DNA of 64,000 nucleotides from NCBI GenBank assembly GCA_020061465.1, contig JAGUYG010000027.1, positions 1-64,000 of the forward strand, read 5' to 3'. Positions within the stretch are counted from its first letter, which is position 1. The number at the start of each line of letters is the position of its first letter. The notes under the pieces were generated by a model that saw nothing but the letters and a program-made list of their open reading frames with translations, was not told where the DNA came from and ran no database searches. Position numbers and translations under genes: made by a program. Origin of the DNA: Ignavibacteriales bacterium. Its GTDB lineage: Bacteria; Bacteroidota; Ignavibacteria; Ignavibacteriales; Ignavibacteriaceae. Of this stretch, positions 1-64,000 are shown in pieces.

Positions 1-100
1 AAAACGATTTTGCGCTAAAACAGCATCCTCACTCAAATATTGGTGATTTTTACTTAATACAAAAAGATGTCATCTCTTAACCGTGCGTAAGGTGAGTTAC
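1..100. repeat. Dispersed element, partial copy A (left part outside window)
   Basis: The segment from 61 to 100 is the reverse complement of 24830-24869 with a single mismatch in 40 bases. The preceding 60 bases are also recognisably similar to the interior of the 24.9 kb copy, with scattered substitutions and shared blocks such as AAATATTG. In the other copy the unit is bounded by 16-bp inverted termini. Here only the right terminus (AGATGTCATCTCT) is inside the window, so the left terminus should lie just before base 1. It sits immediately upstream of the acetoacetyl-CoA synthetase start. Confidence 0.6.
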
Positions 101-126
101 TAACTAAATAAGAACAAAAAAGAATA

Positions 127-2091
127 GTGAATAAACCGCTCTGGATACCGTCAAAAGAAAGAATTGAGAATTTGAATCTCAAATCCTTTCTCGATTTTTT
201 ATCAGCCAAGCATTCGTTGTTATTTTCCGATTATCATGAATTATATCAGTGGTCGATTGATAACATTTCGGAATTTTGGGAAACGATATGGAATTATAGC
301 GGAATAATTTCATCTGAACCATACGATTCTATTCTGCAAAATCCGGTGATGCCGGGTGCAAAGTGGTTCAACGGCACTAAACTAAATTTTGCCGAAAACT
401 TGTTACGTTATAGAAATAACCACACGGCTATCATTAGTTATAGAGAAAATCAGCAAACCCTCCGTTTAACTTATCAAGAACTTTATAAATTAACGGCAAA
501 ATGTACATATAGTTTAAAAGCAGCAGGTGTAAAACAAGGTGATAGAATTGCTGGCATAATAACCAATACACCAGAAGCGATAATTGCAATGCTCGCATCA
601 ACAAGCATTGGCGCATTGTGGTCTTCTGCCTCGCCCGATTTCGGAGTGCAAAGTATAGTCGATCGATTCAGTCAAATTCAGCCAAAAGTGTTGTTCGCTG
701 TTGAGTCTTACAGTTATAACGGCAAGATGATCGATTGTTCAGATAAAATTAAAGAAGTTACGGCAAACATTCCTTCAATTGAAAAAATTATACTTGTTCC
801 CTTTTTTTATGATTTTAAAAATCCTATAAAGCAAAAAATCAATTATGATTTACCAAGTTCAATTTATATAGATGATTTTTTAAATAACCAGGCTTCTGAA
901 ATAGAGTTCGTGCAATTACCTTTTGATCATCCGGTTTATATCATGTATTCTTCAGGTACAACAGGTATTCCTAAATGTATTGTTCACGGAGCAGGAGGTA
1001 CTCTGCTTCAACATTTTAAAGAGCTTTCACTTCACACCGACTTGAAACGTTCGGACGTAATTACTTACTACACTACTTGTGGCTGGATGATGTGGAATTG
1101 GTTGATCAGTTCCTTAATGATTGGTTCAACAATTTTTTTAATTGATGGAAGCGCAGCTTATCCAAATCTTGAACTCTTATGGCAAAAAATTGATGAAGAG
1201 CAAATTAGTATTTTTGGTACAAGTCCAAAGTTTTTAAGCATCTGTCAAAAATCGGATATACTACCGAAACAAAAATTCAAATTAAATTCACTAAGAACGA
1301 TATTATCAACCGGATCACCTCTTTTGGAAGAAAATTTTAACTGGGTATATAAAAGCGTCAAACAGGATGTGCAGTTATCATCTATTTCAGGCGGTACTGA
1401 TATTATCTCTTGTTTCGGGTTGGGCTGTCCGATCTTGCCTGTTTATGCACCGGAAATTCAATGCCGTGGGCTGGGAATGAAAGTCGAAGCCTTCGATGAA
1501 GAGGAAAATCCTGTAATAGAAAAACAAGGCGAACTGGTATGTACAAAACCGTTTCCTTCGATGCCTGTCTTTTTCTGGAATGATCCGAAAGGTGAGAAAT
1601 ATAAATCTGCATACTTTGAGCGTTACCCCGGTGTTTGGCATCACGGCGATTTTATTAAGATAACAAAAAATGGAGGAGTTATTGTTTACGGAAGATCGGA
1701 CGCAACATTAAATCCGGGGGGAGTAAGGATTGGCACTTCTGAAATTTATCGAGTCGTGGAAGCCATACCCGAAGTTGTGGACAGCCTAACCGTAGGACAA
1801 AACTGGAATAACGACGTTAGGATTATTCTTTTCATTGTATTAAAGGGAGGTGCTAAACTTGACGAGAATCTTAAAGAAAGGATTAAGTTAGAGTTAAAGA
1901 CAACAGCTTCACCCCGGCATGTTCCAGCAAAAATTATTGAGGTAAAAGATATTCCGCGTACAATCAACGGGAAAAAGGTAGAAATTGCTGTAAACCGGAT
2001 TATACACGGGCTTGAAATTAATAATAAAGATGTTTTGGCAAATCCCGATTCATTGTCTTATTTTAGCGCCTTAGAAGAATTAACCTTTTAG
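127..2091 (+). CDS. Acetoacetyl-CoA synthetase (acetoacetate-CoA ligase)
   Basis: This 654-residue adenylate-forming enzyme should activate acetoacetate with ATP and CoA in the cytoplasm, feeding ketone-body or butyrate-type metabolism. The AMP-binding core carries the P-loop-like motif YSSGTTGIPK near residue 278. The family signature CGWMMWNW follows, then the later GRSDATLNPGGVRIGT hinge region. The C-terminus ends with the PRTINGKKVE segment that holds the catalytic lysine. The length matches acetoacetyl-CoA synthetases (about 650), and the N-terminal WIPSKERI start is typical of this subfamily rather than acetyl-CoA synthetase. The start is GTG. The gene stands alone, with the STAS genes following after a short gap. 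Propionyl- or acetyl-CoA synthetase is the less likely alternative. Confidence 0.9.
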   Translation: MNKPLWIPSKERIENLNLKSFLDFLSAKHSLLFSDYHELYQWSIDNISEFWETIWNYSGIISSEPYDSILQNPVMPGAKWFNGTKLNFAENLLRYRNNHTAIISYRENQQTLRLTYQELYKLTAKCTYSLKAAGVKQGDRIAGIITNTPEAIIAMLASTSIGALWSSASPDFGVQSIVDRFSQIQPKVLFAVESYSYNGKMIDCSDKIKEVTANIPSIEKIILVPFFYDFKNPIKQKINYDLPSSIYIDDFLNNQASEIEFVQLPFDHPVYIMYSSGTTGIPKCIVHGAGGTLLQHFKELSLHTDLKRSDVITYYTTCGWMMWNWLISSLMIGSTIFLIDGSAAYPNLELLWQKIDEEQISIFGTSPKFLSICQKSDILPKQKFKLNSLRTILSTGSPLLEENFNWVYKSVKQDVQLSSISGGTDIISCFGLGCPILPVYAPEIQCRGLGMKVEAFDEEENPVIEKQGELVCTKPFPSMPVFFWNDPKGEKYKSAYFERYPGVWHHGDFIKITKNGGVIVYGRSDATLNPGGVRIGTSEIYRVVEAIPEVVDSLTVGQNWNNDVRIILFIVLKGGAKLDENLKERIKLELKTTASPRHVPAKIIEVKDIPRTINGKKVEIAVNRIIHGLEINNKDVLANPDSLSYFSALEELTF

Positions 2092-2117
2092 CATTTCAGA
2101 AAAAATGAGGCGAACTG

Positions 2118-2456
2118 ATGAAATTTACCGCCGAGAAGATTGACGATATAATAGTAGTACTAGTCAATTTAAAACGGGCAACATACAGAGACGCAGAAGA
2201 ATTTAAGTATGAAGTTAAGAATTATATCGATAAGGGATTTTTAAAGATAATAATCGACTTGAATGAATGTGAATTTATGGATTCAACATTTCTCGGCACG
2301 CTTGTATTCAATCTCAAAACGATCAGCAGGCTTGGCGGTAATTTAATAATTTGTTCGCCCCACTCCGACGCACGTGCTATTCTCGAAATAACTGGGGCGG
2401 TTAATATTTTTGATATTTACGAAACACGGAGTGCAGCGCTCGAAAGCTTTGAGTAA
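2118..2456 (+). CDS. STAS-domain anti-sigma factor antagonist (first of tandem pair)
   Basis: This is a single-domain 112-residue STAS protein of the SpoIIAA/RsbV type. Such proteins bind an anti-sigma kinase and are switched off by phosphorylation of one serine. The strand-helix core reads IIDLNECEFMDST, placing the phosphorylatable serine in the expected D-S position, followed by the FLGTLV helix. A second STAS gene lies 52 bp downstream with the same core, suggesting tandem duplication. No HATPase anti-sigma kinase or PP2C phosphatase is present in the neighbourhood, so the partner must be encoded elsewhere. Confidence 0.82.
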   Translation: MKFTAEKIDDIIVVLVNLKRATYRDAEEFKYEVKNYIDKGFLKIIIDLNECEFMDSTFLGTLVFNLKTISRLGGNLIICSPHSDARAILEITGAVNIFDIYETRSAALESFE

Positions 2457-2508
2457 CACCTCATTTATTGCAAAACAATCATCGAACAAAAACTATTAGG
2501 TTTATTAT

Positions 2509-2853
2509 ATGGATTTTTCTTCCGAAGAACTTGGCTCCATTATCATTAAAAAAGTAAATCTTTCACGAGCTACCGTTGCGGAAGCTGAAGTGTTTAAAAA
2601 TATTTTAATAGACGACATAAAAAAAGGCTGGATTAATTTTATAGTAAATTTGAGCGAATGTGAATTTATAGATTCTACTTTCATAAGTGTTTTGGTGAGA
2701 GTATTGAAGATGCTGCAGGAGAAGGGGGGCACATTAAAAATTGTAACGTTTAATCGCGAGGTACAATCACTTCTCGAACTTACCCGCACTACAAAAATAA
2801 TTGAAGTATTCAAATCAAAAAGCGAAGCAATCAGCAGTTTTAAATTTGATTAG
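2509..2853 (+). CDS. STAS-domain anti-sigma factor antagonist (second of tandem pair)
   Basis: This 114-residue paralogue of the preceding STAS protein keeps the core NLSECEFIDSTF with the candidate phospho-serine after aspartate. The N-terminal strand and last helix are less similar to the neighbour, so the pair has diverged and may bind different partners. The family role is anti-anti-sigma control by partner switching in the cytoplasm; the actual sigma regulon cannot be read from this window. The gene converges on the DUF502 gene, whose stop lies 14 bp beyond. Confidence 0.82.
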   Translation: MDFSSEELGSIIIKKVNLSRATVAEAEVFKNILIDDIKKGWINFIVNLSECEFIDSTFISVLVRVLKMLQEKGGTLKIVTFNREVQSLLELTRTTKIIEVFKSKSEAISSFKFD

Positions 2854-2867
2854 TTTGGTTGATGGTA

Positions 2868-3407
2868 CTATTTACTCAATCCACCCGAGACAATGAAGGT
2901 CATTACTTCTTTGGCTCCGGCATCCAAAACTTTGATATTTTCTTTCGGAACTACAAACAGATTACCTGCAAAGTTATACGACTGCGGAATGTAAACGGCA
3001 ACCTTTTCTAGCTCACCAAAATAACTTAAATCGTCCTCAGTAATAAACCCGAACAATTCTATGTTACTTTCTTTTGATACTTTTATCAATACCGGTCGGT
3101 TGAATTTTTTCTTATCTCCCACAAAGGCTTCAACAAGATCCTTTATTGCATGGTAAATAATTTTAACAAGAGGCAATTTGCCAAATACTTCATCCATAAA
3201 GCTGATTGCCCTTCTTGTAAGGAAGTTTGAAGCAACAACTCCCGTCGCTATAATTATTGCAATAGTAATTATAAATCCAATACCGGGTATTTGAAAATTA
3301 AAAAGACTGTCTATTTTTACAAACAAAAAATAGAGAAGATAAACAGTTGCGGTAGTTGGTAAAATTACTATCAACCCTTGCAAAAAATATTTAGTAATTT
3401 GTTTCAT
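2868..3407 (-). CDS. DUF502 family membrane protein
   Basis: This 179-residue protein has two predicted membrane segments (about residues 8-30 and 40-62), followed by a soluble C-terminal region. It matches the DUF502 pattern: an N-terminal LQGLIVILPTTATVYLL segment, a conserved PLVKIIYHAIKDL stretch and a beta-rich tail. The molecular function of the family is not established. The gene is transcribed divergently from the glycosidase gene, across a 169-bp gap that should hold both promoters. It converges with the STAS pair. Confidence 0.8.
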   Translation of the reverse strand: MKQITKYFLQGLIVILPTTATVYLLYFLFVKIDSLFNFQIPGIGFIITIAIIIATGVVASNFLTRRAISFMDEVFGKLPLVKIIYHAIKDLVEAFVGDKKKFNRPVLIKVSKESNIELFGFITEDDLSYFGELEKVAVYIPQSYNFAGNLFVVPKENIKVLDAGAKEVMTFIVSGGLSK

Positions 3408-3576
3408 AATAAATCCAAATTTTGTTATTAATAATTTTAGTTATCTAATTAGATTCCTTATGGCAATGGTTTTAATAATCCAAATCCTTTTCTCATCCGA
3501 AATATTTGGGCGCTTTGTGTCGATTAAATATCTTTAAACACCAAATAACAGAAACAATTAAATTTATAAACGAATC

Positions 3577-5664
3577 ATGAAAAATTTACTACTTACATGT
3601 CTCTTTTTTTTAACACTTATTCAAACATCATTTGCACAAGATATACCGTCAAAGAGAGAATTCAGAGCTGCATGGATTGCATCTGTCACAAATATCGATT
3701 GGCCAACAAGTAAATATCTTACCCCCTCTACTCAAAGAAGTCAATATATTTCCATAATAGATAAACACCAAGAAAACGGAATGAACGCAGTTGTTGTTCA
3801 AATCAGACCTTCCTGCGATGCTTTTTATCCCAGTACCATCGAGCCATGGTCTGAATGGCTGACCGGTTCACAGGGTACTGCACCAAATCCGTATTATGAT
3901 CCGCTTGAGTTTATGATAAATGAAACACACAAACGTGGCATTGAATTTCACGCATGGTTCAATCCATATCGGGCAGTAGTTAACACATCATCAAGCAGTG
4001 TACACTCTTCACATGTTTCAATAAAACATCCTGATTGGATTGTTACATACAGTTCATTAAAAGTATTAAATCCGGGTCTTCCACAGGTGAGAGATTATGT
4101 AGTAAGTGTAATAATGGATGTTGTAAGGCGTTACAATATCGACGGAGTTCACTTTGACGATTATTTTTATCCATATCCTCAAACAGGAATAATCTTTGAT
4201 GATGATGCAACCTTTGCTGCATATCCGCGTGGTTTTACGAATAAAGCAGATTGGAGGCGCGACAATGTCAATCTGTTAGTAAAAATGGTGCATGACAGCA
4301 TTAAATCAATTAAGCCGCATGTAAAATTTGGTATTAGTCCCTTTGGTATTTGGAAAAACGGAGTTCCATCCGGCATTACTGGATCATCGGCTTATGATGA
4401 TATCTACTGTGATGCTTTAGCATGGCTTCAAGCTAAAACGGTGGATTATATTGCCCCACAATTGTACTGGCGCTTGGGCGGTCCTCAAGACTATACGAAG
4501 CTTATGCCTTGGTGGGCTTCGCAAACAAACGGAAGACACCTCTACACCGGTAACGCATTGTATAAAATGGATCCGGCAAGAGATAATTGGTCCGCAAGTG
4601 AAATTACTTCTCAGTTAATGGAGAATAGAAAAAATGCGGGTGCACACGGAAATATTTATTTTAGCTCCAAATGGCTTACGAATAATTATAAAAATATCGG
4701 CGATTCTCTCAAGTTAAATTATTATAAATACCCTGCACTTACTCCTTCGATGCCGTGGATTGATAATATTCCGCCCCTGCCACCATCTAATATTTATATA
4801 GATGTTGTTCAGCAAGGTCTTTCAATTACATGGCAAAAACCATCGCAAGCTGCTGATGGCGAGAATGCAAAAAGATTTGTTGTCTATCGTTTTGATCATC
4901 CGAATACGGTTGATATAAATAATCCTAAGTTCATCAAAGCAATTTTAGATGCCAATGAAACTGAATACGTAGATACGGAACCTTACGATATTGACCTGCC
5001 TTCAATAACTTATGTTCTAACATCGCTCGATAGGATGAATAATGAAAGCCAGCCGGCTTCGGTAACCATAATTCCGGCAATTGTTCCTGTTGAATTAACT
5101 ACTTTTTATGCTGCCGTAGAAAAAAATATTATAACGCTGCATTGGGAAACAGCAAGCGAACTTAATAACCGCGGTTTTGAAATAGAGAAAAAAATAGTTG
5201 ATTCATGGAAAACTATCGGATTCAAAGAAGGGAAGGGAACAACATCGGAAAAAATAAAATATTCTTTTGAAGATGATTTGTCGAATTTTATTTTTAACGG
5301 CACACTTTACTATCGCTTAAAGCAGATAGATTACAATGGAACATTTGATTATTCCAATGTATTAAATGTTAATTTCACTTTAGTGCCGAAGGAATTTGTC
5401 TTGGAGCAAAATTATCCAAATCCTTTTAATCCGGTTACGATAATTAAATTTCAATTACCGGAAGGTGGATTTACTACCTTAAAAGTATATGATATCCTCG
5501 GACGAGAGGCAACAACTCTTCTGAGTGAAAAAAAGGAAGCCGGTTCTTATTCAATAGAATTTAATTACAAATCAGCGGGAGAAAATATTCCCAGCGGCGT
5601 TTATGTATATCAACTAATTTGTAATAGGATTGTTCTTTCGAAGAAAATGATTTTAACGAAATAA
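3577..5664 (+). CDS. Secreted family-10-like glycoside hydrolase with T9SS C-terminal sorting domain
   Basis: This 695-residue secreted enzyme starts with a signal peptide (about residues 1-20, ending SFAQ). A GHL10/DUF187 (YngK-like) TIM-barrel follows at about 25-340, with family motifs FNPYRAV, IDGVHFDDYFYPYP and VKFGISPFGIW. A fibronectin-III-like segment lies near 390-500 and another beta-sandwich near 505-600. The last 90 residues are a type-A T9SS sorting domain (QNYPNPFNPVT, VYDILGRE, SGVYVYQL, KKMILTK). It should be exported through the Sec pathway and the T9SS to the cell surface or medium and act on a polysaccharide, possibly peptidoglycan-related; the substrate is unknown. A paralogue at 18509-20017 lacks the sorting tail. 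Confidence 0.88.
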   Translation: MKNLLLTCLFFLTLIQTSFAQDIPSKREFRAAWIASVTNIDWPTSKYLTPSTQRSQYISIIDKHQENGMNAVVVQIRPSCDAFYPSTIEPWSEWLTGSQGTAPNPYYDPLEFMINETHKRGIEFHAWFNPYRAVVNTSSSSVHSSHVSIKHPDWIVTYSSLKVLNPGLPQVRDYVVSVIMDVVRRYNIDGVHFDDYFYPYPQTGIIFDDDATFAAYPRGFTNKADWRRDNVNLLVKMVHDSIKSIKPHVKFGISPFGIWKNGVPSGITGSSAYDDIYCDALAWLQAKTVDYIAPQLYWRLGGPQDYTKLMPWWASQTNGRHLYTGNALYKMDPARDNWSASEITSQLMENRKNAGAHGNIYFSSKWLTNNYKNIGDSLKLNYYKYPALTPSMPWIDNIPPLPPSNIYIDVVQQGLSITWQKPSQAADGENAKRFVVYRFDHPNTVDINNPKFIKAILDANETEYVDTEPYDIDLPSITYVLTSLDRMNNESQPASVTIIPAIVPVELTTFYAAVEKNIITLHWETASELNNRGFEIEKKIVDSWKTIGFKEGKGTTSEKIKYSFEDDLSNFIFNGTLYYRLKQIDYNGTFDYSNVLNVNFTLVPKEFVLEQNYPNPFNPVTIIKFQLPEGGFTTLKVYDILGREATTLLSEKKEAGSYSIEFNYKSAGENIPSGVYVYQLICNRIVLSKKMILTK

Positions 5665-5978
5665 GGAAAATCTTCCGGTTATCAGTATTTTTTTGCTTAC
5701 GAAAAAAGTGCTTTTGATTTTAATAGCCGGAAGATTTTTGTTTGATTGTATGAATTCACTTTTAAACAGGTTGTAATTTAAATATAATTTATCGATGTCT
5801 TAAGAAAGATAGAAATCCAATTTTTTAGTTTGATTATTTATCGCATTAAAAAATTTACATTAAACCTTTTTAAAGTGAACCCATTGATTTTTTTTATATT
5901 CAATAAATAGTTGTTTAATTTTTCATGAGAAATATTAAATGCTACAACCCGATCAATCTAGAGTAAAAAATTTTCCCG
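5665..5978. other. Intergenic gap between convergent glycosidase and amt
   Basis: This 314-bp spacer between two converging genes holds the hairpin listed separately (5667-5739) close to the glycosidase stop. The rest is very AT-rich. I see no convincing gene, RNA or repeat in the remaining 240 bases. Confidence 0.5.
5667..5739 (+). terminator. Probable terminator downstream of the secreted glycosidase
   Basis: AATCTTCCGGTTAT and its near-perfect inverse ATAGCCGGAAGATTTTT form a stem of about 13 bp with one mismatch, closing a 40-nt loop. The descending arm runs into a short T tract. The long loop is unusual for a minimal intrinsic terminator. It could also serve the converging amt transcript, because the upstream arm is preceded by A residues. 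Confidence 0.5.
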
Positions 5979-7262
5979 CTAATATTGAGAAATTCTTTCA
6001 AAATCGGGATAAGCTGACATTCCATGTTCACCAATATCCAAACCTTCCTTTTCTTCCTCTTGGCTTACACGGATTCCAGTTGTCTTTTTTAATCCTAACC
6101 AAATGCCAAAAGCGAAAGTGAATGTAAACGATCCAATTATTGCTATTCCGGAGAGCTGAATTAGTGTTTGGTGCCAACCGGCTAAATTTCCAAATATTCC
6201 AACTGCAAACGTACCCCAAATACCGCATACAAGGTGAACAGATAATGCACCCACCGGATCATCAAGTTTTATTTTATCGAAAAGAAGTACTGAAAAAACC
6301 ACTATTATTCCTGCAATAAAACCAATAATACAGGCAGAGAGCGGCTGCATTTGGTCGGCACCGGCAGTAATACCTACCAACCCGGCTAAAATTCCATTTA
6401 GAACCATTGAAATATCAGGCTTCTTAAGATAACCCCATGAAGTTACCATTGCACCGATAGCCCCGGCAGAAGCGGCAAGTGAGGTAGTAACTAACACCAA
6501 AGAAACCGCGGCGGGATCGGCTGATAAAACCGAACCGCCATTAAAACCAAACCATCCTAACCATAATAAAAAAACACCTATTGTAGCTAACGGCATGCTG
6601 TGTCCGGGAATAGGATGAACTTTTCCATCAACGTATTTACCTTTGCGAGCACCTAACAGAATCACTCCAGCAAGTGCGCCCCAGCCGCCAACAGAATGAA
6701 CAATAGTTGAACCTGCAAAGTCATAAAATCCCCATTCGTTTAGAAAACCACCGCCCCATTTCCACATACCCACTACCGGATATCCGATTGCTACAAATAA
6801 AGTAGAGAACACCAAAAAGCTTGAGAGCTTTACTCGTTCTGCAACTGCTCCAGATACGATAGTTGCTGCAGTGGCAGCAAACATTCCTTGAAAAAGAAAA
6901 TCTGTCCAATATGTATAACCCGGATTATATGCTTTAGTTAGCCCGGTTCCATCAGTCCATAAGCCAAATCCTGAGAAACCAAAGATACCCCCGGCAAAAT
7001 TTTCACCCGGGTACATTAAATTAAAACCAACTATTGCATAAGTAAGTAACCCGATAACCGGAATGACGGAATTTTTAAATAAGATATTAACTGTATTCTT
7101 TGATTGAGTTAATCCAGCTTCTAATGATGCGAAACCAAGGTGCATGATAAATACTAAGCCGGCTGCAATCATCATCCATAAATTATTTATTGTGAAAACT
7201 GCTGTACCGGTAGTTTCAATTATAGTTGAAATAACATTAATTGATGTAGATAAAGTGTCCAT
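5979..7262 (-). CDS. amt: Ammonium transporter
   Basis: This 427-residue inner-membrane channel of the Amt/Rh family conducts ammonium into the cell. About eleven hydrophobic segments are visible. The two pore histidines sit in the expected contexts, STIVHSVGGWGAL and ALSVHLVCGIWGT. The N-terminal LWMMIAAGLVFIMHLGFASLEAG block is highly characteristic (shortened here: LWMMIAAGLV, FASLEAG). The short cytoplasmic C-terminus, rich in charged residues, is where a PII protein would dock. It is the last gene of a minus-strand cluster after a PII gene and a putative porin, so it is probably nitrogen-regulated. Confidence 0.93.
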   Translation of the reverse strand: MDTLSTSINVISTIIETTGTAVFTINNLWMMIAAGLVFIMHLGFASLEAGLTQSKNTVNILFKNSVIPVIGLLTYAIVGFNLMYPGENFAGGIFGFSGFGLWTDGTGLTKAYNPGYTYWTDFLFQGMFAATAATIVSGAVAERVKLSSFLVFSTLFVAIGYPVVGMWKWGGGFLNEWGFYDFAGSTIVHSVGGWGALAGVILLGARKGKYVDGKVHPIPGHSMPLATIGVFLLWLGWFGFNGGSVLSADPAAVSLVLVTTSLAASAGAIGAMVTSWGYLKKPDISMVLNGILAGLVGITAGADQMQPLSACIIGFIAGIIVVFSVLLFDKIKLDDPVGALSVHLVCGIWGTFAVGIFGNLAGWHQTLIQLSGIAIIGSFTFTFAFGIWLGLKKTTGIRVSQEEEKEGLDIGEHGMSAYPDFERISQY

Positions 7263-7312
7263 ATCTTAATTCCTATTTTTTTAATCAAAATAATTTTATT
7301 AAGTGAGAATTA

Positions 7313-8002
7313 TTAAATGCTGAATCCGAATATCAGATAGCTTTGTTCTAAATCCGGATTAACTATAAGTGAAGCGGAAATAGGCAGACTCAGTTTTTCT
7401 GAAATATAAAATTGTTTCAAGAAGCTAATGCCTACATTTATGACTGCAGCTTTTGAAGTTCCATACCATACACTGCGCTTACCAGATAAACCTGCAAAAA
7501 ATAACAAAGAAACTTCATCAGTTTCGATAGGATACCCGGCTTGAAAGTAAGTTGAGTAATCAGGATCATTGTAAAAATTTAGATATGCAGAAAATTGAAT
7601 TGGAAACGAAACTGGTCCGTTAAAACTAAAACCAGCTTCCATGGTATGTGCCCCTTCGCCCTTACCAGAAAAGTTGAAGTATTTTAATCCTTCACTTGGA
7701 TAATAATAGTCCGTGTAGATGAATGAAAAAGTTCCAGCATTGGATTCAAAATATAGCTTACAAAAAACATCGTGCTCTGAAAATACACTACCCTCCCCCG
7801 CAAAACTGTAAGCACCCCATGTCCCGATTTTAAAAGCTCCCTCCTTAAAAGTAATTGAGGGTTGAAAACTGGGTGAGTTACCATAATCAACTCCGCGCCA
7901 TATATAACGACTCATAACATCTGCGCCAAAATTTACTTGAGCAATTGTATAATCAGATAAAAAAGTAATTATGATGATAAAAAGTATTGTAATTGATTTC
8001 AT
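7313..8002 (-). CDS. Putative outer-membrane porin, TorF/Gcw_chp-like
   Basis: This 229-residue protein has a signal peptide (about residues 1-21, ending TIAQ) and a string of alternating amphipathic beta strands. Its N-terminal motif MSRYIWRGVDYGNSP resembles the SDYRFRGIS start of the TorF/Gcw_chp putative porin family. The last strand ends with a terminal aromatic-hydrophobic pattern (YLIFGFSI) typical of outer-membrane barrels. It lies between the PII and ammonium-transporter genes, 32 bp from PII and 50 bp from amt, so it may admit a nitrogen source across the outer membrane. Family assignment is by motif only. Confidence 0.7.
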   Translation of the reverse strand: MKSITILFIIIITFLSDYTIAQVNFGADVMSRYIWRGVDYGNSPSFQPSITFKEGAFKIGTWGAYSFAGEGSVFSEHDVFCKLYFESNAGTFSFIYTDYYYPSEGLKYFNFSGKGEGAHTMEAGFSFNGPVSFPIQFSAYLNFYNDPDYSTYFQAGYPIETDEVSLLFFAGLSGKRSVWYGTSKAAVINVGISFLKQFYISEKLSLPISASLIVNPDLEQSYLIFGFSI

Positions 8003-8034
8003 ATTTAACCTCTTAATTAGTTGATTAAAGATTT

Positions 8035-8373
<339 letters not shown>

Positions 8374-8410
8374 TTAACCTCCTGTTGGTTTATGTGCATG
8401 AATAATTAAA

Positions 8411-8431
8411 CAATAATTTAAATAATTATTG
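8411..8431. promoter_or_regulatory. Palindrome in the leader of the glnB cluster
   Basis: Perfect 8-bp arms CAATAATT and AATTATTG flank a 5-base centre, located between the predicted promoter and the glnB start. It may be an operator or simply an AT-rich hairpin in the leader. No regulator is assigned. Confidence 0.3.
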
Positions 8432-8466
8432 TGAAAAAACCTTAATTCATAAGGTAATTAGTAGCA

Positions 8467-8495
8467 AACATATAATTTAATGAGGTATATGTCAA
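8467..8495 (-). promoter_or_regulatory. Predicted promoter of glnB-porin-amt
   Basis: Reading the minus strand, a consensus-like TTGACA (plus coordinates 8490-8495) is followed after exactly 17 bases by TATGTT (8467-8472). This is a sigma-70-type arrangement about 95 bases upstream of the PII start. No sigma-54 signature (TGGC-N-TTGC) was seen. Confidence 0.5.
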
Positions 8496-8616
8496 GTTTA
8501 ACTTTACTTAATGTGAGGTTCGTTATAAGCATATTCAATTAAATTACTTTTAGCAAACAGCTTGAGTAAAAGAGCGTTCATCTTTATTATTGTATTAAAA
8601 AATGCAGGAGATTTGA

Positions 8617-9264
8617 ATGATTGAAAAACTCGATCAAACGGAAATAAGAATAATTGGTTCACTAATAGAGAAAGAAATTGCAACTCCGGAGTACTATCCT
8701 TTAACTTTAAATTCACTTATCAACGCTTGCAATCAGAAATCGAGCAGAGATCCTGTGGTTAATTATGATGAAACAATAGTTGAGAATGCAGTTAATGTTT
8801 TGAGAGAGAAGCGTTTGGTTAGAAGAGTAACCGGAGATGATATGAGGGTACCGAAGTATCGTCAAACTTTTACCGAGGAATTGAATCTTTTGCCCGACGA
8901 AACAGCAGTAATGTGCGTTCTAATGCTTCGAGGTCCGCAAACCCCGGGTGAAATAAAAAATAGAACAGGAAGATTATATAATTTCGCAAATCTAAACTCT
9001 GTAAACGATACAATTGAGAAATTATCCAGGCGGGAATTTCCCTTAGTGAAAAAATTACCGCGTCAGGCAGGGATGAAAGAAGCTCGTTACGCACATTTAT
9101 TAAGCGGGGAAGAAATCCTTGATGTTAGTGAAGTTCTTTCGGTTGAAAGCAAAAACGAAACGGCAGATCGAATTCAATCATTAGAGGAAGAATTAAAAAA
9201 TATTCACAGAGAATTGAATTTACTTAAAGAACAATTCCAAAAATTCAGAAAGCAGTTTGAATGA
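8617..9264 (+). CDS. YceH family (DUF480) protein
   Basis: This 215-residue protein of the YceH/DUF480 family has two winged-helix-like repeats, with motifs EIRIIGSLIEKE, YYPLTLNSLINACNQKS and MLRGPQTPGEIK. The last 40 residues are predicted coiled coil. The start follows a clear GGAG ribosome site. The family is conserved in many bacteria, but no firm biochemical role is known. It is upstream of, and not obviously coupled to, the sodium-pump genes. Confidence 0.88.
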   Translation: MIEKLDQTEIRIIGSLIEKEIATPEYYPLTLNSLINACNQKSSRDPVVNYDETIVENAVNVLREKRLVRRVTGDDMRVPKYRQTFTEELNLLPDETAVMCVLMLRGPQTPGEIKNRTGRLYNFANLNSVNDTIEKLSRREFPLVKKLPRQAGMKEARYAHLLSGEEILDVSEVLSVESKNETADRIQSLEEELKNIHRELNLLKEQFQKFRKQFE

Positions 9265-9431
9265 TTTACCTGGTTGAATATAAAGATTAAGGCATGAATG
9301 CCTCAAATTGCTTAGCGTAATGATTGATTAAATTATCACTGTTAACTTGGATTGGATTTTTCTTTTCGGATTTTATGAGTTAATTTTATTGCATAAAAAT
9401 CTACTTTTATAACAATAGAAGTAAGTTAATA

Positions 9432-9644
9432 ATGGGGAACCTTGATTTTTTACTTATCTGTATTTTGTCTCTCTTAATTGTATTCATACTTTTAGCTATG
9501 CTTTCTCTGTCAATACATTTATTAACTAAAAATTTTCCGGAAAAATCCCAGGATGATGATTCGGTTGTTGTAGCAGCCATAACGACTCATTTGAGCAGAA
9601 TTTATTCTCATCAACAAATTACAAAGGTGGAGGAACAAAAATGA
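9432..9644 (+). CDS. oadG: OadG-like gamma subunit of sodium-pumping decarboxylase
   Basis: This small 70-residue protein has one N-terminal membrane helix (about residues 5-28) and a short hydrophilic tail. Size, topology and position fit the gamma subunit that anchors the alpha subunit to the membrane beta subunit. Its stop overlaps the alpha-subunit start (ATGA), indicating translational coupling. Sequence conservation in this family is weak, so the call leans on context. Confidence 0.7.
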   Translation: MGNLDFLLICILSLLIVFILLAMLSLSIHLLTKNFPEKSQDDDSVVVAAITTHLSRIYSHQQITKVEEQK

Positions 9645-11491
9645 TTTTCACAGAAAAACCAAAAAAAATTAGAGTAATGTTTACTCCGTTTAGAGATGGA
9701 CTTCAAAGCTCATTCGGCGGAAAAGTAAGATTAAATGATTTCCTTCCTGCTATGAAAGCTTCTGTAGAAGCCGGTATAAGACATTTTGAATTCGGCGGCG
9801 GGGCACGATTTCAAGCTCCTCTATTTTATTTGGGTGAAAATCCTTTTGATACAATGCAGGCTATGCGGAATGCAGTAGGACCGGACGTTGATTTGCAAAT
9901 TCTAACAAGATCTGTTTCCGGAGTAACGCTTACTAATCAATCTATTGAAGGATTAAACCTTCAAGCTAAACTAATGAAAAAGCACGGCACTACATGGGAT
10001 AGGAATTTCGATTATATGAACGACGTTGAAAATCTTATAAAAACAGGTAAACCGATTATCGATGCTGGAATGCACCACCAGGTTTCTATTGCTTTAATGG
10101 GCTTACCATTTAAATCTCATAGAGTTCATACTGCAGAGTTTTATATTAACATAGGGAAGAAACTTCTTGAGAGTGGAATGCACATCGACAGTATTTGTTT
10201 GAAAGATGCCAGCGGCACAACCGATCCTAAAACAATCTATGATACAGCAATAGGACTAAAGAAGATAATGCCTCCTGAGATGCCCCTATGGTTGCACACC
10301 CACGATACTGCAAGCATTGCCGTTAGTTGTTATATGGCGGGAATTGAAGCAGGCGTTGATGGTGTCGATCTTTCGGTTAGACCTATGGCAAGCGGAACTG
10401 TACAACCCGACGTTCGTTCACTTGCGCATGGATTAAAAGGAACCGGCTACTCACTTGATATCGATGCTTCAAAAATGGATGATATAGAGAATCTATTAAA
10501 CGAAGGATTAAAAGATTATGACTTCAATCCAACCACTACTACTGCAGATGCAAGAGTAATTGGTTTTCCGATGCCCGGTGGTGCTATAGGTCCTAATGTT
10601 CACATGATGGTCAAAGCAGGAATCATTCACAAGTACGGCGAAGTGCTTGCGGAGTTTCCCGTTGTAGTTGGAGCCGGTGGTGCATGGACAAGCGTTACAC
10701 CCGGGAGCCAGCAATACTGGCTGCAGGCATTTAATAATGTTATGTATGGAAGATGGGAAAAAATTGATCCCGGTTATGGTAAAGCTGTTCTGGGCTACTT
10801 CGGTAAAACACCTCTACCGCCTGATCCGGCAGTCGTAAAAATTGCATCGGAACAGTTGAATCTTCCCGTATTTACCGGAGATCCTTTAGAAGCTGCACCA
10901 AAAAATATTGAGCCTGCAAAAAAAGCTTTAGAGGAAAGAAACCTTCCGGTAACCGATGAAAATATATTTCTTGTACTTGCCTCGATGGTTCCCGGTAAAA
11001 AAATGGAATTGAACGAAGGCATTAGATTTTTAACGGGTCAATTTAAGATTGATATTCCATTGAAGAAAAAGGAAGAACAGAAAGTAAAAGAAGAAAAGCC
11101 GATGGAAACCGTTAGAGAACAGTTTTTAAATGGTCCTATCAAATCAAAATGTATAGTAGAAGAGAATGGCAAGATTAGAACTTTTATTGTTACCTCTGAA
11201 CCGATAACTCCAATTTCTGATACAAAAGTTTTAGAAATTTCGGGAGGTAATATCGCATCTAAACCCGTAACAGGCGTACCGATATTCCATCCTTTTCCTG
11301 GTACAGTTGAAGTTGTTGATATATTAGTACGGTTAGGAGATACGGTTCAGCACGGGCAAACAATCGCACATGTAGAGGCAATGAAAGCAAAGCACCACAT
11401 TAAGTCACACGTAAAAGGAACTGTTTCCAAAATAAATGTCAGAATAGGTGATGAAATTGATTCATCGACTCCGATTATTATAATCGAATAA
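9641..11491 (+). CDS. oadA: Oxaloacetate decarboxylase alpha / pyruvate carboxylase subunit B with biotin domain
   Basis: This 616-residue carboxyltransferase removes the carboxyl group from oxaloacetate (or a related acid) and loads it on its own biotin. The TIM-barrel shows FRDGLQSSFGG near residue 18, the catalytic lysine motif CLKDASG, and the metal-binding HTHDTAS. The conserved PDVRSLAHGL segment follows. A proline- and lysine-rich linker leads to a C-terminal biotinyl domain in which lysine 582 of EAMKA is the biotin site. It has a strong GGAGG ribosome site. The gamma gene overlaps upstream and the beta gene follows 9 bp later, giving a complete three-subunit pump. A catabolic pyruvate carboxylase role is the alternative. 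Confidence 0.9.
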   Translation: MIFTEKPKKIRVMFTPFRDGLQSSFGGKVRLNDFLPAMKASVEAGIRHFEFGGGARFQAPLFYLGENPFDTMQAMRNAVGPDVDLQILTRSVSGVTLTNQSIEGLNLQAKLMKKHGTTWDRNFDYMNDVENLIKTGKPIIDAGMHHQVSIALMGLPFKSHRVHTAEFYINIGKKLLESGMHIDSICLKDASGTTDPKTIYDTAIGLKKIMPPEMPLWLHTHDTASIAVSCYMAGIEAGVDGVDLSVRPMASGTVQPDVRSLAHGLKGTGYSLDIDASKMDDIENLLNEGLKDYDFNPTTTTADARVIGFPMPGGAIGPNVHMMVKAGIIHKYGEVLAEFPVVVGAGGAWTSVTPGSQQYWLQAFNNVMYGRWEKIDPGYGKAVLGYFGKTPLPPDPAVVKIASEQLNLPVFTGDPLEAAPKNIEPAKKALEERNLPVTDENIFLVLASMVPGKKMELNEGIRFLTGQFKIDIPLKKKEEQKVKEEKPMETVREQFLNGPIKSKCIVEENGKIRTFIVTSEPITPISDTKVLEISGGNIASKPVTGVPIFHPFPGTVEVVDILVRLGDTVQHGQTIAHVEAMKAKHHIKSHVKGTVSKINVRIGDEIDSSTPIIIIE

Positions 11492-11500
11492 TTTTAAAGA

Positions 11501-12628
11501 ATGGAAAATATAACAAAGCTAATACTTGGTTCTGGATTCGCTAACCTATCTTTCAGTAATTGGATAATGTTCGCAGTATCCGGGTTGTTAGTTTACTTAG
11601 CTATTAAAAAGCATTACAAACCTCTGCTATTAATTCCTATAGGGTTCGGAATCGTACTAGCAAATTTTCCGCTTGCAGAAATGGGCGCTTACGGCGAAGG
11701 CATTATCGGATTGATTTATGAAGGAGGAATAAAAACCGAACTTCTGCCTCCAATAATATTTTTAGGTGTAGGTGTTCTAACCGATTTCAGACCGCTGCTA
11801 AGCAGACCGCTAACATTTTTATTAGGAGCCGCTGCTCAATTAGGAATATTCATTGCCGCTTTATGCGCTCTGTACTTATTCGGATTTACCCCTCAAGAGG
11901 CTGCTTCGATAGGAATTATTGGCGGTGCAGATGGTCCAACAACTATTTTTCTTTCAAGTCAGCTCGCTCCGCATCTTTTAGGGCCGGTGGCATTAGCTGC
12001 TTACAGTTATATGTCGTTGGTTCCAATAATACAACCACCTGTATTAAGATTGCTCACAACTAAGAAAGAACGGGCAATCGATATGCCGCAGGTTAAATCT
12101 GTTTCGAGGACTGCCGTAATTTTGTTTCCAATGATTACCGGAGCTGTTGCATCTCTTGCTGTGCCGTCAAGCGCCCCATTGATCGGTATGCTTATGTTCG
12201 GAAATCTTATAAGAGAAAGCGGTGTTACTGATAGATTAAAGAAAACGGCAGGTGGAGCGATGATTGACATTGTTACAATATTTTTGGGTATTGCCGTCGG
12301 CGCAACAATGGAGGGGGAGAGATTCTTAAATCCTCAAACATTAATGATCTTCGGATTAGGTGCCGTCGCATTCTTATTTAGTACTGCAGGCGGAATAGCA
12401 CTTGCTAAATTTATGAATCTATTTCTTGCCGAAAAAAATAAAATCAATCCATGTATTGGTGCCGCAGGTGTTTCTGCGGTACCGATGGCAGCAAGGGTTG
12501 TCCAGGATTTTGTTTCTCAAAATACTGATGGAAAAGTAAATCCGATTATGGCTGCAATGGGTCCCAATGTTGCGGGTGTTATTGGCTCTGCGGTTGCTGC
12601 GGGAATATTTTTGGCGCTGCTTGGTTGA
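11501..12628 (+). CDS. oadB: Sodium ion-translocating decarboxylase beta subunit
   Basis: This 375-residue polytopic inner-membrane protein couples decarboxylation of carboxybiotin to sodium export. Family blocks visible include the GFGIVLANFP loop, FLGVGVLTDFRPLL, the signature GGADGPTTIF with the aspartate needed for sodium transport, and PNVAGVIGSAVAAG near the end. It follows the biotinylated alpha subunit by 9 bp and completes the pump. The presence of this complex implies that a sodium gradient is used for energy conservation or transport. Confidence 0.93.
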   Translation: MENITKLILGSGFANLSFSNWIMFAVSGLLVYLAIKKHYKPLLLIPIGFGIVLANFPLAEMGAYGEGIIGLIYEGGIKTELLPPIIFLGVGVLTDFRPLLSRPLTFLLGAAAQLGIFIAALCALYLFGFTPQEAASIGIIGGADGPTTIFLSSQLAPHLLGPVALAAYSYMSLVPIIQPPVLRLLTTKKERAIDMPQVKSVSRTAVILFPMITGAVASLAVPSSAPLIGMLMFGNLIRESGVTDRLKKTAGGAMIDIVTIFLGIAVGATMEGERFLNPQTLMIFGLGAVAFLFSTAGGIALAKFMNLFLAEKNKINPCIGAAGVSAVPMAARVVQDFVSQNTDGKVNPIMAAMGPNVAGVIGSAVAAGIFLALLG

Positions 12629-12754
12629 AACTTCTCTGCTAACAGCTTGAGTTTAAAATTGAATTTCACTAATGTTAAACAGCAAATTAAATTAGTTAAT
12701 GATGTCCTATTGGTTGAATCGTTACCTCATCTTATTACTAATTCAATTAAAATA

Positions 12755-13102
12755 ATGTCAAACCAAATAATACATAATAAAAAGAAACTGACTGTAGAAG
12801 TTGAGATCGTAATTGTAAAAGAAGATGATTATTTTGTTGCCTACTGTCCTACGCTTGAACTTTCTGCTTATGGAGATTCGGAAGAATATGCAATAAAATC
12901 ATTCAGGGAAGAAGTAGATATTTTCCTTGAAGAAGCTCAAAAGCAGGGGACATTAGAAAAATACTTACTTAAAAATGGCTGGAGATTAGTACAGGTTCCC
13001 CAACCTATATATGAACCTCCCCATCTAAATACAACCGAGTTATTCGATGTTTTCAAATCAGGCAAATCGGTTATTCGACAAGATTTGAAATTTTCAGTTT
13101 AA
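12755..13102 (+). CDS. HicB-like antitoxin
   Basis: This 115-residue protein carries the partial RNase-H-fold HicB core: VEIVIVKEDDYFVAYCPTLE followed by AYGDSEEYAIKSFREEVDIF. The open frame can be extended to a TTG at 12647, but the ATG chosen here begins just before the conserved domain and the upstream part looks non-coding. HicB antitoxins neutralise the mRNA interferase HicA and repress their own promoter. The gene immediately downstream is a recognisable hicA that carries a stop codon, so this antitoxin may now be an orphan. Confidence 0.72.
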   Translation: MSNQIIHNKKKLTVEVEIVIVKEDDYFVAYCPTLELSAYGDSEEYAIKSFREEVDIFLEEAQKQGTLEKYLLKNGWRLVQVPQPIYEPPHLNTTELFDVFKSGKSVIRQDLKFSV

Positions 13103-13104
13103 TA

Positions 13105-13344
13105 ATGGGTATTAAGTCCATTCCCCTTAAAAAATACCGCAAGTTTCTATTGCGCGTTGGATTAGAAAAAATCCGTACTAAAGGCACACACGAAATATAG
13201 AATAACCCCACACAGCCGCTTCTTAGACCAATTACACTCGATAATAAATTCGATGATGTGCCAATCTTACACATTCACACAAGCTTAAAGAGTCTCGGCA
13301 TAAGCAAAGAAGATTTTAAAAAAATTATAGAATCATTTAAATAA
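13105..13344 (+). pseudogene. HicA-like mRNA interferase toxin, interrupted by amber codon
   Basis: Starting 2 bp after the hicB stop, the reading frame encodes 79 residues with a TAG at codon 32 (13198-13200). Before the stop it reads FLLRVGLEKIRTKGTHEI. After the stop the same frame continues NNPTQPLLRPITL and VPILHIHTSLKSLGISKEDF, both normal for HicA of this group. Family proteins usually carry tryptophan at that place, so a single TGG to TAG change explains the break. The catalytic histidine (GTHE) lies upstream of the stop, but the fold would be truncated. Reading error or suppression cannot be excluded. Confidence 0.75.
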
Positions 13345-13579
13345 ATCAGTGCTTTCCAGGATAATCTTAAATCTTAAAATAAATTTCGAATATGTTTCTG
13401 TTTCTAATTAACATGCTGCGGTTGAAAATATATCACTATTTCGTCCCTATGGAACTTAATGTTTCTAAATTTATATTTATTTCTTCGATTTATACCTTTC
13501 AAAATTTCTTCGAACAGGAGCAAGTATCTGTTTCAGATTTTTTTAGCTGGAACAAATTTTAATCTGAGTGAATCAAATC
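13345..13579. other. Intergenic spacer, possible degenerate repeat relic
   Basis: This AT-rich spacer lies between the hicA remnant and a converging esterase gene. A segment around 13435-13500 (TATTTCGTCCCTATGGAACTT onward, partial) loosely resembles the segment around 15611-15680, suggesting both are relics of one intergenic repeat. No gene is supported. Confidence 0.25.
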
Positions 13580-14725
13580 TCACTTGCCGAACATAAAAAC
13601 TAAAGCGCGCCAAAATCTTTTAGCCCATGCTTGTTCGTTATGCATTGCATCAGGGTTGCGGTACCAATATAAATCCTTTTCGATTTCATATCCTTTTGAA
13701 AACAATAGCCCTAACATTTCATCAATGCCCGGCTGAAGTTCATTTTCGAGTCCAACACCGCCGTTATCGATATAAATTTTTATTGGCTTTTTCTCTCCCG
13801 AGTAAGCAGCAACATTGGGAAGATAATTTATATCTTTGACCTTAAAAGCCGGGGAGAAACATGAGGTTTTTGAAAAAATTTCAGGGTATTTCCATATCAG
13901 CATAAAAGAAATTAATCCGCCCAAAGACGAACCGGCAACAGCAGTATTATGTCTATCGGTTTTGGTTCTATAATTTTTATCAATAAATGGTTTAAGCTCA
14001 TTCACAACAAATCGCATATAGGCTGCCCCTGTATCTGTATTTGAGTACTCCGCTGTTCTAAGATTTGTTGAATAGATACCCACAATAATAATTTCCTCGA
14101 TAGCATCTGCTTTGATTAAGCTGTCAGCAGTTTCATCTGCTTGCCAATCATAACCGAACGATGAAGTAAATGGATCAAACACATTTTGTCCGTCGTGCAT
14201 GTATAAAACGGGATAAGTCCTTTTAATATCAACTTCATAAGAGGGCGGCAGCCATACTACTATATCACGCGGAATAACTTCATTGCTTTGAAAGTATTTA
14301 TGATGCTCTACAGTACCGGTTATCTGTCCGAATATTTGACGTGGTTTACCATTGTTCCAAAAATCTATTTGCTTTGATATAAGAGTATCGTTCCAGACTT
14401 TCACAACTTCGTTTTGAGGAATTTCTTCTTTTTCGTTTAGAGCTTCTTTATCCCAAGTACCGCGTGTAAATTTGTATTCGATATCAGTTCCAGCCGGTAG
14501 TGATATGGTTTTTCTCCATGTAATTGAATCAATTCTATTAAACCTTACGGCACCTGGCATCCAGTTACCTAATAAAATATGATTGCCGGAAATATATACT
14601 CCGGCAGAATCATTAGTGTTGGAAATTACTTCGAAGGTTACATTTATCTGTGCTGGATTAGTTTTAATAATACAGAAAGCAAATAAGGCAGTGATAAATA
14701 AAATTCTTTTAGTTAAATATTTCAT
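13580..14725 (-). CDS. Secreted esterase of the Fes/esterase-D fold with N-terminal starch-binding-like domain
   Basis: This 381-residue secreted hydrolase begins with a signal peptide (KYLTKRILFITALFAF, cleavage near NPAQ). A CBM20-like beta-sandwich follows at about residues 27-125, with the recognisable ILLGNW, W-RKTISLPAG and IEYKF-RGTW elements. The alpha/beta-hydrolase part shows LYMHDGQNVFDP, the nucleophile elbow AGSSLGG (serine near 267) and a late AMHNEQAW histidine (near 362). I chose the ATG one base after the upstream peptidase stop (TAAAATG) because it starts the signal peptide. It probably cleaves an ester or peptide-like substrate on a glucan or siderophore; the substrate is not determined. 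Confidence 0.82.
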   Translation of the reverse strand: MKYLTKRILFITALFAFCIIKTNPAQINVTFEVISNTNDSAGVYISGNHILLGNWMPGAVRFNRIDSITWRKTISLPAGTDIEYKFTRGTWDKEALNEKEEIPQNEVVKVWNDTLISKQIDFWNNGKPRQIFGQITGTVEHHKYFQSNEVIPRDIVVWLPPSYEVDIKRTYPVLYMHDGQNVFDPFTSSFGYDWQADETADSLIKADAIEEIIIVGIYSTNLRTAEYSNTDTGAAYMRFVVNELKPFIDKNYRTKTDRHNTAVAGSSLGGLISFMLIWKYPEIFSKTSCFSPAFKVKDINYLPNVAAYSGEKKPIKIYIDNGGVGLENELQPGIDEMLGLLFSKGYEIEKDLYWYRNPDAMHNEQAWAKRFWRALVFMFGK

Positions 14726-14726
14726 T

Positions 14727-15395
14727 TTACTTATTCCTTTTCTCAAAATGCTGATAATCTTTGCTGCGCTGCCAATCACCGCCCCAAGACCAACCACGTT
14801 TCTTAAATTCCTTTACGAGAAAGGATTCTTTAGTAATTGTACCCGGTATCTTCGGGTTATACTCAGCACCGATTGGATAGACTTTACCCTTTTTTATCTG
14901 CGGATTTAAGAGAGGATTAACATCAATCGCTCTGCCTTCTGCATGGGATGATAGAATTTTTGTCCCTTTTACATAGCGAAAGTTAAGTGCAGAAGTATTA
15001 TTATCCAGCATCGATGCGCTATCGGACCAATCATAAATAGATACAGGTAATGCTTTACCGATCGGGAATTTTTCTTTTTTAATTACCTCAAAGATTTCGA
15101 TAATATCTTTTGCCAGCGTTTTATGAATTAAAATTTGACCGCGGTGCAAAGAGTTATCCAAAGAATAATACTCTACATCTACAAGAGTAAGATTATTTCT
15201 TACAGCTTCGGATATTTTTTGATTACCACAAGCTTCTTCGAATGTTAATTCCGAATCGATTATGACAATTTTGTTATCCTGAATTTCCGATTGATAACAT
15301 ATCTCTTTATTTAAAGAGTAATAAATAGCATCTATTTCAATCAGAACACTTAATGATTGCACGAAAAAGATAAATATGATTGGAAGAGTAAGCAT
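14727..15395 (-). CDS. M15-family D-Ala-D-Ala/endo-peptidase
   Basis: This 222-residue protein with an N-terminal hydrophobic segment (signal peptide or anchor) carries the zinc-peptidase motifs of family M15. These are SSHAEGRAIDVNP, supplying histidine and aspartate ligands, and GGDWQRSKDYQHFE, supplying the catalytic and third zinc residues. Members cut peptidoglycan stem peptides in the periplasm. The gene is directly upstream of the esterase and only one base separates stop and start, so the two are translationally coupled. Confidence 0.85.
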   Translation of the reverse strand: MLTLPIIFIFFVQSLSVLIEIDAIYYSLNKEICYQSEIQDNKIVIIDSELTFEEACGNQKISEAVRNNLTLVDVEYYSLDNSLHRGQILIHKTLAKDIIEIFEVIKKEKFPIGKALPVSIYDWSDSASMLDNNTSALNFRYVKGTKILSSHAEGRAIDVNPLLNPQIKKGKVYPIGAEYNPKIPGTITKESFLVKEFKKRGWSWGGDWQRSKDYQHFEKRNK

Positions 15396-15955
15396 TGCTT
15401 TTAGTTGTTAAAAATTATCAATGTTTACTTTATGAATTTAACAATATCAAATAATAATAATCCATGTTATTCAATTAAACTTTTGAGCTTACTGCTTAAG
15501 AACCGACAAGTCGCATCAGCATCAAGTTTATTTTTTTTGATATTTCTGTAATTCACTGTAAAAAATAATCTACGGCAATAGTAAGGTTATTAGTTCTCAC
15601 AAATAATTAATATTTCACTCCTAAAGGAGTTCGGTTTTGTGTGGGGTTATTCTTTTCTATAAATATTTAATTCATAACGGAGTTAGAAAATAATATACAA
15701 AAGGTATACGGTTTCCATTGCAAACGGTCAACTTGAGAAGGTTTATATATTTCAGATGAGCTAAATATAAGTAGAAAGAGCACATTACCATACAACTGTA
15801 GTTATCCAATCCGCCTTACCAATTCAGTCGATCTTGTCAACCAATCAACCAATCATTCGTAAGGTTCATTATTGGTTAATAAATTACGAGTTAATAATCT
15901 TTATGAATTCAGATTGAAAATAAATATATTTCGCCGTTCAAAAAAAGGATACAGT
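15396..15955. other. Long intergenic region with small palindromic relic
   Basis: This is 560 bases without a supported gene, between the divergent M15 and FKBP genes. A perfect small palindrome ACTCCTAAAGGAGT lies at 15617-15630, and AACGGAGTTAG follows some 45 bases later. The layout recalls short intergenic repeats common in this lineage. The right part should hold the promoter of the FKBP lipoprotein gene. An in-frame upstream extension of that gene to 15872 exists but has no coding character. Confidence 0.4.
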
Positions 15956-16783
15956 ATGAAATTATTATATTCATTAGCTTTTCTTTTAATAATAATTATC
16001 GGATGCAACAGCGAATCGCAAGTGATTACAACCGATACCGGACTTATGTTTAAAGAAGATACTTTGGGCACCGGAAAGGAAGTAAAGGTTGGAGATCTTG
16101 TTCAATTTCATTTCAGAGGCTGGATTGTTCAAGATTCGATAGACTTGTTTACTAATTGGGTAAATGATTCTCTTAAAATGTTTCATTCTATAGGCAGTTC
16201 TTACGAGATGAATCATCCTGTTAAAATTATTGTCGGAGATGAAAACTTCGTTAAGGGTACCGATGCAGGACTTGTCGGGATGAAAGTAGGGGGAACAAGA
16301 ACTATAATAATTCCTTCTACTCTAGCGTACGGAGAAAAAGGTTTCGGTCCTATTCCGCCAAATACCGATATTAAATTAACGGTGCAGCTTCTATCTGCAA
16401 AAGAAATAACAGAAGTAAAGCAATGGGATGTTGACTCTTCTAAATTTAATTCAACACAGAGCGGATTAAAGTATGCGATACTTGAAGAAGGTACCGGTGT
16501 TACTGCCGATTCCGGAGATATCGTTACAGTTCACTACAGCGGTTATCTTTTAGACGGGACAAAATTTGACAGCTCGGTAGAGAAGGATGAACCATTAAAA
16601 TTCATCCTAAAGCTGCAGCCTTTAATTCCCGGTTGGGAAGAAGGTATGATGTACTTAAATAAAGGGGCTAAAGCTAAATTTATTATCCCGCCTTATTTAG
16701 GTTATGGTCCATTAGCACAGGGAAAAATTCCAGCAAATTCGGTATTGGTATTTGATGTTGAAGTGGTGGATATCGAAAGATAG
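15956..16783 (+). CDS. Double-domain FKBP-type peptidyl-prolyl isomerase lipoprotein
   Basis: This 275-residue lipoprotein has a signal sequence ending in the lipobox LIIIIGC with cysteine 17. Two FKBP domains follow, at about residues 38-145 and 165-275. The second domain retains the usual active-site set: HYSGY, KFDSS, GWEEGM, LGYGP and VFDVEVVDI. The first domain has a long insertion after FRGWI, and the tryptophan position reads FVKGTDAGL, so it may be catalytically weak. The protein should assist folding in the periplasm, anchored to a membrane. The chosen ATG follows an AAGGA ribosome site. Confidence 0.9.
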   Translation: MKLLYSLAFLLIIIIGCNSESQVITTDTGLMFKEDTLGTGKEVKVGDLVQFHFRGWIVQDSIDLFTNWVNDSLKMFHSIGSSYEMNHPVKIIVGDENFVKGTDAGLVGMKVGGTRTIIIPSTLAYGEKGFGPIPPNTDIKLTVQLLSAKEITEVKQWDVDSSKFNSTQSGLKYAILEEGTGVTADSGDIVTVHYSGYLLDGTKFDSSVEKDEPLKFILKLQPLIPGWEEGMMYLNKGAKAKFIIPPYLGYGPLAQGKIPANSVLVFDVEVVDIER

Positions 16784-16959
16784 TTTTTAAGAGGCAGATT
16801 AAATCGTGGTAGCCAGAAAGTAAAATTTTTGTGTTGCAGCGAGTCTTAACAATTGGTAGTGAAAAAATATTCGACTGCCTTAGAAAATATTAGCCACAAA
16901 GACTCGAAGACACAAAGTGCTACAATAACTTTTTGGTTACCTTCGATATATTCTTTACC
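16784..16959. other. Spacer with CACAAAG-type short repeat
   Basis: A 176-bp spacer between convergent genes. It contains GCCACAAAGACTCGAAGACA followed by CAAAG around 16892-16920, a degenerate tandem of ACAAAGAC/GAAGACAC units of the kind often scattered between genes in related genomes. No gene or terminator is evident. Confidence 0.35.
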
Positions 16960-17829
16960 TCATCTGGTGTACTTCTTCAAGATATTTATACACTGCGAAT
17001 AATAACCCCACCCGAATAAATTGAGATGATTCAAAAGGTGATAGAGCTTATAAATATCTTCCCTGTATAAATATCCTTCATCAAGCGGGTAAGTTTCCTG
17101 ATAAGCGTTGAAAAATTCCGAACTGAAACCACCAAACAGTTTTGTCATTGCAAGATCTGCTTCTCTATTTCCATAATATACAGCCGGGTCTATTAAGCAA
17201 GCCGAACCGCTTTCATCTACAATGTAATTTCCACCCCATAAATCTCCGTGAAGAAGAGATGGTTTTTCACTGCCGGTTTTTAAGATATTTTCAATCTTGT
17301 TTTCAAGAGCTGACATTAATTTTTTCAATTCGTCTGTAGCATGACCTAACTTTTCTGCAAGTCTGTACTGAAACATTAAGCGCTTATTAAAATAGAATTT
17401 TATCCAGTCATGTTTTTCTTCTTCCGAAGGGATGTTCATTTGTTCATTCGAACCGATATAGTTGTTTTCGTAAAAGCCAAAGTGCTCTCCATAAAATTTA
17501 TGAAGCAAAGTAAAACATCGCCCGAGCTCCCTGAAGAAATCACTTTTTTTCTGTCCGGGTGTTATATACTCAGTTAAGATGAATTTCCTTTCTGCATGAA
17601 TCACTTCTGGAACTCTTATAGCGTTTGCTCTTCTTAATTCCCTCAAACCATTAGCTTCTTTTAGGAACAAATCAGTTGAAGAAGCATCAATCTTAAGAAA
17701 ATAAAACCGCCCACTTTTAGTTTGGATTTTATATGCATCGCTGATGCATCCCCCCGAGAGCGAAGAAAAATCTATTACGTCCTCGTTTAATATTTCAAGC
17801 AAAGTTTTTTTTATTTCATTCGGAAGCAT
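16960..17829 (-). CDS. Fructosamine-3-kinase family protein (ketosamine kinase)
   Basis: This 289-residue kinase of the FN3K family has the phosphotransferase fold shared with aminoglycoside kinases. The nucleotide-binding lobe contains YFLKIDAS. The catalytic loop reads LLHGDLWGGNYI and the metal-binding segment CLIDPAVYYGNREADLAM. Bacterial members phosphorylate sugar adducts on proteins (ribulosamines, erythrulosamines) as a step in deglycation. The start overlaps the end of the LMW-phosphatase gene by 14 bp on the same strand, an arrangement I recall being noted for bacterial FN3K homologues. It acts in the cytoplasm. Confidence 0.88.
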   Translation of the reverse strand: MLPNEIKKTLLEILNEDVIDFSSLSGGCISDAYKIQTKSGRFYFLKIDASSTDLFLKEANGLRELRRANAIRVPEVIHAERKFILTEYITPGQKKSDFFRELGRCFTLLHKFYGEHFGFYENNYIGSNEQMNIPSEEEKHDWIKFYFNKRLMFQYRLAEKLGHATDELKKLMSALENKIENILKTGSEKPSLLHGDLWGGNYIVDESGSACLIDPAVYYGNREADLAMTKLFGGFSSEFFNAYQETYPLDEGYLYREDIYKLYHLLNHLNLFGWGYYSQCINILKKYTR

Positions 17830-18301
17830 CTTGTTTAACCTTTTCTAGCAATCCCTGGGCTGCATCTTCAAGAATATCGAGTACATTTTCAAAACCTGCC
17901 GGTCCGCCGTAATAAGGATCCGGAACTTCCTCGGCAAAATTATTAGAGCAGAAATCCGTCATTTTAAAAATTTTATGCAAATACTTATTCTCTTTATCCT
18001 GACTGATTAAGTTGAAGTAGTTTTCATTATCCATTGCTACAATATAATCGAAAGCCTCAAAATCCTTAGCCGGGTCGAATTTTCTAGCTATGCTGGCAAG
18101 CTGATAACCGCGTTTGGCTGCATGTTTTTTCATTCTTGGATCGGGTGCTTCGCCCTCGTGGTATGCTATAGTACCGGCAGAATCGACTTTAATTTTTTCT
18201 GCAAGTCGTTCTTTATTTAATAAATGTTTCATAATTCCCTCTGCTGCCGGGGAACGGCAAATGTTTCCGAGGCAAACGAATAGTATGCTTTTGTTCTTCA
18301 T
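17816..18301 (-). CDS. Low-molecular-weight protein-tyrosine phosphatase
   Basis: This 161-residue cysteine phosphatase has the P-loop VCLGNICRSPAAEG at residues 9-22, with nucleophile cysteine 10 and arginine 16. The general-acid aspartate lies in EVPDPYYGG near residue 122. It is upstream of and overlaps the fructosamine-kinase gene, so both should be made together. In this context it could dephosphorylate the kinase product or a phosphorylated sugar rather than phosphotyrosine. No tyrosine kinase or capsule genes are nearby, which argues mildly against the classical Wzb role. Confidence 0.92.
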   Translation of the reverse strand: MKNKSILFVCLGNICRSPAAEGIMKHLLNKERLAEKIKVDSAGTIAYHEGEAPDPRMKKHAAKRGYQLASIARKFDPAKDFEAFDYIVAMDNENYFNLISQDKENKYLHKIFKMTDFCSNNFAEEVPDPYYGGPAGFENVLDILEDAAQGLLEKVKQDASE

Positions 18302-18508
18302 AAGTTAAAGTTATTCTTTCAAGATTGATTAGGATGAATAGTATATTTAACTTGCTTATGTATAAATCAAAATAGATGTAGTTTTTTTATAGCAGCCATG
18401 TCTCATCTTAATGAAAGAGGGGCGATTCAAATATCTAATAATCCAAATCTTTAGGGTAAAATTATAAAATTCTTTGATATATTTTAACTAAAAATATTTA
18501 AAGGAAAA

Positions 18509-20017
18509 ATGAAAAATATACTTTTAGTTTTATTGGCTTTGTGCTTTTTAACGGATAGCTTATTGGCTTCCGATTTACCTCCTAAAAGAGAGATGCGCGC
18601 AGCATGGGTTGCAACCGTGGCGAACATCGATTGGCCAAGCTCGCGTTATGCTTCTTCGGGAGAGCAAATAAGCGAATTGGTTAACATGTTCGATAAATTA
18701 CATGCAGCCGGAATCAATGCAATCATGTTTCAGGTTAGAACTGAATGCGATGCATTATACGAATCTTCCATCGAACCATGGTCATATTGGTTGACAGGTA
18801 AGCAAGGTAAGTCACCGGATCCGTTTTTTGATCCTTTAGCGTTTGCCGTTGCTGAAGCTCATAACAGAGGGATGGAACTGCATGCGTGGTTCAATCCTTA
18901 TAGAGCAGTGAAAAACGAGGGAGAATATGAAGTTAGTGCTGAGCACGTCACACAAAAACATCCGGACTGGATATTAACTTTTGGTAAATATAAGATGTTA
19001 GATCCGGGTATGCATGAGGTGAAAGATTTTATTGCTTCTGTTGTATCAGATGTTGTAAGAAGATACGACATCGACGGAGTGCACTTTGACGATTATTTTT
19101 ATCCCTACTCTCCTAAGGTAAGTACCGAGGATTTGCATACCTATGAAAAATACAAAGATAACTTCCCGGACATTCACGATTGGAGAAGAAACAACATTAA
19201 CTCGATGGTTGCACAGGTTTACGACAGTATAAATGCAATCCGTCCCGCAGTCAAATTTGGAATCAGTCCATTTGGTATTGTTCAAAACAAATACGCCGGA
19301 ACCGATGGCTTTAATTCATACGATATTTTGTATTGCGATCCGTTAACATGGATAAAAGATAAAACTGTAGACTACGTTACTCCCCAAATTTATTGGGAGA
19401 TAGGGAAGAAGGTTGCTGATTATGAAGTTTTGCTTCCGTGGTGGGCATCGGTTACAGGCGACAGGCATCTTTACATCGGACATTTTTCGAGCAGGTTTGC
19501 TGCTAAAAACTGGACAGGAAATAAAGCCGAGATGGGTGATCAAATTAGAATGAACAGAGTTACGCCTAACGTACTTGGTTCGGTCTTTTTTAGCGCAAAA
19601 TCAATTTCAAATAATTATTCAGGCTTTGCCGATACATTGAGAAATTCATTCTATAAATATCCGGCATTCCCTCCTATTTTTGATTGGAAAGATACTGCTT
19701 CTCCTAAAGCACCTATTAACCTAAATGCGTTTGGAGATTCGACAGGGATATTGTTGAGATGGGAGAAACCTGCAGAAGAAGAATCAACAAATAAAATTCG
19801 GTATTATGCAATTTACCGTTTTGAAACCGGTGAACCGGATGATATTTCCGATGTAAGAAAAATAATTAAAATGGTTAGAAGCAATAGACATGTTTTTAAA
19901 GATTATATTCAGCTCGAAGATCAAAAAGAATTTACTTACGTAGTTACTTCGCTTGATAGATTATATAATGAAAGCCCGCCTGATGCAGTCTTTCATTTTA
20001 CACCGGTTGGTCGATAA
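18509..20017 (+). CDS. Family-10-like glycoside hydrolase (GHL10) without sorting tail
   Basis: This 502-residue secreted paralogue of the hydrolase near 4 kb has a signal peptide (about 1-20, ending LLAS) and then a GHL10/DUF187 barrel. The barrel has the same block motifs FNPYRAV, IDGVHFDDYFYPYS and VKFGISPFGI. A fibronectin-III-like segment near 405-500 closes the protein. Unlike its paralogue it ends without the T9SS sorting domain, so it should remain periplasmic or membrane-associated. It is preceded by a 207-bp gap shared with the divergent phosphatase gene and has an AAGGA ribosome site. Confidence 0.86.
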   Translation: MKNILLVLLALCFLTDSLLASDLPPKREMRAAWVATVANIDWPSSRYASSGEQISELVNMFDKLHAAGINAIMFQVRTECDALYESSIEPWSYWLTGKQGKSPDPFFDPLAFAVAEAHNRGMELHAWFNPYRAVKNEGEYEVSAEHVTQKHPDWILTFGKYKMLDPGMHEVKDFIASVVSDVVRRYDIDGVHFDDYFYPYSPKVSTEDLHTYEKYKDNFPDIHDWRRNNINSMVAQVYDSINAIRPAVKFGISPFGIVQNKYAGTDGFNSYDILYCDPLTWIKDKTVDYVTPQIYWEIGKKVADYEVLLPWWASVTGDRHLYIGHFSSRFAAKNWTGNKAEMGDQIRMNRVTPNVLGSVFFSAKSISNNYSGFADTLRNSFYKYPAFPPIFDWKDTASPKAPINLNAFGDSTGILLRWEKPAEEESTNKIRYYAIYRFETGEPDDISDVRKIIKMVRSNRHVFKDYIQLEDQKEFTYVVTSLDRLYNESPPDAVFHFTPVGR

Positions 20018-20381
20018 GTCTAAACTGAAGAAATTATACGCAGGCTGATGTGAACCGATTAGTTCGTTAAAATGAAATTTAAATATTTATAGAACAGATT
20101 ACTGCGCATCGTTTACACGTCGGAATCTGTGCAGGATTATTGATATTATCTGTTAACCTGCCAATAGCTTGTAAACCAAAGCTAAGGGCAATAGAAAGAA
20201 AAATTTCAAGAAGAATAAAAAAATTATTATCGCAGCAATTCCGCAGATTTAAATTATATCCCCTCCATTTGATCTGGAACAAAGCATTAAAATCATCGAT
20301 TGACTTCCACAACGGAAGAGAACTAATTTAATGCAGTAAATTCAATTTGTTAACAAATGTTTGAACAACAAAGGAAGTGAA
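20018..20381. other. Intergenic region without supported gene
   Basis: This is 364 bases between the glycosidase and ferredoxin genes. Short open frames occur on both strands (for example 20140-20331 plus and 20079-20312 minus), but neither shows a recognisable family or ribosome site, and they overlap each other. The last bases supply the AAGGAAGTG ribosome site of the ferredoxin. Confidence 0.4.
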
Positions 20382-20732
20382 ATGGCATATATAATTACCA
20401 AACTTTGTATGGATTGTAAAGATATTGCATGCACGCAAGTTTGCCCCGTTGATTGCATTTATGAATATTCGGGCGATGATCCTTCTATTCCTAAAAACCA
20501 ATTACTTATCGATCCGGATGAATGTATTGATTGCAATGCATGTGTTCCGGAGTGTCCATGGGAAGCAATTTTTGCCGAAGATTTATTACCTGAAATTTTT
20601 ATGGAAGATATAGAGGTTAACGCAAGAATAGTAGACAAACCAAGGCTCATTCCTGTACGTGAACCGGATAAACCTTTACCGACTACTGAAGAGGTTACGG
20701 CGAATAAAGATAAGTGGGGATATAGTTCGTAA
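20382..20732 (+). CDS. Azotobacter-type ferredoxin with two Fe-S clusters
   Basis: This 116-residue electron carrier has a first cysteine set reading [17 protein letters not shown] and a second [12 protein letters not shown]. The spacing matches the 7Fe ferredoxins of the Azotobacter FdI type. In that type the first set with the last distal cysteine binds [3Fe-4S] and the second binds [4Fe-4S]; an 8Fe form is possible because the extra cysteine is present. The C-terminal part is acidic and extended, as in that group. The ATG chosen sits behind AAGGAAGTG, 21 bases after the longest frame start. Partner enzymes are not encoded nearby. Confidence 0.9.
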
Positions 20733-20852
20733 AAAAATGAGTCTCGTCTGCATTAGTTAAATCTGAAATAGAATCCAATCTTCGCGGCGAAAAATTATAT
20801 CTTCAACTTCTCTAAAACAGACTGCAACAAACTACAAACCACAAATAAACAC

Positions 20853-21275
20853 TCACTCCCCCCACAGAGTTAAAACAAGCTTTCTGCTCCCGCCATAATT
20901 TCGGTGTTCGCAGAGATAGATGCCCTGCCATGTACCCAAACACAACTGTCCGTTATTAACAGGGATATTGAGGCTCGCACCCAAAAGCGATGATTTGATG
21001 TGTGAAGGCATATCTTCTGCTCCTTCATAGTTATGCTTAAAGTAGCTTATTGAGTCCGGAATTGTTCTTGAAATAAATTCTTCCATGTCAGATCTTACTG
21101 AAGGATCTGCATTTTCATTTATTGTTAATGAAGCCGATGTATGTTTGATGAAAACGTTAAGAATTCCTGTTTTTATATTTTTTAATTCAGGAAGATTATG
21201 AAGAATTTCATTTGTGATGAGGTGGAATCCGCGCTTCTTTGCAGGTAAGAATATCTCCCTTTGATACCATGCCAT
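20853..21275 (-). CDS. YjbQ family protein (UPF0047)
   Basis: This 140-residue protein of the YjbQ/UPF0047 family has the hallmark segments [33 protein letters not shown] and the terminal [16 protein letters not shown]. The family is a compact metal-binding trimer. Some members show weak thiamine-phosphate synthase activity, but the physiological role is unsettled. The gene follows the small OB-fold gene by 10 bp on the same strand, so they are likely co-transcribed. Confidence 0.92.
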
Positions 21276-21285
21276 TTTAGCTTTC

Positions 21286-21693
21286 TCAATCGGCTTTTAT
21301 TTCTTCGACATCTATTTTTATCCCTCTTACAAAAGGATAGGCATCAACGCCCACACACTTTCCTTGTACGGTTACCTCTTGCTCTTGTTGAAGCTGGCGG
21401 GCATAATATTCAACTTCACTTGATGTGAAAAAACAAAAAATATTCCAATTTTCATTACCGGTTTGTAATTCAAGCACTTCATACATATCAATCAATTTAT
21501 AAAATGCTTTCACCTTTCCCTGGACATAGATGTACTCGTTAAGATATTTTGTATCTGCAGAATTTTTATCGACAGAATACTCATAAGCAAGCTGACCGGC
21601 TGTTACTTTTATTTTGCTTATTTCTTTGTAAAGGAATAGTGCGCCAAGTAGTATGACTACTGCCACAAAAAAAGCAGCTAACTTTTTATTCAT
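21286..21693 (-). CDS. Membrane-anchored OB-fold protein (tRNA_anti-like)
   Basis: This 135-residue protein has one N-terminal membrane helix (residues 5-23) and a beta-rich domain with the pattern [13 protein letters not shown] and [11 protein letters not shown]. This resembles the OB-fold tRNA_anti-like family found in many Bacteroidota lipoproteins and periplasmic proteins. Its ligand is unknown. It precedes the YjbQ gene by 10 bp. Confidence 0.65.
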
Positions 21694-21847
21694 GGTTTAA
21701 CCCTTAGGAGAAAAACTTTGATGGTTAACTTAAGAATTATTTAGATAAGCTGAAAATATGATTTGTCCGGGATAGATTTTCCCCCACCATGCTCATTAAA
21801 AAGAATCGAAGAGTTTACTCTCAAACTCGTTTAGATATGCCGGAATT

Positions 21848-23644
21848 TTAGCGTGCACCCAATTCTATTTGGAATTTTAGTTCTTCATCATCCCTCTTAA
21901 TTACAATCTCAACTATATCACCTGGAGAAAATTCTCTTAGTGCATATACATAATCGTAAATATTCGTAATCGCCTTTCCGCCGAAACTTATAATGACATC
22001 TCCTCCTTTCAATCCGCTTTTTTGAGCCGGACTTTCTTCATTTACTCCGGAAATTTTAAACCCTTCGGAAGTGCTTGCATAGTCCGGAATCGTGCCAACG
22101 TAAACTTTCCAGCCGCCCATATCTCTGCCTTCTTTGCGCGGAACGTGAACATAATCCGGACGCTGCATAAAATTTATTTCCTGTGTAATATCAAAAATGA
22201 AATTCACTATTTTTTCCTGTCCCGCATAATTAATCTTATCATAATCATCCGAAGGGCGGTGATAATCGGTATGAGTGCCTGTGAAGAAAAAGAGAACCGG
22301 AATTTCCTTACCGTAGAAAGAAGAATGATCGCTCGGTCCATATCCTTCATCATTCAACGCTAATTTGAATCCGTAATTATTCTTGCTGTCTATCATCTCT
22401 TTCCATGACGATGAAGTCGCTGTGCCGTAAACGATTAACTGGTTGTCATCGTTCATTCTGCCAATCATATCCATATTAATCATGGTAACAATTTTATTGA
22501 GCGGAACGGGAGAGTTGTTTACAAAATAACCTGAACCTAACAAACCGAGTTCTTCACCCGAGAAAGATACGAATATTATACTCCGCTTAAGCGATTCACT
22601 CATTGATGAGAATTTTTCGGCAAGCTCTAAAACACCTGCAGTACCTGAGGCATTATCATCGGCGCCATTATGAATTTGCGGTTCGTTTCCTCGATACAAT
22701 GAACCGACTTCACCCATACCGAGATGATCAAAATGAGCACCGATTACTATAAATTCGTCTTTCAGCAGAGGATCATTACCTTCAATTATTCCTGCCACAT
22801 TCCAGCTAATTTTTTCTACTTCCTTAACTTCTGTAATTAGTTTTATCTTTAACTCGTTAAAATTAAATGGTGCTGGTGATTTTTCGGTAGTCATCTGAGC
22901 CTGGTACTCACTAAAGGTTAAATTTTGTTTTCGAAAAAGTTCATCAATAAATTTTCTTTTTACATGAACGGCACCGAAATTTTTAATTGATGCCGCCCGG
23001 TCATACCTAAAATCCATTAGCTTATCTTCCTCAATTTCCGGATAGTGTCCGTTCACAAGTATAATTCCCGCTGCACCTTTATCTCTTGCCGTAGCTGCTT
23101 TTTGTCTAAAAGAAGAATACTCATCAAACTGGGAATGCGGATTATCGTACTCCGGATGATAGCTCATAACTACGACAATTTTTCCGGTTACGTCGACATC
23201 ACTATAATCATCGTAATTTAATTTTGATGCAGAAATTCCATAACCTGCAAAAACCAATTCACTGCTGACATTGCTGCTGCCCGAAAATGGCGCAGTTATA
23301 AAATCTTTATAGAGAGATAAGTGAATTTCTTCTCCACCGCTGAGTATGGAAAGAGAATTATTTTCGGTTACTTCGATGTTAGCAATGAAAGGAAATTCCT
23401 GGTAATAGGAGTTTTCCCAAGCCGGTATAAGACTATAGCTCATGAATTCATTTTTGATATAATCGGCGGCTAATTTACATTCTTCAGTGCCGGTAAATCT
23501 TCCTTTAAGCTCATCTGAGGCAAGATAACTTATATGAGCCCGCAAATCTTCAGCGGTGATATTTGGATCGGGGAGTTTCTTTGTTTCGGAGTGAAACCCA
23601 ATTGTTAAAAGAACAAGGAAAAAATAAACAAATAATTTTTTCAT
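21848..23644 (-). CDS. Secreted M28 aminopeptidase with PA insert and PDZ domain
   Basis: This 598-residue secreted zinc peptidase begins with a signal peptide (1-18). An M28 domain follows in which zinc ligands appear in order: GAHFDHLG, DDNASGTAG, SGEELGLLGS, NMDMIGRM and GPSDHSSF. A PA-type insert lies around 130-260. A C-terminal PDZ domain (about 525-598) has the loop SPAQKSGLKGGDVI. The ATG chosen is two codons inside the longest frame because the upstream GTG is part of the GAGGTG ribosome site. It probably trims peptides outside the cytoplasm. The PD40 propeller gene lies 71 bp upstream on the same strand. Confidence 0.9.
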   Translation of the reverse strand: MKKLFVYFFLVLLTIGFHSETKKLPDPNITAEDLRAHISYLASDELKGRFTGTEECKLAADYIKNEFMSYSLIPAWENSYYQEFPFIANIEVTENNSLSILSGGEEIHLSLYKDFITAPFSGSSNVSSELVFAGYGISASKLNYDDYSDVDVTGKIVVVMSYHPEYDNPHSQFDEYSSFRQKAATARDKGAAGIILVNGHYPEIEEDKLMDFRYDRAASIKNFGAVHVKRKFIDELFRKQNLTFSEYQAQMTTEKSPAPFNFNELKIKLITEVKEVEKISWNVAGIIEGNDPLLKDEFIVIGAHFDHLGMGEVGSLYRGNEPQIHNGADDNASGTAGVLELAEKFSSMSESLKRSIIFVSFSGEELGLLGSGYFVNNSPVPLNKIVTMINMDMIGRMNDDNQLIVYGTATSSSWKEMIDSKNNYGFKLALNDEGYGPSDHSSFYGKEIPVLFFFTGTHTDYHRPSDDYDKINYAGQEKIVNFIFDITQEINFMQRPDYVHVPRKEGRDMGGWKVYVGTIPDYASTSEGFKISGVNEESPAQKSGLKGGDVIISFGGKAITNIYDYVYALREFSPGDIVEIVIKRDDEELKFQIELGAR

Positions 23645-23715
23645 ATACACCTCAACAGAGTAAACTTTTATCTTAAATAAAAAGAAATATTATTTTCTCT
23701 TTCTTGATGTTCATT

Positions 23716-24783
23716 TTAATCAACCCAATCAGCAATGAAAATATTAGTATCACCTGGATTTTTATTGCTTCTGTTCGAAGCGAAAACAAGTTGCTTACCG
23801 TCGCGAGTAAACATCGGGAAACCATCAAACGAATCGTTAAACGTAACTTGTTCTAATCCCGTCCCATCAACATTAATGATAAATAGATTGAAATTTCTTC
23901 CTGTTGGGCTATTTAGATTCGATGAGAAGATAATCCTCTTCCCATCCGGGTGGAAGTACGGAGCAAAGCTCGCTTTACCAAAATTAGTTACTTGCTCCAT
24001 GTTGCTTCCGTCAGAATCCATAACAAAAATTTCCAATGCAGTGGGACGAACCAATCCGAATTGAACCAACTCATTATAATCAGCCAACTCTTTTTCTGTT
24101 TTTGGTCTGCTTGCGCGAAAGACGATTTTAGAGCCGTCTAGAGAAAAGAAAGCACCTCCATCGTAGCCTCTTTCATAAGTTAATCTTGTTTGATTTGAGC
24201 CATCAAGATTCATAACATAGAGTTCGGGATCTCCGTCTCTCGTGGATGTAAAGATTATTTTATCACCCTTTGGAGAAACCGTCGCCTCTGCATCATACGC
24301 GGGCGAGTCAGATAACGGTCGTGGATTTGAACCGTCGAAATTTGCAGTAAAAATATTGAATGAATCAAAAAGCTTCCAAACATATCCTTTTGTTCTATCC
24401 GGTGGTTCGGGGCATTCATCGCCGGTAAGGTGAGTTGATGCATAAATTATTGCTGTATCGCCCGGTAAAAAATAAGCACAAGTAGTTCTTCCTTTTCCGG
24501 TCGAGACCATTCTTTTTTCAGTTCCATCTATGTTCATTGTGAATATCTGATCGCATTGTAAATCGCCGTGTGTTGATTGATAAATCAATTTCATTTCGTC
24601 AAAGGAAAAGTATGCTTCTGCGTTTTCACCTTCATCCGTTAACATACGAATGTTTCTAAGATGTTTCTCTCCTTCATATTTATGTATATCATCTTGTTGG
24701 ATAACTTTTTTACTGCTAACAATAGTAAAAGCCGTAAAAGATGATGCAGCAAATAATAATACAACAATTAAGTAGTGTTTCAT
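23716..24783 (-). CDS. TolB-like PD40 beta-propeller protein
   Basis: This 355-residue exported protein has an N-terminal hydrophobic signal (5-23) followed by about six PD40/WD40-like repeats of the TolB type, for example GDKIIFTSTRDGDPELYVMN, DGKRIIFSSNL and DGKQLVFASNRS. It should form a periplasmic six-bladed propeller. The family covers protein interaction partners and peptidase-associated propellers. Its position just upstream of the M28 peptidase suggests a shared operon. No enzymatic residues are evident. Confidence 0.82.
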   Translation of the reverse strand: MKHYLIVVLLFAASSFTAFTIVSSKKVIQQDDIHKYEGEKHLRNIRMLTDEGENAEAYFSFDEMKLIYQSTHGDLQCDQIFTMNIDGTEKRMVSTGKGRTTCAYFLPGDTAIIYASTHLTGDECPEPPDRTKGYVWKLFDSFNIFTANFDGSNPRPLSDSPAYDAEATVSPKGDKIIFTSTRDGDPELYVMNLDGSNQTRLTYERGYDGGAFFSLDGSKIVFRASRPKTEKELADYNELVQFGLVRPTALEIFVMDSDGSNMEQVTNFGKASFAPYFHPDGKRIIFSSNLNSPTGRNFNLFIINVDGTGLEQVTFNDSFDGFPMFTRDGKQLVFASNRSNKNPGDTNIFIADWVD

Positions 24784-24829
24784 GAATGACCCCGAAAAGA
24801 ATTATTAGAGTTAATGTGAAAATGAATGA

Positions 24830-24950
24830 GTAACTCACCTTACGCACGTTTAAGAGATGACATCTTTTTGGAATAAATATCAATCATCAATATTTAAGCG
24901 TAAATGCTATTTTAATGTAATTTAGTTTTAGGGTAAAAGATGTCATCTCT
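24830..24950. repeat. Dispersed element, full copy B with 16-bp inverted termini
   Basis: The core unit is bounded by AGAGATGACATCTTTT (24853-24868) and its perfect inverse AAAAGATGTCATCTCT (24935-24950), 98 bases in all. A further conserved flank GTAACTCACCTTACGCAC lies on the left side. The segment 24830-24869 recurs as its reverse complement at 61-100 with one mismatch. The element lies between two minus-strand genes. It has no coding capacity, and its RNA could fold on the 16-bp stem. Confidence 0.65.
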
Positions 24951-25000
24951 ACGCTCCGAACTTCTCTGTGTAATATGATTGAGTAAAAGTAAATTAAAGC

Positions 25001-25714
25001 TTATTCCGGAACGTGAACCAGAAAATATTCCTTAGCTGTTTCGCCTATTGACTCAGCTTCAGAAACAGTCATGTGCATATCATCTGGAGTATCATCGGCA
25101 TGACCGGCTTCAATAATGGCGAGATCAGAACCTTTAGCCTGTTTAACCAGATCTTCGCAATAAGCTGTATCGCCGCCGTAACAAATCTTTAGTTGCTCAA
25201 AGCTAAATTTATAGCCAAGCGCCGGAACCTGTCTTGTGTTTATTCCATCTCCCAAATATTCTTTGTGAATAACAGGAAACGGTTTAACGGTAACATTTTT
25301 AGTTTTAAAAGTTTTATAGTCTTTGATTTCTTTTAAAATAATTTTATAGGATATAGTTTTTCCGTATACTTTCATAAAGGCGTGATGAATACTTTCAATT
25401 TCAACACAGCCTTTTGGATAATAAATTACAATAGGGGATTTTTTTTGCATTACTCTAAGATATGTTAATAGAGACCATACCCCTCCGACATGATCATGGT
25501 GTCCATGAGTAATAAACACATTTGAAATTGACAATATCCGTTTAGTTCCAATTTCTGTATTCAAATCCCGAAGTATTCCATCGCCAGGATCGATTACAAT
25601 ATATGCTTCACCCGCTCTTAGAAGAATGCCTGTAGCTATGTTCGGAATAGAGCAGAATATTTTTATATAGAAATTATTTTTTTGCCAGACGAGGGGATAT
25701 TTAACGGGTGTCAT
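25001..25714 (-). CDS. MBL-fold metallohydrolase (RNase Z-like)
   Basis: This 237-residue metallo-beta-lactamase-fold protein has the metal motif FITHGHHDHVGG (HxHxDH), a second histidine in VIHKEYLG, GGDTAYCEDL, and the terminal histidine in FLVHVPE. The arrangement is closest to RNase Z-like and generic MBL hydrolases. The open frame extends to 25786 inside the fur coding region, but the ATG used here gives a normal family N-terminus and leaves 20 bp after fur. The substrate is unknown. Confidence 0.78.
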   Translation of the reverse strand: MTPVKYPLVWQKNNFYIKIFCSIPNIATGILLRAGEAYIVIDPGDGILRDLNTEIGTKRILSISNVFITHGHHDHVGGVWSLLTYLRVMQKKSPIVIYYPKGCVEIESIHHAFMKVYGKTISYKIILKEIKDYKTFKTKNVTVKPFPVIHKEYLGDGINTRQVPALGYKFSFEQLKICYGGDTAYCEDLVKQAKGSDLAIIEAGHADDTPDDMHMTVSEAESIGETAKEYFLVHVPE

Positions 25715-25734
25715 ACTAAGTCTTTTCTTATTTG

Positions 25735-26199
25735 TTATCGTTTGTTCTCTGACTTGAAATATTCGCAGTTCTTCACGTTTTTGCATCTTGCAAAAATATT
25801 AAACGAGTAGCTTTCCATCTCAAATCCAAGTTCTTCGCTTATTTCTTTCGGAAGGTCTTTAATCTTGCTGTTTGAGAATTCAACTATCCTGCCGCAGTCC
25901 ATACAGATTAAATGATCATGAGTCTGCCTCTTAAAACTGCTTTCATATCTGGTAATATTATCGCCAAAATTTCTTTTAATTAAAAGCTCACACTGAGCAA
26001 GCAGTTCAAGAGTTTTGTAAACGGTTGCTCTAGAGACTAACGATTTATTGTTTTTCATTAAAATGTATAAATCGTCGGCTCCAAAGTGTCCCTCATAATC
26101 AAGAGCCGCATTTAGAACCTCAAAACGCTCCGGAGTAATCCGGTTCTTTTCGCTCTTTAGGAATTCTCTAAATATTTCAGATGCTTGGGGATGTTTCAA
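25735..26199 (-). CDS. Fur family metal-responsive repressor
   Basis: This 154-residue regulator has an N-terminal winged helix (recognition segment LVSRATVYKTLELLAQ) and a C-terminal metal/dimer domain with HDHLICMDCGRIVEF and a second CKNVKNCEYF cysteine pair. It is encoded on the same strand as feoAB and lies 110 bp downstream of feoB, so it may control iron uptake. Fur versus PerR or Zur cannot be separated with certainty from these motifs; the feo neighbourhood favours Fur. Confidence 0.88.
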   Translation of the reverse strand: MKHPQASEIFREFLKSEKNRITPERFEVLNAALDYEGHFGADDLYILMKNNKSLVSRATVYKTLELLAQCELLIKRNFGDNITRYESSFKRQTHDHLICMDCGRIVEFSNSKIKDLPKEISEELGFEMESYSFNIFARCKNVKNCEYFKSENKR

Positions 26200-26309
26200 T
26201 TTTTATATTCGATTATTTCAAAACTCATGTTAAAATTATTATTGTAACTGATGAATTGCAAGACAGAATTAAAAAGATTTAAATGCGCGTTGCTCATGCC
26301 TTAAAATCA

Positions 26310-28346
26310 TCAATCCAAACCCAAAAACCTCAATCCATTCACAGTGATAAAAGTAAATATGTATGCTGCAGAAGTAAATATGACTAATTGCAAAACCGGT
26401 ATTCGCCATCCCCCGGTTTCTTTACGCGAAACGGCAATAGTAGAAAGACATTGGAGAGCGAAAACAAAAAATACAATTAACCCGATAATGGTAGATGTAG
26501 TAAACAATTTCTTGCCTGTATCTTCGATTGTAGCCGTTCTCATAGCCGCAAGAATCGATTCCTGTAATTTTTCGTCATCGCTTGTAACTTTAAAAATTAA
26601 AGCAAGTGAGCTGACAAAAACTTCTCTGGCAGCAAAAGCGGCAATTAACGAAACCCCCACCCTCCAATCCATTCCGATTGGCGTCATTACAGGTTGAATG
26701 AATTTACCTAAATCTGCAGCATAAGAACCTGCAAGCCTTTCTGCATTTTGTAGTTGCACTATTTGGTTCTGCGATAAGCCTTCACTTTCAACAACCGGAT
26801 TATAATTTGGGAAATAGGTTAAGAACCAGATTGAAAGAGAAAAGAATAATATTACCGGACCAGCCCTCTTCAAATATACTTTTGCACTTGAGTACGTGTT
26901 GTATAGAACGATACTTAATTTAGGCATCCGGTAAGAGGGGAGTTCAAGAATGAATGAAGAATTATCTTCCTCCGTTATTATTCTGTTTTTCAGTTTATTT
27001 ATCAAACTTGCGGTAATGATAGAACTGAATATTGAAAAAATGTAAATTGCCGCTAATAATATTCCGCCCAGCCATAATTTTCCGGGTAGAATTAAAAATG
27101 CGATTAGTAATGTGTAAACCGGCAGCCGGGCTGAACAGCTCATCAAAGGAATAATGAAAACGGTTAGTAATCTCTCTTTTTTATTCGGAATAGTTCGCGC
27201 AGCTAAAATTGCCGGAATTGCACAGGCAAATCCGGAAAGCATAGGGACAAACGACCTTCCGTTCAAGCCAATTTTTGAAAGAGGTCTATCTACAAGCATT
27301 GCTCCACGGGCTAAGTAGCCGGTATCTTCAAGCAAACCGAGTATTAAAAATAAAATTATAATCTGAGGAAGAAATACCATAACCGACCCCGTACCGCTTA
27401 TAATGCCTGAAGAGATTAAATCTCCTATCACGTTATGCCCTAAAAAACTCTGTGCAAAATCAGCTAATTCACTAAAGCCTTTATCTACCAGATTCATTAA
27501 AGGTTCCGCAAACCAAAAAATAGAAGTGAATGTTAGCGACATAATCAGGAAGAAAAACAAGAAGCCCCAAACTTTGTGCAGCAGAATATTATCAATTTGT
27601 ACGGTAGTTCTATCTAACCGCAGATTATCGATACTGCTTTTGGGCTGATTCAAGAGGACTAATTTTTTATTCGCTTCAGTCAGGTTGAAGCTGTCGGGTT
27701 TCACAGGTAATTCATATAAAACTTTTTTTTCTATACGTTCAATATCGCGGTAAGAATTGATTAGCATGTCAATCTGCATACTCTTTTCGAAAGAGAGAGG
27801 TGCAGGCACTCCTTGATGACTATTTAGACGCCTTTCGATCAAGGCAATTAATTCTCTGCTGCCGCTTCCGGTTCTACCATTAATTTTTGCGACGGGGCAA
27901 TTTAATTCTTCTTCTAAAAGGGCAGCCGATATATCCATACCGCGTTTATGTAACATATCAGTCATTGTAAGCGCAACTATTACATTAAATCCTGCCTGAA
28001 GCAATTGTTCAACCAAAAGCAGATGACGGCTAAGCTGTGTGGAGTCAACCGTTGCAACTATTAAATCGGGCATACCTATTTCAGGGTGGGAGAATAAAGC
28101 TTCGATAGCAACGCGTTCATCCGGAGATGAAGGGATGAGACTAATGATACCCGGTGAATCAAGAATTTCGGCTTTTAAATTATACTTAGCGTGTATCTTA
28201 CTTATTGCGTATTCTACAGTTGCACCGGGGTAATTAACGGTCTTATGGTTTTTACCGCTTAGAAGATTGAAAAGTGTAGTCTTTCCGGCATTTGGTGGTC
28301 CGACTAACGTTATTAAAGGAACCGAAATGATAGAATCGGTTATCAT
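26310..28346 (-). CDS. feoB: Ferrous iron transporter B
   Basis: This 678-residue inner-membrane ferrous-iron transporter has an N-terminal G-protein domain with G1 GPPNAGKTT (residues 16-24), the G3 segment DSPGI and G4-like TMTD. A helical spacer and a membrane part with two Gate domains follow, containing FVPMLSGFACAIPAILA and AAFAAREVFVSSL. The length is shorter than the Escherichia coli protein but normal for this lineage. The start overlaps the feoA stop by 4 bp. Confidence 0.95.
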   Translation of the reverse strand: MITDSIISVPLITLVGPPNAGKTTLFNLLSGKNHKTVNYPGATVEYAISKIHAKYNLKAEILDSPGIISLIPSSPDERVAIEALFSHPEIGMPDLIVATVDSTQLSRHLLLVEQLLQAGFNVIVALTMTDMLHKRGMDISAALLEEELNCPVAKINGRTGSGSRELIALIERRLNSHQGVPAPLSFEKSMQIDMLINSYRDIERIEKKVLYELPVKPDSFNLTEANKKLVLLNQPKSSIDNLRLDRTTVQIDNILLHKVWGFLFFFLIMSLTFTSIFWFAEPLMNLVDKGFSELADFAQSFLGHNVIGDLISSGIISGTGSVMVFLPQIIILFLILGLLEDTGYLARGAMLVDRPLSKIGLNGRSFVPMLSGFACAIPAILAARTIPNKKERLLTVFIIPLMSCSARLPVYTLLIAFLILPGKLWLGGILLAAIYIFSIFSSIITASLINKLKNRIITEEDNSSFILELPSYRMPKLSIVLYNTYSSAKVYLKRAGPVILFFSLSIWFLTYFPNYNPVVESEGLSQNQIVQLQNAERLAGSYAADLGKFIQPVMTPIGMDWRVGVSLIAAFAAREVFVSSLALIFKVTSDDEKLQESILAAMRTATIEDTGKKLFTTSTIIGLIVFFVFALQCLSTIAVSRKETGGWRIPVLQLVIFTSAAYIFTFITVNGLRFLGLD

Positions 28347-28564
28347 GCAACTTTAATACACTCAGCCTCATTTTTTCGGATGGCGATGAGTGTCCCCCTA
28401 ACTGCGAAAGCTAACGGATCGTTAAATATCGATTTGTTTATTAGAACTATTTCTTGACCGGGAGTAAATCCAACTTCAACTATTCTTCTTGAGGAAGGAT
28501 GCGTGAAATCTATCTCATTTATTATTCCTTTTTCGCCAAAGTTTAATTCAGATGCTTTCTTCAT
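28343..28564 (-). CDS. feoA: Ferrous iron transport protein A
   Basis: This 73-residue SH3-like FeoA has the pattern GFTPGQEIVLINKS and a terminal IAIRKNEAECIKV. It is the small cytoplasmic partner required with FeoB for ferrous iron uptake. It overlaps feoB by 4 bp (ATGA-type junction) and is first in the transcript, below a promoter with a palindromic candidate operator. Confidence 0.93.
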   Translation of the reverse strand: MKKASELNFGEKGIINEIDFTHPSSRRIVEVGFTPGQEIVLINKSIFNDPLAFAVRGTLIAIRKNEAECIKVA

Positions 28565-28599
28565 ATAACCTTTTTTTTGCTTAGTTCCACATTGTTATT

Positions 28600-28645
28600 T
28601 AGATTTAGTCTACATAAAAATAAGCCCGACGCCGTGAAATGTCAA
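28600..28645 (-). promoter_or_regulatory. feoAB promoter with candidate operator
   Basis: On the minus strand TTGACA (plus 28640-28645) and TATTTT (28617-28622) are spaced by exactly 17 bases. Immediately downstream lies an imperfect palindrome, TAGACTAAATCTA (28600-28612; 10 of 13 symmetric positions), where a repressor would block transcription start. With a fur gene in the same cluster, Fur is the likely binder, although the half-site is not a textbook Fur box. Confidence 0.5.
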
Positions 28646-28824
28646 GTTATTTTAGTGTGTAAAATTTTTAGGGAGTAATTCAAAGGTAAACTGAATCCAA
28701 AAGCACGAAAGTAAGCTCATTCATGCAAAAAAATAATTTACTTTCTCATCATAAATTAATAAGTTAAATACCAAAGTAAAATTTACATTTATAATTCGTT
28801 AGTAAATGGAATAAAATTTAGATT

Positions 28825-30858
28825 GTGAAGAATCAAAAAAGAATATCAAATTCAATTGAAGTATTTCTAACAAAAAACGAAAATATAAATCTTCTTCTGG
28901 GAAACACCCTTACCATTATTTATAAATATAATTTCTCAAGTCAATCTTACGAATACTTCAGCCCCTCAATTAAAACCTTAACAGGTTACACTATCGATGA
29001 TATTAATAAAATCGGATTTAATTCTTTCGTGCAAAGAATGATAGAAGTAAAAAAAGAGCTCCATAAAGTTAAAACTTCTAATGCCGTTAATGCTTATGCT
29101 GAAAATTTCTCGGCTAAATATGAAATAATAACAAAAGCAGGTGAATTAAAATGGGTGGAAGATAATGCTTTCATAAAATTTGATGAGAAGGGTATTAAGC
29201 AGCATAGTATCGGTATTCTGAAGGACGTAACACCGATTTATACATTTTTTAATTCATGTGATGAAGAAAGAAAACGGCTTGAGAAGATGCTCAATCTGAG
29301 CAGCGAAATATTTTTAGCATTTAGTAATAATTTTGAAGTAAAGTTCATTAATAAAAAAGGCTGCGAAATTTTTGGCTATGAATCTAATCAAATGATAGGC
29401 AGAAATTGGTTTAACTTCGTAAGTCCTAATTATAAAGAAGCTGCCGAAAAAATATTATTAAAAATATCCGGTAATCCGGCAGAGAAACAGGAAGTAATTG
29501 AGTATCCGGTAATAAACAGCGAAGGCGATCAAAAAATTATTCAGTGGCGGGTATCAAATTTGTTTGACGAAGACGGCAAATCCATAATGATTATTAATTC
29601 CGGAAGCGATATTACCAAAAAAATAAAGGAACAAAAAGTTCAAGAAGTAATTGCCTCCATTCTTCAAGCTGCAAATACACTGCAGAACATAGACGAGTTT
29701 TTCAGCTTTGTTCATTCGAGCATAAAGCTTTTGATGCCTGCAGAGAATTTTTATATAGCGTTATATGATAAAGAAAGCGGTTGCATAACCTTTCCATATT
29801 TTGTAGATGTGGTTGATAAAGAAGCACCTCCAAAAAGATTCGGAAAGGGATTAACTGAATATGTGCTTACTACCGGGAAGTCTGCTTTAATTACCCGGGA
29901 AAAGGATCATGAGCTAGTAATGAGCGGCGAAGTGGAATTGATGGGAACACCTTCGGCAATCTGGCTCGGTGTTCCGCTTAAGATACGGGATAATACTGTC
30001 GGGGTGCTTGTCGTTCAGGATTATGAAACCTCGGTTAATTATGGCGAGAGAGAAAAAGAAATTTTAGAAACAATATCGCACCCGCTGTCCTCTGCCATTG
30101 AAAGAAAAATTGAAGAATATAAGAGAGTAATGCTCATTGAAGAATTAAAAGAACTGAACCTATCTAAAGACAGACTCTTCTCGCTCATTTCTCACGATCT
30201 TAGAAGTCCTTTTAACTCACTGCTCGGCTTTGCGGAGATACTCTCATCTGAACATGATACTCTAACTTCGGAGGAAGTTAAAGAATACTTGAATATGATT
30301 TACGAGTCATCTAAAAATTTATACAGCATGACAAATAACCTGCTTCAATTTTCGCGTTTTCAGATGGGTAAGCTGGAGTATCACCCCGAAAAATTAAATT
30401 TAAGCACAATTGTACACAACAATGTTAAGATGGTTCAGGGCAATGCTGTAAAAAAACAATTAGCTATTAGCATGGAAGTTGAGCCGGATTTCGATGTATT
30501 AGCTGATGAGGATATGGTTAATTCCATAATACAAAACCTTGTTTCAAACTCGATCAAATTTACCCCGAAAGGAGGTAAAATAAAGGTTATTGCTAAAAAA
30601 CTTAAAAAACCGGACGAGACTAATTTTATAGAAATTTGTGTTGAGGATACAGGAATCGGAATGACATCCATGGAAATGGATAAAATTATACAAGACCATC
30701 TTACCTCAAAACCCGGTACGGAAAAAGAATACGGTACAGGTTTGGGTCTCCTGCTAGTTAAAGAATTCGTAAATAAAAACGGAGGCAAAATATTTATCCA
30801 AAGCACGCCTAAAAAAGGAACAAAGTTCTCTTTCACTCTACCTATATTTTCCGAATAA
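28825..30858 (+). CDS. PAS-PAS-GAF sensor histidine kinase
   Basis: This 677-residue soluble hybrid-free kinase has a first PAS domain at about 25-145, a second PAS at 150-270 with FGYESNQMIGRNW, and a GAF domain at about 280-425. A HisKA helix follows with phospho-acceptor histidine 457 in LISHDLRSPFNSLLGF. The HATPase domain has NLVSNSIKFTP, VEDTGIGM and GTGLGLLLVKEFV. No membrane helices are seen, so the signal is cytoplasmic. The start is GTG. No response regulator is adjacent, so the output partner is unlinked. Confidence 0.9.
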   Translation: MKNQKRISNSIEVFLTKNENINLLLGNTLTIIYKYNFSSQSYEYFSPSIKTLTGYTIDDINKIGFNSFVQRMIEVKKELHKVKTSNAVNAYAENFSAKYEIITKAGELKWVEDNAFIKFDEKGIKQHSIGILKDVTPIYTFFNSCDEERKRLEKMLNLSSEIFLAFSNNFEVKFINKKGCEIFGYESNQMIGRNWFNFVSPNYKEAAEKILLKISGNPAEKQEVIEYPVINSEGDQKIIQWRVSNLFDEDGKSIMIINSGSDITKKIKEQKVQEVIASILQAANTLQNIDEFFSFVHSSIKLLMPAENFYIALYDKESGCITFPYFVDVVDKEAPPKRFGKGLTEYVLTTGKSALITREKDHELVMSGEVELMGTPSAIWLGVPLKIRDNTVGVLVVQDYETSVNYGEREKEILETISHPLSSAIERKIEEYKRVMLIEELKELNLSKDRLFSLISHDLRSPFNSLLGFAEILSSEHDTLTSEEVKEYLNMIYESSKNLYSMTNNLLQFSRFQMGKLEYHPEKLNLSTIVHNNVKMVQGNAVKKQLAISMEVEPDFDVLADEDMVNSIIQNLVSNSIKFTPKGGKIKVIAKKLKKPDETNFIEICVEDTGIGMTSMEMDKIIQDHLTSKPGTEKEYGTGLGLLLVKEFVNKNGGKIFIQSTPKKGTKFSFTLPIFSE

Positions 30859-30956
30859 ATTTAATTTAGCGCCTCAATTAGATAAACTTTAATTAGCTTA
30901 ATTTGAATAAGCCTTTGAGCGTATTTATATTTGAACATGATTATTACGATATTAAA

Positions 30957-31856
30957 ATGAAAACCAATATTATCCTTGAGACAAATTTTCCCGATTTAAA
31001 ACTGTTGAAAAGAGGTAAAGTAAGGGATATTTACGACGCTGGCGAACATCTTCTAATTGTATCTACTGACCGGCTTTCGGCGTTTGATGTGATTATGGCG
31101 CAGGGTATTCCGTTTAAAGGGCAGGTGCTTACTAAAATATCTAAATTTTGGTTTGATTTTACCTCAAGTATATTTCCTAATCATCTTGTTAGTACCGATG
31201 TGCAAGATTTTCCTGCTGCCTGCAAACGGTATTCGGACGAATTAAGAAGAAGAAGCATGCTTGTAAAAAAAGCCGAAGTAATTCCTATGGAAGCTATCGT
31301 TAGAGGATATATATCAGGTTCAGGATGGAATGATTACTTGACTACCGAAAAAATATCCGGTATCATTTTACCAAAAGGATTGGTTGAATCTCAAAAACTT
31401 CCGGAACCAATTTTTACACCTTCAACTAAAGCAGAGATCGGACTGCATGACGAAAATATCTCAATGGCAGACGCAGAAAAAATAACCGATAGAGATACGA
31501 TGGAAACAATTGGGAAAGCGACAATAAAAATTTATAACGCAGCTTCGGAATTTGCTTTAACGAAGGGAATTATAATTGCCGATACTAAAATGGAATTCGG
31601 CATTTATAAAAATGATGTGATCCTTGTGGATGAATTACTGACACCCGATTCATCTCGTTTTTGGTCTTCAGAAAAATACGAACCGGGAAAAGCTCAAGAA
31701 AGCTATGATAAACAATTCGTTCGTGATTATTTGCTTTCTATTAATTTTAACAAGCAGCCCCCGCCGCCCGTTTTACCGCAGGAGGTAATTGAAAAAACAA
31801 GTGAAAAGTATCTTGATGTTTTAATGAAATTAACCGGTGAGACGGTAGAGGAATGA
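30957..31856 (+). CDS. purC: Phosphoribosylaminoimidazole-succinocarboxamide synthase
   Basis: This 299-residue SAICAR synthetase catalyses step 8 of purine synthesis. It shows KRGKVRDIYD, STDRLSAFDV, EAIVRGYISGSGW, ADTKMEFG and DELLTPDSSRFW, all typical. The open frame reaches a TTG at 30903, but the ATG used here gives the normal family length. Its stop overlaps the DUF971 start (ATGA), so it begins a run of four coupled or closely spaced genes. Confidence 0.95.
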   Translation: MKTNIILETNFPDLKLLKRGKVRDIYDAGEHLLIVSTDRLSAFDVIMAQGIPFKGQVLTKISKFWFDFTSSIFPNHLVSTDVQDFPAACKRYSDELRRRSMLVKKAEVIPMEAIVRGYISGSGWNDYLTTEKISGIILPKGLVESQKLPEPIFTPSTKAEIGLHDENISMADAEKITDRDTMETIGKATIKIYNAASEFALTKGIIIADTKMEFGIYKNDVILVDELLTPDSSRFWSSEKYEPGKAQESYDKQFVRDYLLSINFNKQPPPPVLPQEVIEKTSEKYLDVLMKLTGETVEE

Positions 31857-32146
31857 ATCCAACCAGGATAAAGTTAGCGGCACAAAACAAGTTGATTATC
31901 AATTGGGATGACGGTTCTGAATCTGCCATTTCATTGGAAATATTGCGCCGCAACTGTCCGTGCGCAACATGCCTAACCGAGAGAGAAAGAGAGAGCAAAA
32001 CATTTATACCCTTGCTGTACAAAGCCCAAATTGAAGTGCAAAATATTTCGCAAGTCGGAAATTATGCCATTTCTATTAGTTGGAAGGACGGACATAACAC
32101 CGGCATATATGAATATGCATATCTTAAAAAGTTGGGTGAGCTTTAA
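31853..32146 (+). CDS. DUF971 domain protein
   Basis: This 97-residue single-domain DUF971 protein has the typical RRNCPCATCLTERER cysteine segment and a terminal HNTGIYEYAYLKKL. The domain is related to the N-terminal part of gamma-butyrobetaine hydroxylases and is often linked to Fe-S protein maturation, but the role of stand-alone members is unclear. It overlaps purC by 4 bp. Confidence 0.85.
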   Translation: MNPTRIKLAAQNKLIINWDDGSESAISLEILRRNCPCATCLTERERESKTFIPLLYKAQIEVQNISQVGNYAISISWKDGHNTGIYEYAYLKKLGEL

Positions 32147-32161
32147 TAAAAAAGTATAATT

Positions 32162-32758
32162 ATGGTTTTACCTAATCAATTAACTATCATCAGAATTATT
32201 TTAACACCTGTTTTTTTTGTTTTATTCATAATTGATGATCCACTGTATAATCAAATCTCACTTGCAGTTTTTGTTATTGCTGCATTAACCGATTGGTACG
32301 ACGGCTGGCTTGCCCGGAAATTTAATTATATAACCGAGTGGGGAAAATTTTGGGACCCGCTTGCCGATAAAATTTTAACCTCGGCTGCATTCCTTGGTTT
32401 TGTGTTTTTGAGTATTCTTGAATTATGGATGGTAATAATAATTATCATTCGCGATTTGCTGATCACTCTGATTCGCGCTTATTCGGATTACAAAAGAATC
32501 TCTTTCCCTACAAGTTACTACGCAAAGTGGAAGACCTTCATCCAAATGATATTTCTATATTATTTACTGTTTGTATATGTCGGTTCCCGAACCACGCAAT
32601 TATATAGAGGCAACGAAAAAATATTTGATATATTAATGAACGAAACATTCATTTATTTTATCATGCTGGCTATTACATTAATCACATTTCATTCGGGTGT
32701 AGTTTATTTATATAACAATCGTATATCAATCAAAAAGCTGTTTAGCAGTGAAGCTTAA
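32162..32758 (+). CDS. pgsA: CDP-diacylglycerol-glycerol-3-phosphate 3-phosphatidyltransferase
   Basis: This 198-residue inner-membrane enzyme has the CDP-alcohol phosphatidyltransferase signature DG-AR-G-D-D, visible as YDGWLARKF followed by WGKFWDPLADK. It makes phosphatidylglycerol phosphate. The next gene, overlapping by 11 bp, encodes the phosphatase for the next step, so phosphatidylglycerol synthesis is encoded as a unit. A phosphatidylserine synthase reading is less likely given pgpA. Confidence 0.92.
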   Translation: MVLPNQLTIIRIILTPVFFVLFIIDDPLYNQISLAVFVIAALTDWYDGWLARKFNYITEWGKFWDPLADKILTSAAFLGFVFLSILELWMVIIIIIRDLLITLIRAYSDYKRISFPTSYYAKWKTFIQMIFLYYLLFVYVGSRTTQLYRGNEKIFDILMNETFIYFIMLAITLITFHSGVVYLYNNRISIKKLFSSEA

Positions 32759-33203
32759 TCCGATAGAAAAAGCATTTGGCTCGGGATTCTTTACCGGCTA
32801 CATTAAAGGGGTGCCTGGAACTTACGCAAGCATTGCTGCTTTGCTAATCTATTGGATACCGGGTTTTGAAAATCCTCTGATTCTTATTTCCGCCATAGTT
32901 GTTTTCTTTTTCTATGGCATTCACTTAGGAAGCAGGTTTGAAAAATTCTATGGAGAAGACCCGAAAGAATGCACAATCGATGAATTTGTTGGAATGTGGA
33001 TCGCGTTACTATTTTTGCCTAAAAAGCCGGAAATATCAATACTTGCATTTATAATTTGGAGAATCGCCGATATCATAAAACCATTTCCGGCAAATAAATT
33101 AGAGAAGATCGGCGGAGGATTAGGAATTATGTTGGATGATCTTGTCGCAGGACTTTATTCGCTAATGATTCTTCATGCAATTGTATTTATAAGTTCACTA
33201 TAA
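32748..33203 (+). CDS. pgpA: Phosphatidylglycerophosphatase A
   Basis: This 151-residue membrane phosphatase of the PgpA family removes phosphate from phosphatidylglycerol phosphate. Family marks are GSGFFTGYIKGVPGTYAS and ECTIDEFVGMWIAL near residue 80, plus the late MLDDLVAGLYS. The start is GTG and lies inside the end of pgsA, indicating coupling. A 148-bp gap follows before cinA. Confidence 0.92.
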   Translation: MKLNPIEKAFGSGFFTGYIKGVPGTYASIAALLIYWIPGFENPLILISAIVVFFFYGIHLGSRFEKFYGEDPKECTIDEFVGMWIALLFLPKKPEISILAFIIWRIADIIKPFPANKLEKIGGGLGIMLDDLVAGLYSLMILHAIVFISSL

Positions 33204-33351
33204 TAGTCTGAAAGTCGATTTAACAGTTTTGGTCTGGCTTATATTTCAGCATCTATCCTCCGGAAAACATTTTTTAATTTAATATACCTTTTTAGTGCCG
33301 CCTCCTTTATTTTAGGGTGGTATAAATTTTATTACAATTATTAAACAAAAC

Positions 33352-34608
33352 ATGAATGCTCAAATTATCTCAATCGGTGATGAGCTATTAATCGGTCAAA
33401 CCATAAACAACAATGCCGCTTATATAGGGCAGCAGCTTGACGAAATTCAAATAAACGTAAATAAAATTATTGTTGTAGGTGATAAGCCGGATGCTATTCT
33501 AAGAGAATTTGAGCTTAGCTATGTGAGCAGTGATCTGGTAATAACTACCGGCGGGCTTGGTCCAACACATGATGACTATACCAGAGAATGTGTAGTTAAA
33601 TTTTTTAACACCGAATTAGTTATGAATTTCGATGTGCTCGACGATATAAAAAAAATGTTCGCAAAAAGAGGAAGAGAATTAACTAAAATAAATGAGAACC
33701 AGGCGCTTGTACCTAAAATTGCTACAACAATTAGAAATGAAAACGGCACCGCACCAGGTTATTGGATAGAACAATCGGATAAGATATTTATTGTGCTTCC
33801 GGGTGTTCCTTATGAAATGAAAGCTATGATGGAATCATTTGTTATTCCCCGTCTGCAGCAAACTATGCCGATGCGGGATAGGGTTAGAAAGAGAAAAATT
33901 TTGCAAACAACGGGTATCCCCGAATCCTTACTATTCGAGCGTCTAGGCAGTTTAGATGAATTGTTGGAAGGTGCGCAATTGGCATTTCTGCCAAGTCAAT
34001 TTGGTGTTAAGCTGCGGATAACGGTTGAGGAATCGAATGACGAAGCGGCACAAAATAAATTGGTTGAGATCGAGCAGAAAATTCGGACTAAAGCAGGAAG
34101 ATACATATTCGGGCAGGGTGATGATACTCTTCAACAAGTAATTGCAAGATTGCTGAGAGAAAGGGGAATGAAAATAGCCATTGCCGAATCATGCACCGGA
34201 GGATATGTTTCCAACTTACTTACAAACATAAGCGGAAGCAGTCATTTTTTTGAACGCGGCATTATTGCGTATAGCAATGCCGCAAAAGTTGAAATTTTAA
34301 AAGTAGATGAAGATACAATAGTTCGACACGGGGCAGTTAGCCTTGACGTGGCTAGGCAAATGGCTGAAGGTGTTAAATCCATTAGCGGGGCAGACATCGG
34401 AATTTCTATTACAGGTATAATGGGTCCCACCGGCGCTACTGCCGATAAACCCATCGGTTTGGTATATATTGGTTACTACGATGATAAAGTTTGTACCGCT
34501 AAAAAATTTGTTTTTGGAGAGGATAGAATATTAAATAAGCAACGTACCGCTCAGGCTGCATTGGATATGATTAGGCGTTTCGTATTAGGAATTTCGATTG
34601 ATGAGTAG
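33352..34608 (+). CDS. cinA: CinA-like competence/damage protein, NMN amidase
   Basis: This 418-residue two-domain CinA has an N-terminal MoaB/MogA-like (COG1058) domain with SIGDELLIGQTINNN and TTGGLGPTHDD. The C-terminal nicotinamide-mononucleotide deamidase domain has AESCTGGYVSNLLT and SITGIMGPTGAT. The protein recycles NMN and clears ADP-ribose-type metabolites. It overlaps the next gene by 11 bp and heads the cinA-thpR-recA-recX series, a layout common in bacteria. Confidence 0.94.
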   Translation: MNAQIISIGDELLIGQTINNNAAYIGQQLDEIQINVNKIIVVGDKPDAILREFELSYVSSDLVITTGGLGPTHDDYTRECVVKFFNTELVMNFDVLDDIKKMFAKRGRELTKINENQALVPKIATTIRNENGTAPGYWIEQSDKIFIVLPGVPYEMKAMMESFVIPRLQQTMPMRDRVRKRKILQTTGIPESLLFERLGSLDELLEGAQLAFLPSQFGVKLRITVEESNDEAAQNKLVEIEQKIRTKAGRYIFGQGDDTLQQVIARLLRERGMKIAIAESCTGGYVSNLLTNISGSSHFFERGIIAYSNAAKVEILKVDEDTIVRHGAVSLDVARQMAEGVKSISGADIGISITGIMGPTGATADKPIGLVYIGYYDDKVCTAKKFVFGEDRILNKQRTAQAALDMIRRFVLGISIDE

Positions 34609-35149
34609 ATTGTTCGTAGCTTTAAAAATTCCGGAAAATATAAAAGACCTGATTATTGAATACCGGAATACTATTTGGAAAGATTCAACAGGATTACGCT
34701 GGGAATCCAAAGAGAAGCTACACCTAACGCTCAAATTTATAGGCGAGGTAGAACAATCGAGTATTAAAGAAATTTCGGATGCATTAACCTTTGTAGAAGA
34801 TTTTGATAAAATAAATTTATCGCTCGGGCAGTTTGGTTTCTTTTACAACCGTGAATCGCCAAGAATTTTATGGATAGGATTAAATTATGAGCCGGTTATT
34901 TACGATCTTGTAAATAGAATCAATTATGAATTAGAAAAATTTTCTATTCCTAAAGAGAAAAAAAAATTCAAAGCTCATCTAACTTTGTTAAGAATAAAAA
35001 GAACACCGGATGAATCATTCATCAAGGCGTTTAATAATTTTAAAGTACCGGAACTCAAATTTGTTTCAACCGAAGCCGCTATAATCGAAAGCACATTATT
35101 ACCGGCAGGTTCCAGGTATAAAGACCTTAAAGAATATAAATTAAAATAG
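34598..35149 (+). CDS. thpR: RNA 2',3'-cyclic phosphodiesterase
   Basis: This 183-residue 2H-superfamily enzyme (LigT/ThpR) has two HxT motifs, HLTLKFIGE near residue 44 and HLTLLRIKR near 127, which form the active site. It hydrolyses 2',3'-cyclic phosphate RNA ends. It starts within the end of cinA and lies 14 bp before recA. Confidence 0.9.
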
Positions 35150-35163
35150 ATCAGGAGGATAAA

Positions 35164-36219
35164 ATGAGTACTGATAGAGAGCAAAAGCTGAAGATTATCG
35201 ATGAAGCTATCGCAAGCATTGAAAAAACTTACGGTAAAGGCTCAATAATGAAACTCGGAGACGGCGTAATTAATCTTGTAGAATCAATTCCAACGGGTGC
35301 GTTATCATTAGATTATGCATTGGGTATCGGCGGGATTCCCCGTGGAAGAGTAACGGAAATATACGGACCGGAATCCAGCGGAAAAACGACGCTGTGTCTT
35401 CATATAATTGCAGAGGCTCAGAAAATCGGAGGCTTAGCGGCTTTTATTGATGCCGAACATGCACTCGATGTTAATTATGCGAAAAAATTGGGAGTCGATA
35501 CGCCAAATTTACTTTTATCACAGCCCGATTTTGGTGAACAGGCTCTCGAAATTACCGATACTTTGGTAAGGAGTAATGCATTGGATATCATCGTAATTGA
35601 TTCGGTTGCCGCTTTAGTTCCCCGTTCCGAAATTGAAGGAGAAATGGGCGATGCAACTATGGCTGTTCAGGCAAGATTGATGTCTCAAGCTTTAAGAAAA
35701 TTAGCCGGCGCAATTTCTAAATCGAAAACAGCGGTTGTTTTTATTAATCAACTGAGAAGCAAAATTGGTGTTGTGTTTGGCAATCCTGAAACTACTACCG
35801 GCGGGAATGCCCTGAAATTTTATGCTTCAGTTAGACTCGACATCAGAAGAATTGCTGCAATTAAGGATGGTGCTGATGTAATCGGTAACAGGACGAAAGT
35901 TAAAATTGTTAAAAGCAAAGTTGCACCGCCTTTCAAAGAAGTTGAGTTCGATATCCTTTATAATGAAGGAATAAGCAAAACTGGTGATTTAATCGATCTT
36001 GCACTTAATTTGGGTATCATAAAAAAGAGCGGCGCATGGTTTACATACGATGAAGATAGATTTCAGGGCAGAGAACAGTTCAGGCAAAAATTAATTGAAT
36101 TTCCCGATATATACGTTAAATTGGAAAAGGAAGTAAAAACGAAACTCGGGATATTAAAGGAAGAAGCCGAGAAGCCCGAAGAAAAAGCAAACTCAAAGGA
36201 AAAGAAAAACTCGAAATAA
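35164..36219 (+). CDS. recA: Recombinase RecA
   Basis: This 351-residue RecA has Walker [10 protein letters not shown] at residues 68-76, [13 protein letters not shown] as Walker B, the L2 region [19 protein letters not shown], and a lysine/glutamate-rich C-terminus that tunes filament activity. A strong AGGAGG ribosome site precedes the ATG. No clear LexA box was identified upstream, and recA probably also reads through from cinA-thpR. Confidence 0.97.
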
Positions 36220-36301
36220 ATCTTAGGATTTTTATTTCTGTGTGTATTTTACCATTGCTTCTACCTGCAATTTTAAAGTGAAGAGCAAATAATGAAAAAT
36301 C

Positions 36302-36928
36302 ATGAAGATTGAGCAGATACAGAAAAAAAACAGCAAGAATGTAATACTTTCTTTTGACGACGGTTCTCAACTGATTCTTGCTTACGAACTTTTTCTTAAA
36401 AACGGCTTCCGAAGAAACGACGAAATTTCGGAAAGCCGTTTTTTATTTATTGAAAAAGAACAACAGAAATATCTTATTAAGCATGCAGCGTTTAAATATT
36501 TATCCCGAAGAATACATTCTGCCCGCGAGCTTAAAACAAAACTCCTCCAAAAAAAATTTAAACAGGAAATAATTGACGATGTTTTAAGTGACTTAATCAA
36601 AAACAATTATTTAAATGATGAAGAATTTGCACGTCAGTTTATCGAAGAAAAACAAAGGTATAAGGCATGGGGAAGAAATAAAATAAAAGCTGAATTAATT
36701 AAAAGGGGAATTAAACAGGATATCATAAAACAGTATGTTGAAGAAGGTGTTAATGAAGAAGATAAACTTGCCATCGAAAAAGCTGCTCAAAAAAAAGTTT
36801 ATCAATTAAAAGCAAGAAACATTTCCGGTAAAAAAATGAAGGAAAGGTTGATAAGCCATCTTCTAAGCAAAGGATATGATTACGAGCTGGTGCGGGAAAC
36901 AGTAGTTACTTTAATTGACGACGATTAG
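36302..36928 (+). CDS. recX: Regulatory protein RecX
   Basis: This 208-residue RecX modulates RecA filaments. It is built of three-helix repeats with characteristic ALKYLSRR-like (here AFKYLSRRIHSARELKTKLL, split by context) and NNYLNDEEFARQFI segments. It lies 82 bp after recA. Its stop is separated by one base from the converging nudix gene stop, so the two transcripts must overlap. Confidence 0.9.
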   Translation: MKIEQIQKKNSKNVILSFDDGSQLILAYELFLKNGFRRNDEISESRFLFIEKEQQKYLIKHAAFKYLSRRIHSARELKTKLLQKKFKQEIIDDVLSDLIKNNYLNDEEFARQFIEEKQRYKAWGRNKIKAELIKRGIKQDIIKQYVEEGVNEEDKLAIEKAAQKKVYQLKARNISGKKMKERLISHLLSKGYDYELVRETVVTLIDDD

Positions 36929-36929
36929 T

Positions 36930-37340
36930 TTATTTTATTTTTTGAGGAAGCTTCTCAATCATAACGGCAACTTCGGCTATTGATATTGAATCGGCTGCAT
37001 CCTTAATAGCCATCCATTTACGTTTTCTTAATTCTTTTTCAGGATAATCGTCCAAAAGCTTAACAACTTCCATAGAATAAACTTTTAGGTAACAGTTTCC
37101 TATACCCTTAATAATTTTTACGGCGCCAAGTTCTACAGTTTCATTTGAACCGATAATTCCGGCTTCTTCATAAGCTTCCTTTTTTGCAGATTCGAATGGT
37201 GAAAGATTGAATTCAATATAGCCCTTCGGTATAATCCACTTCTTTCTCTTTAATGAGGTTATCAGAAGTACCTCTATTGTCCCTTTGTTGAACCGGTAGG
37301 GGATTACGCCCGATTGATCAAAATTAAATTCTAATTTCAA
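36930..37340 (-). CDS. NUDIX hydrolase, diphosphoinositol-polyphosphate-like, variant box
   Basis: This 136-residue NUDIX protein has the WIIPKGYIE segment of the diadenosine/diphosphoinositol group, followed by ESAKKEAYEEAGI. Compared with the consensus box, the early glutamate position is leucine and the usual Arg-Glu is Lys-Glu, while the EEAG end is kept. Activity on nucleoside diphosphates linked to another group is plausible but not assured. It converges with recX with a one-base gap. Confidence 0.8.
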   Translation of the reverse strand: MKLEFNFDQSGVIPYRFNKGTIEVLLITSLKRKKWIIPKGYIEFNLSPFESAKKEAYEEAGIIGSNETVELGAVKIIKGIGNCYLKVYSMEVVKLLDDYPEKELRKRKWMAIKDAADSISIAEVAVMIEKLPQKIK

Positions 37341-37516
37341 AGTTTATTTAAAGCCTTATGAAAAAAAAACTCTGCGGTAAAATTACTGACTCAAAACCGA
37401 TGCACAAAATTATTTTTCTTGCTGACAAATAAAATTTACTTACATTCAGCTATTAATTAGTACAATATTAAGTTATTCTTTTTATTTTTTGACTGAACAT
37501 AAAACTAAATTTTTTG

Positions 37517-38533
37517 ATGACTATACTTAAGAATCACTCGCTTAAATCATATAACACATTTCATGTTGACGCTTCAGCCGATGAATTCATCGAAATTCAG
37601 CACAAAGATGAATTAAAAGAAATTCTTTTATCCAAAGAATACCGGAATAAATCAAAATTTATTTTAGGCGGAGGCAGCAATATCTTATTAACAAAAAACT
37701 TAACTGATTTGGTGCTAAAAATATCAATTGGCGGAATTGAAGTTATTGATGAAAGCAGCAAACACATAAATATCCGTGCTGGGGCTGGAGTAGTCTGGCA
37801 TGATTTGGTATTATTTTCTGTAGAGAGAAACTTAGGCGGAATTGAAAACTTATCTTTAATTCCGGGTACGGTTGGTGCAGCACCAATTCAGAATATAGGT
37901 GCGTATGGACAGGAATTATCCGATACGTTTGTTAATCTCGAAGGATTTTATATAGAAAGCGGCAGCTACAAAATTTTTGATAAGCAAGAATGTCATTTTG
38001 ATTATCGCAACAGCATTTTCAAACGCGAATTAAAAGGAAAGTTTGTTATCACTTACGTAACAATTAGCTTAAGTAAAAATTCTGCGGTAAACATAAATTA
38101 TGGTTCAATCAAATCTGAATTAAAAAATTTGGGAATTGATGCTCCGACCGTTAAAGATGTAAGCAACGTTATAATTAAGATTAGAAGAAGCAAGCTGCCC
38201 GATCCCGGTGAATTGGGCAATGCAGGAAGTTTCTTTAAGAATCCTGAAGTAAGTGTGGAGCGGTTAGCGGAATTAAAGGATAAGTGTCCGGATATAATTA
38301 CATTCCCCGGCAGCAGTGATAAAGTGAAAATTCCGGCAGCTTGGCTAATTGAAAAATGTGGATGGAAGGGTAAACGCATTGGAGATACAGGCTCTCATTC
38401 AAAGCAGGCGCTCGTGATAGTTAATTATGGAAATGCCACCGGTGCTGAGATTTTAAATTTTGCGAGCGAAATAAAGAAGAGCGTTATGGATGAATTTGAT
38501 ATCCTTCTTGAAGAAGAAGTTAATATTGTGTGA
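37517..38533 (+). CDS. murB: UDP-N-acetylenolpyruvoylglucosamine reductase
   Basis: This 338-residue FAD enzyme carries out the second committed step of peptidoglycan precursor synthesis. It shows the FAD-binding FILGGGSNILL, SLIPGTVGAAPIQNIGAYGQE and GNAGSFFKNP, followed by SHSKQALVIVN. Length and the FDYRNSIFK segment indicate the type I (Escherichia coli-like) MurB. The first ATG after a TTG was chosen. The bcp gene follows after about 80 bp. Confidence 0.95.
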   Translation: MTILKNHSLKSYNTFHVDASADEFIEIQHKDELKEILLSKEYRNKSKFILGGGSNILLTKNLTDLVLKISIGGIEVIDESSKHINIRAGAGVVWHDLVLFSVERNLGGIENLSLIPGTVGAAPIQNIGAYGQELSDTFVNLEGFYIESGSYKIFDKQECHFDYRNSIFKRELKGKFVITYVTISLSKNSAVNINYGSIKSELKNLGIDAPTVKDVSNVIIKIRRSKLPDPGELGNAGSFFKNPEVSVERLAELKDKCPDIITFPGSSDKVKIPAAWLIEKCGWKGKRIGDTGSHSKQALVIVNYGNATGAEILNFASEIKKSVMDEFDILLEEEVNIV

Positions 38534-38612
38534 TTAAAATTCTTCAACAAAAAGCTTTTCTTGAATGTACTTTCTCATTTAGGTAAGTTTGAGCAGCAAT
38601 AAAAGGAATATT

Positions 38613-39071
38613 ATGATCAACGAAGGCAAAAAAGCCCCCGCATTCAAGTTGAAAGATCAGTACGGCAAGACCGTTTCATTGAATGATTATAACGGACAAA
38701 ATGTTGTTCTATATTTTTATCCGAAGGACGATACATCCGGCTGCACAAAAGAGGCTTGCAGCTTTCGAGATGAATTTCCGGCTTTTAACAAATTGAATGC
38801 TGTTATTTTGGGCGTAAGTCCGGATACTGTGTCATCTCATAAAAAATTTGCTGACAAGTATAATCTGCCTTTCACATTATTAGCCGATGAGGAGAAAGAG
38901 GTCGTGCAGAAGTATGGTGTATGGAAAGAAAAGAGCATGTACGGGAGAAAATATATGGGAGTTGAACGGACTACATTTGTAATAGACGGACAGGGTATAA
39001 TCAAAAAAATCTTTCCGAAGGTAAAAGTTGACGGACACACTTCTGAAGTTGCTGAAGCCTTAAAAAATTGA
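38613..39071 (+). CDS. bcp: Thioredoxin-dependent thiol peroxidase, BCP type
   Basis: This 152-residue atypical 2-Cys peroxiredoxin has SGCTKEACSFRD, giving peroxidatic cysteine 44 and resolving cysteine 49. PKDDTSG precedes it and MGVERTTFVI follows. It reduces organic and hydrogen peroxides at the cost of thioredoxin. The ATG behind AAAAGGA was preferred to an upstream TTG. It lies 10 bp before the pterin genes and may be co-transcribed with them. Confidence 0.95.
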   Translation: MINEGKKAPAFKLKDQYGKTVSLNDYNGQNVVLYFYPKDDTSGCTKEACSFRDEFPAFNKLNAVILGVSPDTVSSHKKFADKYNLPFTLLADEEKEVVQKYGVWKEKSMYGRKYMGVERTTFVIDGQGIIKKIFPKVKVDGHTSEVAEALKN

Positions 39072-39081
39072 AAGCATTAGT

Positions 39082-39489
39082 ATGGTCTTCGTAACCCGAC
39101 GCGAAACATTCAGCGCTGCACATCGTTTATTCAATCCTGATTTAACCGATGAAGAAAATGAAAAAATTTTCGGCAAATGCAGCAATCCAAACTGGCATGG
39201 ACATAATTATGTTTTGGAGGTTGTGGTTGCAGGTGAAATTAATCCTGAAACAGGATTTGTAATAGACGTAAAGGAATTGAAAGAGATTATTAACAAATAT
39301 GTTATATCGAAAGTTGATCATAAAAACTTAAACATAGATACGGATTTTATGAGAGGTATTATACCTTCTGCTGAAAATATAGCTGTTGCAATTTGGAATC
39401 AGATAAAGGACAGAATTCCTTATGGAAAATTGTATTCGGTGAAATTATCAGAAACTGAAAACAACTTTTTTGAATATAGAGGAGAATAA
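39082..39489 (+). CDS. 6-pyruvoyl-tetrahydropterin synthase, animal-like type
   Basis: This 135-residue zinc enzyme has zinc ligands His14, His39 and His41, catalytic Cys33, and the Asp79-His80 pair in VDHKNLN. The segment [14 protein letters not shown] has five residues between the cysteine and HGH, as in animal 6-pyruvoyl-tetrahydropterin synthase. Classical QueD has three. The [10 protein letters not shown] and AVAIWNQIK parts also follow the animal enzyme. It should convert dihydroneopterin triphosphate to 6-pyruvoyl-tetrahydropterin. GTP cyclohydrolase I follows 2 bp later. QueD (queuosine) is the alternative, but no other queuosine gene is here. Confidence 0.85.
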
Positions 39490-39491
39490 TT

Positions 39492-40058
39492 TTGAAGCCA
39501 AAAGAAATAGAATCATTAATTAATAAATTATTAATTGAAATTGGAGAAGATCCCCAAAGAGAAGGATTATCTGAAACTCCAAAACGGGTTGCACAATCAT
39601 ATAAATTTTTAATGTCAGGTTACGGCAAGGATATTAAAAAAATTTTAAATGATGCAATCTTCAAAGAGAAGTATGATGAAATGGTTCTTGTAAAAAATAT
39701 CGATTTCTACAGCATTTGTGAACATCACATGCTGCCGTTCTATGGAAAGGTTCACATTGCATACATACCCAACGGTAAAATTGTTGGGCTTAGCAAAATA
39801 CCCAGGATCGTAGAGGTATTTGCGCGCAGATTGCAGGTGCAAGAGAGAATGACCCAGCAGATAGCAGACACGCTTAATAATTTTCTTGAGCCGCAAGGTG
39901 TTGCGGTAGTTTCTGAAGCCTTTCACATGTGCATGATGATGAGAGGTGTTGAAAAACAAAACTCATCGGCTACGGCAAGTGCAATGCACGGTATCTTTAA
40001 AGAAGATGCAAGAACAAGGAGCGAATTTTTAAATCTTATAGCTACACAAAATTTATGA
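39492..40058 (+). CDS. folE: GTP cyclohydrolase I
   Basis: This 188-residue enzyme turns GTP into dihydroneopterin triphosphate. The zinc site is [12 protein letters not shown] (Cys76, His79) together with FHMCMMMRG (Cys147). [20 protein letters not shown] is the usual helix-strand block ([22 protein letters not shown]). The start is TTG, two bases after the preceding gene, and the stop overlaps the SDR start by 4 bp. The tight arrangement places it between the synthase and the reductase of a biopterin-type route; it could serve folate as well. Confidence 0.95.
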
Positions 40059-40774
40059 CGGAAAACAATAATTCTGTAATATGGATTACCGGAGCTAGTT
40101 CCGGCATTGGTAAAGCAGTTTCGAAAGAATTTGCTCGCACCGGTTCTAAAGTTTTTGCCTCTGCAAGACGAGTGACCGAATTAGAAAGATTAAATTCAGA
40201 ATTGAAAAAAGAAAATCTTAATATTGAAGTTATGCCATGCAATATGGCTTCTTCTGCAAACGTAGATCAAACCGTAAAAAAAATTTTAAGTACAAACTAT
40301 ATAGATTGCCTTGTTAATAACGCAGGCATCACCTCGTTTAAGAAAGCCGAAAATAATTCAATAAATGAGATTGATGATATAATTCATACAAACCTTCTCG
40401 GGTCCATTTATGCTATTAAAAATGTGCTACCGGGTATGATAAAAAAGGGAAGCGGAACAATAATAAATATTATGTCTGTTGTAACAAAGAAAGTCTTTAC
40501 CAATAGCAGTGCATATGCTGCATCAAAGCTCGGTTTGTTAGCTTATACCGAGGTGCTGCGGGAGGAAGTAAGAAAGCACAATATCAGAGTTATAAATATA
40601 ATTCCAGGGGCAACTTTTACACCTATGTGGACTTCTGAAGTTAGAAAAGAAAAAGGTGAAAGGATGATGAATCCCGAAGATGTAGCTCAGGTAGTTGTTT
40701 GGGCGTATCTGCAGCGAGGAACGATGGTTAGTGAAGAAATAGTATTAAGACCGATAACAGGAGATTTAGAATAA
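40055..40774 (+). CDS. Sepiapterin-reductase-like short-chain dehydrogenase
   Basis: This 239-residue SDR has the cofactor motif GASSGIG at residues 13-19, NNAG at 88-91 and the catalytic set Ser141, Tyr154, Lys158. The arginine after the second strand favours NADPH. The C-terminal half ([30 protein letters not shown]) resembles what I remember of the Chlorobium tepidum sepiapterin reductase. Overlap with the cyclohydrolase gene supports a role reducing 6-pyruvoyl-tetrahydropterin. Without context it would only be a generic SDR. A terminator follows. Confidence 0.78.
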
Positions 40775-40788
40775 CAGTTGATTTTAAA

Positions 40789-40813
40789 AAAAGCCGGAAG
40801 TAATCCGGCTTTT
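40789..40813. terminator. Bidirectional intrinsic terminator
   Basis: AAAAGCCGGA and TCCGGCTTTT form a perfect 10-bp stem around the loop AGTAA, with further A residues on the left and T on the right. It lies between the converging SDR gene and the Spy-like gene and can end both transcripts. Confidence 0.9.
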
Positions 40814-40836
40814 ATGAAAATAATGGTTTTTATTGT

Positions 40837-41340
40837 TTACCAGCCTCCCCTAAAACCACGTCCATAGCCTTGTCCAAAACCAAAATCGCATCTACCGCCT
40901 TTCCTGCCGAAGCCAAAAGGTTGATCACGCCAAATTTCTTTCTGTTCATCGGTTAATATTTCATAAACGTCCATTCTATGGTTTGCGGCAGTTAGAGCAA
41001 TTTCAGCTTTAATCTTGTTAACTTTTTCTACAGCCGCAGTAACATTCTTTCTATTATAGTCTTTTGAACCTTTAAGTTCTCTTAGAGCAATCTGACTTTT
41101 TTGGAGGTCTGCCCTCAAGTCAACCATTTTAGTTTGATGTTTGGTTCTTAACTCGGCAATTTTATCTTTTTGTGCGTCGGTCAGATTTAATCGTTCGATA
41201 AGAGGAGTTTTATCGAATCCCCAACCCGGACCAATGCCGGGTCCCATACCTATTCTATTTTTTCTGGGTTGTCCAAAGGCATCTGTTAAACTTAATGATG
41301 CTATAACTAAAATGAGAAGAACTACTGATAACTTTTTCAT
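40837..41340 (-). CDS. Spy/CpxP-like periplasmic LTxxQ protein
   Basis: This 167-residue exported protein has a signal peptide (1-23, ending TDAFG), a helical central part with LNLTDAQKDKIAELRTKHQ and VYEILTDEQKEIWRD, and a glycine/aromatic-rich tail with several GFG and RG units. LTxxQ proteins are periplasmic chaperones or metal-stress sensors. It is divergent from an ECF sigma gene that has another Spy-like gene in its own operon. Confidence 0.8.
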   Translation of the reverse strand: MKKLSVVLLILVIASLSLTDAFGQPRKNRIGMGPGIGPGWGFDKTPLIERLNLTDAQKDKIAELRTKHQTKMVDLRADLQKSQIALRELKGSKDYNRKNVTAAVEKVNKIKAEIALTAANHRMDVYEILTDEQKEIWRDQPFGFGRKGGRCDFGFGQGYGRGFRGGW

Positions 41341-41467
41341 TTTACTGCTCCTTTATTGATTTTTGATTTTGACCTTTTGACATGAGGTTGCTAATTTTGG
41401 TTTAAATATTTTTAATTAAACCACATTTGTCCGGCTTTTGTCAAACACTTTGAATAATACGGATATT

Positions 41468-42019
41468 ATGCCTGAACAGGATAACGATTTTGATCTAATA
41501 CAAAGGTTCCTTGCCGGAGATGAAGCAGCTTTCAATAAAATTGTTTCTAAGTACCAGCAAAAAATTTATTGGCATGCACGCAGAATGGTAGGAAATCATA
41601 TTGATGCCGACGAAATAGTTCAGGAGGTTTTACTTGTTCTTTATAAAAAATTGGCAAGCTTTAAATTTAAGTCTTCTTTATATACCTGGATTTATAAAAT
41701 TACCTCTACGCGAAGCTTAAATTTATTACGTCAAAGAAAAGTTAAAGAATTCTTTTCTTTTGAAGATTCGGAAGACCATGATATTTCAGGCGGGCAGGAT
41801 ATAGTTGCAACACTCGAGTCTAAAGAAAAAATTGAAAAGCTTGAGAGAGTTCTGAAAACACTGCCGGCAAAGCAGCGCGAAGTATTTATATTAAGACATT
41901 TTGATGAACTATCTTATGAGGAAATATCCGCAATTACCGGCAAAAGTGTCGGAGGCTTAAAAGCAAATTATTTTCATGCATTCAAAAAAATTAATGATCT
42001 GATGAATAACAATGACTAA
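41468..42019 (+). CDS. ECF RNA polymerase sigma factor
   Basis: This 183-residue extracytoplasmic-function sigma factor has region 2 with WHARRMVGNHIDADEIVQEV and region 4 with LPAKQREVFILRHFDELSYEE and a helix-turn-helix GKSVGGLKANYFHAFK. The frame can begin at a TTG at 41438; the ATG here is equally plausible, and neither has a strong ribosome site. It overlaps the anti-sigma gene by 8 bp. Confidence 0.92.
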   Translation: MPEQDNDFDLIQRFLAGDEAAFNKIVSKYQQKIYWHARRMVGNHIDADEIVQEVLLVLYKKLASFKFKSSLYTWIYKITSTRSLNLLRQRKVKEFFSFEDSEDHDISGGQDIVATLESKEKIEKLERVLKTLPAKQREVFILRHFDELSYEEISAITGKSVGGLKANYFHAFKKINDLMNNND

Positions 42020-42617
42020 TCAAGAAAAAATAATACGTTACTTGGACGGCACTTTGGACAGTACCGATATTGAAGCCGTCAAAGCAGAGATAGAGAAATC
42101 CACCGCTTTACGGAAAGAATATGAAAGACTGCTAAGTCTGAAAAAAAGATTAAAGAAGCTTTCCGAAGTAGAAGCTGATCCGGATTATTTTATTAATCTG
42201 CTGCCGAGATTCAGAGAAAGAATTAATCAGAAGAAAAAGAAATCCTTCTTACCTGCTTATGCTTTAGGTACCGTCCTTACTGCTCTAATTATATTTGCAG
42301 CAGTAGTTTTTCTTAATGATTCTGATTCTACACTTAATCTGATTGAAATTTCTGCACAGCTCGAAGATAATGAACTTGAATCGATTTTAGTTTATTATTC
42401 TAATGGCAATACTTATTCGATTGATGATGAGGAGGACGGCTCAGAACTATTTTTAAGTGAATTATTTAACGGAGACAATAATTCGATTGATATGGAGGCA
42501 TTAAAAACATTGTCTCTCAAATATGCAATTGATGATGTTCTGGAGGATGTAAGCGATCAGGAAGCTGACTTAATTGTAAATGAAATTTCAAACAAAAATA
42601 TTTTAATGAGTAATTAA
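42012..42617 (+). CDS. Membrane anti-sigma factor
   Basis: This 201-residue protein has a cytoplasmic N-terminal segment (1-75) with the pattern YLDGTLDSTDIEAVKAEI seen in anti-sigma factors, one membrane helix (about 78-101), and an acidic extracytoplasmic part. No zinc motif (HxxxCxxC) is present, so it is a zinc-free type. It overlaps the sigma gene by 8 bp and is followed 1 bp later by a Spy-like gene, forming a sensor-transducer unit. Confidence 0.82.
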   Translation: MTNQEKIIRYLDGTLDSTDIEAVKAEIEKSTALRKEYERLLSLKKRLKKLSEVEADPDYFINLLPRFRERINQKKKKSFLPAYALGTVLTALIIFAAVVFLNDSDSTLNLIEISAQLEDNELESILVYYSNGNTYSIDDEEDGSELFLSELFNGDNNSIDMEALKTLSLKYAIDDVLEDVSDQEADLIVNEISNKNILMSN

Positions 42618-42618
42618 T

Positions 42619-43092
42619 ATGAAACCGCTAATATATAGTGCTCTTATTCTGTTTCTCCTGCCGGCTCTGGTTTATGCACAAATGGAACATAGACGATTTG
42701 GAGGGGCAGTTGCAAAAATTGAGGAGTTAGAAAAGCTGAAATTAGTAGAAGCTTTAAATCTCGATGAAGAAACGACACTAAAATTTTTTTCCAGACGGGC
42801 AGAACACAGAGATAGAATGAAAAAACTGCTTCAAAGCTCGGATGACAAACTTGCCGATATGGAGGCTGCATTAAAACAAAGTTCGCAAAAGAAAGACGAA
42901 GAGTTCCAGAAGCTGCTTAAAGAATACTTGTCCATTGAGGAAAAAATTGCCCAAGAACGAACTCAATTTTTAACATCACTATCCGATATTCTGCCGAACG
43001 AAAAAATTATTACCTTCATTGTATTTGAAAAAAAATTCCGGGAAGAAGTTAGGGAAATATTGATGCGCGAAAGAGGAAAACGCAGAAGATAA
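42619..43092 (+). CDS. Periplasmic Spy/CnrX-like helical protein
   Basis: This 157-residue protein has a signal peptide (1-20, ending VYAQ), then long amphipathic helices with a VEALNLDEETTLKFFSRR start and highly charged KKLLQSSDDKL and EYLSIEEKIAQERTQF segments. Architecture and position behind an anti-sigma gene recall the metal-sensor CnrX or chaperone CpxP group. It could present a signal to the anti-sigma factor. The family relation is by pattern, not strong motifs. Confidence 0.65.
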   Translation: MKPLIYSALILFLLPALVYAQMEHRRFGGAVAKIEELEKLKLVEALNLDEETTLKFFSRRAEHRDRMKKLLQSSDDKLADMEAALKQSSQKKDEEFQKLLKEYLSIEEKIAQERTQFLTSLSDILPNEKIITFIVFEKKFREEVREILMRERGKRRR

Positions 43093-43168
43093 TCCCGACG
43101 GCTTGGGGTAATATTTTTCAAATGGGTTGATTTTATAAACCTGCCTATATATTTTTACACACAATTTT

Positions 43169-43255
43169 GCGGAAGTGGTGAAATTGGTATACACGCTATC
43201 TTGAGGGGGTAGTGCCAGAATTGGCGTACGGGTTCGAGTCCCGTCTTCCGCACCA
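43169..43255 (+). tRNA. tRNA-Leu (anticodon GAG)
   Basis: An 87-nt tRNA including encoded CCA. Acceptor arms GCGGAAG and CTTCCGC pair perfectly. The anticodon stem CTATC/GGTAG encloses TTGAGGG, giving GAG. A long variable arm is present, as expected for leucine, and GGTTCGAGTC forms the T arm. It is followed by a T tract and the TPR gene. Confidence 0.97.
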
Positions 43256-43295
43256 TTTTTTTAACCAATCATAAATTAAAAAAAGGAAGATACTG

Positions 43296-44060
43296 ATGAA
43301 ATTAATATCAAGCGTCTCATTTTACCTGCTCTTCATGCTCTTTATGGTTAATGCGTCTTTTGCTCAGGATATGAATCCGGAAGCGGGAAAGTTGTATAAT
43401 GAGGGAAATAAACAACTGAAAGCCGGTAACTTTGAGGGAGCCATTGATAACTACAATAAGGCGCTCAAAATTGAAGAAGACTATAGAATTTATTATCAGA
43501 GAGGAGTTGCGCTAAAGAAAGCCGGTAAGCTTGAAGATTCAAAAGATTCATACGAAGCTTGTGTAAAATTGAATCCCGACTTCGAAGCAGGTTATAATGC
43601 GCTTGGCGGCGCCTATTTTTCGATGGGAAAATATACGGACGCAATTAATAATTTTGAGAAAGTGCTTCAAACAAGCAAGAATAACAACATCAAAGCTACC
43701 GTTAAAAAGAACCTTTCGCTCGCTTATGCCAAATTAGGTAATGAAGCAATTGCAAACGGAAATTCGAAGCAAGCTATTGAATATCTTAATAAAGCCGTTG
43801 AAAATAACAATTACGATGCAGCATATCTTTCATTAGCTAAGCTTTACTCGGAATTAGGCGAAGATGATAAATGTCTTCAAGCTGCCGAAAATGCTCTTAA
43901 GTATAGAACCGGTATTAGTAAAGGCGGTCCTTATTATTACATGGGCGTTGCTTATAAGCATAAAGGCGATAGTGCTAAAGCAAAAGAAATGTTTAACCAG
44001 GCTAAGGCAGACGCCACTTACAGAAAATTAGTTGAATACGAATTGAGCCTCTTAAAGTAA
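43296..44060 (+). CDS. Exported tetratricopeptide-repeat protein
   Basis: This 254-residue protein has a signal peptide (1-23, ending SFAQ) and five to six TPR units, for example NEGNKQLKAGNFEGAIDNY, AGYNALGGAYFSMGKYTDAI and YYYMGVAYKHKGDSAKAKEM. It should act as a periplasmic protein-interaction scaffold. A terminator follows its stop, so it forms a separate transcript. Confidence 0.85.
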   Translation: MKLISSVSFYLLFMLFMVNASFAQDMNPEAGKLYNEGNKQLKAGNFEGAIDNYNKALKIEEDYRIYYQRGVALKKAGKLEDSKDSYEACVKLNPDFEAGYNALGGAYFSMGKYTDAINNFEKVLQTSKNNNIKATVKKNLSLAYAKLGNEAIANGNSKQAIEYLNKAVENNNYDAAYLSLAKLYSELGEDDKCLQAAENALKYRTGISKGGPYYYMGVAYKHKGDSAKAKEMFNQAKADATYRKLVEYELSLLK

Positions 44061-44079
44061 TCTTAATATTCTTCATGTG

Positions 44080-44104
44080 AACCCCCGCTATGCGGGGTTT
44101 TTTA
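44080..44104 (+). terminator. Intrinsic terminator after the TPR gene
   Basis: CCCCGC and GCGGGG pair around the loop TAT, extended by AA/TT, and are followed by TTTTTT. This is a classic terminator. It overlaps the longest open frame of the next gene, which is evidence that the next gene starts further downstream. Confidence 0.92.
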
Positions 44105-44149
44105 TATCTGCACGTGATTTATCATACAAAATGTATTGAAGGAAATAAA

Positions 44150-44809
44150 TTGACGTATCAGCAATTGGAAAAAATTTCCAGCCAATCCTTTGGGGAAATT
44201 AAACTTTTAGCTTTAATCTCATCTGCCGCAGCTTTAAGAAGAGAGAAAGATCTTAACAAGGCGTTAAGCTTTTACAAGAATAAAAATTTTAGTGGTAAAA
44301 AAGCTTACGAGGCATTGCTTCAAACATATCTTTTCGCAGGATTTCCTTCCGCACTTTATTCATTAAAAATTTTATCGGGCTATTTTCGACTTGATGAAAA
44401 AATCAAAAGTAAATCTAAAGATAACGAGTTTAATATCGTCGGTGTTCGAAATTGCAAAAAAATATACGGAGCAAAATTCAACAAGCTGATAAAAAACGTA
44501 ACTGAGTTCTCCCCGGATTTGGCAGATTGGTTGCTCACCGAAGGATATGGTAAGGTGTTGAGCAGAAAGGGACTTTCATTAAAGCATCGAGAACTTTTAA
44601 CCATCTCAATACTTACTTCGCTTAAATATGATGCTCAGCTTTATTCACACATTAATGGTGCTGTCCGTTTAAAGATAAACATGGAGGACATTGAGCAAAC
44701 AATTCAAAACCTCACAGTATTTAACAAACCCGATATTGTTAATTTCGGAATGAAAGTATTTAGCCGGTATATTAGTCAAAACGATAAACAAAAAATCCAA
44801 CTGATATAA
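44150..44809 (+). CDS. Carboxymuconolactone-decarboxylase-like protein
   Basis: This 219-residue alpha-helical protein of the CMD/AhpD-like fold has the C-terminal core HRELLTISILTSL followed by QLYSHINGAVRL and MEDIEQTIQNL. No CxxC pair is present, so it is not an AhpD peroxidase. The start is TTG behind GAAGGA; the longer frame begins inside the upstream terminator and is rejected. Its stop is immediately followed by a MITE-like element. The substrate is unknown. Confidence 0.72.
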   Translation: MTYQQLEKISSQSFGEIKLLALISSAAALRREKDLNKALSFYKNKNFSGKKAYEALLQTYLFAGFPSALYSLKILSGYFRLDEKIKSKSKDNEFNIVGVRNCKKIYGAKFNKLIKNVTEFSPDLADWLLTEGYGKVLSRKGLSLKHRELLTISILTSLKYDAQLYSHINGAVRLKINMEDIEQTIQNLTVFNKPDIVNFGMKVFSRYISQNDKQKIQLI

Positions 44810-45092
44810 GTAACGGCTTATAAGTTATGTTACGCAAAATTTAGAAAAAATTAGTTTAAGTCTGTTCCTCAGCTATGAGAGCTGTAATGTTTTATGGTTG
44901 TAAAGACGGGGCATCCCGACCAAAGGTTCTTTAGGAAAAGCATTCGGGACAAGTTACCCCGTCCCTACGCTCGTAATTTCAAATAAATTCGTATAAATCG
45001 AATTGACGAATTCGGATAACTCTGTTACAATACAAAATCATCAATTGGTCGTGCAGTTCATTTTTTGCGTAACATAAGTAATAAGTTATTAC
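44810..45092. mobile_element. MITE-like element, 283 bp
   Basis: The outer 30 bases of the left end (44810-44839) match the reverse complement of the right end (45063-45092) at 25 of 30 positions. The inner 15 bases, TTATGTTACGCAAAA, are identical. Inside lies a stem built from GACGGGGCATCCCGA (44905-44919) and TCGGGACAAGTTACCCCGTC (44944-44963). It has no coding capacity. It abuts the stop codon of the CMD-like gene. A MITE mobilised in trans, or a degenerate insertion sequence, fits best. Confidence 0.65.
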
Positions 45093-45151
45093 CTTGACAT
45101 AATGAAACTCAATCAGATATATTTAACATAAAAATATTACTAAATAATCAT

Positions 45152-45999
45152 TTGATTATTAGCAATTACCATTCAGTATTGGATTCGCTTCAAGGAGTAA
45201 TAACTCACCGGTTTTCTTTTGCATTTCTGCTTGCATCTCTTATTGCTGTCTTCTCTCTATTCATAAAGGCACTTACAAAACGCGGTGCAGCAGCAACTTT
45301 TATTTTCGCAATAATAATTTTTGGTTTTGGTGGCTGGAAGTGGACAATTCCGATTGTTACTTTTTTTCTTTCATCAAGCTTGCTTACAAGAATACGAATG
45401 TTAAAGAATAAAGATGTTGAAACTTATTTCGAAAAAACCGGAGCCAGAGATGAATACCAGGTAATTGCGAACGGTGGTGTTTGTTTTCTGCTTGTTATAA
45501 TAAACGAATTTTTTCCTTCCGAACTTTTTTATTTAATGTTGTCTCAACTTTAGCAGTGGTTTGTGCGGATACATGGGCAACCGAGATTGGAACGATGGGA
45601 AAATTTAAAACCATAGACGTACTTTCATTACATCGGGTGGAACAAGGAACTTCCGGCGGAGTATCATTAGCCGGTTGTACCGGAACTATTCTTGGTGCTG
45701 CGGTAATTTCTTTTTCAGCGTTATATTGGATTACATTTAATCATTTATCATTCATACTTTTAATATTGATTGCAGGATTTGCCGGCAGCATTCTCGACAG
45801 CGTTTTAGGGACATCAATACAAACTCAATTTAGATGCAATGTTTGTAAAAAAAATGTTGAAGCAAAAATTCATTGCGGTAACCTTACAACAAAAATAAAA
45901 GGCATCAAATGGATAAGTAATGATGCTGTAAATTTCGCAGCGTCGCTCTGCGGTGCTATATTTGGAATAATCATTTTTGAAATTTTGAGTTTTAAATGA
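45152..45999 (+). pseudogene. DUF92 membrane protein, broken by a frameshift
   Basis: Two overlapping frames together make one DUF92 protein of about 280 residues. The first (45152-45553) carries the N-terminal membrane helices and GARDEYQVIANGGV. The second begins around the shift and carries VCADTWATEIGTMGKF, the family signature RVEQGTSGGVSLAG, and DSVLGTSIQTQFRCNVC with a late NDAVNF. A minus-one shift at the T6 run 45525-45530 (CTTTTTTAT) joins them smoothly. This may be a true pseudogene, a sequencing error in a homopolymer, or slippage. The start is TTG. The 3' end overlaps the TPR gene by 4 bp. Confidence 0.8.
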
Positions 46000-48971
46000 A
46001 ACGACTAATCTTTTTCATATCATTCTTTTTAAGTGTTACCGGATATCTCCCTGCTCAAACTGCTTCTGAAAAATTTAACGATGCCATGTTTGCATACAAT
46101 TCATCCGATTTTGTGAATGCAGTTAAATTGTTCGATGACTTCTTTTCTAACTATCAATTAAAAGATGAACTTTATGCTGCCGCGAAGTATTATTCTTCCG
46201 AATCATTAATTAATTCCGGTAATCTTGATGCTGCCGCTGCCGGGTTTGAATTTTTAGTTAATCATTTCAAATGGTCGAATTTTAGAGATAAATCTTTGTA
46301 TCGTCTCGGCTTGATTTATTTCGAACAAAAATTATTCAGTAAAAGCAGAGACAGATTGAAGCAATTATTAGATGAGTATCCTGAAAGCGAGCACATCGGT
46401 TCAGCACTTTATTGGATAGGGGAATCTTACTCTGCCCAAAATTTACTTGAAGAAGCAATTCAATTTTTAGAAGAAGCTGTTCAAAAGCGAAGTAATAATA
46501 AGTACATAGATTATACAATCTATACTCTCGCATCGGTTTATGAAAAAATTGGAGATTATGAGAAAGCCGTTAGCTACTATGATAGGCTGCTTTCTTATCA
46601 CCGCGAAAGCCCGTTAGCTGTGTCGGCACAAATACGAATCGGGATTTGCTACTTCAAGCTGAAAGATTATCATTCCTCCATACTTGAGCTAAAAAATCCG
46701 ATGCTTGCAAATCTTCCGTTAGATCAATATGCCGAAAGTCTTTACCTTCTTGCTAACTCACAGTACCGCGTTCAAGAATATGAGAATGCCGAAAAAACCT
46801 ATCTTGAAATTATTCAGAACTTTCCCTCATCGGATGTGATTAGAGAAGTTAAGTACGGATTGGGCTGGTCTTATTTTCAGCAAAAAAAATATAACGATGC
46901 TTATAGAATTTTTAATCTCTTATCTGAAGAAAGCGACAGCATAGGAATTAAATCGTTTTATTGGAAAGCTGAAGCTAAGAGATATGCGGGACAGGACAGT
47001 GAAGCATACAACATTTACAAAGAATTTATGGAAAGATATCCTAATCATGAACTTGTCAGTAATGTTCAATATCAGATGGGTGTTATATTCTTCAACTCAA
47101 AAAGATTTGAAGCATCGGAAAACTACTTGAAAGCTGCTGTGAATTCACCTGATTCTGACACTCGAAGCAGAGCCTACACGATGTTAGGCGAGATTGACTT
47201 GAACAGAAAAAAATTCGGTCCTGCAAGAATGAGTTTCGAAGCGGCTCTTAATGTCGCCGGTGTTCAGGATGATTTAGTTAATCGTGCAAGATTGGGATTC
47301 GGAATTTCCTTCTATTATCTTAAACGCTATAAAGATGCGATTACTCAATTGAGCTTGATTGAAAAAAGTGATCCGCATTTCGAAAGCGATAAGGTTAACT
47401 TCTTCCTTGCCGAAAGTTATTTTGCTTCAAAAAATTATTCCGATGCACTTAAGTATTATGATGGTGTCGATCCTTCAAATCCCGAACTTGCGAACTCAAG
47501 CTTATATGGCAAAGCATACTGTTATTTCAATATTCGTCAATATGAAAATGCGGCTTACCAATTTTCGGAATTCATAAAGAAATATCCTCGCGATACCAAA
47601 ATTGTAGATGTGCGATTGAGATTAGCCGACAGCTATTTCGGAAGCAAAAATTATACAGCCGCAAGCAACGTGTATAAAGATTTGTTCAAGACAGGTTTGG
47701 GAACTTCAAATAATTCTTATGTTCACTACCAATATGCTCAAGCTCTCTATAAAGCCGGTCAGATCAACGATGCGATAAATGAATTTAGAAATCTTCAAGA
47801 AAAATTTCCGTCTTCCGAATTTGCCGACCGTTCTCTTTTTGTTGTAAGTTGGATTTATTTTCAGCAGGGAAATTTTAGCGAGTCAATTTCTAATTATCAA
47901 AGTGTATTGAATTTATACCCGCGCTCTACACTTGGTTCTTTAATTTATTATTCAATTGGGGATGCATATTTTAATTTAGGCAGATATGATTCGGCAATAG
48001 TTAATTATCAACGTGTTGTAGTAAACTATCCTAATTCGAATAACGTTTTCGATGCGATCAATGGAATACAGTACAGCTACGTAGCATTAGGACAACCGGA
48101 AAAAGCTGTCTCTTTGATTGATGAATTTGTTATGAAGAATCCCGGATTAAGCTTTTCCGATCAGCTCTTTTTCAAAAAAGGAGAAATTTATTACAGCTTA
48201 AGAAACTATGAAGCTGCAAAAGCAAGTTACAAAGAATTTATTTCGAATTTTCGGAAGAGTAAATTTGTTCCGGATGCATATTATTGGATAGGGAAGAGCG
48301 CTCAAAATCTTGCACAGCTTGATGAAGCGCTTTTCAATTTTAATATGGTGTTTGATTCTTACAAAAGCAGCGAATCTGCGGTAGCGGCTATTATTGAAAT
48401 TTGCAACATCTATAATCAGCAAAAAAATTATGATGCGGCATTAGCTGCAATAAACAAAGGCGTAAGCAGTTTTTCCAATTCTAATAGAATACCGGAACTG
48501 CTCTTCATAAAAGCTAATACACTTGTAAACAAGGGAAATATTGCTGCTGCGTATGAAGTTTATGATGAAATCGTTCAGTATTATCGTGGTTCTATCTTTG
48601 CCGAAAAATCGAAATTTGAACTTGGATTGATCGAGCTTGCAACTAAACGTTATGAAAATGCTGAAATTTATTTTAAAGATCTCGCAGAGAAAAGATCGGA
48701 TGATCTGGGTGCAAAAGCGCAATTCCATTTAGGGCTTACTCTTTACGAACAAAAAAAACTTACCGAAGCTATTACAGCTTTCGTGAGAGTTAGAACAATT
48801 TTTTCATCATATACCGAATGGTTAGCCCGTTCTTATTTGAAGATGGGTGATATTTATGTTGAATTAAAAGATTATGAAAAAGCAAAGGAGATGTTTAGAA
48901 CCGTACTGAGCGTACATAGGGGAGACCCGCTCGGGATTGAAGCTCAAACTAAGCTGAGGACATTAAAATGA
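45996..48971 (+). CDS. Large exported TPR protein (about 20 repeats)
   Basis: This 991-residue protein has a signal peptide (1-20, ending LPAQ) and then an almost continuous array of TPR/BamD-like repeats, such as ALYWIGESYSAQNLLEEAI, LYLLANSQYRVQEYENAEKT and IYYSIGDAYFNLGRYDSAI. The repeat class resembles CpoB/YbgF and outer-membrane lipoprotein TPRs that bind peptidoglycan or barrel machinery, but here it is far longer. It overlaps both neighbours by 4 bp (ATGA) and opens an operon that ends with ExbB, ExbD and TonB. Confidence 0.85.
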   Translation: MKRLIFFISFFLSVTGYLPAQTASEKFNDAMFAYNSSDFVNAVKLFDDFFSNYQLKDELYAAAKYYSSESLINSGNLDAAAAGFEFLVNHFKWSNFRDKSLYRLGLIYFEQKLFSKSRDRLKQLLDEYPESEHIGSALYWIGESYSAQNLLEEAIQFLEEAVQKRSNNKYIDYTIYTLASVYEKIGDYEKAVSYYDRLLSYHRESPLAVSAQIRIGICYFKLKDYHSSILELKNPMLANLPLDQYAESLYLLANSQYRVQEYENAEKTYLEIIQNFPSSDVIREVKYGLGWSYFQQKKYNDAYRIFNLLSEESDSIGIKSFYWKAEAKRYAGQDSEAYNIYKEFMERYPNHELVSNVQYQMGVIFFNSKRFEASENYLKAAVNSPDSDTRSRAYTMLGEIDLNRKKFGPARMSFEAALNVAGVQDDLVNRARLGFGISFYYLKRYKDAITQLSLIEKSDPHFESDKVNFFLAESYFASKNYSDALKYYDGVDPSNPELANSSLYGKAYCYFNIRQYENAAYQFSEFIKKYPRDTKIVDVRLRLADSYFGSKNYTAASNVYKDLFKTGLGTSNNSYVHYQYAQALYKAGQINDAINEFRNLQEKFPSSEFADRSLFVVSWIYFQQGNFSESISNYQSVLNLYPRSTLGSLIYYSIGDAYFNLGRYDSAIVNYQRVVVNYPNSNNVFDAINGIQYSYVALGQPEKAVSLIDEFVMKNPGLSFSDQLFFKKGEIYYSLRNYEAAKASYKEFISNFRKSKFVPDAYYWIGKSAQNLAQLDEALFNFNMVFDSYKSSESAVAAIIEICNIYNQQKNYDAALAAINKGVSSFSNSNRIPELLFIKANTLVNKGNIAAAYEVYDEIVQYYRGSIFAEKSKFELGLIELATKRYENAEIYFKDLAEKRSDDLGAKAQFHLGLTLYEQKKLTEAITAFVRVRTIFSSYTEWLARSYLKMGDIYVELKDYEKAKEMFRTVLSVHRGDPLGIEAQTKLRTLK

Positions 48972-50611
48972 TCAAAAAGATTTTTATAACATTATTTTTA
49001 TTTTCATTAACCGCTGCGGCTCAAGATGACAGGCCTAACCCAAATGTAGAACTTCCGGATTTTGTTATTACCGGCACCGATGTGGTTTCGGTCCAAATAT
49101 CCGATAAATTAGCTCCGGAATTTGTCTCAACCATCTCAGAGGAATTCATCAAACCGCGCTTTACGCCGGAAGAACTTGGTTTGAGAGAACCTTCTCATCC
49201 CATGAAAAATGAAATTAAATTGTTTGACAATGCTGATTATTTAAACGGTTATCTTTCCGCCGGAGTCGGTTTGTATACGCTTCCTTCTGTTAAATTTCGT
49301 TATACATATACGGCAGATAATTTAATTCTTGAAGGAATAGGTTTAGGCATGAACAGACGTGCGTATGAATACGAAGATGCTTTTAAAAATAAAATTGAAA
49401 ATACAGATCGGTATTCAATAACGGGAGTTGCGAATTTATCTTACATCATAAGTAATGACGCCGATTTTTTGCCTTATACTAACTTCAAATTACATGGAGA
49501 TTACGGCTTATCTTCATATAAATTATTTGCCTTTCCCGATACAACTTTTAAAAGAAATTTAAATAAAGGGAATTTTTCATTTTCGATGAACAACCTTTCT
49601 AATAAATTACTCATATACGATTTTTCTGTCGGGGATAATTACACTTTTTTAAGCGACGAAAAATTTTCTGAAAATACGCTTCGAGCTAATGGTATGGCTA
49701 AGGTGCTGCTTAAGAATGTTACTTTTGGGGCTAAAATTTATTACCTCCGGCAATGGTTAGAAAGCCATATTGATTTTCCGGTAGCCGTAGAACAACACGG
49801 CGCCAGAGATTTTCTGAATATGCAAACAACAGTGGGACTTGAAGTTACAAAATTGGTAAGAGCATCCTTTGGGTTTAATTATGCTGCAACAAAAAGTCAA
49901 AACTATTTTTCTCCTTATCTTGCAGTAGCGCTGAAAGTTGATAAAAATTTATCCTTCTTCGGTGAATATGCGCCTGCTGCCGAATTCCTTACAGCCGGTG
50001 ATTTCTTAAGGGAAAATGAGTATTTAAATTATCGAAGTGTAATTAATCACTATTTCAAAAAATCTACCATTATGAACTTTGCTGTTAAGTATGAATACGA
50101 CAAGTACTTTCAAATTGACGGCGGATTGGGATACTTCTATGCTTCCAATTACCCTTATCATGACACAATTAGCTCCGGTAAATTTGACCTGAAAACCGCT
50201 GATGAAGTAAAGAGCTTCACTCCATATCTTAATTTATTATTTCATCCCGGTCCTTTCGGTATGTTTTACGGCACGATAAAATTAAACGATACCAGAACCG
50301 CAGACACGTTGAACCAAATTATTCCCTATCATCCTGCACTTCGTGCTGCTTTAGCGTATTCGTATAACTTCAATTTTGGTGTCCAAGCCGGAGTGAAATT
50401 GGATTATGCATCAAAGAGTTATGTAGATATAAACAACGAAAAGGAAATTGAACCCTTCATAGATTTTAGTCTCAATTTTTCATATAAATTTATGCCGAAT
50501 TTTTCATTAACTTTGCAGTTGAATAATTTGCTTAATAACAAGAATTATCTTTGGGATGGATACCGGGAAACTCCGGTTGATATTATCGCAGGCTTAAATT
50601 ATAGATGGTAA
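48968..50611 (+). CDS. Outer-membrane beta-barrel protein, plugless
   Basis: This 547-residue protein has a signal peptide (1-18, AAAQ) followed by a short, proline-rich periplasmic segment with PDFVITGTDVVSVQI. From about residue 85 on it has regular barrel strands, ending RETPVDIIAGLNYRW with a terminal aromatic residue. The strand pattern is TonB-receptor-like (LNNLLNNKNYLWDGY near the end), but there is no room for a plug domain. It is coupled to the TPR gene by a 4-bp overlap. A passive or TonB-linked pore is an inference. Confidence 0.72.
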   Translation: MIKKIFITLFLFSLTAAAQDDRPNPNVELPDFVITGTDVVSVQISDKLAPEFVSTISEEFIKPRFTPEELGLREPSHPMKNEIKLFDNADYLNGYLSAGVGLYTLPSVKFRYTYTADNLILEGIGLGMNRRAYEYEDAFKNKIENTDRYSITGVANLSYIISNDADFLPYTNFKLHGDYGLSSYKLFAFPDTTFKRNLNKGNFSFSMNNLSNKLLIYDFSVGDNYTFLSDEKFSENTLRANGMAKVLLKNVTFGAKIYYLRQWLESHIDFPVAVEQHGARDFLNMQTTVGLEVTKLVRASFGFNYAATKSQNYFSPYLAVALKVDKNLSFFGEYAPAAEFLTAGDFLRENEYLNYRSVINHYFKKSTIMNFAVKYEYDKYFQIDGGLGYFYASNYPYHDTISSGKFDLKTADEVKSFTPYLNLLFHPGPFGMFYGTIKLNDTRTADTLNQIIPYHPALRAALAYSYNFNFGVQAGVKLDYASKSYVDINNEKEIEPFIDFSLNFSYKFMPNFSLTLQLNNLLNNKNYLWDGYRETPVDIIAGLNYRW

Positions 50612-50639
50612 CCCCGTCTAATAAAGGATAATATAAAAA

Positions 50640-52502
50640 ATGACCAAAGCTGAGTTAGTTAGAAAAATTGCCAAGATTGTAGGTGTGTCCGATTCGGATG
50701 CAAAAATCTTTTTTGAGCTGTTTCTTACAAAGATTGCGCATATTGCTAATCCCGGAGACGCAATACATCTAAAGGGAGTAGGAATATTCGAAGTCAAAAA
50801 AGGAAAGATTAACAAGCGGAGGCAGGAATATCCCGATGAAATAAACGAAGTAATTTATACCGAAATTGTTCAATACTCATCCGAACCAAATATGTCCGAA
50901 GAAGATAAATTTTTATTTAACATTCCCGCCGTGCGTACCGAAAATTATTACCCGATCGATTCACATTTTAGCTTGAGTTTTGGCAAGCCGGTTATTCCGG
51001 TTGGAAGTGCTAAAAGTACCGAATATTTCATTCCGCCTACCGGAAATGAACTCTTAAAATTAATTGATACTAAAGTAGATAAGTTAATCACTAACGCGAC
51101 TGTGCTTCAAAATTATTCTAAAGGAAATGAAATATTAGTGTTCGATTCTTTCCGTAAAGACGAAAACCAACTTGAATTTATGTTGGATAAAAAATCCACA
51201 AAGAGAAAATCAGTGCCTTCAAGCAAAGGGGTTATTATTAAGTCTGCCGGAGATGAAATAAAGGAACAGCGAAAAGTTGAAAATTTGCCGTGGGATTTTG
51301 GCGAAGAATTATCTAAACAAATTGCCGAAGAAGCACTTTTAGACATCGAAAGAGAGGAAAATGAGATTACAGAAGATGAAGACTCGTATTCCTCATTCGC
51401 ATGGGATTTTGGTAAGTTTTCCGAGGGTGAAACCGAAGATGTAGAATCTTCCCAATTGGGTAAAGCAATAAAAGAAGCTGAAAAATCGCTGCAGGAGATC
51501 GATGAAGAAAAGTATATTCCGGAACCAAAAAAGAAAACCGATGCAGAGGAAGATTTTATTGAAGAAAAAGAGAGTGAAACTAATTTTAAGCGGGTTAAAT
51601 CTATCACTTCTGAATTTATTGCACCACTCGAAGATGAACAGACTGAGGAGGAAGAATTACAAAATTGGGATTTCGATTCAGGCGAGATTGAGGAAACATT
51701 AGAAAAAGATTTGGAAGCTGAAATTACTCCAACAAGTTTCGAAGATGATATTGAAAAGAAAACAGCTTTAAGCAAGGATTTCAGTTTGTCCGGTGAATTT
51801 GAATCTGAAGAAGAAAAGCAAAAAGAATCTGTTGAAGAAATAATTGAACGCGAATTTAGAAAACGTACACAAACACTTGAAGAAAGTTACAGAAAAAGGA
51901 GTTCGGCAGCCCGGTTTTTTGTTGTATTAGGGACAGTTCTGGTTATTGTAATCGGATGGCTCCTTTACAACTGGTTGAATACCATGCTAAGTAAAAAAGA
52001 ACCGGAGAGCAGTTCTCTCAAAGCGAGTATTTTACGAACGCCGGTGGTTATTAATAGAAATTATGAAATTCCTGTTACCTATCCATATTTGCCTAACATG
52101 GGTAATTTAATTACTTATGATCCAATCGATCCGGCTGTCTTCAAAACAAAAATTACTGCTGTTGATACAACCGCTCTAAGCCAGGGACCCGATCAGAAGA
52201 AGGAAACGGTACGTAAGGTACCTGAACCAAAGGAAACTAAACCTATTGTAACTGAGTTAAAACCAGCGGTTGATTTGGAAAGAGTAAAAGATAATATTTA
52301 TAAATCGGGCGATACGTTTGTAGTGCAGGTATCCTCATGGCAGTCTCAGGCAAAAGCAGCGGCTGAAGTGGAAAGATTAAAAAGGCAGGGATTAAGTGCT
52401 TTCATTCAACGTGCTGAAATTCCTGGCAGAGGGACCTGGTATAGAGTCAGGGTCGGTGGTTTTAGCAGTGTTGCAGATGCAGAAAAATTCGTAAACAAAT
52501 AG
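50640..52502 (+). CDS. HU-domain, single-pass, SPOR-domain fusion protein
   Basis: This 620-residue protein combines three unusual parts. Residues 1-65 are an HU/IHF-like domain (MTKAELVRKIAKIVGVS, LKGVGIFEVKKGK). Residues about 200-420 are a highly acidic linker holding three WDF motifs (at 218, 255 and 343). A single membrane helix (425-446) is followed by a proline-rich periplasmic stretch and a SPOR domain (556-620; FVVQVSSWQSQAKAAAEVE). SPOR domains bind peptidoglycan strands lacking stem peptides. The topology would place HU in the cytoplasm and SPOR in the periplasm. It lies between the barrel gene and exbB. Confidence 0.85.
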   Translation: MTKAELVRKIAKIVGVSDSDAKIFFELFLTKIAHIANPGDAIHLKGVGIFEVKKGKINKRRQEYPDEINEVIYTEIVQYSSEPNMSEEDKFLFNIPAVRTENYYPIDSHFSLSFGKPVIPVGSAKSTEYFIPPTGNELLKLIDTKVDKLITNATVLQNYSKGNEILVFDSFRKDENQLEFMLDKKSTKRKSVPSSKGVIIKSAGDEIKEQRKVENLPWDFGEELSKQIAEEALLDIEREENEITEDEDSYSSFAWDFGKFSEGETEDVESSQLGKAIKEAEKSLQEIDEEKYIPEPKKKTDAEEDFIEEKESETNFKRVKSITSEFIAPLEDEQTEEEELQNWDFDSGEIEETLEKDLEAEITPTSFEDDIEKKTALSKDFSLSGEFESEEEKQKESVEEIIEREFRKRTQTLEESYRKRSSAARFFVVLGTVLVIVIGWLLYNWLNTMLSKKEPESSSLKASILRTPVVINRNYEIPVTYPYLPNMGNLITYDPIDPAVFKTKITAVDTTALSQGPDQKKETVRKVPEPKETKPIVTELKPAVDLERVKDNIYKSGDTFVVQVSSWQSQAKAAAEVERLKRQGLSAFIQRAEIPGRGTWYRVRVGGFSSVADAEKFVNK

Positions 52503-52531
52503 CTGTTGACAAAACAAAATAAAGGAATAAT

Positions 52532-53188
52532 ATGAACCTGTTCTCAATTTTCATTAAAGGCGGCTTTATGATGTATCCTATCTTGTTGTGCTCGATAATC
52601 GGGATTGCCGTTGTAATCGATAGATATATTGTATTGAGAAAAGCAAAAATAAACGTTCCGGCTTTTATGGTCAGAATAAGAGGATTAATTAAAAAGAAAG
52701 ATATTTCGGGAGCTATCAGCTACTGTATGGAAGAGAAATCTCCTGTAGCTAATATCATTCGTAAAGGTTTAAAAAAATTCCGCCTCGGACATGAACGTGT
52801 TAAAGAAGCGGTTGAAAATGCCGGAAAACAAGAAATAAGTAAACTTGAAAGAGGTCTTTCCGTTTTAGCTACAGTTTCGGGTATTGCTCCGTTGTTAGGT
52901 TTTTTAGGTACCGTTACAGGAATGATTACTGCATTTATGACGATTGAAGACTTGCAGGGTGCCGCAAATCCAAGCGATCTTGCCGGCGGAATTTGGGAAG
53001 CGCTTACTACTACAGCATTTGGATTGATAGTGGGAATTCCGGCGCTGGCATTTTACAACTACTTCCTCAACTACGTTAAAAAATTAGTCGGCGATATGGA
53101 AATTGTTGCCAATGATGTTGTTGACATTATTCAGGATTCTTCCGGCGGATTAGTTGAAGTAGATGAAGAAATAGAAATAGATATTTAA
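52532..53188 (+). CDS. MotA/TolQ/ExbB proton channel
   Basis: This 218-residue inner-membrane protein has three membrane helices and the family signature ATVSGIAPLLGFLGTVTGM, plus GGIWEALTTTAFGLIVGIPAL. It forms the pentameric channel that converts proton-motive force into mechanical pull with ExbD/TolR. The exbD-like gene follows 9 bp later. ExbB versus TolQ cannot be told apart by motif. Confidence 0.93.
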   Translation: MNLFSIFIKGGFMMYPILLCSIIGIAVVIDRYIVLRKAKINVPAFMVRIRGLIKKKDISGAISYCMEEKSPVANIIRKGLKKFRLGHERVKEAVENAGKQEISKLERGLSVLATVSGIAPLLGFLGTVTGMITAFMTIEDLQGAANPSDLAGGIWEALTTTAFGLIVGIPALAFYNYFLNYVKKLVGDMEIVANDVVDIIQDSSGGLVEVDEEIEIDI

Positions 53189-53197
53189 AGGCTTACT

Positions 53198-53602
53198 ATG
53201 AAATTTCAAATATCAAGAGAACCGCTTAGCATTTTTAGTTTTTCTTCTTTAACAGATATTGTTCTGCTGCTTGTGATATTTTTCTTACTCACTTCACAAT
53301 TTGTAATTCAGACGGGAGTGAAAGTTAAATTACCCGGTTCCAAAACAAACGAACAAGCAGTACCTTCAAGATTAATTGTTACACTAACTGCCGGCGGCGG
53401 TGTTTATGTAGGAAACGAGGAAGTGGGGTTGGATGAACTTCCTGCAAAAATAAGTATCCTCAGAGGTGCCGGTGCCGATGATAATTTAATCATTCGCGCC
53501 GACAGAATCGTTGCAGTTGAGCTTGTAATCAAAGTGATTGATGCGGCAAGAGCATCAGGAATTGATAAGTTTACCATTGAAACCGAAAAAGAAAAATTGT
53601 AA
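53198..53602 (+). CDS. ExbD/TolR stator protein
   Basis: This 134-residue protein has one membrane helix (about 19-35) carrying the essential aspartate, Asp20, in LTDIVLLLVIFF, and a periplasmic beta domain with VKVKLPGSKT and DNLIIRADRIV. It pairs with the upstream ExbB-like channel. A TonB-like gene follows 24 bp later, completing an energising complex. Confidence 0.93.
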   Translation: MKFQISREPLSIFSFSSLTDIVLLLVIFFLLTSQFVIQTGVKVKLPGSKTNEQAVPSRLIVTLTAGGGVYVGNEEVGLDELPAKISILRGAGADDNLIIRADRIVAVELVIKVIDAARASGIDKFTIETEKEKL

Positions 53603-53626
53603 ACGATTATTATTACAGAGAGAACT

Positions 53627-54325
53627 ATGACTTATTCATCGATTCGACAGTTATCAATTTCAGCGTCTATTCTGCTTCATGGATTGATATTGATTCTACT
53701 AATATTTATTAAAATTTCATTCGAATATCCTCCAAGAGATTATGTAGAGCTCTCCTTCGGCACTTCGGGTGAAACCGGTTCAGCAGGTGCAATCGGTACA
53801 AGAATAGAGAGAGTAGAGGAATTAGCAGAAACGCAGGAGAAAAATCAAACAATCGACAAAAGTCATGAAGTTAAAGAAGTAGAGCTTCCGGTTGCAAAAC
53901 ATACTTCCGAAGAAAACGTAATAAAGCCGGCTGATAAACAAAAAGAAAAAGCTACTACTTCAGCAACTGAAACTAAAGAAACCACTAATTCAAAAGTGAC
54001 TACTCCCGGTCAAGGCAACAAAGCGGCAGGGGACGGCAGTTTTGGATATGATATCGATTGGGGCGGCAAAGGAATTCGAAAAATTTATAGTTACATTATA
54101 CCCGCTTATCCCGAAGGTGTTTACAAAGAAATTGATATCCGCTTGAGGTTTACAATTCTTCCTGACGGAACGGTAGGAACTATCATTCCTCTAATCAAAG
54201 CCGATACAAAACTTGAAAACGCAGCAATAAATTCATTAAGGCAATGGCGGTTTGAACCGCTAGATAATTCTCAGAGGAGGGAAGAACAAGCGGCAATTAT
54301 TGTTTTTCCGTACCGGCTTCAGTAG
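53627..54325 (+). CDS. TonB/TolA-type energy transducer
   Basis: This 232-residue protein has one N-terminal membrane helix (about 10-30), an alanine/lysine/glutamate-rich periplasmic arm (70-135), and a TonB C-terminal domain with the DIRLRFTILPDGTVG and AINSLRQWRFEPL segments. It should transmit energy from ExbB/ExbD to an outer-membrane protein, possibly the barrel encoded upstream. The 3' end overlaps the converging small membrane-protein gene by 29 bp. Confidence 0.9.
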   Translation: MTYSSIRQLSISASILLHGLILILLIFIKISFEYPPRDYVELSFGTSGETGSAGAIGTRIERVEELAETQEKNQTIDKSHEVKEVELPVAKHTSEENVIKPADKQKEKATTSATETKETTNSKVTTPGQGNKAAGDGSFGYDIDWGGKGIRKIYSYIIPAYPEGVYKEIDIRLRFTILPDGTVGTIIPLIKADTKLENAAINSLRQWRFEPLDNSQRREEQAAIIVFPYRLQ

Positions 54326-54596
54326 GTTCTTCTTTATAATACATACGGTAAAAGAAATATTCGGCTATCGATAAAAGCGCAAGTGAAAAAGTATCTCTGT
54401 CAAAGTAAATTCCAAATCCTTCAGGCGCCATTAAATATTTTGCAATCATTCCTGTTATAGACCAGCCTACAGCAAATAACAATCCTATCAAACCAAGATT
54501 TAATAAACCGGATACTAAATTTTCTTCCTGCCATTTTTTTGTAAAGATAATCAAGGCAAATAACAGATGACCGAAAAAGATTACCGCAATTAACAT
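54297..54596 (-). CDS. Small hypothetical membrane protein
   Basis: This 99-residue protein has three hydrophobic segments (about 1-17, 28-50, 65-85). I do not recognise the family. It is the last of four closely spaced minus-strand genes for membrane or secreted proteins and overlaps the tonB-like gene tail-to-tail by 29 bp. Confidence 0.6.
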   Translation of the reverse strand: MLIAVIFFGHLLFALIIFTKKWQEENLVSGLLNLGLIGLLFAVGWSITGMIAKYLMAPEGFGIYFDRDTFSLALLSIAEYFFYRMYYKEEPTEAGTEKQ

Positions 54597-54609
54597 GTTT
54601 ATCGAGAGG

Positions 54610-55113
54610 TTATGACGAAATTCTCTTATTCATTATTACCATTCCTAACAAGGCTCCTAAAATGCCGAAAATGGTGTTTATAATTCCATTGCTGAAAAGT
54701 ATAAGGAAAGCATACATAGGGGAAAAGCCCGTCGTTCTGATATCTGCTTCAATTTGTTTAAGTAACTTCATTGTATCGTCAATCAGAGGACCCAAATTAA
54801 AGTCTCTCATCATTGATTCTGTGTATGGTAGTGCCTCGATAAATTCATTGCTTTTTGTAATTAATGTAATAATTAGATCGATACCTGTTGCAAATATAGC
54901 CGCAAAGATGCCTGTCATTAATCCGAGGAAAAAAGCTCTTTCAATGGGAATTTTTTCAAAGAATCCGATAGTTCTTTGATACAAGTAAACCGCTAAGATG
55001 CCCGCACCCGGAATGATTAAACAGCAGGTAACACTTTTCATTCCAGGTACTGTTGCAAAAACTGCAGCACCGAAACCGCAAACCAAAGGCGAGAGAATTT
55101 TATTTTTATCCAT
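54610..55113 (-). CDS. DUF4199-like membrane protein
   Basis: This 167-residue protein has four membrane helices. Pattern and size fit the DUF4199 group of Bacteroidota, with a long hydrophilic loop (about 85-130) before the last helix and a glycine-rich ILGALLGMVIMNKR end. Function is unknown. It overlaps the DUF2085 gene by 8 bp upstream and is 13 bp before the small membrane gene. Confidence 0.65.
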   Translation of the reverse strand: MDKNKILSPLVCGFGAAVFATVPGMKSVTCCLIIPGAGILAVYLYQRTIGFFEKIPIERAFFLGLMTGIFAAIFATGIDLIITLITKSNEFIEALPYTESMMRDFNLGPLIDDTMKLLKQIEADIRTTGFSPMYAFLILFSNGIINTIFGILGALLGMVIMNKRISS

Positions 55114-55594
55114 GCAGCTTAGCTGATTTTGTTAAAAGAAAATTTTCTATCTCATTTGAAATATAAAGAAATACAATCGAACCGAAAATTATTCCGGTGG
55201 TGAGTGCAATACTTTTTTGATAAGCATAGACACCTATTGTTGAGAGAAGTACATCTGCTAGTAACAGCAGCGAGGCAATTAACAGTGGTGTTAGTTTATT
55301 CATTGCCGTTCTAAATTGAAATATAAGAAGGATAGATGCACTCAATGCGCCGATGTATATACCGCTGCACCGCGCACAAATTAATAATGCTGCGCCATTA
55401 ATGTGGATCGATTTTAATTCCGATTGATGACAAACCTTAGAATACAATAAATTAAGGAATGGATTAATTACACTTAAAGAGAGGGGATCATCCAAAATCG
55501 CAGGCAGTAGAAACCCGGCACACCAAAGTAAGGCGGAGAAAAATAAAATTACTCTAACACTCATGGAACGGGATAAATTTAATCTCTTCCCCAT
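55106..55594 (-). CDS. DUF2085 membrane protein
   Basis: This 162-residue protein with four membrane helices carries the DUF2085 signature: VCHQSELKSIHING and LICARCSGIYIGAL, with paired cysteines and a histidine that could bind a metal or heme. The role is not established. It is coupled to the DUF4199-like gene by an 8-bp overlap. Confidence 0.88.
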   Translation of the reverse strand: MGKRLNLSRSMSVRVILFFSALLWCAGFLLPAILDDPLSLSVINPFLNLLYSKVCHQSELKSIHINGAALLICARCSGIYIGALSASILLIFQFRTAMNKLTPLLIASLLLLADVLLSTIGVYAYQKSIALTTGIIFGSIVFLYISNEIENFLLTKSAKLHG

Positions 55595-55613
55595 ATAAAT
55601 TATTAGTTCCTAT

Positions 55614-56483
55614 TTATGGATGGTAACTAAAAACAGAAATTTCGTTTTGAGTTAAGACGTATAATTTGCCTTTGTATAAAAGAGAATTTATTAGAGATTT
55701 ATTTAGATCGTATCCGATTAAACTAACAGCATTAAATTGAGCAGAAGGAACGTTCAGATTTAAAATGAATATTTCATCATCAGTATTAGTCGTTAAAATA
55801 TTATGAACAATATTAATATTCTTAAGTTTTTTTTCTGCATCGATTATTTGCAGTCCGTTTCCGTATTGATCGAATACAATGATTTTACCGTCATCTAGTA
55901 CATAAATATTATTATCCTGAGAAATCCGCATCTTCAAAGGATGTGACAATACAAACGAACCTGCATCGATGCTTCCGAATGTGGAGTTAAAATTTCCAAA
56001 CAGATCAAATTTTAATATCCGTGTATTTTCCGAATCGAGAATAAAAAGATCTCCCATATTTGAAGTAGCACAAGCTAACGGATAACCAAATTTCAGATCA
56101 GGGTTATCCGCATTACGAGTATAAAGCTGCGAAATAAAATTTAAATCTTTATCGAATCTTTGAATGCGGTGATTGTTTTTATCGGCGACGTAAATATTTA
56201 GAGTTGTAGCAAAAATATCTACCGGTTCATCAAAGGCACCTCTATCCCAACCATAACCGCCGGTTTCTTTCAACACATTTCCTAATGTATCTAGTTTATA
56301 TATTTCATTAGTACCGCGGTCAGCTGCATAAATTACACCCGCCGGATTGACATGAAAAGCAGCGGCATCTTTAAAATTTCCGAAGGAATATTCATAAATA
56401 TATGTTTGTGAGAGCAGCTCGACAAAGCTTGTGAAGATTAAAAAGACTATTAGTTTGGTTATCATAATTGTTTTATTCAACAA
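55614..56483 (-). CDS. Secreted NHL-repeat propeller protein
   Basis: This 289-residue protein has a signal peptide (1-26) followed by NHL-type propeller repeats: DRGTNEIYKLDTLGN, VADKNNHRIQRFDKDLN and ILDSENTRILKFDLFGN. It should form a periplasmic or surface beta-propeller for protein or ligand binding. It heads the four-gene minus-strand group, 19 bp before the DUF2085 gene. Confidence 0.85.
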   Translation of the reverse strand: MLNKTIMITKLIVFLIFTSFVELLSQTYIYEYSFGNFKDAAAFHVNPAGVIYAADRGTNEIYKLDTLGNVLKETGGYGWDRGAFDEPVDIFATTLNIYVADKNNHRIQRFDKDLNFISQLYTRNADNPDLKFGYPLACATSNMGDLFILDSENTRILKFDLFGNFNSTFGSIDAGSFVLSHPLKMRISQDNNIYVLDDGKIIVFDQYGNGLQIIDAEKKLKNINIVHNILTTNTDDEIFILNLNVPSAQFNAVSLIGYDLNKSLINSLLYKGKLYVLTQNEISVFSYHP

Positions 56484-56648
56484 ATCAATTTGTCGGTACG
56501 TAAGATATTATCTAATAAGCTAATAGGAAAGTAAAATTGGGCACTCTATTAAAATTTATTAACAGATAACGGTTGAACGAATGGATTATATGAACCGCTT
56601 ATTAACTATATTTTGATATTTAAGTACCTATCTTTAATTTTGTATCAC

Positions 56649-56721
56649 TGCCCCGTGGTGTAATTGGCAACACGTCTGACTCTGGATCAGAAGAGTTCAG
56701 GTTCGATCCCTGACGGGGCAG
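56649..56721 (+). tRNA. tRNA-Gln (anticodon CTG)
   Basis: A 73-nt tRNA without encoded CCA. Acceptor arms TGCCCCG and CGGGGCA pair, the anticodon loop CTCTGGA gives CTG, and GGTTCGATCC forms the T loop. A purine-rich spacer follows before tRNA-Glu. Confidence 0.96.
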
Positions 56722-56723
56722 CA

Positions 56724-56800
56724 AGTTTGGGATATGGGAAGTTGGAAGTAGGGGGTTGGAAGTAGGATGTTGGAAGTTTGGGATTGGAAGTTTTGTTAAT
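56724..56800. repeat. Purine-rich degenerate tandem between tRNA genes
   Basis: Several imperfect copies of GTTGGAAGTAGG/TTGGAAGTTTGGG follow one another, giving strong purine asymmetry on the plus strand. About 50 bases further on, the plus strand turns pyrimidine-rich (CTACCACCTCCAATCCCC), so the two halves could pair into a long imperfect hairpin. Confidence 0.5.
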
Positions 56801-56896
56801 ATTATTAATCTGGTGTCCTAATTAAACAACTAACAACAGACTACATACAACTATCTACCACCTCCAATCCCCAACTACCCACAACCAAGTTATACA

Positions 56897-56970
56897 GGCG
56901 CGTTCGTCTAGTGGCTTAGGACGCCGCCCTCTCAAGGCGGAGATCACGGGTTCGAATCCCGTACGCGCTA
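56897..56970 (+). tRNA. tRNA-Glu (anticodon CTC)
   Basis: A 74-nt tRNA without encoded CCA. Acceptor GGCGCGT pairs with ACGCGCT (one G-T pair), the anticodon stem CCGCC/GGCGG encloses CTCTCAA giving CTC, and the T arm is ACGGG/CCCGT. It lies 176 bp after tRNA-Gln. Confidence 0.96.
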
Positions 56971-57088
56971 CAAAGTTTTTACAATTCTAACTAAAAAATA
57001 GCCGTTCCTTATCCCTCTGCATGGATAGAATTCTTTAACTGTGGTAGACTAAATTTTTCGTTTAATATTTAATTTAATCAGAAAATGC

Positions 57089-57433
57089 ATGAGACGATTT
57101 GAAAAACACATATTCATTTGCGAAAATAAAAGACCTGCCGAAGATCCGCGTGGCTGCTGCTTCGATAAAGGGAGTCCCTCGCTTAAAGCACAATTTAAAA
57201 AAAGAATATTAGAACTTGGACTTAAAGCCGATGTCCGGGTTAATTCATCCGGTTGTTTGGATGCCTGCGAATTTGGTGCAAGCATTGTTATTTACCCGGA
57301 ACAAATTTGGTACGGCGGCGTTACTATTGACGAGGTTGAAGAGATTATACAGAGCCACATACTAAATAACATTCCCGTTGAACGTTTACAAATTAATCAT
57401 CCCACATATAATAAAGATGCAGTCAAAATCTGA
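57089..57433 (+). CDS. Thioredoxin-like [2Fe-2S] ferredoxin
   Basis: This 114-residue protein has the cysteine layout of thioredoxin-fold ferredoxins: FICENKRP and GCCFDKGS near the start, then SSGCLDACEFGASIVIYP. The YGGVTIDEVEEII end is typical. It is a small cytoplasmic electron carrier of unknown partner. Its end overlaps the endonuclease III gene by 17 bp. Confidence 0.9.
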   Translation: MRRFEKHIFICENKRPAEDPRGCCFDKGSPSLKAQFKKRILELGLKADVRVNSSGCLDACEFGASIVIYPEQIWYGGVTIDEVEEIIQSHILNNIPVERLQINHPTYNKDAVKI

Positions 57434-58064
57434 AAAGGCGAGAGCCCTAAAAATTCTTGATCTTTTAAAAAACGAATATCCCGCCGCTAAATCGGCTCTC
57501 GAATATTCTAATCCCTTCCAGCTTTTAATTGCAACCATACTTTCAGCGCAATGTACCGATGAGAGAGTGAATATTGTTACTAAAACTCTTTTCAAAAAAT
57601 ACAAAACGCCAAATGATTTTTTATTGACTCCGACTCAAGAATTAGAGAAGGATATTTTTTCGACCGGTTTTTATCGTCAAAAGTCAAAAAGCATCAAGCT
57701 TTGCTGTAAGGAATTAGTTGAAAAACATAACAGTAAAGTACCCGAAGATTTTGATATATTAACAACTCTTCCGGGTGTTGGGCGGAAGACAGCATCAGTA
57801 GTAGCCGGGAATGCGTTTGGCATTCCGGCAATAGCTGTAGATACTCATGTTAGAAGATTATCAAAACTTTTAGGTTTCATTGATTCGACTGACCCGGAGA
57901 AAATTGAATATAGATTAAAAGACATGTTCCCTAAAGTGGATTGGACTCTTTCTTCGCATTTATTGGCATCGCACGGAAGGCGCATTTGCATAGCAAGAAG
58001 ACCCAAATGCTTACAATGTGTCTTAGCTGATTTATGTCCGTCTTTTAATCCGGCTAATTCTTGA
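57417..58064 (+). CDS. nth: Endonuclease III
   Basis: This 215-residue DNA glycosylase/AP lyase for oxidised pyrimidines has the helix-hairpin-helix LPGVGRKTASVV containing catalytic Lys124, and catalytic Asp142 in AVDTHVRR. The C-terminal Fe-S cluster cysteines lie in CIARRPKCLQCVLADLC. I chose the ATG within the end of the ferredoxin gene, because the longer frame would add 13 non-family residues. Confidence 0.95.
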   Translation: MQSKSEKARALKILDLLKNEYPAAKSALEYSNPFQLLIATILSAQCTDERVNIVTKTLFKKYKTPNDFLLTPTQELEKDIFSTGFYRQKSKSIKLCCKELVEKHNSKVPEDFDILTTLPGVGRKTASVVAGNAFGIPAIAVDTHVRRLSKLLGFIDSTDPEKIEYRLKDMFPKVDWTLSSHLLASHGRRICIARRPKCLQCVLADLCPSFNPANS

Positions 58065-58149
58065 AATTTCTTAAATTAAAATTATTCGGTCTTTTCCAAA
58101 GGATCGTTCCGAAATTATAAAATTGTTTATTGATTCTTAGGAGTTTTAA

Positions 58150-58716
58150 ATGGACAACAATGAGAGAAATAGAGATTACTGTTTAAGCATTCTTCAAGAA
58201 TACACAAAATCCGACAGCCTGCTAAAACATGCTTATGCGGTGGAAGCTTGCGTTAAGGCTTATGCAAAAAAATACAATGAGGATGAAGACTACTGGAGTA
58301 ACGTTGCGCTTTTACATGATTTTGATTACGAGATGTTTCCCACAGAAGCGGAGCATCCATTCAAAGGCTCTGAGATATTAAAAGAGAAAGGATTTGGAGA
58401 AGAATTCAGAATGACGATACTGTCACATGCAAATTATTCCGGTGTTGCACGTGAATCGCTTTTATCAAAAGTTTTATTTGCCTGCGATGAATTAGCCGGA
58501 TTTTTAACCGCCGTAGCTTATGTAAGACCAAATAAAACTATTGCAGAAGTTGAGGTTAAATCTGTTAAGAAGAAATTAAAAGATAAAGCATTTGCACGAA
58601 CCGTCTCAAGAGAAGATATTTATAAAGGAGTTGAAGAATTGGGAATACCTCTTGATGAACATATTGAGTTTTGTATAACGGCACTAAAAGAAAAAAAAAA
58701 TTTGTTAGGACTTTAA
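58150..58716 (+). CDS. HD-domain phosphohydrolase
   Basis: This 188-residue HD-superfamily protein has metal residues visible in order: LLKHAYAVE, ALLHDFDYE (the HD pair), LSHANY and ACDELAG. The substrate is unknown; members act on nucleotides or phosphate esters. It has a good AGGAG ribosome site. A 201-bp gap follows before porU. Confidence 0.82.
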   Translation: MDNNERNRDYCLSILQEYTKSDSLLKHAYAVEACVKAYAKKYNEDEDYWSNVALLHDFDYEMFPTEAEHPFKGSEILKEKGFGEEFRMTILSHANYSGVARESLLSKVLFACDELAGFLTAVAYVRPNKTIAEVEVKSVKKKLKDKAFARTVSREDIYKGVEELGIPLDEHIEFCITALKEKKNLLGL

Positions 58717-58917
58717 GATTTAACCCTGTGTTTTACTGATTTTGCTTGAAAATAAAAACTTCTATAATTGACTTGATTATGTCGTTTAGCATTAACTAAA
58801 TTTCGAACAAAATTCAGGAGAATAAATAGAGATTTTTGCTACAAATAAAAATAGATTACAGGTTATATCGAACTCTTAGATTATAATTCGTAATTTAGTA
58901 ATCATTAAATATTATTT

Positions 58918-61900
58918 ATGAAAAGCAAAATCTCTATAATCATTCTTTTAATTTGCATGCCGATCTTTTCCCGGAATGACCTACGAATTATTTCATCCGA
59001 CAAAAATTCTATTCTCATAGAGTATACGCTTTCGTTATTGGATTCTTCCAAAGTAAGTTTGAACGGGAGCGAATATTTAAACATTGTCCTCCAAAACGGA
59101 TATTTGTCATCAGAATCCGGTTCAGGCATGCCTTCAATTCCGGAAAGAAGATTCAATATCGGGATTCCTTCCGAGTACGGCAATACAATCGAAGTACTCA
59201 ACTATAATGTTTCAGAAAAAACCGGCAAGTTGATTCCTCTTCCAAAGCTCGTTAAGCAAAATGGTTTACCTGTACCTGAGTATTCCATTGATGAAAATTA
59301 TTTCAAGTATACACCACATAATAGCTTAGTTACTTTCGGTGAATCGGGTTTAGTTCGTGATTTGTTAGTTCAAACTATCCGGATTTTCCCGGTTGAATTC
59401 GATCCGTTAACTAATACTATAAAGCTTTATACTAAGATTCTCTTCAGAATAAATTATTCCAGCCAACAGCAAATATCGAGTGAAGCCGCTGATGAATTTA
59501 TAGCGGAAGCCGTATTGAATTATCAAACAGCTAAAAATTGGAAGATCGAAAGCCGAAAAAATTCTTTGGATAAAATTCAAACTAACAGTGTGCTGTCAAG
59601 CGGCAAGTGGGTAAGATTTGAGGCACCCGAAGAAGGAATTTATAGAATTACCAGGTCAATGCTGCCTTCATTCGGAATAGATCCAAATACCGTGGATCCT
59701 CGCACGATAAAAATTTATAACAACGGCGGCAAAATGCTTCCCGAGAAAGTTGTACCGCCAAGACCGGTTGACCTAATTGAAAATACAATTCTTATAGTCG
59801 GAGAAGATGACGGTAAGTTTGATGAGAATGATTATATCCTATTCTACGGGAGAGGAAATCATTTTTGGGATTATGATACTTCAGCAAAAAAAATCAGCAG
59901 ATATTTTCATCTCTATTCGAATGAGAATTATTACTGGATTACTTCGGGAGGTGAACAAGGAAGGAGGATTCAAAATAAGCCGGGGCTTAACCAAGCTTCA
60001 TATTACCTGCAGCCTTCTACAAAGGCATTTGCAGCATGGGAAGAGGATAAGATTAACTTAGGGAAAACAGGAAGAATATTTTTAGGGCAAGATTTTACTC
60101 CTTCGAAAAATTCTAACTCTTTCCCGCCGATTAAACTTGACGGAAGGATTGAATCTTCACCCATACGTTATCGAATAAGATTTATTAATGGATCGGCAGA
60201 CCCTTTTACTTTGCAGGTAACTGAAAATACTCTTCAAATTCATTCACAATTACTTCTTGGCTATGGCGGTTCCAGTTATATAACGGGAATAGAGCATACA
60301 ATTGAAACATCCTTCAACGGAGTTTTGCCGGAAAACAGAAGCGTAGCGGGTATGAAAATCACTACAACATCTATTACTAATGCTGGTTACCTTGATTTTT
60401 ATGAATTGTATTATGAAAAAGAATTAAAGGCATTTAATGATTTCTTGCTTTTCTTCTCAAAAGATACTTCGGCAGTTCTTCAATATAATTTAAATGGATT
60501 TTCATCTACCAACATTATGGTTTTCGATGTAAGCGATTTTTCCGAAGTTAAATTAATTTCAAATCCAATAATGCACAGTGGAGGAGAGTACCGATTTCAA
60601 ATTCAAGAGAGTGAAAATAAAATTTCAAAATACATCGGGATAGCAAATAATAATTTTAAATCTCCATCAAATCCCGTTGAAGTTCCTAATTCGAATCTGA
60701 GAGGAATAACGGATGGAGCTAAGTTTATAATTATTACTCATAAAAATTTCAAAGATGCGGCAATACGTTTAAAGAACTACCGCCAGAATGAGTCGAAAGT
60801 TACTTTATCAACTATTGTGGTTGACGTAGATGAAATCTTCAATGAGTTTGGGGGAGGACTTAGGGATGTAACTGCCATGAGAGATTTTATCAAATATGCC
60901 TATGATACCTGGACTATTAAGCCGCAATACGTACTGTTGTTCGGTGTAGGCACCTATGATTTTAAAAATGTTGAAGGATATGGTACTAACTTCATACCAA
61001 CGTGGCAAACAGAGGAGTATTTAATTTTAGCTTCAATAAACAGAGGATCATTTACTTCAGACGATTTCTTTGTGAAAGTAAGCGGGGATGATCCTATGGT
61101 TGACCTTGCTATAGGTAGGATTACAGCCCAATCTGCAGCCGAAGCAAACACAGCGGTAGATAAAATAATTTATTACGAGCAAGAAAGTGACATGGGTGTC
61201 TGGCGAAACTTAATAACTCTTGTTTCAGATGACGGTGTAACATCACAAACTCAATTTGAAGGAGCTGAGCATACTCGTCCTAACGAAAATTTGGCAAACT
61301 CAATTATTCCGAAATCATTCGATTTCAATAAAATTTATTTGGCGGCTTACCCGGTCGAATTAACAAGCGCTGGCAGAAGGAAACCTGCTGTTAACAGGGC
61401 AATTATCGATGCATTTAACAACGGCACATTGGTGATGAATTTTATCGGGCATGGCAGCCCTGAATTGTGGACACATGAAGTTGTATATGAGAAAAGCGTG
61501 ACAGTTCCTCAGTTAAAAAATAATCGCTACTTGTTCTTAACTGCTGCTACCTGTGACTTTGGTTATTTTGATATCCCGAATTTTCAAAGTGCAAATGATG
61601 TAATGCTCCTAAAAAAAGATGGTGGAACAATTGCGTCATTCACTTCATCTCGATTAGTTTATTCAACTCAAAATCAGCTGTTAATGTATCAGTTCTTTGC
61701 AGATTTATTTAATACTCCTAGAGATACTTTAAACCTCTCTATACCTATAGGTAAGGCAAGCTTCCTAACAAAGCAATCGTTTTATTCTGTCAACGATCAA
61801 AAGTATTTTATCTTTGGCGATCCGACGCTACGCTTACTTATTCCCCAGTATACCGCTTCTATAGATTCAATAAACGGGCAATATGTTACAGTCGGTTCGG

Positions 61901-62937
61901 CAGGCGGAAATTCTTCTTCAGATATCCAATTACAGGCTTTAAGCACTGTTAGAATTAACGGCGTTATTAAAGATACAGATAATAACGTTTGGGAAGATTT
62001 TTCGGGTGAGGGAATTTTAGCAGTTTTCGATTCCGAAAGAACGGTATTACTGACTGAAATAAATAATTACCCGATGACTATTCAAGGCGGAGTGATTTTT
62101 AGAGGAAGAATTTCTGTAATCAACGGAAAATTCAATGCCGATTTTGTAGTACCGAAAGATATTTCTTATGAAAACAAAAACGGAAAAATCATAATTTATT
62201 TTTTCAATCAAGAGTCGGATGGATTAGGTTTTACCTCAAACATAATCATTGGCGGAACAGACTCAACTGCTGTTGATGATGGCAAAGGACCTGAAATAGA
62301 AATTTATTTTGATGACGCTTCTTTTGAAAATGCTTATTTAGTTGCACCCAATACTACTCTTATTGCAAAGCTGTATGATCAAACCGGATTGAATACAACC
62401 GGCACAGGCATCGGACACAAACTTGAAGGATTAATGAATGATCAAATAAACAATCCCATCGATTTTACAAACTACTTTATTGGCGATATGGATGCCGGAG
62501 GAAAATCTGGAAGGATTGAATATAAATTTAACAGACTTGAAGAAAGGGACCATAAAATCGAAATTAAAGCCTGGGATGTTTTTAATAATTTTTCGAAAGA
62601 AACTGCTTATTTTACGGTAGTAAGCGGAGATGATTTAGTAATAAGAGATATTTACAATTATCCTAATCCTTTTTCTAATTCGACCACATTTACATTCCAG
62701 CAAAATTTAAACAGGGTAATTGACGTTCAAATAAAAATTTATACTGTTGCCGGACGCTTAATTAAAGAAATTGAAAAAAACAGCATTAGCGATAAATTTG
62801 TAAAGATAGATTGGGACGGCAGAGATGCCGACGGAAATCAGATTGCAAACGGTGCTTATCTTTACAAGATCATCGTAAAAACTCTTGATGGCGAATACAA
62901 TCGCAGTGTGCTTGGTAAGCTTGCTGTGGTAAAATGA
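58918..62937 (+). CDS. porU: Type IX secretion system sortase PorU (C25 peptidase)
   Basis: This 1339-residue secreted protein of the gingipain-like C25 family removes T9SS sorting domains and attaches cargo at the cell surface. A signal peptide (about 1-19) is followed by a long beta-rich N-terminal part. The C25 domain at about 625-975 has His845 in MNFIGHGSPELW and Cys879 in TAATCDFGYF, the normal spacing of the catalytic pair. The C-terminal 100 residues (YNYPNPFSNSTTFTFQQN, DWDGRDADGNQIANGAY) form an FlgD-like sorting-type beta-sandwich. porV follows after 93 bp. Confidence 0.93.
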   Translation: MKSKISIIILLICMPIFSRNDLRIISSDKNSILIEYTLSLLDSSKVSLNGSEYLNIVLQNGYLSSESGSGMPSIPERRFNIGIPSEYGNTIEVLNYNVSEKTGKLIPLPKLVKQNGLPVPEYSIDENYFKYTPHNSLVTFGESGLVRDLLVQTIRIFPVEFDPLTNTIKLYTKILFRINYSSQQQISSEAADEFIAEAVLNYQTAKNWKIESRKNSLDKIQTNSVLSSGKWVRFEAPEEGIYRITRSMLPSFGIDPNTVDPRTIKIYNNGGKMLPEKVVPPRPVDLIENTILIVGEDDGKFDENDYILFYGRGNHFWDYDTSAKKISRYFHLYSNENYYWITSGGEQGRRIQNKPGLNQASYYLQPSTKAFAAWEEDKINLGKTGRIFLGQDFTPSKNSNSFPPIKLDGRIESSPIRYRIRFINGSADPFTLQVTENTLQIHSQLLLGYGGSSYITGIEHTIETSFNGVLPENRSVAGMKITTTSITNAGYLDFYELYYEKELKAFNDFLLFFSKDTSAVLQYNLNGFSSTNIMVFDVSDFSEVKLISNPIMHSGGEYRFQIQESENKISKYIGIANNNFKSPSNPVEVPNSNLRGITDGAKFIIITHKNFKDAAIRLKNYRQNESKVTLSTIVVDVDEIFNEFGGGLRDVTAMRDFIKYAYDTWTIKPQYVLLFGVGTYDFKNVEGYGTNFIPTWQTEEYLILASINRGSFTSDDFFVKVSGDDPMVDLAIGRITAQSAAEANTAVDKIIYYEQESDMGVWRNLITLVSDDGVTSQTQFEGAEHTRPNENLANSIIPKSFDFNKIYLAAYPVELTSAGRRKPAVNRAIIDAFNNGTLVMNFIGHGSPELWTHEVVYEKSVTVPQLKNNRYLFLTAATCDFGYFDIPNFQSANDVMLLKKDGGTIASFTSSRLVYSTQNQLLMYQFFADLFNTPRDTLNLSIPIGKASFLTKQSFYSVNDQKYFIFGDPTLRLLIPQYTASIDSINGQYVTVGSAGGNSSSDIQLQALSTVRINGVIKDTDNNVWEDFSGEGILAVFDSERTVLLTEINNYPMTIQGGVIFRGRISVINGKFNADFVVPKDISYENKNGKIIIYFFNQESDGLGFTSNIIIGGTDSTAVDDGKGPEIEIYFDDASFENAYLVAPNTTLIAKLYDQTGLNTTGTGIGHKLEGLMNDQINNPIDFTNYFIGDMDAGGKSGRIEYKFNRLEERDHKIEIKAWDVFNNFSKETAYFTVVSGDDLVIRDIYNYPNPFSNSTTFTFQQNLNRVIDVQIKIYTVAGRLIKEIEKNSISDKFVKIDWDGRDADGNQIANGAYLYKIIVKTLDGEYNRSVLGKLAVVK

Positions 62938-63030
62938 GCAATGTAAATTCATGGTTATTCCACAATTATAATTATATTATTTAACAAGAATTATTAACAA
63001 TTAGATTATCCAATTATCGGAGGAGAAAAA

Positions 63031-64000
63031 ATGAAAGTAATATTTAGGCTAATTTTGGTCGGTTTGATGCTCGGATTTCTGCCAAAAGACACCTATGCTC
63101 AAGGAGAAGCTGCCGTACCATTTTTACTTTTAGCGCCTGATTCAAGAGGCGGTGCTTTAGGAGAATCCGGAACCGGCTTAGCTGATAACTCGGCTGCAAT
63201 ATTTTGGAATCCTGCTGGGATAGCATTCTTAACAGGAACTGAGTTAAGCATTACTCACAGCAACTGGCTGCCTGCGTTCAATCTTGATATCTTTTATGAC
63301 TACCTGACTTTCCGGCAGTATATTGAGGATTTGGACGGAAGCGTAACGGCAAGCATCACTTACATGAACTTCGGCGAATTTGCAAGAACCGGTCCCGATT
63401 CTCCCGAAATTTTAGGTACCTTCCGTTCCTTCGATGCAGCCCTTACTTTAGGTTACGCCACAAAAATTCATCCGGATTGGGGTCTAGGGTTTAATTTCAG
63501 GCTGATTCATAGCAATTTATCCGACCAGCCAACAGCCGAAGAGCAGGGGCGAGGAGTTGCTACCACCGTTAGTTTTGACGTTGGAGCAATGTGGCGACCG
63601 GAACGATTAGTCATACCCTTTATCGATGAAGACATAGGCAGGCGTTTCAGCATAGGTATGAACTTAAGCAATTTAGGTCCAAAAATTTCTTACATAGACC
63701 GTTCCCAATCGGACCCGATTCCAACAAATTTCAGACTTGGTTTTGCTTATAAAATCTTAGATGACGAATACAATTCTTTAATTTATACTCTGGACTTTAG
63801 CAAGCTGCTTGTAAGCAAGGACAGCATAAAAGCAAAAGAATTTTATGAAGCGATTTTTACCGCCTGGGCTGATAAACCATTTAAAGAAGAGCTGCGTGAT
63901 ATCGTAACATCTACCGGACTTGAGTACTGGTATGGTACTCCCGGTGAATTTTTATTTGCATTACGAGCCGGTTATTTCTATGAGGATCCTTCGTACGGCA
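63031..64000 (+). CDS. porV: Type IX secretion outer-membrane protein PorV (truncated by window)
   Basis: 323 residues are visible and the reading frame continues beyond the end. A signal peptide (about 1-24, ending TYAQ) precedes APDSRGGALGESGTGLAD and AAIFWNPAGIAFL, which are PorV/FadL-type barrel marks. PorV (LptO) shuttles cargo from the translocon to PorU. The start has an unusually strong GGAGGAG ribosome site. Position directly after porU confirms the call. Confidence 0.93.
   Translation, partial: MKVIFRLILVGLMLGFLPKDTYAQGEAAVPFLLLAPDSRGGALGESGTGLADNSAAIFWNPAGIAFLTGTELSITHSNWLPAFNLDIFYDYLTFRQYIEDLDGSVTASITYMNFGEFARTGPDSPEILGTFRSFDAALTLGYATKIHPDWGLGFNFRLIHSNLSDQPTAEEQGRGVATTVSFDVGAMWRPERLVIPFIDEDIGRRFSIGMNLSNLGPKISYIDRSQSDPIPTNFRLGFAYKILDDEYNSLIYTLDFSKLLVSKDSIKAKEFYEAIFTAWADKPFKEELRDIVTSTGLEYWYGTPGEFLFALRAGYFYEDPSYG

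Follow-up and report, generated by a model that had tools for sequence, protein, structure and literature searches.

What might a plugless outer-membrane barrel do when it is encoded with a giant periplasmic TPR protein, a SPOR-domain protein and a full ExbB-ExbD-TonB motor? The locus that raises this question lies on the plus strand at positions 45996-54325 of the window, by which we mean the whole 64,000-nucleotide stretch of DNA analyzed here, from contig 27 of a 4.2-Mb genome. In the gut and in the environment, Bacteroidota rank among the most abundant bacteria. Recent papers have asked what powers the constriction of their outer membrane in the absence of Tol-Pal (PMC12204202) and by which route hundreds of lipoproteins reach their cell surface (PMC12578637). 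An operon with its own motor, a plugless barrel with a TonB-box-like motif and a putatively septum-directed wall binder offers a concrete gene set for both questions. Our literature searches found no paper describing the six-gene operon and, as far as these searches show, the set is widespread but undescribed as a system.

Gene content of the operon and its surroundings

The first-pass annotation had described six genes on one strand with 4-bp overlaps or short gaps, and both the open reading frames, which were found at the same coordinates, and the Pfam families agree with this description. The first gene (45996-48971) encodes a 991-aa protein with a signal peptide and matches to many TPR Pfam models, as expected for the exported TPR protein proposed earlier, and a lipobox was not seen in it. 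Its length is steady in all relatives of the window's taxonomic order (about 990 aa), with 34-60% identity within the order in our alignment. It overlaps by 4 bp the gene of the 547-aa barrel (48968-50611), which is followed by the gene of the 620-aa HU-TM-SPOR protein (50640-52502). The last three genes, all on the same strand, encode an ExbB/TolQ-type channel protein (52532-53188; MotA_ExbB Pfam match, 1.4e-35), an ExbD/TolR-type stator (53198-53602; ExbD Pfam match, 3.8e-24) and a TonB protein (53627-54325) consisting of an N-terminal transmembrane anchor with an S..H motif, a linker and a TonB_C domain whose match is just above the cut-off (2e-5). These three matches, together with the transmembrane aspartate D20 of ExbD, present in all 46 relatives, bear out the earlier claim of a full motor. 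ExbB is also strongly conserved among relatives, its best NCBIfam model being tolQ at 115 bits, below the cut-off of 221, and the S..H motif near the N-terminal anchor was found in 47 of 56 TonB proteins. Because the source genome holds three ExbB-family loci and 34 plug matches, the latter from ordinary TonB-dependent transporters (TBDTs), the motor of the operon is one of several.

Several neighbouring genes were also recorded. A DUF92 gene (45152-45999) shares a 4-bp overlap with the TPR gene and is split into two overlapping frames (133 and 172 aa), a frameshift or a sequence error; it is intact in relatives (262-537 aa), and it lies upstream of the TPR gene in about half of the order loci. 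Four genes on the opposite strand (54297-56483, minus strand; 99, 167, 162 and 289 aa) adjoin the operon, and this block is kept in 36-40 order loci and not across the phylum. Upstream, at 41438-43092, genes for an ECF-like sigma factor, an anti-sigma-like protein and a CpxP/LTxxQ-like protein recur in 17-24 order loci, and envelope-stress regulation of the region is possible. The large exported protein encoded at 58918-62937 is, by its appearance, presumably a candidate C25/PorU-type type IX secretion protease.

Conservation of the gene order

Loci of the order were collected by searching relatives with the HU-SPOR protein and then reading the neighbourhoods, which gave 41 loci, the window included. 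The barrel was present in 40 of them, with the TPR gene directly upstream in 39 (36 with the identical 4-bp overlap) and the HU/SPOR gene downstream in all 40. ExbB came next in 31 order loci, and TonB lay directly 3' of the HU/SPOR gene in 8 loci without ExbB-ExbD (L034, L037, L038, L047, L049, L057, L059 and L072); counting 6 loci from elsewhere, TonB still adjoins the SPOR gene in 14 loci where ExbB-ExbD is absent. A check of 31 loci, almost all belonging to other families and classes, showed the TPR-barrel pair in 27 and the HU/SPOR gene in 21, often followed by the full motor. One distant barrel match (L128) turned out to be an ordinary plugged receptor and was removed. The arrangement is not due to chance, as the same succession of genes is seen in 39 of the 40 order loci with a barrel and in many further families of the phylum.

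Wider searches extended this pattern. A barrel profile matched 176 of 296 genomes of the phylum, the weaker matches being partly generic TBDT barrels; as few candidates per genome were scored, its absence counts were not taken as true absences, and the test was repeated for Chlorobi (see below). The TPR protein of about 1000 aa was detected in 49 of 60 Bacteroidales genomes. With a genome-contig scan by a narrow TPR alignment, whose reach was Bacteroidales only, TPR and barrel genes were found at loci of Bacteroides xylanisolvens XB1A, Tannerella forsythia ATCC 43037, Bacteroides ihuae and others, and the pair also occurs in Parabacteroides. The synteny check thus found the order kept across the window's taxonomic order and the pair recurring through the phylum. 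What had been presented as a candidate oddity stands as a conserved operon, but its scope had been drawn too narrowly for a phylum-wide set; neither this spread nor the TonB-box-like N-terminus of the barrel had been noticed.

The HU-CCDC81 gene stood alone elsewhere in the genome in those Bacteroidales loci that were read in detail, and neither the SPOR gene nor the TonB gene adjoins the TPR-barrel pair in Bacteroides and Flavobacteria-like genomes. Because the SPOR gene is apart from the pair in Bacteroidales and linked to it elsewhere, the TPR-barrel pair is the core of the system, and its union with SPOR and Ton in one operon is probably the ancestral state.

The barrel, its N-terminal motif and the SPOR protein

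The barrel matched PF00593 only weakly (E 0.003, under the cut-off) and had no Pfam plug match (PF07715). An AlphaFold2 model from a 70-sequence alignment (pLDDT 88) showed 22 strands beginning at residue 94, with residues from about 18 to 90 mostly at low confidence, and the best 50 PDB fold matches listed were all TonB-dependent transporters, with BtuB at the top (E 4e-17) and FrpB, FepA and Cir among the top folds. These results uphold the description of a barrel without a plug, and it is plugless and of constant length across the sampled phylum. In addition, neighbourhood clustering showed no recurring plug or substrate gene beside it.

Directly after the signal peptide, barrel residues 27-36 (49046-49075, plus strand) form the motif VELPDFVITG, which is near-invariant among order barrels. 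Related N-terminal strand motifs were found in other lineages (IDLPEFVITG, LPDLAPREVEIRG, EEIVVTTAYKP and RTVVVEQEYNPDI), and plugged TBDTs of the same genome carry the TonB boxes VDLPAVVVQG, VELDAVVVEG and YNLGEVIVTA before their plugs. Using a PSSM built from 25 hand-aligned boxes, with the N-termini of 913 other proteins from the compared loci as background, the window motif scored above 98.7% of the background, and in almost every order member the motif outscored all other 10-mers of the full barrel. The PSSM is Ignavibacterial, and the Bacteroidia and Rhodothermia-like forms of the motif score poorly with it. Our main new finding is that the barrel N-terminus keeps a TonB-box-like motif though the plug has been lost. 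From its sequence we infer that TonB may bind VELPDFVITG, in which case the barrel would represent a TonB target other than a gated importer.

The HU-TM-SPOR protein has an HU-like N-terminus (about residues 1-80; PF00216, 1.6e-7), an acidic linker, one transmembrane segment (about 425-447) and a C-terminal SPOR domain (557-620; PF05036, 2.1e-12), with weak NCBIfam matches to FtsN and an N-terminal structure model that weakly resembles HU. It had been put forward as new, a view that no longer holds, as its relatives (L114, L116, L121, L125 and others) match the HU-CCDC81_bac_1/2 families (PF18174/PF18175), some of them below cut-off. The HU-CCDC81 family, with SPOR fusions in Bacteroidetes, was reportedly described by Burroughs et al. 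in 2017. No paper came up in the literature that deals with HU-CCDC81 together with SPOR or Bacteroidetes, nor was any description found of an operon link between HU-CCDC81-SPOR proteins and a TPR-barrel pair and Ton. In one relative (L114:7878-8819), the HU protein adjoining the barrel has two HU domains and no SPOR match.

The first-pass annotation had also placed one end of the system on the nucleoid side. The segment after the G-F turn, corresponding to the DNA-binding arm, has a net charge of -4 to +5 in the family, near 0 on average, and the protein of the window has its own basic hairpin at residues 53-61. Several lineages (L104, L108, L110 and L120) have SPOR without a detectable HU domain, and in L137 (10866-12895) the protein is naturally split, its HU and SPOR halves being encoded by separate genes with a 4-bp overlap. 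Because the arm is not basic across the family, HU is missing in some lineages and the halves are split in L137, DNA binding and a nucleoid link are doubtful, and the HU domain was set aside as evidence of nucleoid coupling.

Possible roles and comparison with known systems

We tentatively favor, at slightly less than even confidence, a Ton-driven system that is directed to the septum and exerts force on the outer membrane or tethers it; it would be functionally analogous to Tol-Pal without being a member of it. In this proposal, a dedicated Ton system would pull on the outer membrane instead of importing a nutrient: the proton motive force would drive ExbB-ExbD, which would move TonB, and TonB would grip the TonB box at the unattached N-terminal end of the barrel. 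As there is no plug that could unfold, the force would be transmitted to the barrel and, through it, to the giant TPR protein attached as a scaffold, and the outer membrane would be drawn inward or held to the wall. The SPOR protein, a predicted type II membrane protein like FtsN and DedD, would position the motor at denuded septal glycan, so that the outer membrane would follow the constricting wall and the job of Tol-Pal in Proteobacteria would be done with Ton parts. The kept gene order, the adjoining of TonB and the SPOR gene even without ExbB-ExbD, the likeness of the motif to TBDT boxes and the clear SPOR match all argue for this reading. Against it count the poor scores of the motif in Bacteroidia and Rhodothermia-like members, the separation of SPOR and TonB from the pair in Bacteroides and Flavobacteria-like genomes, and the proposal of PorE for outer-membrane-wall tethering in Bacteroidetes in place of Tol-Pal (PMC12204202).

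The distribution of Tol-Pal also bears on this role. TolB_N (PF04052) had no match in the source genome and no OmpA-like gene, as would be expected for Pal, was found among the six operon genes or their recurring neighbours, in line with the earlier statement that TolB and Pal are missing; the likeness to Tol-Pal noted there is reasonable as a functional analogy. TolB_N was found in 19 of the 296 phylum-sample genomes, 10 of them from one family which, given the chlorosome protein CsmA in 15 of 15 tested members, corresponds to Chlorobi; it was detected in some, not all, of the Chlorobi sampled. A search of 16 Chlorobi genomes found no full-length barrel, with six controls all positive (E 1e-63 or better). 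A recent study reports no identifiable tol-pal loci in Bacteroidetes and expects further outer-membrane-stabilising systems there (PMC12204202). This pattern favors a Tol-Pal-like role, and it rests mainly on the one lineage, Chlorobi. According to PMC12611786, Chlorobi also lack SusCD and SprA, so the distribution fits other roles as well and is not decisive alone.

The main rival, which we consider rather unlikely, is an energised export or insertion channel of the outer membrane, in which the TPR protein would collect a periplasmic substrate (a surface lipoprotein, polysaccharide or lipid), the 22-strand barrel would be the conduit and TonB would gate or drive it. TPR-barrel pairs serve export in BcsC, PgaA, PelB, AlgK-AlgE and Slam, which the operon recalls together with a weak match of its TPR protein to PF24575 (TPR_Slam), and the inseparable TPR-barrel core and the TonB-box-like motif fit this reading too. 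Furthermore, PMC12578637 presents a Bacteroidota lipoprotein flippase as not known and expected to be essential. However, the neighbourhoods showed no recurring gene for a synthase, a lipoprotein or a substrate, it is not obvious what a SPOR domain would do in export, and SusD was found in none of 11 genomes sampled from the window's family, 10 of which have the barrel, so there is no tie between the barrel and SusCD surface lipoproteins. A more specific version, a TonB-energised outward translocation machine of plugless barrel and giant TPR protein placed by SPOR at growth sites, for example a surface-lipoprotein flippase, has only a small likelihood.

An aid to outer-membrane protein assembly, with a BamD-like TPR partner acting with its own barrel and energised by Ton, seems improbable: the TPR protein does resemble BamD/YfiO models (TIGR03302) and the pair is phylum-wide and single-copy, but such TPR similarity is generic, and the Bacteroidota BAM papers, in the parts consulted, name BamA, BamD, BamG, BamH and accessory subunits, none of them described as a giant TPR protein or a plugless TBDT-like barrel. 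A conventional TonB-dependent receptor, with its plug either lost or supplied by a gene at another site, is highly improbable; its TBDT fold and the many plugs in the genome would allow it, whereas the constant plugless length and a dedicated operon with no plug or substrate gene adjoining do not suggest a receptor, and a separate plug, the objection raised in the first-pass annotation, is unlikely because no plug gene recurs in the neighbourhoods. Hardly any weight can be given to a type IX secretion or gliding accessory, since the partial likeness of the TPR protein to SprE/PorW (NF052312, 134 bits) is under the curated cut-off of 250 and the pair occurs in B. xylanisolvens (L239), a gut Bacteroides, and gut Bacteroides are not known to have type IX secretion.

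Compared with known systems, the export pairs, like the operon, join an array of periplasmic TPRs to a barrel in the outer membrane, but their barrels have 16-18 or 14 strands, they lack a TonB box and ExbBD-TonB, and they are encoded with a synthase or substrate. HU-CCDC81-SPOR proteins (PF18174, PF18175) share N-terminal HU domain(s), one transmembrane segment and a C-terminal SPOR domain, whereas the Ignavibacterial member matches only the general HU model. PorE, which has been put forward as covering the tasks of Tol-Pal in this phylum, differs in being one lipoprotein that combines TPR, propeller, carboxypeptidase-like and OmpA-like domains, without its own motor or barrel. Tol-Pal shares the ExbB/TolQ-ExbD/TolR motor, a periplasmic transducer, a TPR protein and a link between wall and outer membrane; the operon, in contrast, has a TonB_C transducer in place of TolA, a transmembrane barrel as its outer-membrane partner, a TPR protein of about 990 aa (about 260 in CpoB) and an additional SPOR protein. 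Having no TolB and no Pal, it is not a Tol-Pal member. Ton systems with TBDTs such as BtuB and FepA share the motor, TonB, a 22-strand barrel and a TonB-box-like N-terminus, but the operon lacks substrate genes, adds a co-operonic giant TPR protein and SPOR protein and, its barrel having no plug, is not a standard TBDT system. The six-gene set is best called a variant of the Ton/Tol motor family.
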